Assembly (NCBI GenBank): GCA_005882985.1
Contig: VBEJ01000114.1
Coordinates: forward strand, 1-37,282
Direction of reading: 5' to 3'
Length of the DNA: 37,282 nt
Source of the DNA: Chloroflexota bacterium
Lineage (GTDB): Bacteria > Chloroflexota > Dehalococcoidia > SM23-28-2 > RBG-16-64-32
The notes beneath the pieces are model-generated. The model saw only the letters and a program-made list of their open reading frames with translations. It was not told the origin of the DNA and made no database searches. This document shows, piece after piece, positions 1-37,282 of this stretch; the first letter of the stretch is position 1, and the number at the start of each line of letters is the position of its first letter. The position numbers were made by a program, and so were the translations under genes.

Positions 1-226
1 CTTTTACATACTCAACTGGGTAGCTACGATCATCTGGTTGATCGCCGCCGTCGTGGTACTCATTCAGGAGACATACCCCGAAGGACTTTATGACTTCCAG
101 TGCGGCGTTGTTCGCTGGCAGGCGCGCCTGCTGGCTTATCACGCCTCGCTCGTTGACGCCTACCCGCCGTTCGCGTTTGACACCGGGCCCCAGTCCGCCT
201 CTCCGCCGGCCGCCGCCGCGCCCTAG
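1..226 (+). CDS. DUF4389-like membrane protein, C-terminal fragment (5' end outside window)
   Basis: Open frame continues upstream of the listed ATG (FYILNWVATIIWLIAAVVVLIQETYPEGLYDFQCGVVRWQARLLAYHASLVDAYPPF); the P-G-L-[YF]-F..GV.RW..R..AY....D.YPPF pattern fits DUF4389. Confidence 0.7.
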   Translation, partial: FYILNWVATIIWLIAAVVVLIQETYPEGLYDFQCGVVRWQARLLAYHASLVDAYPPFAFDTGPQSASPPAAAAP

Positions 227-648
227 TTCTTAGGCGTAAGGACGACGACCGGTATCTCGCGGCTCGTCATCCGGCGGTACTCGTCGTAGCCGTGGTACAG
301 CTCGACGACCGCCCGCCAGAGCCGTTCTCGCTCGTCGCCCTCGGCTTTGTGTGCGACCACGGCCCTTGTATCGGGTCCGATCTGCACCTCGGCGGCGGGC
401 TGCGAGCGAAGATTGAGCCACCACTCCGGGTGCCTGTCCGACCCACCGTTAGAGGCGATGATCACTAGGTTCTCGCCGTCAGGCAGATAGACTAGCGGCG
501 TCGTCAACCTGCGGCCGCTCCTACGGCCGGTCGTGGTCAGAAGTAGTATCGGCAAATGCCCAAGACGCCCGCCGATACGGCCGCCGGAAAGGCGATACCA
601 CAACTCGTGCGTGCCGGATATCATCCGCATCACCGTTCTGGCGGGCAT
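223..648 (-). CDS. Deazaflavin (F420)-dependent nitroreductase / DUF385 (Ddn-like) family protein
   Basis: LLLTTTGRRSGRRLTTPLVYLPDGENLVIIASNGGSDRHPEWWLNLRSQPAAEVQIG is characteristic of the Ddn/DUF385 family. Confidence 0.85.
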   Translation of the reverse strand: MPARTVMRMISGTHELWYRLSGGRIGGRLGHLPILLLTTTGRRSGRRLTTPLVYLPDGENLVIIASNGGSDRHPEWWLNLRSQPAAEVQIGPDTRAVVAHKAEGDERERLWRAVVELYHGYDEYRRMTSREIPVVVLTPKN

Positions 649-765
649 CGGCGACCTCCTTCAAAAGCGACCAACATTCTACATCCGGCCGAGCGTGCAC
701 CAACTATCATCTGATGAGCAAAGCACCCGCCTGCGCGTATTTTGTCTGCGATCGGCGAGCGCGAA

Positions 766-1620
766 CTAGACCACGCCCGGAGAGGTAGGGTTCGTCTCAT
801 CAATGATCCGCTCCATGCGCCGCCGGATGCCGTCCTTCATGTCGGGGTGGCTAAGGACGTAGAACTTGCCGTCGCAAACCGCCTCGAACACTTTATCGGC
901 CACCGCTGCCGGTTTCATCCCCGCCTTCAGCATCCCCTCCATCATCTGGCGCGTCATCTGCTGTTGCGGCGTCAGCTCCGGCTCGCCGCCCTCGTTCCGC
1001 ATTTCCGCGGGACGGTTGCGGTCCGAAGTCGCGATATTCGTATCGACGAAGCCGGGGCAGAGGACCGATACGCCGATCTTCGAACCGGTCCCCTGCAGCT
1101 CGAGATAGAGGGTCTCGGAAAGAGTCACGACGGCGTGCTTTGTCACGTTATAGATCGAGAGCATCGGAATCGATAGAAGGCCGGCCATCGAGGCCGTGTT
1201 CACGATGTGGCCTTCGTCCTCCTGCTTGAGCATGATCGGCAGGAAAACACGGATGCCGTGTATGACGCCCCAGAGGTTGACCCCGAGCACCCACTGCCAG
1301 TCGGCGAGGGTGCGTTCCCAGAGGGGCCCGCCCGGACCGCCGACGCCCGCGTTGTTGCAGACGATGTGCACCGCGCCGAAGGCCTCGAGCGTCTGCTGCG
1401 CGAGCTGCTCCATCTGCTCAGGCTTCGAGACATCGGTGCGGACGGGAAGCACCGTCGCGCCCCGCTCGCGCATCTCCGCGTCGGCCTGATCGAGGGCGCT
1501 CTGTTCAACATCCGCCAGAACAACCTTCATGCCTTCGGCGGCGAAGCGCTCGGCAAGGCCGCGGCCGATCCCGCTCCCCGCGCCCGTCACGACTGCCACT
1601 CTGTCTCGAAACTCTCTCAT
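766..1620 (-). CDS. SDR family NAD(P)-dependent oxidoreductase
   Basis: VAVVTGAGSGIGRGLA, NNAGVGGPG, SIYNVTKHAV (YxxxK); start chosen at MREFRDRVAVV rather than the upstream ORF extension. Confidence 0.9.
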   Translation of the reverse strand: MREFRDRVAVVTGAGSGIGRGLAERFAAEGMKVVLADVEQSALDQADAEMRERGATVLPVRTDVSKPEQMEQLAQQTLEAFGAVHIVCNNAGVGGPGGPLWERTLADWQWVLGVNLWGVIHGIRVFLPIMLKQEDEGHIVNTASMAGLLSIPMLSIYNVTKHAVVTLSETLYLELQGTGSKIGVSVLCPGFVDTNIATSDRNRPAEMRNEGGEPELTPQQQMTRQMMEGMLKAGMKPAAVADKVFEAVCDGKFYVLSHPDMKDGIRRRMERIIDETNPTSPGVV

Positions 1621-1660
1621 GTTGCTCCCTGCTGAGACACTGATAACTGACGGCCGATAA

Positions 1661-2254
1661 CTATCTCGTCGGCGGGCCGGCCATCGCATCCTGGTACCAC
1701 TTCACGGCCGGATCGTCGAGCCAGGCCTTCAACTCCGGGTCGTCCGCGCGCTCCGGCAGCGCCTTCAACATGTCGGCGGCGTGGATGTTGTCGTGGCGGG
1801 CGAGCCCGAACAGGAAGAGCTTGAACGGCACGTCGGCGGGCGCGCGCTTGTTGTCGCCCGGGAAGTGCATTGTCCGCTCGATCGCGTCGTCGTCCAGCCC
1901 CGCCAGCGCAGTCAGCAGATGCTCTCGGTTCGTCGCTGCTTCCTCGAAGATTTGGTCGAGGGACCAGCCCCGGCGCTCAGCCACGACCGCATCGTTGAAC
2001 GTGTCAACGTCGAAAGGCGACCCGTCTGCCGATCGGGTAGCTTCGTCGCTCCGCCCCTCGCGCACCGCCTCGAACCAGCGCACCAGCTCCGTATCCAGCG
2101 TTGCGAGGTGGCTCGCGAAGTCCTTCACGGTGTAGGTACTGTCCGGCACTGGTCGTTCGAGCTCTTCATCGCTCAGCGACCGGCAGAACGCCTCGAATCG
2201 CTCGCGGTTCGTGCGAAACTGCTGCGCCAGCCGCTCGATGGTTTCGCTTGCCAT
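1661..2254 (-). CDS. DinB/maleylpyruvate isomerase N-terminal-like (MDMPI) protein
   Basis: LAQQFRTNRERFEAFCRSLSDEELERPVPDSTYTVKDFASHLATLDTELVRWFEAV; start MASETIERL preceded by AAGGAGG. Confidence 0.75.
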   Translation of the reverse strand: MASETIERLAQQFRTNRERFEAFCRSLSDEELERPVPDSTYTVKDFASHLATLDTELVRWFEAVREGRSDEATRSADGSPFDVDTFNDAVVAERRGWSLDQIFEEAATNREHLLTALAGLDDDAIERTMHFPGDNKRAPADVPFKLFLFGLARHDNIHAADMLKALPERADDPELKAWLDDPAVKWYQDAMAGPPTR

Positions 2255-2425
2255 TGGCCGCCTCCTTCGCAAGATTGCGGGCGCTAGTATACACAGATTC
2301 CATCGCTCCGGCGCCAACGATATCGTAACGGGCCTCTGAGGCCTTCCGTCATTACTTGTGTAATGTTCATTGCCGACGCTCTCTTGGCGCTCCGCGTATT
2401 CCTCGCCCGCGAGGAAGGGGATACC

Positions 2426-2542
2426 ATGAGTCAGGTCGTCTGGTCCCTGGCCTTCATTCTGCTCGTGGGAGCGCTCTGTGTGGTGCTTGGACCGGAGATC
2501 GGCGCCGACTGGCGCGAGTTCGTCGGTAAGCCCACCCACTAG
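2426..2542 (+). CDS. Putative short single-pass membrane protein (38 aa; 59 aa if started at 2363)
   Basis: ATG at 2426 preceded by GAGGAAGGGG; MSQVVWSLAFILLVGALCVVLGPEIGADWREFVGKPTH has one hydrophobic segment; below the ORF track length cutoff. Confidence 0.4.
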   Translation: MSQVVWSLAFILLVGALCVVLGPEIGADWREFVGKPTH

Positions 2543-2599
2543 CTCCTTCTTTCTCATTTCACATTTCTCCGCCCGGCCCCGTGCGATAATTGCCGCACA

Positions 2600-3709
2600 A
2601 TGGCCACCGACTTCATGTCCCGCGCGCTGGCTCTCGCCTGGACCGCACCGGAGCCCACTTCGCCTAACCCCACGGTGGGGGCCGTCGTAGTCGCTACCGG
2701 AGAGATCATCGGGGAGGGCGTAACGGAGCCGCCGCCGGGTCGCCATGCCGAGATCGTTGCTCTGGAGCAAGCCGGCGGGCGGGCGCGCGACGCGACGCTA
2801 TACGTGACGCTCGAACCGTGCCGCCACTTCGGCCGCACGCCGCCATGCGCCGACGCGATTATCGCCGCGGGCATCGCCGAGGTGCACTACGCTGTCGCCG
2901 ACCCCGGTGAGAAGAGCGGCGGTGGCCACGCCGTGCTCGAAGCCGCCGGCATTCGCGTCCTAAGGGGAGAAGGCGAGGCTGAAGCCAGGCGAATCAACGA
3001 GGCGTTCTTCAAGCACCGCGAGACCGGCCTGCCCTTCGTTGTCGCCAAGTTCGCTGCTTCGCTCGACGGACGAATCGCCGCCGCGTCCGGCGACTCGCGC
3101 TGGGTGTCCGGGCCCGAGGCGCGGGAGTGGTCGCACCGCCAGCGCACGCGCATCGACGCGATCATCTGCGGCTCAGAGACCGTGATCGTTGACGACCCGC
3201 TGCTTACTGCCCGGCCCGGCGGCTGCGATTCTCAGCGCCAGCCGCTCCGCGTCATCGTCGATAGCCGCGGCCGTGTGGCGCCGATGGCTCGCGTGTTTCA
3301 GGGGACTGACTGGGCGCTTACGCTCGTCGCGACCACCGAAGACGCCTCCGCCACCTGGCGCGCCTCGGTTGAGGCAACCGGCGCCGAGGTTCTCACATTC
3401 GCAAAGCACGGCGACCATGTCGACCTCGAAGAGCTTCTGCGCGAGCTGGCAACACGGGATGTCGTCACAGCTCTCCTCGAAGGCGGCGGCGTTCTGCTCG
3501 GCGGCTTCTTCGACCGCGGCCTCGTCGATAAGCTGCACGTGGTCGTTGCGCCGATCATCGTGGGTGCCGCCGACGCACCCGGAGCTGTCGCCGGCCGGGG
3601 TGCCTACCGAATGGCCGAGGCCCTCCATCTACGCGACATAACCGTTGACCGGCTGGGAGAGGACATTCTCGTGACAGGCTATCCGCAGTATCCCGACCCG
3701 CCCGACTAA
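2600..3709 (+). CDS. ribD: Bifunctional diaminohydroxyphosphoribosylaminopyrimidine deaminase / 5-amino-6-(5-phosphoribosylamino)uracil reductase
   Basis: Deaminase motif HAEIVAL...TLEPCRHFGRTPPCADAI; reductase domain VVAKFAASLDGRIAAASGDSRWVSGPEAREW...LLEGGG. Confidence 0.96.
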   Translation: MATDFMSRALALAWTAPEPTSPNPTVGAVVVATGEIIGEGVTEPPPGRHAEIVALEQAGGRARDATLYVTLEPCRHFGRTPPCADAIIAAGIAEVHYAVADPGEKSGGGHAVLEAAGIRVLRGEGEAEARRINEAFFKHRETGLPFVVAKFAASLDGRIAAASGDSRWVSGPEAREWSHRQRTRIDAIICGSETVIVDDPLLTARPGGCDSQRQPLRVIVDSRGRVAPMARVFQGTDWALTLVATTEDASATWRASVEATGAEVLTFAKHGDHVDLEELLRELATRDVVTALLEGGGVLLGGFFDRGLVDKLHVVVAPIIVGAADAPGAVAGRGAYRMAEALHLRDITVDRLGEDILVTGYPQYPDPPD

Positions 3710-3766
3710 GACCCTTGCGTGGCCCGGCGAGTGGGTGCTATAGCTTGCCCAACGAAGGAGGCCTTA

Positions 3767-4387
3767 ATGACAACGAATACCGGCGTCGTTTCCCTCGCAT
3801 CACCCGCCGTTAATGCGGCAGCAAATGTGCTCGCCGACGCCTTCAACGACGATCCGGTCGTCGTCTGGCTGGTTCCCGACGAGCAGCAGCGCTCGCGTGA
3901 TCTTCCCTGGGCGATGAATCTTATGACTCGCTACGCCCTCAAGTACGGCCACATCGACACAACTGCCGGCTCGCCGGAGGCGGTCGCGCTCTGGCTTCCC
4001 CCGGACAGGCCTTTGATCAGCACTCTCCGCATCATGCGCATGGGCATGTGGTTAGCGCCCTTGAAGTTGGGCTTCGGTGCCTTTGGCCGCTACCTCAAAT
4101 GGGCGAACTTCAGCGAGCACCTCCACAAGCGGGACATGCCCCCGCGGCACTGGTACCTTCCCCTTATTGGCGTAGACCCTTCCCGCCAGGGTCGAGGACT
4201 CGGTGGGCGCCTGATGGAACGCGCTTTGGCGCGCGCCGACGCCGACCGTGTGGCCTGCTACCTGGAAAACACCAAGGAGCGCAACCTTCCCTTCTATGAG
4301 AAGCACGGCTTCGAGGTGATCGTCGAGGAGAAGGTCGCCGAGGACGGACCGACTATCTGGACGATGAAGCGAGAGCCGATCGGCTAA
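3767..4387 (+). CDS. GNAT family N-acetyltransferase
   Basis: HWYLPLIGVDPSRQGRGLGGRLMERALARAD...CYLENTKERNLPFYEKHGFEV; ATG at 3767 preceded by AAGGAGG. Confidence 0.9.
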   Translation: MTTNTGVVSLASPAVNAAANVLADAFNDDPVVVWLVPDEQQRSRDLPWAMNLMTRYALKYGHIDTTAGSPEAVALWLPPDRPLISTLRIMRMGMWLAPLKLGFGAFGRYLKWANFSEHLHKRDMPPRHWYLPLIGVDPSRQGRGLGGRLMERALARADADRVACYLENTKERNLPFYEKHGFEVIVEEKVAEDGPTIWTMKREPIG

Positions 4388-4483
4388 GCTTTCACGCAGC
4401 CGGACGCACGAACTTGTTGCCGAGAAGCTGCGGATTTCAACGCGGCGAAGTCGGGACCATTGCGTGCTACATTTGTTTCACCC

Positions 4484-5341
4484 GTGAAGCCCCTCGAACC
4501 CGTCCTCACCCTCCACCTCTTTCCCGAAGAGGGCGCAGCGCTCCTCAAGCTCCTCGCTTCCCTCTCGGCGCCCAAGTGGGACCTGCAAACGGTCTGTTCC
4601 GGCTGGTCGGTCAAGGACATCGCGGCACACCTCCTGGCTGACGATCTCGGGCGTCTCGCCCGGGGGCGTGACGCCTACCCCCGCGCCGCGTTCGCACCTT
4701 CCAGCCCCGAAAACATCGAGGCGCAGCTCCTCGAGTTCATAAACCAGCAGAACGAATCATGGGTCGCGGCCGCGCGCCGCCTCAGTCCCCGCCTGCTCAT
4801 CGACCTCCTGCGCTGGAGCGGCGACGAAACACAGAAGTATTTCGAGTCGCTCGATATGTTCGCGATCGGCGAGCCGGTCTCATGGGCGGGCCCCGAGCCG
4901 GCGCCCGTCTGGCTCGACATCGCCCGGGAGTACACTGAGCGCTGGCTTCACCAGGCGCAGATTCGGGATGCAGCTTCGGCGCCGCTTCTGACGCAGCCCC
5001 GGCTCTTCCTACCGGTGCTCGACACCTTCGTGCGGGCCCTTCCCCATACCTTCCGCGACCTAGCGCGGCCGCACGGCACGCATGTCGTGCTTCTAATAAC
5101 GCGAATTGGCGAGACGGGCTCGGCGCCTCTGCAGTGGTCGCTGGTGCGCGAGGCGACCCGCTGGTCTCTGTTCGATTCCGCCACTTTTGAGCCGTCCGCG
5201 ACAGTGAGGATGGACGCGGACACTGCCTGGCGCCTGTTCACGAAGGGTCTGACGAAGCCCGAGGCGCTGGCGCGGACAAAGATTACGGGCGATCAAGCTC
5301 TGGGCGAGAAGATCCTCGACACCGTCTCGATCATCGCCTGA
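4484..5341 (+). CDS. Maleylpyruvate isomerase family (MDMPI/DinB-superfamily) protein
   Basis: DLQTVCSGWSVKDIAAHLLADDLGRLARGRD is typical of MDMPI N-terminal domains; GTG start at 4484 preferred over TTG at 4460, which would overlap the putative -10 box. Confidence 0.75.
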   Translation: MKPLEPVLTLHLFPEEGAALLKLLASLSAPKWDLQTVCSGWSVKDIAAHLLADDLGRLARGRDAYPRAAFAPSSPENIEAQLLEFINQQNESWVAAARRLSPRLLIDLLRWSGDETQKYFESLDMFAIGEPVSWAGPEPAPVWLDIAREYTERWLHQAQIRDAASAPLLTQPRLFLPVLDTFVRALPHTFRDLARPHGTHVVLLITRIGETGSAPLQWSLVREATRWSLFDSATFEPSATVRMDADTAWRLFTKGLTKPEALARTKITGDQALGEKILDTVSIIA

Positions 5342-6066
5342 TGCCTGACTATGCACGCGTCTACGCTCGCCAGGAGTACCTCACGCCCGGCGCCGCCGAG
5401 ACTGTGGACATAATCGCTGAGACCGTTCAGCCAACAGAGCGGTCATTGCTTCTCGATGTCGCTTGCGGCAAAGGCGAGGCCGCAGCCACGCTCGCAGGCC
5501 GTTTCGCCTGCCGCATTGCCGCGGTCGAGCTGTACGATCCATTCATCCACCATAGCGCCGCGAAGGCGTGGTTCTTCAACCTGCGCGACCTGATCACTAT
5601 CCTTCGCGGCAGCGGGCGCCGGCTGCCTGTTCGGGACGGCGTGTTTGACGCCGGCTATTGCATCGGCGGGCCATCGATCGTCGGCCTTAAGGACTGCCTG
5701 CGCGAACTGTCGCGAGTGACAAAGCGGGGTGGCCACATTATTGTCTCCGATATCGTCTGGCGGACGAAGCCGGGGACGCTTTCTGAGGATGAGTGGAAAT
5801 GGCTCGCCAGGATGGAGCCGGCCTCGCTCGACGAATACGCCGGCGTCATCGAGGCGAGCGGTCTTCGCGTAGACCGTAGGCACATGCACGAGCGCGGCGC
5901 CTGGGACGACTACTGGCGCCCGATGCTCGAGGTGGCTGAGGAAGCGATGACCTCACAGCCCGCGGACATCGGTTTCGCTGACGACATTGAGTCCGCCGTC
6001 GCATTGGAACGCCGAGCCGTCGAAAGCTATATCAACTACGCGACGTTTGTGGCTACGAAAGCATAA
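5341..6066 (+). CDS. Class I SAM-dependent methyltransferase
   Basis: LLLDVACGKGEAAATLA motif I and downstream methyltransferase pattern; start overlaps previous stop (TGATG). Confidence 0.88.
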   Translation: MPDYARVYARQEYLTPGAAETVDIIAETVQPTERSLLLDVACGKGEAAATLAGRFACRIAAVELYDPFIHHSAAKAWFFNLRDLITILRGSGRRLPVRDGVFDAGYCIGGPSIVGLKDCLRELSRVTKRGGHIIVSDIVWRTKPGTLSEDEWKWLARMEPASLDEYAGVIEASGLRVDRRHMHERGAWDDYWRPMLEVAEEAMTSQPADIGFADDIESAVALERRAVESYINYATFVATKA

Positions 6067-6075
6067 GGAGGATAT

Positions 6076-6124
6076 TATACATACAGTATGTATATAAATG
6101 GGCCAATTTTACAAAACGAACTTC
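6076..6124 (+). promoter_or_regulatory. Operator/promoter module copy A: palindrome TATACATAC-A-GTATGTATA (6076-6094) plus block CCAATTTTACAAAACGAACTTC (6103-6124)
   Basis: Same two blocks at identical spacing as the P450/tetR intergenic region (30072-30122); located between a gene end and ribE. Confidence 0.7.
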
Positions 6125-6239
6125 TTGGTTCAACTACCCTCTGATACTCGGCGGCAACCTCACAGCGACTGCCGCCACGACGACTTGAGCGGAGCCAACC
6201 GCTTGACCCTCCCTTCTTAACCCTTCAACCTTTACTTAA

Positions 6240-6821
6240 ATGTTCACCGGCATTATCGAAGAGGTTGGATCGGTGATCGAGTCCGGCGAAGGACGGCTCC
6301 GCATCGGCTGCCGGACGGTGCTCGAAGGCACTCGGGTGGGCGATTCCATTGCCATCAACGGCGTCGACCTTACCGTCGTCAAGATGGACTCACGGTCCCT
6401 CTCCTTCGATTGCATGCCTGAGACCTACCGGCGCTCGAACCTCGGTGCCCTTCAGCCGGGCGATCCCGTGAACCTCGAGCGCTCGCTCCAACCCACCAGC
6501 CGCCTTTCCGGCCACATCGTTCGCGGCGTCGTCGAGGCCACTGGCGAACTGCTGTCTCTTGCCGAGGAAGGTGACGCGACCATCGCCCGCTACCGCGTCC
6601 CGCCGGACATCCTCCGGCATACAGTCGTCAAGGGCCCGATCACCGTTGACGGCGTTTCCCTTACTGTGATCGCTAAGGATAGCGACTCCCTAACCGTCTC
6701 GCTCGTTTCTTTTACTCAGGAGCACACGAACCTGACGCAAAAGAAGCCCGGAGACACCGTCAACCTCGAGAGCGATATCATCGCCCGCTACGTGGACCAG
6801 CTTCTGAGCGAGCGAGGTTGA
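6240..6821 (+). CDS. ribE: Riboflavin synthase alpha chain
   Basis: MFTGIIEEVGSV start, two lumazine-binding repeats (GDSIAINGVDLTV; GPITVDGVSLTV), NLE..I.ARYV. Confidence 0.96.
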   Translation: MFTGIIEEVGSVIESGEGRLRIGCRTVLEGTRVGDSIAINGVDLTVVKMDSRSLSFDCMPETYRRSNLGALQPGDPVNLERSLQPTSRLSGHIVRGVVEATGELLSLAEEGDATIARYRVPPDILRHTVVKGPITVDGVSLTVIAKDSDSLTVSLVSFTQEHTNLTQKKPGDTVNLESDIIARYVDQLLSERG

Positions 6822-6824
6822 GAC

Positions 6825-7097
6825 GTGCCCCAGTTGATGGCTGACGATCCGACTTATCTCTCCTGGATGAAAGCTAATCCCGGAGGGTTCGTGTTGAATT
6901 CGTACAACCCCGCGAGGCAAGGCTACCTCATCCTTCACCGAGCAACTTGCCATACAATCACCGGGACCCCCGCCAACGGTCGTTCTTGGACGAAGGACTA
7001 CAGCAAGACTTGCTCAGTTAGCCGCGAGGATCTTGAAGACTGGACTCGCCATAGCTTCGGCGACGGCCCCAAGCGATGTGGGATATGCGACCCATAA
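6825..7097 (+). CDS. Conserved hypothetical small protein with C-terminal CGICDP motif
   Basis: GTG start 3 nt after ribE stop; PGGFVLNSYNPARQGYLILHRATCHTI...KTCSVSREDLEDW...KRCGICDP. Confidence 0.6.
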   Translation: MPQLMADDPTYLSWMKANPGGFVLNSYNPARQGYLILHRATCHTITGTPANGRSWTKDYSKTCSVSREDLEDWTRHSFGDGPKRCGICDP

Positions 7098-7131
7098 TGT
7101 TCGTATTCCGTAGCGAGCGCACTTAACCGAC

Positions 7132-8136
7132 ATGGATCGAGGAGCAACCCGCGGCTCTCCAATGCTGGTCGAGCGCAAGAACGCCGAGGCGCGCCGCCTT
7201 GCCGCTCGCGGGCGCCTGCGCGATGCGCTCAACACGCTGAACGAGGCGATCTACACAACCCCCGGCTATCCACACCTCTACGCGACCCGCGCCATCGTCT
7301 TCGATAGGCTGGGCATGTTTCCCCAGGCCGAGGCAGACCGCGACCGAGCGCTCAACCTGGCACGGGAGGGCGGCTACACTGAAGAAGAGGTTTTCGCCGA
7401 CCCAGAGCCGCCCCGCGAGCGGCCGGCCGCTCCGCGCGCACCTCGCACGCCGCGTGCGCCTCCGGCCCTGCCACCCGTCCACCTGCCCCGCGTCTCGATC
7501 CCTCGCGTCGAAATGCCGCACGTTCAGATCCCCCGCGTCACCCTCCCGCCGCCCGGCAGCCGCGCGGAGCTGATGGTCGTGCTGACGGCGATCGGCGGCC
7601 TGGCAGGGGTCGTTCTCCTGCTGTTCCTCGTCGGCCGGGCTTTCAGCGACAGCGATGTGAACCTCAACCTGTTCGATTTCCAGTCGTTCCAAGCGGCGAC
7701 GCCTGCTCCCGAAGCCACGCCCGCTCCAGCGGCCGTGACCGCCACGCCTCCTCCTCCCACGCCTCCCCCTGAGGTGTTTGCCGGGAGCCCGTATTCGTTC
7801 GCGAGCCTCCAAAACGCTTGGCAGGGCAAGGGCCTGACCGTGGCAGCGGGTGCGGTGAGCGGCGGCTTTAACGGCTTCAAGAAGCCGGCCTTCGATGTGA
7901 ATCTCGCGCACACCGGCGGCAACGCAGCCCTCTCTGTCCTTATCTACGGCAGCCCCGACGAGCCGAAGGAGGACTGGGACCTTCCCTCGGGCAGCCGGCC
8001 TGCGCCCAAAGAAGGGCGGTCGCTCCCCGGCCACGAGACGATCTGGTGGAACAGCAACGTCATCGTCGTCGTGCGCAACAGCAGCGGGGACGCCAACAAC
8101 ACGGCCCTAGAAGCGTTCCTCAACGCCAGCCCCTGA
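7132..8136 (+). CDS. TPR-containing single-pass membrane protein with Pro-rich linker and extracytoplasmic C-terminal domain
   Basis: N-terminal TPR-like helices (AEARRLAARGRLRDALNTLNEAIYTTPGYPHLYATRAIVFDRLG), linker repeat, TM LMVVLTAIGGLAGVVLLLFLVG, TPAPEATPAP spacer; a start at 7162 is possible. Confidence 0.7.
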   Translation: MDRGATRGSPMLVERKNAEARRLAARGRLRDALNTLNEAIYTTPGYPHLYATRAIVFDRLGMFPQAEADRDRALNLAREGGYTEEEVFADPEPPRERPAAPRAPRTPRAPPALPPVHLPRVSIPRVEMPHVQIPRVTLPPPGSRAELMVVLTAIGGLAGVVLLLFLVGRAFSDSDVNLNLFDFQSFQAATPAPEATPAPAAVTATPPPPTPPPEVFAGSPYSFASLQNAWQGKGLTVAAGAVSGGFNGFKKPAFDVNLAHTGGNAALSVLIYGSPDEPKEDWDLPSGSRPAPKEGRSLPGHETIWWNSNVIVVVRNSSGDANNTALEAFLNASP

Positions 8137-8162
8137 CTGCCGCATCCTAGCTTAGCGGCTGC

Positions 8163-8168
8163 TATAAT
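8163..8168 (+). promoter_or_regulatory. Putative -10 element TATAAT upstream of ribBA
   Basis: GCTATAATATGGGC closely matches GCTAGAATATGGGC upstream of the 9651 gene. Confidence 0.45.
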
Positions 8169-8224
8169 ATGGGCGCGCGCGTATCCTCCCTTGCGGAACG
8201 CGACGAAAATAAGGAGGCGCTCCC

Positions 8225-9508
8225 ATGACTGAGACCAACGTCCGCCCCGCTAAGATCGAGCCCATCGAGAAACACCTCAAGCGCAAGCCACTCACACAAG
8301 GCCCGCTCGACAGCGTCGAGGACGCCATCGAAGAGTACCAACGCGGGCGCTTCGTGATCATCGTCGACGACGAAAGCCGCGAGAACGAGGGCGATCTCTG
8401 TCTCGCCGGCGAGTTCGCCACCCCCGAAAACGTCGCGTTCATGCTCCGCTACACCAGCGGCGTCATCTGCGTGCCCATGACGGGCGCTCGCCTCGACGCC
8501 CTCCACATCCCAATGATGGTGCAGAACAACCAGGCGACCTTCGGCACCGCCTTCACTGTGTCCGTCGATGCCCGCGAAGGCGTTACCACCGGCATCTCTG
8601 CCGCCGACCGCGCGCAGGCCATCCAGGTGCTCGCCAGCCCCGATGCCAAGCCTTACGACCTCGTGATGCCCGGCCACATCTACCCCCTGCGCGCCCGCGA
8701 AGGCGGCGTCCTCGTGCGCGCCGGACAGACCGAGGCCTCCGTCGACCTCTGCCGCCTCGGCGGGCTCAATCCCGTCGCCGCCATCTGCGAGCTGATGAAC
8801 CCGGACGGAACGATGATGCGCCTGCCCCAACTGAAGAAGTTCGCGGCTCGCCATGACCTGAAGATCATCAGCGTCCCCGAGCTCATCCGCCATCGCACCC
8901 AGCGCGAGCGGCTCGTCGAGCGCGTCGCCGCCACCGTCCTGCCGACGAAGTGGGGCGACTTCACGCTCTACGCGTACCGCTCCTCCATCGACCCGGACGA
9001 GCACGCCGCCCTCGTCTGCGGCGACATCTCGACGCCCGAGCCCGTCCTCGTCCGCGTCCACTCCCAGTGCGTCTCCGGCGACGTCTTCGACTCGATGCGC
9101 TGCGACTGCGGCGAGCAGGTAAACCTCGCGCTCCAGCAGATCGCTGCCGAGGGCCGCGGCGTCTTCGTCTACATGCGGCAGGAGGGCCGTGGCATCGGCT
9201 TCTGCAACAAGGTGCGTGCCTACCAGCTCCAGGAGCAGCAGGGCCTCGATACCGTCGAGGCCAACGAAGCGCTCGGCTTCGCCGCCGACCGCCGCGACTA
9301 CGGCATCGGTATGCAGATCCTCGCCGACCTCGACCTGCACAAGATTCGGCTGATCACGAACAACCCCGCCAAGCGCGCTGGCCTCGAGGGCTACGGCCTC
9401 GAAGTCGTCGAGCGCGTCCCCATCATGGCCACGCCCAACCCGCACAACTGGCGCTACCTCGAGACCAAGCGCGACAAGCTCGGCCACTTCATCGACATGC
9501 CCGGCTAG
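8225..9508 (+). CDS. ribBA: Bifunctional 3,4-dihydroxy-2-butanone-4-phosphate synthase / GTP cyclohydrolase II
   Basis: DDESRENEGDL (DHBPS), CVSGDVFDSMRCDCGEQ and YMRQEGRGIG (GCHII); SD AAGGAGG upstream. Confidence 0.96.
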   Translation: MTETNVRPAKIEPIEKHLKRKPLTQGPLDSVEDAIEEYQRGRFVIIVDDESRENEGDLCLAGEFATPENVAFMLRYTSGVICVPMTGARLDALHIPMMVQNNQATFGTAFTVSVDAREGVTTGISAADRAQAIQVLASPDAKPYDLVMPGHIYPLRAREGGVLVRAGQTEASVDLCRLGGLNPVAAICELMNPDGTMMRLPQLKKFAARHDLKIISVPELIRHRTQRERLVERVAATVLPTKWGDFTLYAYRSSIDPDEHAALVCGDISTPEPVLVRVHSQCVSGDVFDSMRCDCGEQVNLALQQIAAEGRGVFVYMRQEGRGIGFCNKVRAYQLQEQQGLDTVEANEALGFAADRRDYGIGMQILADLDLHKIRLITNNPAKRAGLEGYGLEVVERVPIMATPNPHNWRYLETKRDKLGHFIDMPG

Positions 9509-9562
9509 GGCGCGGAGCGCTCTCCCAGCGGTTGTCAGTCGCCAGTTAGCGGTTATCTGCAT

Positions 9563-9580
9563 GTGTGACCTTGGTCACAC
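9563..9580 (+). promoter_or_regulatory. CRP/FNR-type operator GTGTGACC-TT-GGTCACAC
   Basis: Contains TGTGACCTTGGTCACA, an exact TGTGA-N6-TCACA match; 8-bp perfect arms; immediately 5' of a putative TTGCTA-N16-TAGAAT promoter (9581-9608). Confidence 0.55.
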
Positions 9581-9650
9581 TTGCTACAGCCGCAAATGGC
9601 GCTAGAATATGGGCCGCCCAGCCGGTCTATTTCGCGGAGGTGTCCGCACA

Positions 9651-11105
9651 ATGACAACTGTTACCGGCGAGCCCACTCCAGCCGTTTCCGCCGTCTCACC
9701 AGAGCTCGAAGCGTTCATTGAGGGCGAACGGCGTAGGGCGGACGTTACCGGCACAGCGGTGGCGGCTTTTGACCGTGATGGCAAGCGCTTCGCCGAGGGG
9801 TTTGGTTTCGCCGACCTCGAACGAGGTGAGCGGGCCACTCCGGAGACCCTGTTTCGTGCAGCGTCAATATCAAAGCTTTTCACAACGACCCTCGTGCTAC
9901 AGGAGGTGGAGAGCGGGCGTATCGCGCTGGACGCGCCGATGAACCAATACCTGGATCCCCGGGTGCGCATCCGAAACAAGCACGGCGGGACCGCCGACGA
10001 CGTGAACATTCGCCACTTACTCACCCATACATCAGGGCTGCCTGTCTCGTGGCGCGGCCTCGATTACGGGCCGCTGTGGTGGAAACTCATCGCGAACAAC
10101 GGCCTGCCGCCGGCCTCGCTCGAGGACGTTGTTAGCGGAATGCGGACGATTCGCGCCCCCGGCAAACGCATCGTCTACTCCAACGGCGGGTTCTCGCTCC
10201 TCGGCTACCTCACCGAGCGGATCAACAGCACCCGCTTCCGCGATCTGGTGCGCGAGCGAGTGCTCAAGCCGCTTGGCATGGTGACCTCCGACTTCCCGCT
10301 CGATCCCTGCGGTCCCGGCATCGCCACGCCCTACGGGCCAACGCTGGGCTTAGGCGCGGGCCGCCACCCGGTTCGCCGCATCTAGAACCGCACCGGACCC
10401 GCCGGCGCGCTGCTTACGAGCGCGCTGGAGCTTGCGCGCTTCGGCCGCATGGTCCTGCGGGGCGGCGAACTGGATGGAGCGAACATGCTCGCTGGAAAGA
10501 CGTTCGACGAGGCCACGCACATTCAGGCGCTGAACCACCCGGCGCTCGACGACGGTTGGGGGCTGGGGTTTTCTGTGTCCACTTACCGCGGCCGGCGCAT
10601 GGCTTGGCACACCGGTGGCCTCGCGGGTGTCGCGACCCGGATCGATGTTCTCCCGGACGATGGGATTGGCGCCGTCGTGCTCACGAACGGCGGCGACGCC
10701 TGGTTCGTGGCGCGCGTCGCCGAGCGGTTGCGCGAGGTCCTACTGGGGCTCGATCCTGAAATCGTGCCCGGGTCGCCGGCGGGCATACCGGCGGGGAGCG
10801 AGCCAGGGTGGCTGCCCTTCAGTGCTCGGGTAGCGGGAAGGTACCGGCTGCTGGATGTCGTACCGCCGGGCGTCGTCAAGCGAATAATGCCGCTGTTCGC
10901 CCGCCCGCGCGTCTCGCACATAAATCACGGGCTGCTTGTCGTGGAAGGTATTGGCCGCGAGCCCGCGTTCCTGTACCCGGACGGAGAGGTCGGCAACTAT
11001 CCGGTCGCGTCGCCAATCAACAATGGCGTGAGGGCGGTCATCGAGGAGAAGGCGAACGGGACGCATGTCTGGGCGTCGATATTGCACTTATACCGACCGA
11101 AGTAA
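9651..11105 (+). pseudogene. Serine beta-lactamase / class C-like hydrolase, interrupted by in-frame TAG at 10383-10385
   Basis: ASISKLFTTTLVLQEVESG (SxxK), IVYSNGGFSLLGYL (YxN), downstream ELARFGRMVLRGGELDG...MAWHTGGLAG (HTG) in the same frame after the stop. Confidence 0.85.
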
Positions 11106-11240
11106 GCCGGACAGCGTACCGTCGAACGGATACTAGGCGAAGAACCGGACAGGCGGCACCTGAAGGTACCCTGCTACGTCCGAGGTAGTCGACATCCGGA
11201 ACTCTTCTCGCGGTCACCCGCGTGAGTGGAGGCGCGGACG

Positions 11241-11280
11241 CGGTGGCGATGTCTACTTGACGGTGGCGATCCCTACTTGA
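11241..11280. repeat. 20-bp tandem duplication covering the acyl-CoA dehydrogenase stop codon region
   Basis: CGGTGGCGATGTCTACTTGA / CGGTGGCGATCCCTACTTGA, 18/20 identical. Confidence 0.8.
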
Positions 11281-12523
11281 TGTGAATGCCCGAGATGGCC
11301 CGCGAGATCACCAGCCGCTGGATCTCGGAAGTCCCCTCGAAGATCGTGTAGATCTTCGAGTCCCGGTGCCAGCGCTCGACGGGGTTCTCGCGGACGTAGC
11401 CGTAGCCGCCCATGATCTGGATCGCCTGCTCGGTCACCCAGACGGCGGATTCGCCGGCGAATAGCTTCGACATCGAGCCCTCGCCGTTCTCGAACGGCTT
11501 GCCGTTCTTGCCCATCCAGGCGGCGCGCCAGACGAGCAGCCGGCTCGCGTCCAGCCGCGTCTTCATGTCGGCCAGCTTGAAGGCGATCGCCTGGTTCTCG
11601 ATGATCGCGCGGCCGAACTGCTTGCGCTCCTTGGCGTAGTCGAGCGCGAACTCGTAGGCGGCGCGGGCGATGCCGACGGCCTGCGCGCCGACGGCGGGCC
11701 GGGTCGCCTCGAACGTCGCCATCGCGGCCTGCACCTTCGAGGACTTGCCCTCGCGGGCGCGGGCCAGACGCGCGTCCAGCTTCTCCTTGCCGCCGAGCAG
11801 GCAGCGTCCGGGCACGCGCACGTTGTCGAGGACGACTTCGGCCGTATGGCTGGCGCGGATGCCGTGCTTCTTGAACTTCTGGCCTTGGCTGAGGCCCGGG
11901 GTGCCCGGCGGGACGACGAAGGCGGCGTGGCCGCGGGAGTTCAGCTCGGGATCGACGGAGAGCACGAGCACATGCACGTCGGCGATGCCTCCATTGGTGA
12001 TCCAGGTCTTGGTGCCGTTGAGGACCCACTCGTCCTTGGCCTCGTCGTAGACCGCCCGCGACTTGAGCGAGCTGACGTCTGAGCCGGCGTCCGGCTCGCT
12101 CACGCCGAAGGCGCCCATCTGGACCTTGTCGGGCGTCCCGAAGCACTGCGGCACCCACTCGACAATCTGTTCGGGCGTGCCGTTGGCAACGATGCCGGCG
12201 ACGCAGAGGGTCGAGCCGAAGATACTGAGGCCGATGCCGGCGTCGCCCCAGAAGAGCTCTTCATTGGCGATGGGCATTGTCAGGCCGGTCGGGTCGGCGA
12301 ACGCGTTCTGGAGGAACTCGAAGGAGTACAACCCGATCTTGGCCGCCTCCTGGATGATCGGCCAGGGCGTCTCTTCGCGCTCGTCCCACTCGTGGGCCGC
12401 CGGGCGGACGACATCCTTGGCGAAGCCGTGAATCCACTTCTGGATCTGCCGCTGCTCGTCGTTCAGCTCCATCGAGAACTGAGGCGTCTGAGTAGCCGGC
12501 CGTTCGTTAGTCTCTACAACCAT
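11273..12523 (-). CDS. Acyl-CoA dehydrogenase
   Basis: MGAFGVSEPDAGSDVSSLKSRAV...NGTKTWITNGG...QIMGGYGYVRENPVERWHRDSKIYTIFEGTSEIQRLVISR. Confidence 0.95.
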   Translation of the reverse strand: MVVETNERPATQTPQFSMELNDEQRQIQKWIHGFAKDVVRPAAHEWDEREETPWPIIQEAAKIGLYSFEFLQNAFADPTGLTMPIANEELFWGDAGIGLSIFGSTLCVAGIVANGTPEQIVEWVPQCFGTPDKVQMGAFGVSEPDAGSDVSSLKSRAVYDEAKDEWVLNGTKTWITNGGIADVHVLVLSVDPELNSRGHAAFVVPPGTPGLSQGQKFKKHGIRASHTAEVVLDNVRVPGRCLLGGKEKLDARLARAREGKSSKVQAAMATFEATRPAVGAQAVGIARAAYEFALDYAKERKQFGRAIIENQAIAFKLADMKTRLDASRLLVWRAAWMGKNGKPFENGEGSMSKLFAGESAVWVTEQAIQIMGGYGYVRENPVERWHRDSKIYTIFEGTSEIQRLVISRAISGIHIK

Positions 12524-12684
12524 TGCTTTTCCTTCGACGGTGCGTAGTACCCGACGCCCCGCCCACTCCTTTCGTTGCCTTCGGGCCGTGTCACTGGATC
12601 AAGGTTAAGCGGGCGCTAAGAAGGGGACAAGATACGAAAAGATACCGCAATGGCGATTAACGATTTGCAGTTCAGCAGTCGGCA

Positions 12685-14445
12685 CTACGGCTGCGGGCTC
12701 GGCGTAGGCGTCGGTAGCGACGTCGGCTCCGGTGTCGGGGTTGGCGTGGCTGCGACAGTCGGCGTGGGTGTCGACTCCGCCGTCGATGCGGGGGTGGGCG
12801 TTTGCGGAGTCGGGGTTGTCGTAGCTAGGGGCTTCGGTGATGGCTCTGGCGTTGGCGTCGCCGACTCGGTCGGGGAAGGCGTGGGCGTCTGCTCAGGCTG
12901 CCTGGCGGGCTCCTCTCCGAGCGGCGTTGGCGGCAGCGGCCTGGCGGCGGAAGTCGTGAGCGCCAAAGTGACGGCGACGCCCTCCGGCGGGGCTTCCTTA
13001 CCAGTAAGGCGGACCGACCAGACGCCGGCCTCTGGCGAGAGGAGGGAGTACGACTGGTAGGTGTTCCCCGATGCGCTCTTCAAGTCGGCGCGCTCGGTGG
13101 CCGGGGCAATCGTCCGGCCGGATGGCGCGACGAGTTTCACGTCCACGCGCGCTTTGCTTGAGACGGGGGACGGAACATCGGGCCGCAGCCACGTGGCGGA
13201 GAAGGACGCTTCCGCCTGGCCGGCCGGCACCTCGAACGTGACGCGCGTCGTCTTGTCGACAAAGGCTGCGTCCGTGCGGCAGGCGCCGGCTTCGCGTTCG
13301 ACGATCAGCATGCGCAGCCTGTGCATCTCGCAGGCTAGGTCCTTCGGCTCATTGAGATTGATGAACTGCCCGCCGGTATCGCGCGATATCTGTTTGAGGT
13401 TCTCTTCGCCGCCGGGCCCGACCGCGACGGTGTGCACCGGCAGATGGTGCTCCTTGAAGCAGGCCTGCGGAGTACCCAACCGGCGGAAGTCTTGTACTCC
13501 ATCCGAGATGAGTACGCCCGCTTTTGCCTCCGCCTTCCCGAGCCGCACGAGCTCCCGGCAGCCGGCGCGAACGCCGACTCGCTGGTCTGCGAGACCGTCG
13601 GCGCCGACAGTGTCTATGCGCTGCAGCAAGTCGGCGTCCATCCCGTCTTTGCTCTTCACCGCTCGAAGGTGGGTTTCACCGTGCACCAGCGAATTGTAGG
13701 TGACGATGCCGACGCGATCATCGGGCGCAGCGGCGGCGAGATAGGCCCGCGCGGCCGCCAAGCGCGCGCGCTGCGGGTCGCCGTTGGCGTCGCCGGTGGC
13801 GTCGAGCATGAGGACGACATCGGCGTTCTGCGGCGAATGAGCGGGCGCGTTCGATGCGAGGCCGCCGCCTACGCAGACGCTCTCGCCGCCCCGGACCAGG
13901 CAGCCGTCTGGCTGCACGACCCAGCCCTCGAGATTGATCCCTGCGATGCCCTGCTTGGCGCCTTGAAGGACCGTGTAGAAATGAAGATGGGGCGCAGTGG
14001 CCCAGCAGTTGCCGACCGGGCCGTCTGGGCAGCAAGACACTTTCCCCAGGCGCTCGCCGGCCACGACCTCGCCGGAGGTCACGAGCTTTTCCTGCATATG
14101 CATGTATCCGGTCCGGAAGCCACCGCCGTGGTCGACTTCGAGTGCGTTGGGAAGGTCGATCACGCGCCCAGCCGCGGCGGCAACAACCCAGTACCGGGAG
14201 CTGAAGCCGGAGTCGCAGGCAGCGCCGCCGGCGTCCGGCGGCTGGAAGTCGAGCGCCGAGCCGGAGCCGTCGCTGGAAGTGCCATGCGGCCCGAACGTCA
14301 CGCGCCAGGCCGTGCCGGCCTCCCACGGCAGCCAGAGGCCGATCGGCTGCTGGGAAGCGTGCGCGCTCTCGCCGTTCTGAAGCGCGATTAGCCCTGCTGT
14401 TATCGCGAGCAGGGCGCACGGGAGGAGGCGAGCGGAGCGCGGCAT
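12685..14445 (-). CDS. Secreted M23-like (LytM) peptidase domain fused to a von Willebrand A-like domain with Thr/Pro-rich C-terminal tail
   Basis: Signal peptide; GSALDFQPPD...GYMHMQEKLVTSGEVVAGERLGKVSC...APHLHFY; DVVLMLDATGDANGD...DRVGIVTYNS; tail of TPTP repeats. Confidence 0.8.
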   Translation of the reverse strand: MPRSARLLPCALLAITAGLIALQNGESAHASQQPIGLWLPWEAGTAWRVTFGPHGTSSDGSGSALDFQPPDAGGAACDSGFSSRYWVVAAAAGRVIDLPNALEVDHGGGFRTGYMHMQEKLVTSGEVVAGERLGKVSCCPDGPVGNCWATAPHLHFYTVLQGAKQGIAGINLEGWVVQPDGCLVRGGESVCVGGGLASNAPAHSPQNADVVLMLDATGDANGDPQRARLAAARAYLAAAAPDDRVGIVTYNSLVHGETHLRAVKSKDGMDADLLQRIDTVGADGLADQRVGVRAGCRELVRLGKAEAKAGVLISDGVQDFRRLGTPQACFKEHHLPVHTVAVGPGGEENLKQISRDTGGQFINLNEPKDLACEMHRLRMLIVEREAGACRTDAAFVDKTTRVTFEVPAGQAEASFSATWLRPDVPSPVSSKARVDVKLVAPSGRTIAPATERADLKSASGNTYQSYSLLSPEAGVWSVRLTGKEAPPEGVAVTLALTTSAARPLPPTPLGEEPARQPEQTPTPSPTESATPTPEPSPKPLATTTPTPQTPTPASTAESTPTPTVAATPTPTPEPTSLPTPTPSPQP

Positions 14446-14484
14446 CTCGGGGGCGGCGAGTCAGGTTCGGGTATGTCACGAAAG

Positions 14485-14512
14485 ATTAGTAAACCGCTCT
14501 GATGGTTGTCAA
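14485..14512 (-). promoter_or_regulatory. Putative sigma70-type promoter for the M23-vWA gene (TTGACA-N16-ACTAAT)
   Basis: TGTCAA (14507-14512) and ATTAGT (14485-14490) read on the minus strand, divergent from ribH. Confidence 0.45.
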
Positions 14513-14560
14513 GCTTTTGCTTATCCGGTCTGTCTGCGCCGCCACTATAATGAGCGGGCA

Positions 14561-15022
14561 ATGGCTGGCGAACCCAACCTCGACGGCTCCGGCCTATCCA
14601 TCGCCGTGGCCGTCGCGCGCTTCAATGAAGCGATCACTTCTCGCCTGCTCAACGGGGCGCTCGATGCGGTGAGACGGCACGGAGTCAGCGAGCACGATGT
14701 CTATTGGGTGCCCGGCTCGTTCGAGCTACCGGTCGCCGCCAAGCACCTGGCCGAAGGAGGCCGCTTCGACGCAGTCGTATGCCTGGGCGCCGTCATACGC
14801 CACGAGACCGACCACTACTTGCACATCGCGACGCAGGCCGCCGCCGGCATCCAGCGAGTCACGCTCGACAGCGGCGTCCCGTGCACCTTCGGGGTCCTTA
14901 CCTGCGACAACGACGAGCAGGCGCTCGCGCGCTCCGGCGGAAATCGGGGGAACAAAGGGTTCGAGGCGGTTGAGTCGGCGATCGAGATGGCGAAACTAAT
15001 TCGGTCCCTGCGGACCGGTTGA
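14561..15022 (+). CDS. ribH: 6,7-dimethyl-8-ribityllumazine synthase
   Basis: ARFNEAITSRLLNGALDAVRRHGV...WVPGSFELPVAAKHLAE...VCLGAVIRHETDHY...FGVLTCDNDEQALARSG...GNKGFEAVESAIEM. Confidence 0.96.
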   Translation: MAGEPNLDGSGLSIAVAVARFNEAITSRLLNGALDAVRRHGVSEHDVYWVPGSFELPVAAKHLAEGGRFDAVVCLGAVIRHETDHYLHIATQAAAGIQRVTLDSGVPCTFGVLTCDNDEQALARSGGNRGNKGFEAVESAIEMAKLIRSLRTG

Positions 15023-15024
15023 CT

Positions 15025-15747
15025 ATGCCGGACCTCACGATCCTTGATCTAGTCGCCAACAACACCCTGAGCGCCCGTATCGCTGCGGCGCTTTGGGCGG
15101 CGATGGACGCCCGACTGTCTTTCGTTCTAACGGCCGTGCCACGCTTCGCGGGCAAGTCCAACCTTATGAACGCAGTTATCGGCTTGCTCCCTCCGGATGT
15201 TCCGGTGCACCGTCTGGACGGCAGCCGCGAGCAGATGCTCCGGCTGAAAGATGAAGCGAGCGGCGGCTATCTCGTAGTGGCAGAGATCAGCCAGGCACCT
15301 GTGCAGGGCTACATTTGGGCAGAACCAGTCCGTGATCTATTCGAAACGCTGGCCGCCGGCTACTCACTGGCGACCGCCCTCCACGCGCCGGACCTTCCGG
15401 GCGCCTTCGACGTCCTCTGTCGCGAGAACGGTGTGAGTGATGAAGCGGCTTCGCGCTTGAACCTGGTGCTCTACCTTAGCCGCTTCGGAGATGACCCCGA
15501 CTCCTTCTGGCGCCGGCTGGCGGAGGTGAGCGAGGTCGATGGCGTCTCAGACGGCCGGCCGAATGCCCGCCTTCTATTCCGCTGGCGCGAAAGAGATGAC
15601 AGTTTTGAGGACGTCGAGCCGTCCCGCCTGCTTACCATCGGCTCGGCCGCGCTGGACGCCCGTGCCCGTGCAATTGGGGCCTGCGTCCGCTCCGGCCGCA
15701 CCGATGCGGCAACGCTGTCGGAACTGGTCCGGAAGAACAGTCGTTAA
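15025..15747 (+). CDS. P-loop ATPase-like protein, resembling a minimal secretion/pilus-type ATPase core
   Basis: SFVLTAVPRFAGKSNLMNAVIGLLPPDVPVHRLDG (degenerate Walker A), GYLVVAEISQAPVQGYIWAEPVRDLFETLAAGYSLATALHAPDLPGAFDVL; 2 nt after ribH stop. Confidence 0.5.
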   Translation: MPDLTILDLVANNTLSARIAAALWAAMDARLSFVLTAVPRFAGKSNLMNAVIGLLPPDVPVHRLDGSREQMLRLKDEASGGYLVVAEISQAPVQGYIWAEPVRDLFETLAAGYSLATALHAPDLPGAFDVLCRENGVSDEAASRLNLVLYLSRFGDDPDSFWRRLAEVSEVDGVSDGRPNARLLFRWRERDDSFEDVEPSRLLTIGSAALDARARAIGACVRSGRTDAATLSELVRKNSR

Positions 15748-15799
15748 ACAGCAAGACAGGTGCGAGACCCGCCCCTACTGTTGTGGTGTCTCCTGGCCC

Positions 15800-16870
15800 C
15801 TATTTCCGGCAGATGTAATACGCGTTCAAGATGTCGCCCTCGACGTGCTCAACGTCGATCTGGGTGAAGCCCGCCTCAGTTAGAAGCTCACGCGCTTTCT
15901 GCTCGCCCCACACTGTCCCAAGGCCCTCGCCGTTCAGCGCGAGAGAAACCGTCATGCAGTGCATTGTCGATACTCCGTAGAGCATCGGTGCGAGCGGGTG
16001 TTCCATGTTTTCCTCGAGGTTGCTTGACGCCTGGATGTCGACGCAGAGGAACACCCCGTCCGGCTTCAGCGCGCGGGAGATGTTCGCGAGCACCTTGCGC
16101 GGCTGGGCCTGATCGTGAATCGCATCGAAGACGGTGATCAGGTCGTACTTTGCGGTCTCGTTCAGCTCCGCAGCGTCCTTTTCCTCGAAACGGGCATTCG
16201 TCAGGCCCAGCTGCTTCGCCTCGGACTTGCCGGCAGAGATTCCCTCGCGGGAGAAGTCGTAGCCGGTGAAGCGGCTGTTCGGGAATGCTTTGGCCATCAG
16301 GTTTATGGCGTGGCCCTGCCCGCAGCCAACGTCCGCAACATCGATACCCGCCTTCAACCGCTCGATGAGGCCTGGCACGAGGGGCAGGGTAACGTCGATA
16401 AGAGTGGCGTCGAATACCTGGGCGCTCTCTTCGGCCATCATCCTCTGGAATGCGGGGTAGGCGGAATACGGGACGCCGCTGCCCTTCCGGAAGCACTCGA
16501 CGATCTGGTCCTCGACGTTCCCCATGAGCGCTGCGAACTGAAGGAACGCTGCTAGGTTGTTTGGCCCTGCCGCTCGCGTGATAGAGACCGCGTGCTCCGG
16601 CGGCAAACGGTACGTCTTGTTCGACGGGACGTACTCGATGATACGGCCGGTCACCATCGCGCCTAGCCACTCGCGAATGTAGCGCTCATTGAGCCCGGTG
16701 GCGTCCGCAATCTCCTGGCTGGTCGATGGCGGTAGCCCGGCCATCTTGTCGAAGAGCCCGGTGCGGTGCCCGATGCTAGTCATGAACGCGAGTATTCCGC
16801 CGTTGAGTATCCCAACCATCTGTCCGCCGAAAGCCTCAGCCTTCGCCTGATCGATTGTCTCTGTCGTCAT
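15800..16870 (-). CDS. Class I SAM-dependent methyltransferase with N-terminal winged-helix domain (Rv2258c-like)
   Basis: [43 protein letters not shown]...[41 protein letters not shown]. Confidence 0.9.
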
Positions 16871-16986
16871 TTCGGTGTACCTCCTTGCAGCATCTTGCAG
16901 TCCGGTAGCTTACCACTGCCACCGCCCGGTTGGAATATGCGCCTGGTCACACAGACTGATCATTTGCGCCCGGTCTGCACGCTCGG

Positions 16987-17507
16987 TCATCGTCGCACTC
17001 CTTGCCCTTCGCCCCTTTCGAGTTCGAAGAACACGTAGTCCAGCTCGCGCATTGGCTTACCGAGAGAGGCCATCGCCATCGCCGTCTCCGCCCGGTGATG
17101 CGTCCCGTGGTTCACGACGTGCGCCATCAGCTGCCAGATGACGCGCTCGTGAGGCCGGCCGGCGCTGTCCTTGTACGCGAGGATCTCGTCCAGCCGATCG
17201 TCGATTAGAGACGAGACGAATGCGCGCAAGCGATCATGTGATTCCGCGAACGCCTCGCGGATCGTGCTCAGGCCGCGCGTCTTCTGGAATTCGAGCACCG
17301 GCCTCCGATTCGACCCACCCATCCAACGCTCCAGCCAAATCACCTGCGCTCCCATGATATGAGCGAGGTTGCCCTCGACGCTCTCGAAGCTGGCACCCTG
17401 CTTGCGCGAGAACTCATCCTCGGTAAGCGCCGCCGCGGCATCCAGGACGTGGTTGTTCGCCCACTCGTTGTACTCGTATAGCCCGCGTATAAGCTCAAGC
17501 TTGCTCA
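16987..17507 (-). CDS. DinB family protein
   Basis: LIRGLYEYNEWANNHVLDAAAALTEDEF...NLAHIMGAQVIWLERW...VNHGTHHRAETAMAMASLG; GTG start overlaps upstream stop (GTGA). Confidence 0.9.
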
Positions 17508-17957
17508 CGAAGCCGTCTCCTTGTCGGTGAGCACGCCGATTGCCCAGACATAACCGTCCGGGTCCTCCACGATCACCTCGCGCCATCCGTGGCCCTTGGT
17601 CGTTGCCGCCCTCACGATAGCGCCTCCGGATTCCCGCGCGCGCTTCTCAACCCTGTCCGGGTCGAGCCCCAGGAGACGCAACTCCGCGCCCAGACCACGC
17701 GCCTCGCCGTCGGCCAGGCGCGGGTACCAGGGATGAGCGTCGTACGCGTGGTCCGCGTGGAGCTGCACCTCCGCGCCGCCGATCTTGAGCGCGCCGAAAT
17801 CGACGTCCGCGTAATGTACGAAGGCGTCCAGCACCTCTCGATAAAAACGAAGAGAGGTCTCGATATCGCGTACGAGCAAATTGACGCTGAAAGGAGGCAG
17901 AAGCCGTCCGAAGTCGGCGCCGCTAATCCACGGCTCGCCGGTGCGCTTCTTGGTCAC
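17505..17957 (-). CDS. VOC (glyoxalase/bleomycin resistance) family protein
   Basis: SVNLLVRDIETSLRFYREVLDAFVHYADVDFGALKIGGAEVQLHAD...GWREVIVEDPDGYVWAIG; GTG start. Confidence 0.88.
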   Translation of the reverse strand: MTKKRTGEPWISGADFGRLLPPFSVNLLVRDIETSLRFYREVLDAFVHYADVDFGALKIGGAEVQLHADHAYDAHPWYPRLADGEARGLGAELRLLGLDPDRVEKRARESGGAIVRAATTKGHGWREVIVEDPDGYVWAIGVLTDKETAS

Positions 17958-17983
17958 AGCCGCCTCTCCATATAGCGCGGATA

Positions 17984-18423
17984 CTATGCGAACCCAAGGT
18001 TCTCGTACAATGAGCGCGCAGCATCCGACGTATGCAGGAAGACCAGCTGGGCGCCTTGCTGCTGCGCGTAGCCGATCGTTGCAATGAGAATCGCGGTTGC
18101 AACGCCTCTGCTGCGCCAGGCCGGGATGGTGTAAACGTTTGTCACATAAGCCTCGCTTCGAGAAAACGATGATCGGCCCGGCGGCCGGCTGACGAACGAA
18201 AGCCCGCTTGTCGCGATGATGCACCCCTGGCTTCTGCGACAAATATGATGAATACGTCCGCGGGCATGCTTTCTGCGAAGTAGCGACGGCAGGCTTCGCC
18301 GACAGTGGCCCAATCCACGCGGTTCTCGTGGGCGTCGTTCTCGCTCTGCAGCGCCAGGCGCAACTCGACGAGCGCCTCGATGTCATCCGTTGTGGCGCGC
18401 CGGATCGTGAACGGCTCGCTCAC
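17984..18423 (-). pseudogene. GNAT family N-acetyltransferase split by a frameshift near 18228-18240
   Basis: N-terminal half EPFTIRRATTDDIEALVELRLALQ...FIIFVAEA and C-terminal half YVTNVYTIPAWRSRGVATAILIATIGYAQQQGAQLVFLHTSDAARSLYENLGF lie in different frames around a GGGG run. Confidence 0.75.
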
Positions 18424-18845
18424 CGGCGCGCGGTTTCCAGAGGCTTGGACTGGCGTGCCTTCTCTTCGTACCGCCCGACATGTTCTTCGAGGATATGACG
18501 CGGGACTGAGCGCAGAAGGAGACCAGCACCGACGATGACGATGAGAATGTCGTCGAGGTAGCCGATCACAGGGATGAAGTCCGGCAGCAGGTCGATCGGC
18601 GAGGCGATGTAGAGCACCAGTGCCAGCGCGATGATCCTCGGGGCGATGGGAATTCGGTCGTCGCTGATCAGCGAACCGGCCAGCGAGACCTTGTCGAGAA
18701 ACGGCAGCTTCGCGATCCGCTTCGCGAGCTTCTTCTCGTCGGAGCGCTGGATTCGCCACCACATGAAGGCGGCGAGGGCGATGAGCAGGAGCAGGCCCGC
18801 GCCAATAACGGCAAGCGAGACCCAGACGAACTCCTCCATACGCAC
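18420..18845 (-). CDS. YkvA/DUF1232 family membrane protein
   Basis: ALALVLYIASPIDLLPDFIPVIGYLDDILIVIVGAGLLLRSVPRHILEEH. Confidence 0.9.
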   Translation of the reverse strand: MRMEEFVWVSLAVIGAGLLLLIALAAFMWWRIQRSDEKKLAKRIAKLPFLDKVSLAGSLISDDRIPIAPRIIALALVLYIASPIDLLPDFIPVIGYLDDILIVIVGAGLLLRSVPRHILEEHVGRYEEKARQSKPLETARR

Positions 18846-18879
18846 ATTTTACAGTGGACAAGCGGGACTAGGCGTGAGG

Positions 18880-19452
18880 TCAGGCATTCGTGCGCGTCCG
18901 CAAATAGGCAAGCACCTCTTCCGCGTTCTTGTCCGGCGGGAACACCGGGTAGAATACCTTCCCGATCCGCCCGTCCGACGTTACCAAGGTTAGGCGCCTG
19001 ATGAGCCTCATGCCCCCCGCCTCGAACGTCGGCAACCCTAGCGCCTCGGTAAGCACGAAGTCCGAATCGCTTAGCAACGGGTAAGGCAGCTTCGTCCGTT
19101 CCGCGAACTCGCGCTGGTATTCGGTGTCCTGTGCGCTCACTCCGAATACGCGGACGCTGAGCGCCTCGAACTCGCCGTGGTGGTCGCGAAAGGCGCAAGA
19201 CTGCGGGGTGCAGCCGCGGGCGCCGGTGATATCATCCCAGCCGGGAATCGGCGGCTCGTCCGGTCGCCCCGAGCGTGGATAGAAGAAGAACACGGTCCTG
19301 CCGCTACACGATGCCTCGGCGAGGTTGACTGTTGCGCCAAGCGTCGAGGGAAGCGAGACCACCGGCATCTCCAGGCCGGGGAGGTGCTCGCACGCGCCGT
19401 CATCGATGGGGACCGGCAAATCCGGCGGTAGTTCGTAGAGATTGCGCTTCAT
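18880..19452 (-). CDS. Peroxiredoxin (AhpC/TSA, thioredoxin-fold)
   Basis: TVFFFYPRSGRP...GWDDITGARGCTPQSCAFRDHHGEFEALSVRVFGVSAQDTEYQREFAERTKLPYPLLSD. Confidence 0.92.
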   Translation of the reverse strand: MKRNLYELPPDLPVPIDDGACEHLPGLEMPVVSLPSTLGATVNLAEASCSGRTVFFFYPRSGRPDEPPIPGWDDITGARGCTPQSCAFRDHHGEFEALSVRVFGVSAQDTEYQREFAERTKLPYPLLSDSDFVLTEALGLPTFEAGGMRLIRRLTLVTSDGRIGKVFYPVFPPDKNAEEVLAYLRTRTNA

Positions 19453-19494
19453 GTTTGGCGTTCACCGGTGGGTCGCTTGCGAGCAGCTCAGCTA

Positions 19495-20478
<984 letters not shown>

Positions 20479-20537
20479 TCATAGCACCCCGCCTGAAGGC
20501 TCACCGAGAGCCGAATCCAAAGAGGAGGAGAAGATAG

Positions 20538-20978
20538 ATGGCAGTAAATCCCACCCCTGCGGAATACGGCAGCGTCACGCCCTACTTGGTGGTAAACGGC
20601 GCATCCGGTCTACTCGACTTTGCGAAGCAGACGTTCGGCGCCCAAGAGCTCATGAGCATGCCGGGGCCCGGCGGGACAATCGGGCACGCCGAGATGCGGA
20701 TCGGCGACGACATCGTCATGCTCGCCGACGCCGGACCCGAGAACCCCGCTCGTTCCGCCGCCCTCGTCCTATACGTCAACGACTGCGACTCGACTTACCG
20801 GAAGGCGCTCGACGCCGGCGGGACCACGGAGATGGAGCCGGAGGACCAGTTCTACGGAGACCGGCGCGCCGGCGTGAACGCTTTCGGTATTAGCTGGTGG
20901 ATTCACACGCACGTTGAGGACGTCTCGCCGGAAGAAATGCAGAAGCGCATGGCGGCGATGATGCCTGCCGGCAGCTGA
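20538..20978 (+). CDS. VOC family protein (PhnB-like)
   Basis: VTPYLVVNGASGLLDFAKQTFGAQELMSMPGPGGTIGHAEMRIGDDIVMLAD...EPEDQFYGDRRAGVNAFGISWWIHTHVEDVSPEEMQKR; SD AGGAGGAG. Confidence 0.92.
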   Translation: MAVNPTPAEYGSVTPYLVVNGASGLLDFAKQTFGAQELMSMPGPGGTIGHAEMRIGDDIVMLADAGPENPARSAALVLYVNDCDSTYRKALDAGGTTEMEPEDQFYGDRRAGVNAFGISWWIHTHVEDVSPEEMQKRMAAMMPAGS

Positions 20979-21012
20979 TCTTGGAGCCGACGTAGCTCGC
21001 CCGCCCGGTTGG

Positions 21013-22876
21013 TTAGCCCCCAAATAAGACTGTTCGCGGGTCCTCCGCGACGTTCGCGCCATTCACGCGCAGATGCCGCGTGTTGAACCGCTCGTGTTCC
21101 ACGCGGACGATTAGTGAGTCCGGCTCCTCGCCCACCGGCAGGGGTAGGCCGGCCACCCCGAAGGCATCGGTCTTCGAGTCGGCAAGGACGCGGGAATGCG
21201 CGCCGATCACATGGACGTCAGCCCCGGCCACCGGCGGCTTCTCGCCGGAGGCGTCGGCGTCGTTCTCAAGGACGGTAACGTTCGCTGTCCGGCCGTCTGC
21301 CGACGTTTCGACTGTCACGTCCATATCGACAAGGTATATCAACGGTGACGTGACGACTGCTTTGATACCGGCGTCGAGGACAGCCTGCGCCGGGTCGGCG
21401 GCCAGCTCGACATCTGTCTGGGCCATCCCATGGTCCGCGCTGATTACGAAGAGCGTCGATTCGAACAGCCCCCGCCGGTCGAGCACCGAGAGGATCTTGC
21501 CGATGCGCTTGTCCGTTTCGACGAGCGCGTCGAGCATCGCCTTGTGGTGCGGTCCGTAGTCATGGCCAACTGCATCGGTAAGCGAGAACTCGTGGAAGGT
21601 AAACATCGGCGGGGGCTGACTATCGCCGTCGAAGAGCATCAGCGATTGCGAGAGCGCCTGGATGTCTGTGGCGGAATAGCGGTACACCTGCTCCTGGCCC
21701 TCCTCCTTCCAGCGCGGGTTCGTGTCGCCGCGGTTTTCGCGCGCCACTTCCCCCAGCCTCTCGCCGTCGACGAGCAGCCGCCGTTCGAGTGTTGCGTGCA
21801 GCGCGCCCCGGCCGCACGGCTCGTTCAGCGAAGCCGTGATTATACCTTTGCCGGTCGAGGCGTCCCATTTCCCGTATTCCCGGTGCAGCGCTTCGTACAG
21901 CGTCTCGACTTCGTCCGAGAGGTACTTTCCGGTCTCCCAGATGCTGCCCTGCGGCGTCACCACCTGCCGGGTTTCCCGCAGGTAGTAGGTCGGGTTCACG
22001 ATATCGTGGTGCCCGCACCAGGCCCCGCTGCCCAGCGCGTTGTGGCTCGGCCAGGTGATGGTCGGGAAGGTGGCGAAGACGCCGTACCGGAACATGACAC
22101 CTCGCTCGATGATCCTCGCGAGGTTCGGGATCGATTCACGGTCGTGTTCGAGCCGCTCCTTCAGCTCGGTATTGCTCAGCCCGTCCAGCAGGAGTATGTA
22201 GACCCGCTCGGGCCGTCCGCCGTCTCCTTCCTCATTTCCCGACGCCGGGCCCCGAAAAGACGAGTGGCGCGCGGGATTGGACGACATCGAGGGCGCCGTG
22301 CTGCCCAGGCTGCCTTCCGAACGCGTACGACTTCGGGCTGATCACAATATCGGGCGCGTTGGGGCTGTCGAAGAGTTGCGCGATGCGTTCGTACCCTAGC
22401 GGATAGGACATTTGCTCCGGCTCGATAAACGCCTTCGCCGGGTCGGTCCCGGAGAAGCCCGACCGTGCGGCCGCCTCCAGCTCTTCCGCCTTCGTCGAAA
22501 GCGCCGTCGGGTCCTGGTCGGCGATCGGGTTGTCGCCGACCTGATCGATCACGCGGTACCCGTATCCGCCCGCCGGAGCGAGAGAGCGGACGAAGCGCAT
22601 CATGCCTCGCTTCGACCAGACTTCGTACCAGCCAGTGTGCGACTCCTCCCACTCATCCTGAGGTATCCCAATCCGTTCGTGCTGAGCCTGTCGAAGCAGC
22701 GGGGCGCCATCGCCGGCGTCACGACGGTACGTCATTGCGAGGTCCACCTGATCGCTGCGCACCGGGTCGTTCAGAAGGGCGACGATCGCCCGGTTGCCGG
22801 ACTCCTCCTGGTGGTGGTCGAGGCCCTGTCCGCCGGCCCGCTCCGGCCCTGCGATTCGTTGTTCAACAGTAGTCAT
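21013..22876 (-). pseudogene. Alkaline phosphatase superfamily (nucleotide pyrophosphatase/phosphodiesterase-like) protein, frameshifted near 22240
   Basis: N-terminal ORF (22232-22876) ends VFSGPGVGK*; the +1-shifted ORF continues NEEGDGGRPERVYILLLDGLSNTELKERL...GVFATFPTITWPSHNALGSG...HEFSLTDAVGHDYGPHHKAM...VISADHGMAQ. Confidence 0.8.
22650..22700. repeat. Fragment of a CTTCGACAGGCTCAGCACGAACGG-type interspersed repeat, inside the phosphatase ORF
   Basis: CCGTTCGTGCTGAGCCTGTCGAAG at 22673-22696 preceded by ACTCATCCTGAGG; encodes the tell-tale LLRQAQHERIG in the phosphatase frame. Confidence 0.6.
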
Positions 22877-22890
22877 AGGCGGCCTCCAAC

Positions 22891-22986
22891 TGTCATTCTG
22901 AGCGAGCGTCTGAGTCCAGCCGCTCGCTTGCCTCCACGCGCCTGACAGTGCACATCATCCGGTGGCAGAAGCGAAGAATCTCGGCG
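22891..22986. repeat. Fragments of a TGTCATTCTGAGCGA...GCGAAGAATCTCGG-type interspersed repeat
   Basis: TGTCATTCTGAGCGAGCG (22891-22908) with inverted CGCTCGCT (22921-22928), then AGAAGCGAAGAATCTC (22967-22982). Confidence 0.5.
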
Positions 22987-23087
22987 GCTTGCTACCCGCA
23001 GGTGGGCGCTATTCTACAGCACGACGGAAATGTAGGTCGGGGTCTTCAGACCGCGACGATGGAGCCGCACCCTAAGACGGCCGTATT

Positions 23088-23540
23088 TCACGCCGGTTCA
23101 TCCTTACGCGCGTCTTCCTCGCCGAGAACTACCGTTAGCGCCCCGATCATCAGCAACATCGGCAGCTCCCAGCCGCCTCCCCCGACCATGCCGTGGCCCC
23201 AATACGTGCGATAGATCGAGGCGCCGAGTTCCGCTGCGACCGCCAGGCCGGTCAGCCGCGTCTGTACCCCGAGCGCGAAGAGCGCGCCGCCGAAGCACTC
23301 GGTGCCGGCGAGCGCGTAGGCGAAGGCGCGCGGGTTGGGAACGCCGATCTCAGCGAGCCGTTCAGTGAAGCGGTCGATGCCGCCGCCCTCAATCCACTCC
23401 TGGTACTCTTGTCCCAGGTACTTCAGCGCGCTTTCGGGCACCTTGCGGTCCGGCCCGCCGAACAGCCGCGCGAAGCCGTGCACGAATAGCGTGCCGCCGA
23501 CAAGGACGCGAAGGGGGATCAACCGCGCTGGCGTGGCCAT
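23088..23540 (-). CDS. DoxX family membrane protein
   Basis: LIPLRVLVGGTLFVHGFARLFGG...FAYALAGTECFGGALFALGVQTRLTGLAVAAEL. Confidence 0.85.
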   Translation of the reverse strand: MATPARLIPLRVLVGGTLFVHGFARLFGGPDRKVPESALKYLGQEYQEWIEGGGIDRFTERLAEIGVPNPRAFAYALAGTECFGGALFALGVQTRLTGLAVAAELGASIYRTYWGHGMVGGGGWELPMLLMIGALTVVLGEEDARKDEPA

Positions 23541-23541
23541 C

Positions 23542-24105
23542 CTAGCCGCCTTGTTCCTTGCTCCTGACTCCTTGTTCCATTCCGCCCCACTTCTCCCACA
23601 TCACGTAGTCCTCCACGGGCAGCCGCTTTCTCCCCATCGACATCGGCACCGACGGCTCCGGATACCCGAGCGCGATGATTACGACCACGCGCCATCCCTT
23701 CCGCCCGCTCACCTCGCCCACCTCGTCCTGCGGCAGCCGAAGCTTCTCGATGATGCACGGCTGGTCGTGCACAGAGGTCGGGCAGGTGGCGATGCCTTGG
23801 TTCCACGCGGCGACCATGATGTTCTGCGCGGCGCGCCCGGCGTCGAAGTCGCTGCCGTCGGGCGCGCAGCAGACGGCGATGCCCGCCTGCGCCCCGAGCA
23901 GGGGTTGCGAGAACTTCCCGCACTCCGCGACCTCCTTCAGCCACTCGCGGTCGCGTATCACGACGAGGCGAACCGGCTGGGTGTTCTTGCTACTCCCCGC
24001 CATCCGCCCGGCCTGAAGGATGCGCTGAAGCACGACGTCCGGGATCGGCTGGTCCGTATAGGCCCGCGTGTCGCGCTTAGTCACGATCGCTTTGTGTGCG
24101 TCCAT
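23542..24105 (-). CDS. Nitroreductase family protein (FMN-dependent)
   Basis: AIVTKRDTRAYTDQPIPDVVLQRILQAGRMAGSSKNTQPVRLVVIRDRE...AAQNIMVAAWNQGIATCPTSVHD. Confidence 0.92.
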   Translation of the reverse strand: MDAHKAIVTKRDTRAYTDQPIPDVVLQRILQAGRMAGSSKNTQPVRLVVIRDREWLKEVAECGKFSQPLLGAQAGIAVCCAPDGSDFDAGRAAQNIMVAAWNQGIATCPTSVHDQPCIIEKLRLPQDEVGEVSGRKGWRVVVIIALGYPEPSVPMSMGRKRLPVEDYVMWEKWGGMEQGVRSKEQGG

Positions 24106-24190
24106 GTGGCTCCTTGACGTATCAGTCCGGCCGGGGTGGACAAGTGGTACCTGCTACAATACCCCGCAAGTACACGGCAATTGCAAGCGC

Positions 24191-24667
24191 ATGCTCGATC
24201 GCGTCGTCTTCATCCGCTACATCGAAGAGACCGAACCGCCTTGGGACCAGGGAAACGTCCCGTGGATCGTGCGCATCCTTGTCCGCTGGGGAATGACGAT
24301 CCTCGCCTTCGTCCTTGCCGAATGGTTCGTGAACGGGATCTGGGATGGGACACCGATCTTCCTTCAAGGGACCGAGGGCTATCTCGTCGCGCCCGCGATC
24401 TTCGTGATCGTTCGGGCCATCGTACGGCCGATCCTGATCTTCCTAACATGTCCGCTCCAGCTGATCACGCTCGGGCTCTTCATTCTCATCGTGAACGCGC
24501 TCGTTGTCGTGCTCGTGGAGGAGGTCTGCGATTGGTTCAATGTGAACTTCGAGATCGACGGCTTCTGGGCGGCGTTCGTTTTCGCCCTGGCCGTATCGGT
24601 TGTGACGTTCGCGCTCTCGCGGTTCCTCCGCCGCAGCCCGTTCGGCCCGCGCCGCCGCCTGTTCTAA
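24191..24667 (+). CDS. Phage holin family (superfamily IV, 4-TMS) membrane protein
   Basis: Multi-TM protein, VAPAIFVIVRAIVRPILIFLTCPLQLITLGLFILIVNALVVVLVEEV, typical of the PF04020 family. Confidence 0.8.
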   Translation: MLDRVVFIRYIEETEPPWDQGNVPWIVRILVRWGMTILAFVLAEWFVNGIWDGTPIFLQGTEGYLVAPAIFVIVRAIVRPILIFLTCPLQLITLGLFILIVNALVVVLVEEVCDWFNVNFEIDGFWAAFVFALAVSVVTFALSRFLRRSPFGPRRRLF

Positions 24668-24921
24668 TCTACCCGATAGACGCGATCGCCGCCGCGCACG
24701 CGGTCGCTTACCTTCACGCCTATCTTGTCGCCGACCTTTGCCTCCTCCACTGACTCGTGCTCGACCTGCAGGCTCTCGACGACGAGCTCCATGTCCGTCG
24801 TGTGGCCCTTGATGCGCACGCGGTCGCCCACCTTGAGCGGCGCAGTCAGGTCGATCCCGGCGACGTTGATATGCGCGAAGTAGTCGTTGACGCGCCCGAT
24901 CTCCACCTCGTCTGCCATCAC
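24664..24921 (-). CDS. Translation elongation factor-like small protein (EF-Tu domain 2-like beta barrel)
   Basis: EIGRVNDYFAHINVAGIDLTAPLKVGDRVRIKGHTTDMELVVESLQVEHESVEEAKVGDKIGVKVSDRVRGGDRVYRV. Confidence 0.85.
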   Translation of the reverse strand: MMADEVEIGRVNDYFAHINVAGIDLTAPLKVGDRVRIKGHTTDMELVVESLQVEHESVEEAKVGDKIGVKVSDRVRGGDRVYRVD

Positions 24922-25037
24922 TGGACCTCCTCTTTGCGCCGCGATTCTACACCCGCTCGCCTGCGCTCACAACATCGTCCGCCCCTTCCTACTCCCTGCC
25001 AGCCGCTTCCTTTACCATGGATACGGAGGTGAATGTC

Positions 25038-25544
25038 ATGACCTCGCCCCACCTGGACCTCGAACGCCGTATCGAGGATAGCCTGCCCGCACGACTACGG
25101 CGCCCGCTCGATACCATCGACAGCGCCGTTACCACGTTTCTGGAGCGCTACGGGATCACCGCGCTGCGCATCGCGCTGGCCGTTGTCTTCATCTGGTTCG
25201 GGACTTTGAAGGTGACCGGCCGCAGTCCGGTCGAAGACCTCGTGAAAGACACGATCTATTTTCTGCCGGCAGACACCTTCTTCATTATCATCGGCGTCTG
25301 GGAGATCATCATCGGCATTGGCCTTCTAATTCCGGTCGCGCTGCGCTTTACGCTGCTGCTCTTCTGGCTGCAGATGGCGGGCACCTTCCTCAGCCTGATC
25401 ATCCTCCCCGGCCGCTCCTTCCAGGACGGCAACCCGCTCCTTCTCACCGTCACTGGCGAGTTCATCATCAAGAACCTCGTCCTGATCGCGGCCGGGCTCG
25501 TTATCGGCTCGACCGTTCGCCGGCGCGCGTCACCGAAGACCTAG
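25038..25544 (+). CDS. DoxX-like / DUF417-like membrane protein
   Basis: YGITALRIALAVVFIWFGTLKVTGRSP...FFIIIGVWEIIIGIGLLIPVALRFTLLLFWLQMAGTF; ATG at 25038 preceded by GGAGGTG. Confidence 0.8.
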   Translation: MTSPHLDLERRIEDSLPARLRRPLDTIDSAVTTFLERYGITALRIALAVVFIWFGTLKVTGRSPVEDLVKDTIYFLPADTFFIIIGVWEIIIGIGLLIPVALRFTLLLFWLQMAGTFLSLIILPGRSFQDGNPLLLTVTGEFIIKNLVLIAAGLVIGSTVRRRASPKT

Positions 25545-25721
25545 CGCGAAGCAAGTCGGGCGTCGCGAACGCGTGAACCTGCCGCTACCCGCTACGTTCA
25601 TGCCTTTTTCTCGTTATGCACTTTCAGGAGTCGTTGATTGGGACATAACACTTGCGACCGTTTTCTTTGCGTCGCTGCAATGCTTCTATGCCTAACCTTC
25701 GTTCTGTAACGAGATAGCGAT

Positions 25722-28103
25722 ATGCAGCCGAGACCTCCCATCGAGCGCTTGCGGGAATCGCTCGCGGACGATATAAGCGGCGCCTGGAGCGGCGAAGAAG
25801 GAAGAGGCGTCAGCGTCCACGGCAGGGGCGGCCGTTCGCCTTTCAGCGGCCGGGCTCTTCTGCACGATGCTGCCCACATAGCGGGCTTCTTGCTCCTAGC
25901 TTTCGTGGCCTCGTTCTTCCTGGTGTATTGGTCGTACACTCGCGGCCTCGAGCCGCCGAACGAAGCGATCGCAGCGACGGGCGCTGGCTCGAGCACGGCC
26001 TACGACCGGTCTGGAAACACAGAGCTGTTCCAGTTCACCGATCCGTTGCAGGGCGTCCGAAACCCTGTCTCCCTCGATCGCATGTCGGCGTTCCTGGTGG
26101 CAGCCACGGTTGCGACTGAAGACCCGAGCTTTTTCGGCAACCCGGGCGTCAATTTCCGGGGCCTCGCGAGGGCGGCCTTTGAAAATCTCACGCCGTTCGG
26201 GCCGGGGTTCTTCTCGGGGAGTGGAGGCAGTTCGATTACGCAGCAGCTAGCCCGAAACGTCTATGTCGACCCCGCGGAGCGCTCCGACCGCAACCTTTCT
26301 CGCAAGCTGAAGGAAACAGCGATCGCGCTAGAGCTCAAACGACGCTACAGCGACCGCCAGATCCTCGAGTGGTACCTCAACCAGGTTTACTACGGCCATT
26401 CGGCGTACGGCGCCGAGGCGGCCGCCCGCGTGTATTTCGGCAAGAGCGCCGAAGACCTGACCCTGGCGGAGGCCGCGCTGTTGGCCGGCCTGCCGCAGGC
26501 GCCTGGCGAATACAGCCCCGCGGTCGTCGAAAATAGGGACAGGGCAAAGGCGCGTCAACTCCAGGTCCTCGACCTGATGCGCGACCACGCCGGCGAGATC
26601 AAGGAGATCGTGAGCGTCAAGCCGGAGGAGTTCGACGCGGCGAAGGCCCAGCCATTGAACTACGTCGGTACCCAGTTCGACGTGAAGGCGCCCCACTTCG
26701 TGTTCTTCGTCGAGGACCAGGTGGCCAAGATGTGCGCCGCTGGTCTGTTCAAGCCCCCAAAAGACATTTCCTGCGACAGCGTCGTCGGCCGCGGCGGCTT
26801 GAAGATAACAACGACGCTCGACCTCAATCTCCAGGCTCTCGGCGAGCGTGTGGTCGAAGAAGAGCTGGCCAAGAGCGAAGAGAAATCGGGCGGGCACAAC
26901 GGTTCGCTTGTTGCCATCCATCCGGAGACCGGTCAGATCCTCACCTACGTTGGCAGTCGCAATTACTTCCGAGACGACATCAGCGGGCAGGTGGATATAG
27001 CGTCATCGCAACAATCGCACGGCTCGGCGATGAAAGTGTTCACTTACCTGACGGCGTTCCAGAAAGGCTGGACGACGTCCACCTACGTGCAGGACGAGCC
27101 GCTGACGCTCGTTTCGGGAGACCCGTCCACGCAGGTCAACAACTGGAACTCGAAGTACCTTGGTAAGATCACCGTCCGCAAGGCCCTTTCGGAGTCTGTC
27201 AACACAGCGGCCGCCCGGACGGTGATAGAAGTTGGTGTTGACGACATGCGGGCGACCGCTCACCAGCTCGGCATCACAGACCTGCGGGAGGACAACTGCG
27301 GCCCGGCGGTTACCCTCGGCTCATGCGAGGTCAAGCTCGTCGACATGACTTATGCCTTTAGCGCGCTCGCCAACAATGGCATGATGCGAGGTCGCCCCAC
27401 GTCCGAAGGCGTGCCGGACGGCTTTCGCCAGCTCGATCCCGTCTCCGTACTCAAGATCCAGGATGCCTCCGGCCAGGTGCTCTATGAGTACACCAAGCCC
27501 GAGGAGCAGAAGGCCGTCGAGCCGGCGTACGCCTACATGCTCACCGATATTCTCTCGAAGGACGGGGCGAAGTGGTCGAACCTCACGATCGACCGGCCCG
27601 CCGGAGTCAAGACGGGGACCAGCGAGAAGTTCAGGGACGGAGTCGTTGTCGGCTATAGCCGAGACCTCGCCGCGGGCGTCTGGGTGGGCAACGCCGATGG
27701 CACGCCGATGTCGCCCGACACCTTCAGTTCCTCGAATACCGGCCCAATCTGGAAGCGCTTCATGCTAGAGGCGCACGCGATGCTCAAAGTGCCGGCACGT
27801 CAGTTCGACCGGCCGCCCGACGTCAAGCCCGTGAAATGCGGCGATTCGACGGACTTCGTGCGTGAGGGCCAAAACCCTTCTAAGCCGGGCGCTTGCAAAC
27901 CGTCCGGCGGGGGCGCGGACCCCACGCCCGAGGTGACTCCCGCAACAACACCGGACGCTACTCCGGCCGTTACGCCGGAGGTTACGCCTGCGCCAGCAAC
28001 CTCAACGCCCGAAACCAGCCGCTCGCCCACGTCTCAGGCCTCGCCCAGTCCGGATGCGAGCGCCACGCCGACTCCGGACGTGAGCCCGCGCCCGCGTCAG
28101 TGA
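25722..28103 (+). CDS. Class A penicillin-binding protein (GT51 transglycosylase / transpeptidase)
   Basis: ATEDPSFFGNPGVNFRGLARAAFENL...GSSITQQLARNVY...EWYLNQVYYGHSAYGAEAAARVYFGKSAEDLTLAEAALLAGLPQAP; transpeptidase GSAMK, SVN, KTGTS; Thr/Pro-rich C-terminus. Confidence 0.95.
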   Translation: MQPRPPIERLRESLADDISGAWSGEEGRGVSVHGRGGRSPFSGRALLHDAAHIAGFLLLAFVASFFLVYWSYTRGLEPPNEAIAATGAGSSTAYDRSGNTELFQFTDPLQGVRNPVSLDRMSAFLVAATVATEDPSFFGNPGVNFRGLARAAFENLTPFGPGFFSGSGGSSITQQLARNVYVDPAERSDRNLSRKLKETAIALELKRRYSDRQILEWYLNQVYYGHSAYGAEAAARVYFGKSAEDLTLAEAALLAGLPQAPGEYSPAVVENRDRAKARQLQVLDLMRDHAGEIKEIVSVKPEEFDAAKAQPLNYVGTQFDVKAPHFVFFVEDQVAKMCAAGLFKPPKDISCDSVVGRGGLKITTTLDLNLQALGERVVEEELAKSEEKSGGHNGSLVAIHPETGQILTYVGSRNYFRDDISGQVDIASSQQSHGSAMKVFTYLTAFQKGWTTSTYVQDEPLTLVSGDPSTQVNNWNSKYLGKITVRKALSESVNTAAARTVIEVGVDDMRATAHQLGITDLREDNCGPAVTLGSCEVKLVDMTYAFSALANNGMMRGRPTSEGVPDGFRQLDPVSVLKIQDASGQVLYEYTKPEEQKAVEPAYAYMLTDILSKDGAKWSNLTIDRPAGVKTGTSEKFRDGVVVGYSRDLAAGVWVGNADGTPMSPDTFSSSNTGPIWKRFMLEAHAMLKVPARQFDRPPDVKPVKCGDSTDFVREGQNPSKPGACKPSGGGADPTPEVTPATTPDATPAVTPEVTPAPATSTPETSRSPTSQASPSPDASATPTPDVSPRPRQ

Positions 28104-28122
28104 GTAGACCCCTACGATCTCC

Positions 28123-28893
28123 TTAGCCTTCGACGAAGTCAGAGAAGCTCCACGCGCCGCTGCGCCAGTGCGTGAGCCCTCTGGCGACTTCGCCTGAGCC
28201 GATCACTTCGAGGCCTAGCTCGCTCTCGCGCCGGAGCGCCGTCGCGAGGTCCGTCTCCCACTGTTCGTACACGGACCTGCGGTCGGAGCGAAGACACGCC
28301 TGCGGCAGCCGGGCGAGCGTGAGGGCAAGGCGTCGCGCTGTCTCGAGGGCCTCGCCCGGCTCGCACAGCCGGTTGACGAGGCCCATGCGTGCCGCCTCCT
28401 CCCCGCCGACGCCGCGACCGGTAAGGATCATGTCGATGGCCTGGCTCTGGCCGACGAGGCGGGGCAGGCGGACGGTGCCGCCGTCGCAGAGCGGGATGCC
28501 CCAGCGGCGACAAAAGACGCCGAAGACGGCATCACGGGCGGCCACGCGCAAGTCACACCAAAGCGCCAGTTCCAAGCCGCCTGCGACCGCGTGGCCCTCG
28601 ACAGCGGCGATCACCGGCTTCGACAGCATCGTGCGCGTCGGGCCGAGCGGCCCCGGCCCGTCCGGGCGGACGGTGATGCCCCGGCCCTCCATCATCGCCC
28701 TGAGGTCGCCCCCTGCCGAGAATTTTCCGCCGGCACCCGTGAGAATCGCGACCGATAGGTCCGGGTTTGCGTCGAACTTCTCGAACGCCTCGATCAGCCG
28801 CTCCGCCGTCTCCGCGTCAACCGCGTTGGCGACGTCCAGCCGGTCGATCGTAACAATCGCGATCGGGCCGTCGGTCTCATAGCGCACCGTCAT
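28123..28893 (-). CDS. Enoyl-CoA hydratase/isomerase family protein
   Basis: VAILTGAGGKFSAGGDLRAM...KPVIAAVEGHAVAGGLELALWCDLRVAARDAVFGVFCRRWGIPLCDGGTVRLPRLVG. Confidence 0.95.
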   Translation of the reverse strand: MTVRYETDGPIAIVTIDRLDVANAVDAETAERLIEAFEKFDANPDLSVAILTGAGGKFSAGGDLRAMMEGRGITVRPDGPGPLGPTRTMLSKPVIAAVEGHAVAGGLELALWCDLRVAARDAVFGVFCRRWGIPLCDGGTVRLPRLVGQSQAIDMILTGRGVGGEEAARMGLVNRLCEPGEALETARRLALTLARLPQACLRSDRRSVYEQWETDLATALRRESELGLEVIGSGEVARGLTHWRSGAWSFSDFVEG

Positions 28894-28917
28894 TCGTTCC
28901 TCCTTCTCGGGATCCGC

Positions 28918-30066
28918 CTACAACGTAACGGGCAGGGCCTCGAGGCCGCGCAGGACCGGCGCCGGCCGCCAGCGCAGGTCAGCGCTCGCCAGGCGGAGCG
29001 CAGGGAAGCGGCGGACAGCAGCGGAGATCGCGATCTGGCCCTCGAGGCGGGCGAGCTGCGCGCCGAGGCAGAAGTGGATGCCCGACCCGAACGCCAGGTG
29101 CGGGCACGGGTCGCGCTGCAGGTCCAGCGTATCGGGCTCCGCGAATATTGCGGGGTCGCGGTTAGCGGACCCCACGATGATCCGCACGCCGTCCCCCGCC
29201 CGGATGGTCTCCCCGCCCATTTCGAAGTCATTCCTCACAATGCGGCCGCTGTACTGGACGGGCGAGTCGTAGCGGAGAAGCTCCTCGACAGCGCGCTTCT
29301 CGATGCCGTCTTCCGTCCCTAGCAGCTCGAGCTGGTCGCGGTTGCGCAGCAGCGCGAGAAGGCCGTTGGCGATCAGGTTGACGGTCGTCTCATGCCCGCC
29401 AACGAGCAGCAGGAGCAGCATTCCTAGCAGCTCTTGATGGCTCAGGAAGTCGCCCCGCTCCTCGGCTGCGAGCAGCGCGCTGATCAGGTCCTCGCGCGGA
29501 TCGGCCCTCCGCTTGGCGATCAGCTCGTCGAAGTACTGGAGAAGCTCGGTGCGTCCTTCGAAGGCGCTCATCGCGACGGACGGGTCGGTAATGGGGCCGA
29601 GCGCGACGGCGATCTTCTGCGACGCCCGCCGGAAGAAGTCCCGCCGCTCGGGCTCGACACCGATCAGCTCGGCGATGACCGTGATCGGCAACGGGTAGGC
29701 GAGGTCAGCGATTACTTCCATCTCGCCACGCGGAGCGACAGCGTCGAGCAGCTCGTCGACGATCTGATGGATGCGGCCGCCTAGCTGCTGAACCGTGCGC
29801 GCCGTGAACGCTTTGCTCACGAGCGAGCGGAGTCTCGTGTGGTCCGGCGGGTCGGTCACGAGCATCGAGAAGGCGGGGCCTTGCTCGGCGGAGAGGTTGT
29901 CGTCGTCCCGCAGAGCGGCAGCGACCTGGTCGTAGCGGGTGAGCAGCCAGCTGCCGCGCGTCTCGTCCCAGTGGACGGGGTCCGACTCCCGCAGCGCTTT
30001 GTAGTGTGAGTACGGGTCGGACAGGAACGCCTGCGAGAGCCAGTCTACAGCGGCGACTTTGGTCAT
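28918..30066 (-). CDS. Cytochrome P450
   Basis: LLLLLVGGHETTVNLIANGLLALL (I-helix), AVEELLRYDSPVQYSGRIV, HLAFGSGIHFCLGAQLARLE (heme motif). Confidence 0.97.
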   Translation of the reverse strand: MTKVAAVDWLSQAFLSDPYSHYKALRESDPVHWDETRGSWLLTRYDQVAAALRDDDNLSAEQGPAFSMLVTDPPDHTRLRSLVSKAFTARTVQQLGGRIHQIVDELLDAVAPRGEMEVIADLAYPLPITVIAELIGVEPERRDFFRRASQKIAVALGPITDPSVAMSAFEGRTELLQYFDELIAKRRADPREDLISALLAAEERGDFLSHQELLGMLLLLLVGGHETTVNLIANGLLALLRNRDQLELLGTEDGIEKRAVEELLRYDSPVQYSGRIVRNDFEMGGETIRAGDGVRIIVGSANRDPAIFAEPDTLDLQRDPCPHLAFGSGIHFCLGAQLARLEGQIAISAAVRRFPALRLASADLRWRPAPVLRGLEALPVTL

Positions 30067-30071
30067 TTAGG

Positions 30072-30122
30072 GAAGTTCGTTTTGTAGAATTGGGGTTGAA
30101 ATATACATACAGTATGTATATT
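30072..30122. promoter_or_regulatory. Operator/promoter module copy B between divergent P450 and tetR
   Basis: Palindrome AATATACATAC-A-GTATGTATATT (30100-30122) inside TTGAAA-N17-TATTAT (30096-30124) for tetR; minus-strand block CCAATTCTACAAAACGAACTTC (30072-30093) ends 5 bp before the P450 ATG. Confidence 0.75.
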
Positions 30123-30136
30123 ATTTGGTCGTTGCG

Positions 30137-30760
30137 ATGTCAAGGCCCGCCAAACAACAACGCTCCGAGCGGACGCGCCGCAGACTCCTCGATGCCGCGC
30201 GAGAGGTTTTCAGGCGGCACGGCTTCGCGGACGCCTCGATGGAAGAGATCGCGCAGCGCGCGGGGGTCAGCCGCGGCCCGCTCTACCACTACTTCGACAG
30301 CAAGCAGGACCTCTTCGCCGCAGTCTACGAAGAGGTCGAGCAGGCGCTGGCTGCCGAGATTGCTTCCGAGATCCAGAACCGCACCGCTGCCGAGACGGAC
30401 GCCTGGCAGCAGGTGCTTGTCTCGTCTCAGGCGTTCCTCGATGTCAGCCTGCACCCGGCCGTTCAGCGCATCGCTTTGCTCGAAGCGCCGACGGTACTCG
30501 GCTGGGAGGCCCGCGGCCACATTATGCGCTATGGCCTCGCGCTCATCCGGCGGGGCCTTCAGAACGCGATCGACCAGCGCCTGATCGAACCGCAGCCGGT
30601 CGAGCCGCTCGCCCACATCCTGCGGGCAGCGCTGAGCGAAGGGGCGCTGTACATTGCCCGCGCAAAGGACCAGGCGGCCGCCCGAGCCGAAGTCGGCGCC
30701 GCGATCGAGCGGCTGCTCGAAGGGCTGCGACAACGCCGGCAGCGCAAGTCGGGAAAATAG
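30137..30760 (+). CDS. TetR/AcrR family transcriptional regulator
   Basis: RSERTRRRLLDAAREVFRRHGFADASMEEIAQRAGVSRGPLYHYFDSKQDLFAAVYEEVE. Confidence 0.96.
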   Translation: MSRPAKQQRSERTRRRLLDAAREVFRRHGFADASMEEIAQRAGVSRGPLYHYFDSKQDLFAAVYEEVEQALAAEIASEIQNRTAAETDAWQQVLVSSQAFLDVSLHPAVQRIALLEAPTVLGWEARGHIMRYGLALIRRGLQNAIDQRLIEPQPVEPLAHILRAALSEGALYIARAKDQAAARAEVGAAIERLLEGLRQRRQRKSGK

Positions 30761-30813
30761 CGCACCACGTCATGCGGTCCGAAATCAGCCCGATCTAAAG
30801 TACAACGTCAGCT

Positions 30814-33800
30814 CTATTGGGAGTCCCAATTCACGGACCAGATCTCGTGGTCGCCCGAGAGGCCCTTCAGCTCAACCGTCCGCCGCTCTCCCCAGGAAAC
30901 GTCCGACCCCTCGACCAGCGCCTTGAGGACGCTCGATGCGAGGATCTCGCCGCCGTGGGCCTGTGAGGCGACGCGCGCCGCCATGATCACGTTGCGCCCG
31001 AAGAAGTCTTCGCCTTCCTTGATCACCTCGCCGGCGTGGAGGCCGATGCGTACTCGCACCGGCTCGTCGACCGTGCCGTTTCGCTCAACCAATGCCTTCT
31101 GAATCGCCGACGCGCACGCCAGCGCCTTACGGGCGGACTGAAACGCCACCATGAAGCCGTCGCCTTCGCTCTTCACCTCGAAGCCGGCGTGGGCCTTGAT
31201 CTGATCGCGGATGATGGCGTTGTGCTCTCGCAGCACGTCCATGAAGCGCGAGTCGCCGAGACGGTCGGCCATGGAGGTGGAGCCTTCGATGTCGCTGAAC
31301 ATGATGGTGACGGTGCCGTCAGGTGCGGCGTGGGGGCGCAGGTCCGGCTGAACCGCCAGGACCTCCTTTGCGACTGTGTCTATCGAGGTCAGGAGGTCGC
31401 TGCCCTCGATCCCCTGTGCTTTGAGCTTGAGGGCAAGCGCGCGCTGTGTGAGCAGCTTCATCCCCAGCTCCTGGGCCGAGTCCAGCGCCTCCGCCAGCAG
31501 GCTCAGAGCCTTCTTACGATGTCCATTCGCGTCACTGCGCAGCACCATGTCCGCGTACTGGTAGCGCGTCCAGGCCGTCCCGGGCCGAGCCCCCATGCTG
31601 GTGTTCATCGCAAGTGCATCCTCGAAGTGCCGTTCCGCTTCGTCCCATCGCTGCATCACCGTGGCCAGGACCCCCAACTGACGCGACACGGCGCTCTCGT
31701 TCGCCAAAGGGCCGAGCATGGGATTGCGTCCCGCGAAAGGGAGCATAGCTTCGTAGAGCACCTCGGCGCGTGCCTGATCGTCCAGACGGGCGCAGGTCTC
31801 GGCGAGATAGACAGCAGCTACCGACCAGCCAGAGACGGAGTCCAGGACGCCGGTGAAGCCGTCCGCCGCCAACCGCTCGAACTCGTCCCTCGCGTCCGCC
31901 TCGCGGGCCATATCGCAGTAGAGATGCGCAAGCGGTGCCCGCCAGGCGGGGACTGCGGCGAAACGCTCGGCAAGCTCGTCGTACAGGCTCTCGGCCTCCT
32001 CCAACCGCCCTTGATCCCTACGGAACTGCGCGAGCAGCAAAATCCGAAACTCGATCATCGTCTCATCCTGTGACCGCTCCGCCAGTGGCAGGACTTCCTC
32101 GATCAGTCGCTCGGCCTCCGCGTAACGGCCGTACGCGACGGCGCGTGCCGCCCGGTAGACTAGAGTCCAGCCATAATACACCGGCCGCCGCAATTCCTCC
32201 GCCAATCGCCCGAACTGTTCTACCTCCCGGTCGGTACCCGGGGCATCGCCGGCCTGAAATAGGACGACATACCGGGTAAAGTGACCCCATATCTCTCGCT
32301 CTGTGTCGCCGGCCCGCTCCGCCACTTCCGTCAGCTCCCGTGCTGCTGCCGACTGCTCGTCGCCCCCCTCGTTCCAAAAGGCGCAAAACCGCGACCACAA
32401 GGCATCGGCAAGGCCGGCGGCGTCACCAGTACGCCGCGCAACCGCAACAGCCTCGGCGCTAACTTCCTGGGCCTTGCTCAGATCGTTGGAAAAGAACGCG
32501 TCTATCGCCAGGCGGCCCAGCATCCTCGCCCGTAGCGCGCTCTCGTCCTCACCTATCGCTTCAAGGGCTTCCTCCAGGAGGCTGACCAGCCGCTCGTCGG
32601 ATGCGCCGAACGCGGCCCAGGGAGGCCCCCCAAAGCCGATCGCCGCGCGGGCCAGCCGCCCTGCGTCTCTGAGCTTCCGCGCGAGGTTCGACGCGTGCAG
32701 AAACACCTCCTTCGCCCTGTCGCGGTCACCCGCCTGGTTGTGCGCCTCGCCGAGGGAAAGGAGTAGCTGGCAGCGCTGCGACTCGTCAGGCCGGCCCTTG
32801 AGTTCGAACGATTGCAGGGCGATGTCGTACAGACGCGCAGCCTCTTCGTAGGCGGTAAGCGAGAGGGCGCGCTGGGCAGCCCGCGTGGCATAGTCGATCG
32901 CCTTGTCGACATCGCCACCCGGTGCGGCCTGGAAGAAGTGGTGCGCCAGCGCGGGGAGGTGCGGCTCCAGGTTCGCTGCGTGGACGCGCTCCATCGCCTC
33001 TCCCACCTGGCGGTGGAGGCGGACGCGGCGTGGGGTGTTCAACTCTGCGTACAGTGTTTGGCGCATCAAGGCGTGATTGAATTCGTAGATGCCGCTGCCG
33101 GCGCCGTCACGCTCCCGGATCACGAGAGCCTGAAGCGCTTCGTCTAGCAGGTCGAGCAGCTGGGTTTCTTCCTCGCGGCTGACGGCAAGCATCACCTCGA
33201 AAGAGAAGCCTCCTGTCATGGTTGAGGCGAGGGATAGCATCCTGTTGCAGGGCTCGCTGAGGCGAGAGAGGCGCCTTCCCAGCACCTCGCGCACGCCCTC
33301 CGGAATCCCCAGCTCTTCCACGCTGGCATCCCGTACCCACTGCCCGCCCTCGCGGTAAAGCTTGCCCTCCTCGACAAGGTGCTTTAGCACTTCTTCGACG
33401 AAGAAAGGGTTGCCTTCCGTCTCGCGGTAGATCGCCTGCGCGAACTCACTGGTGACCGGCTGCTCCGGGCCCGCCGACTGCTGTCCGACGGCGGAGATCA
33501 TGGCGAACACGTCGCCGGCGGGCAACCCGCGCAGCAGCACACGCTCAAACAGGCGCTCGCGGCGCAGGGAGGCGAGGACGTCGGATAGCGGGTGCGTGCG
33601 GTCTAGCTCGACGTCACGGTAGGCAGCGAGCACCAGGATACGATCACTGCGAATATTGCGGGCGAGGTACTGAAGGAGGAGCAGCGAAGGCTTGTCTGCC
33701 CAGTGGATATCGTCCAGGAAGAGGACGACAGGCTCAGACGTGGATACGCTGCAAACGAACCGGGTCACGCTGTCGAACAAGCGCAGGCGCTCGGCTTCGC

Positions 33801-35256
33801 CTTCCAGCGGTGCCGCCTCCGGGAGATCAGGGAAGCGCTCGCGCACCTCGGAGACGAGCTTTGCCACTTCCGGCGCGCCGCTCCCCAGCTCGCTCAGCAG
33901 AGCCGCGTCCGCGCGGCCGCGGACGTACTGCCGGAGCGCGTCGACAAACGGCAAGTACGGCACCGTTATCTCGCCCTCGTAGCAGTGACCCGTGAGCACC
34001 TGCGCGCCGCGCAGGCTGGCGTAGACGGTGAACTCACGTGCCAGGCGGCTCTTACCGATGCCGGGCTCGCCCACGACCATGACGAGAGAGCCATGGCCCG
34101 ACAGCATCGCTTCGAGCGCCGCTTTGAGTTGCTCGATCTCGTCTCGCCGGCCGACGAAGCGCCCCCAGATGCCTGCCTGTTGGCCAGCAGCAGCGTCTGG
34201 GACCGGTTCTTGCGGCGTCGGTTGGACGTCGGCAGCGACGATGCGCTGGAGCCGGACCGCGACCGCGGACGCCGTGTCGGGCCGGTCTGCCGGCGACTTG
34301 GCCAGCAGGTGCAAGATCAGATCCTCCAGTGCACCGCGAACCTCGGGGTTGTGCCACGACGGGTCTACGGGGGCGGTATTGATGTGCTGCGAAATGACGC
34401 CCACGGCATCGTCTCCCAGGAACGGCGGTCTGCCCGTGACCATCTCGTAGAGCATGGACCCCAGGGAATAGAGGTCGGAGCGGGCGTCCGGAGTACGCCC
34501 CAGCGCCTGCTCGGGCGGCATGTAGGCGACGGTACCGACCATCATGCCGTGCGCCGTCATGCGGCTGCGGTCCAGCGCCATAGCCAGGCCGAAGTCGCCC
34601 AGCATCGCCGTCCCCTCGGCAGTAAGCCAGACGTTGCCCGGCTTGAGGTCGCGGTGGATGATGCCGTTCTTGTGCGCGTGGTCCAGCGCCAGCGACACTT
34701 GCTCGGCCGTACGTACGGCCTGGTCGACCGGCAGCCGGTGTCCTTCAGCGTTCGCGAGCTGCTCCTCCACCGAGCCGCCAGGCATATAGCGCGAGACGAT
34801 GTAGGGCTGTCCTTCGTCCTCGCCCACGTCGTGCACCACGACCACGTGCGGGTGATCGCCCAGGCGCCCCATCGCCTGCGCCTCGCGCCGCACGCGCACG
34901 AGACCGCCGGCGTCGAGACCCTCTGTCTTAATCACCGCCACCGCCACATCCCGGTCCAGCTTCGTGTCGTGCGCCAGGTAGACGCGCTTACGGCCGCCCT
35001 CGCCGAGGAAGCCCTTCACGGCGTAGCGGCCATCGGCGAACGACGCCGGCAGGGCAGGTGAAGGCGAAGGCGTGGGCGTCCGCGATAGCGGCGCATCGGC
35101 GGCAAGCGCCTGTGCGCATTCGTTGCAGAATCTGCTGCCTGGCGCGTTTGCGAATCCGCACGACGGGCACGCGAGTTCCTGCCTGAGAGCCGACGCGCAC
35201 TCGCTACAGAACTTCGCCCCTTCAGGGTTGTCGCGAGCGCAAGACGGACATTTCAT
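30814..35256 (-). CDS. Multidomain signalling protein: tandem zinc ribbons + Ser/Thr kinase + AAA/NTPase + TPRs + class III adenylate/guanylate cyclase
   Basis: CPSCARDNPEGAKFCSECA...CPSCGFANAPGSRFCNECA; HRDLKPGNVWL, DFGLA; VVGEPGIGKSRLAREF; TPR-like region; GTVTIMFSDIEGSTSMADRLGD...EGDGFMVAF...RIGLHAGEV; ATG at 35256 overlaps upstream TGA. Confidence 0.93.
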   Translation of the reverse strand: MKCPSCARDNPEGAKFCSECASALRQELACPSCGFANAPGSRFCNECAQALAADAPLSRTPTPSPSPALPASFADGRYAVKGFLGEGGRKRVYLAHDTKLDRDVAVAVIKTEGLDAGGLVRVRREAQAMGRLGDHPHVVVVHDVGEDEGQPYIVSRYMPGGSVEEQLANAEGHRLPVDQAVRTAEQVSLALDHAHKNGIIHRDLKPGNVWLTAEGTAMLGDFGLAMALDRSRMTAHGMMVGTVAYMPPEQALGRTPDARSDLYSLGSMLYEMVTGRPPFLGDDAVGVISQHINTAPVDPSWHNPEVRGALEDLILHLLAKSPADRPDTASAVAVRLQRIVAADVQPTPQEPVPDAAAGQQAGIWGRFVGRRDEIEQLKAALEAMLSGHGSLVMVVGEPGIGKSRLAREFTVYASLRGAQVLTGHCYEGEITVPYLPFVDALRQYVRGRADAALLSELGSGAPEVAKLVSEVRERFPDLPEAAPLEGEAERLRLFDSVTRFVCSVSTSEPVVLFLDDIHWADKPSLLLLQYLARNIRSDRILVLAAYRDVELDRTHPLSDVLASLRRERLFERVLLRGLPAGDVFAMISAVGQQSAGPEQPVTSEFAQAIYRETEGNPFFVEEVLKHLVEEGKLYREGGQWVRDASVEELGIPEGVREVLGRRLSRLSEPCNRMLSLASTMTGGFSFEVMLAVSREEETQLLDLLDEALQALVIRERDGAGSGIYEFNHALMRQTLYAELNTPRRVRLHRQVGEAMERVHAANLEPHLPALAHHFFQAAPGGDVDKAIDYATRAAQRALSLTAYEEAARLYDIALQSFELKGRPDESQRCQLLLSLGEAHNQAGDRDRAKEVFLHASNLARKLRDAGRLARAAIGFGGPPWAAFGASDERLVSLLEEALEAIGEDESALRARMLGRLAIDAFFSNDLSKAQEVSAEAVAVARRTGDAAGLADALWSRFCAFWNEGGDEQSAAARELTEVAERAGDTEREIWGHFTRYVVLFQAGDAPGTDREVEQFGRLAEELRRPVYYGWTLVYRAARAVAYGRYAEAERLIEEVLPLAERSQDETMIEFRILLLAQFRRDQGRLEEAESLYDELAERFAAVPAWRAPLAHLYCDMAREADARDEFERLAADGFTGVLDSVSGWSVAAVYLAETCARLDDQARAEVLYEAMLPFAGRNPMLGPLANESAVSRQLGVLATVMQRWDEAERHFEDALAMNTSMGARPGTAWTRYQYADMVLRSDANGHRKKALSLLAEALDSAQELGMKLLTQRALALKLKAQGIEGSDLLTSIDTVAKEVLAVQPDLRPHAAPDGTVTIMFSDIEGSTSMADRLGDSRFMDVLREHNAIIRDQIKAHAGFEVKSEGDGFMVAFQSARKALACASAIQKALVERNGTVDEPVRVRIGLHAGEVIKEGEDFFGRNVIMAARVASQAHGGEILASSVLKALVEGSDVSWGERRTVELKGLSGDHEIWSVNWDSQ
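30841..31320 (-). repeat. Near-identical cyclase-domain segment, copy 1
   Basis: About 8 mismatches by eye over about 480 bp against 35280-35759. Confidence 0.9.
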
Positions 35257-37282
35257 GAGCCGCTCCAATCAACCGGCCAGATCTCATGGTCGCCCGAGAG
35301 GCCCTTCAGCTCAACCGTCCGCCGCTCTCCCCAGGAAACGTCCGACCCCTCGACCAGCGCCTTGAGGACGCTCGATGCGAGGATCTCGCCGCCGTGGGCC
35401 TGAGAGGCGACGCGCGCCGCCATGATCACGTTGCGCCCGAAGAAGTCTTCGCCTTCCTTGATCACCTCGCCGGCGTGGAGGCCGATGCGTACTCGCACCG
35501 GCTCGTCGACCATGCCGTTTCGCTCACCCAATGCCTTCTGAATCGCCGACGCGCACGCCAGCGCCTTACGGGCGGACTGAAACGCCACCATGAAGCCGTC
35601 GCCTTCGCTCTTCACCTCGAAGCCGGCGTGGGCTTTGATCTGATCGCGGATGATGGCGTTGTGCTCTCGCAGCACCTCCATGAAGCGCGAGTCGCCGAGA
35701 CGGTCGGCCATGGAGGTGGAGCCTTCGATATCGCTGAACATGATGGTAACGGTGCCGTCGGGAGCAACGTGCGACTTTAGGTCCGGCTGAACCGCCAGGA
35801 CCTCCTTTGCGACCGTGTCGATGGAGGAGCCGATGTTAGTAAGGTCAACGCCCTGCACCTTCATCTTGAGGGCGAGCGAGCGTTCGAGCAGCGCCTTCAT
35901 TTCCAGGCGTTCAGCAATGTCGAGCGCCTGCGACAACCGCGAGAGCGCCTTCTCGCGATCGCCCGCCCTGTCGCGCCGCAGCAGCATTTCAGCGGCGTCG
36001 TAATGCGTCCAACCCAGCCAAGGGGGAGAAAGCCGTCGGTGCATTTCAACGGCGTCGTTGAAATGTCCTTCCGCCTCGTCCCAACGCTCAAGGACCGTGG
36101 CGAGGAGGCCGAGATAGCGGGATGTTGATCCATAGAAATTGGCCATAGCGCCGACGATTACGTTGCGGTTTGCATACGGGAGGAGCAAGTTGTACAGCTC
36201 ATGCGCGCGAGACTCATCACGGAGATGCCAGCAGACCTGAGCGAGGAGCGCCATCGTTATGGGCCAGTTCCAATCTCGAAGTACCGCTGCCGGTTCAGGG
36301 CAGAGCTCATACTCAGTTCGCGCGTCGTCTAAGCGTCCCTCCTCGCAGTAGAGGAAGGCCAGCGCAGTCCGCCATGCCGGGAGCAGCGGAAATTGATCCA
36401 CGTACTGCCGTGTAGGCAACTCCATTTCACTCAGACGCCCTTGCTCGCGACGCAGCGGGAAGAGCTGCGCGCCGAACATCCCGAAAGCTGTGAGGCCGTG
36501 CGGCCCCTGCCCAATGGCCAACGCCTGGGGGATGAGCTTTTCCGCGTCGGACCAGCGCCCATCGCCCAGCGCTCGCATCGCGTCGAGGAGCGGTATGAAG
36601 TAGAGGTAGAACGGCTGCCGGTACTCTTCCGCCACGGGGCGCAGCGCCGCCAGCTCGACATCCACGCCCGCGACGTCGCCGATGCCGAGGAAAGCGCCCA
36701 ATCGCTGCCAGTGTCCCCAGAATCTCCCCTCGAGTGATCCTGTCACCTCCGCGATCCTCAGCACTTCCTCCGCGGATGCTAGCCGTTCCTCAGTCGATGA
36801 GAACCCACCGCGGCCTAGAAAATTGCTGTTCATCGCCTCGCCCAGGGCTTCCAGGTCCCCGGCGCGCCGGGCGACTTCCACTGCCTCCTGGCCTACCCTC
36901 AAGGTGCGTTCCGGGTCCCCAGCGAACTGGAGTTTGGACGTCAGCCGAGTAAGGAGCCGCGCTCTGGTGCCGGTGTCGGCCTCACCGAGCGCGGCGAGCG
37001 CCCCCGTGAGCACATCTATCGACTCCCGGTCGATCTGGCCCGTCTCGAGGCCGAGAGAGAAACCGTAGGCTCCTTGGCCGAGTCGCTCCGCATCGCCGAG
37101 AGCCCGGGCGATGTCAACCGTCTGGCGGAACGTATCTTTGGCGCGGGTGGGTTCGCCAGCGCCGTGCAGGGCCGATGCCAGACCGAAGAGCACGTCGAAA
37201 CGCATGGTGTCGTTCATCGCCGGGTCGAGTTCGAGAGCCTGTGTGGCGCGCTCGTAGCTGGTGGCCGCGTCCTCCCAGGCCT
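35253..37282 (-). CDS. TPR-containing class III adenylate/guanylate cyclase paralog (5' end outside window)
   Basis: Same C-terminal cyclase domain and TPR-like architecture as 30814-35256; frame remains open to window end (AWEDAATSYERATQALELDPAMNDTMRFD). Confidence 0.9.
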   Translation of the reverse strand, partial: AWEDAATSYERATQALELDPAMNDTMRFDVLFGLASALHGAGEPTRAKDTFRQTVDIARALGDAERLGQGAYGFSLGLETGQIDRESIDVLTGALAALGEADTGTRARLLTRLTSKLQFAGDPERTLRVGQEAVEVARRAGDLEALGEAMNSNFLGRGGFSSTEERLASAEEVLRIAEVTGSLEGRFWGHWQRLGAFLGIGDVAGVDVELAALRPVAEEYRQPFYLYFIPLLDAMRALGDGRWSDAEKLIPQALAIGQGPHGLTAFGMFGAQLFPLRREQGRLSEMELPTRQYVDQFPLLPAWRTALAFLYCEEGRLDDARTEYELCPEPAAVLRDWNWPITMALLAQVCWHLRDESRAHELYNLLLPYANRNVIVGAMANFYGSTSRYLGLLATVLERWDEAEGHFNDAVEMHRRLSPPWLGWTHYDAAEMLLRRDRAGDREKALSRLSQALDIAERLEMKALLERSLALKMKVQGVDLTNIGSSIDTVAKEVLAVQPDLKSHVAPDGTVTIMFSDIEGSTSMADRLGDSRFMEVLREHNAIIRDQIKAHAGFEVKSEGDGFMVAFQSARKALACASAIQKALGERNGMVDEPVRVRIGLHAGEVIKEGEDFFGRNVIMAARVASQAHGGEILASSVLKALVEGSDVSWGERRTVELKGLSGDHEIWPVDWSGS
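35280..35759 (-). repeat. Near-identical cyclase-domain segment, copy 2
   Basis: About 8 mismatches by eye over about 480 bp against 30841-31320. Confidence 0.9.

Follow-up and report, generated by a model that had tools for sequence, protein, structure and literature searches.

Several known systems resemble the regulatory-looking module analysed below. Putative mobile promoters are reportedly the subject of Matus-Garcia et al. in 2012 ('Promoter propagation in prokaryotes') and of van Passel et al. in 2014. Both papers are cited in PMC9208149 and PMC8049555. Like the module described here, putative mobile promoters are short stretches of intergenic DNA, nearly identical to one another, that stand in front of non-homologous genes of one genome and are gained and lost between relatives. 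What sets the module apart is a perfect, operator-like palindrome and a division into two sub-classes; as a promoter it is only putative. The putative mobile promoter is the nearest known kind, and the module may provisionally be regarded as a variant of it with a built-in palindromic operator.

A local regulator of the TetR family usually has few sites, which are located near its own targets. In autoregulators of the SmeT-smeDEF type, a palindrome lies between the divergent tetR and target genes and overlaps the tetR promoter (PMC3128119). The same layout is found at one site here, but the candidate sites number 21 and are scattered. Horizontal regulatory transfer, in which the upstream regions of conserved genes are switched for non-homologous ones (PMC5890482), likewise replaces the region in front of conserved genes, whereas here a single module is repeated in front of many different genes of the same genome. 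REP/REPIN and PATE repeats, which are associated with Y1 transposases, are also dispersed intergenic palindromic units. In contrast to these, the palindrome found here is AT-rich, perfect and joined to an asymmetric block, and it shows no link to Y1 transposase genes.

Two copies of the module in the window

The window, which is the whole stretch of 37,282 nucleotides that was analysed, contains two copies of the module, both belonging to class A (see below). The first copy (6073..6124, forward strand) runs from palindrome to block, faces ribE and was aligned with 24 other copies. Its 19-bp palindrome TATACATACAGTATGTATA (6076..6094, centre 6085, without strand) is a probable homodimer-binding site and is followed by the 22-bp second block CCAATTTTACAAAACGAACTTC (6103..6124, forward strand). 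The second copy (30072..30122, reverse strand) faces a cytochrome P450 gene and consists of a 19-mer palindrome of the same kind as TATACATACAGTATGTATA (30102-30120, centre 30111, reverse strand) and the second block CCAATTCTACAAAACGAACTTC (30093-30072), which is identical to CCAATTTTACAAAACGAACTTC at 21 of 22 positions. At both sites the gap between palindrome and block is 8 nt and the distance from the palindrome centre to the block end is 39 bp. These sequences, their spacing and the 21/22 identity had been reported in an earlier note on this DNA and proved exact on re-reading. When three mismatches are allowed, palindrome and block each have exactly two matches in the window and none in 100 shuffles, and chance is no explanation for the two sites. 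No known RNA families were found in the window.

The first copy is located between a methyltransferase gene (5341..6066, forward strand), whose stop codon precedes the palindrome by 9 nt, and ribE (6240..6821, forward strand), which encodes a riboflavin synthase with two Lum_binding domains and begins 115 nt after the block. Downstream of the second copy, the P450 gene (28918..30066, reverse strand) starts 5 nt after the block and is followed by an enoyl-CoA hydratase-like gene (28123..28893, reverse strand), which was named from its sequence and whose synteny is kept in the sister genome G001. On the other side lies the gene of a TetR-family regulator of 207 amino acids with TetR_N and TetR_C_41 domains (30137..30760, forward strand), a candidate ligand of the palindrome.

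The tetR gene has a predicted sigma-70 promoter, TTGAAA-17-TATTAT (30096..30124, forward strand), which scores 10 of 12 (shuffles: mean 0.1) and whose spacer is filled by the palindrome. It is absent at the ribE site, as had been noted before. The spacer of a promoter is a classic place for the operator of an autorepressor. Since the palindrome fills the spacer of the regulator's own promoter, the TetR protein encoded at 30137 is its likeliest candidate ligand. The palindrome at 30102 is also kept in G001. As a lead, the operator oligonucleotide of SmeT, a TetR-family repressor, contains GCATGTATGTATAT (PMC3128119), which resembles one half-site of the palindrome.

In the direction of the downstream genes, no forward sigma-70 consensus was found at the ribE or P450 module. 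Near ribE, the one promoter-like match points in the opposite direction to this gene, and, the tetR promoter aside, the sigma-70-like signals of the module face backwards.

Copies in the genome and their neighbouring genes

The genome to which the window belongs (G000; the window is contig 18) comprises 2.62 Mb in 313 contigs and is 83% complete. The genome-wide scan that the earlier note had proposed was run and yielded 21 palindromes with up to three mismatches, a count that strain mixture or mis-binning may inflate by a copy or two, as the genes for PGI at two loci are 92% alike and one contig of G005 is 96% identical to G000; the reversed control gave none. Each of the 21 is accompanied by a block-like sequence at equal spacing in the in-register alignment. 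A separate search with the block (≤3 mismatches) gave ten matches, nine of them adjoining a palindrome. The two copies seen originally are thus two of at least 21.

The complete module measures 50-65 bp and is composed of a palindrome of 19-23 bp, a variable spacer of 8-9 nt and an AT-rich block with the core ACMAAACGAAYTT. Two classes can be distinguished by their ends. Class A, with ten copies including both window sites, ends in GAACTTC (ACAAAACGAACTTC), and class B, with eleven copies, ends in GAATTTAATCNGTCAAGTA (ACCAAACGAATTTAATCNGTCAAGTA). The outer limits are sharp, at about -4 on one side and, on the other, at about +49 in class A and +60 in class B. Across the alignment of the 21 genomic copies and four from relatives, conservation is strong in the palindrome and in the block, with a freely varying spacer between them, so that the notion of two separately conserved contacts, first drawn from two sites, extends to all of them. 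Terminal inverted repeats were not found at the five loci examined, where the central palindrome is the sole shared inverted repeat. Class B copies carry an invariant TTGAC which points backwards. A backward promoter through the class B palindrome, TTGACN-16-TAATTT, was considered and set aside, as only about 3 of 11 copies have a gene nearby in that direction.

According to gene calls made with a simple codon-score script rather than a full annotator, all 21 copies are intergenic, except for overlaps with two tiny doubtful ORFs. The neighbouring genes encode, besides RibE and the P450, SecA, glycyl-tRNA synthetase (glyS), RpiB, PGI (two loci), a LysA-type decarboxylase, a ferredoxin, an ABC ATPase, a thioesterase, a lipase and the ribosomal protein L3 (rplC). 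These genes are functionally unrelated, and tetR adjoins only one of the 21 copies, the one at 30102. One feature of putative mobile promoters, a near-identical intergenic sequence in front of genes that are not homologous, is found here in 21 copies.

The next gene in the palindrome-to-block direction lies on the same strand at 19 of the 21 copies, which corresponds to a binomial probability of about 1e-4 if the copies were independent, although the count takes in related copies (L018/L039 and L036/L021). One exception, L016, lies at a contig edge. For the other, L015, the gene strand was read off the ortholog in G001 (L041/L155), in which the gene ahead lies on the opposite strand; this copy (L015/L041) adjoins the 3′ end of a gene that is convergent to it.

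Distribution in relatives and origin of the copies

All genomes compared are incomplete metagenome-assembled genomes. Among 60 relatives, the palindrome with at most one mismatch was found only in G001 (two copies), G002 (one) and G005 (one), and the class B core is confined to the same three genomes. The range of the module is one genus and a neighbouring genus. Sister genomes hold at most five copies; the five of G001 include degenerate palindromes and one block without a palindrome. No match to the class B core was found in viral contigs. A scan of a genome collection gave 19 matches, of which only the one in a Chloroflexi soil MAG (CF_22) looks real. The others are mostly from low-GC genomes, look like chance and were discarded. 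One contig of G005 (C158, locus L153) is 96% identical to G000, whereas other G005 loci are far more diverged, which may reflect transfer or mis-binning.

The copy between tetR and P450 is common to G000 and G001, at the same position of an orthologous gap, and is older than most copies. The module likewise stands before radA in G001 and G002. A macrodomain gene has it in front in G005 and also in G001, there with a degenerate palindrome. At these three places the module is old. At other loci, comparison with orthologous sites points to recent gain, namely at PGI, rpiB, prs-secA and glyS. The gap at PGI is short and lacks the module in G001, G002 and G005. At rpiB, the 5′ end of the gene is present twice in G000, as two 165-bp copies that enclose the module, and once in G001 and G002. 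At prs-secA and glyS, insertions bearing the module are flanked by direct repeats of 110-136 bp, and the prs 3′ end and the glyS 5′ region, each single in G002, are present twice in G000. With no more than five copies in any sister genome, and with the module missing there from several orthologous places, it can be stated that the module multiplied to at least 21 copies in the G000 lineage and that most G000 copies are lineage-specific.

The direct repeats which flank the insertions are about 105-165 bp long, 81-85% identical and present as a single copy in relatives, and they are unusually long for target-site duplications. Counted from the palindrome, they are located at -197..-35 and 77..241 in L035, at -1199..-1064 and 185..318 in L011, and at -2057..-1948 and 184..292 in L036.

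Several copies are accompanied by pieces of radA, P450 or an 'HGLTA' gene, the identification of these fragments resting partly on reading of the sequence. The radA upstream region, from -88 to about +180, is common to L036 and L021. L021 continues into a decayed, frameshifted N-terminal radA fragment; an intact radA lies behind the module in G001 and G002. In L013, the module is followed by about 160 bp of a decayed P450 5′ end (5050-5212) and then by lysA. After the module of L011, L016, L019 and L037, pieces of the 'HGLTA' gene were found. They belong to a repetitive gene family with the motif 'SSRNAxxHGL' (L161, 817-1458), which has no match in Pfam or NCBIfam. Furthermore, a LysM-type gene and lysA lie on one stretch in G002 (L143), and in G000 each adjoins a module on a different contig (L013/L014), which suggests a rearrangement through module copies. 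Another contig (G000:C216, L195 605-751) carries a decayed C-terminal tetR fragment together with a stretch matching window positions 34783-35172, and appears to be a broken duplicate of the window's region.

In related copies, the core tends to be better conserved than the flanks that were copied along. Between L013 and the copy at 30102, 49 of 52 core positions and 99 of 153 flank positions are identical (Fisher p 1.2e-5), and between L036 and the radA copy of G002 the values are 62/64 and 112/144 (p 3.8e-4). Other related pairs show the same tendency, at lower significance or not significantly. In the orthologous tetR-P450 gap, G000 and G001 agree at 39 of 53 core positions and at 459 of 543 flank positions, which makes the core, if anything, the less conserved part (p 0.051). 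Taken together, these comparisons hint that copies of the core evolve in concert within a genome, either by re-copying or by co-evolution with the protein that binds them.

Proposed function of the module and alternative explanations

We favour, at a probability of roughly 0.55, the explanation that the window sites are copies of a dispersed operator/promoter module, similar to a mobile promoter, which places unrelated genes under one regulator. The palindrome would be the putative site of a homodimeric regulator, for which the TetR protein at 30137 is the best candidate, and the module would drive the gene downstream of it, even though a forward sigma-70 consensus is absent. The module is old at the tetR-P450 gap, radA and the macrodomain gene and has multiplied in the G000 lineage, and each copying to a new place would bring a further gene, ribE among them, under the same control. 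The close TetR ortholog (90% identical) was found only in G001; in G002 and G005, which possess the module and are 72-73% complete, none was found. A more far-reaching version of this explanation is tentative and rather improbable. In this version, a TetR operator-promoter turned into a self-spreading cassette and rewired some 20 housekeeping genes under one repressor, with the copies evolving in concert with that repressor. The genes so rewired would span secretion, tRNA charging, central carbon metabolism and flavin synthesis within one species.

The sites could also be small non-autonomous mobile repeats (REP-, MITE- or PATE-like) or integration or recombination sites without regulatory role, spread by a transposase or recombinase whose binding ends would be the palindrome and the block. 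The sharply unequal copy number (21 in G000, at most 5 in sister genomes), the sharp outer limits and the position of copies inside insertions flanked by long direct repeats are consistent with this, as is a gene resembling that of a REP-associated tyrosine transposase (L012 4726-5373), which lies some 440 bp away from the module copy of L012. This alternative is possible, yet doubtful when compared with the regulatory module, given the strong orientation bias toward genes and a spacer that varies while both blocks hold, unlike in a freshly copied repeat. A MITE was rejected on account of the missing terminal inverted repeats, only the central palindrome being present at the five loci examined. 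Mobilisation by RAYT is not supported either, as one RAYT-like gene lies near one copy and RAYT-like genes elsewhere occur without the module: REP-type transposases are present in most module-free relatives, copy number does not track them, and the others of G000 lie on contigs without a module. As a further alternative, the operator could belong to some global stress regulator such as LexA instead of this TetR. This was considered because radA natively carries the module in two relatives, and the presence of the module before the macrodomain gene of G001 and G005 fits as well. The alternative is unlikely, and a LexA box was rejected, as no such palindrome occurs upstream of lexA in any of four genomes (best 6-8 mismatches) and the lexA upstream region of G002 and G005 carries CGAACRTATGCTC instead. 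In its own right, CGAACRTATGCTC is a candidate LexA box upstream of lexA in these two family genomes (L212, L215).

The earlier note had proposed from the two window sites that P450 and ribE are under the specific control of the TetR at 30137, which would tie flavin supply to the P450 pathway. The module shared exactly by both sites, the divergent tetR-P450 arrangement kept in G001 and the overlap of the tetR promoter with the palindrome agree with this proposal. A dedicated link of this kind is nevertheless not supported and seems the least probable of the explanations, since at least 19 further copies precede unrelated genes, tetR adjoins a single copy, and the module has no other tie to flavin or P450 genes. 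In the 9 relatives whose ribE upstream region was read, out of 11 other members of the family or order, neither the module nor any conserved element was found there, the closest sister genomes being without ribE contigs; in most of the 11, the conserved neighbour of ribE lies downstream. The note had also named occurrence at many unrelated intergenic sites as a plain repeat as an outcome that would speak against the link. This outcome was largely borne out by the many unrelated sites; the term 'plain repeat' does not fit entirely, as conservation is higher in the core than in the flanks copied along with it.

Whether the modules are active or silent, the 21 copies caution that a regulatory circuit of two genes should not be inferred on the strength of two sites that match. 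If they are silent, they would represent a new genus-restricted small repeat with unusually long flanking duplications. If they are active, this genome would be a snapshot of a spreading regulatory module, with dated copies (derived from radA, P450 and HGLTA) and empty sites in sister species, and the origin of new regulons would become directly testable.
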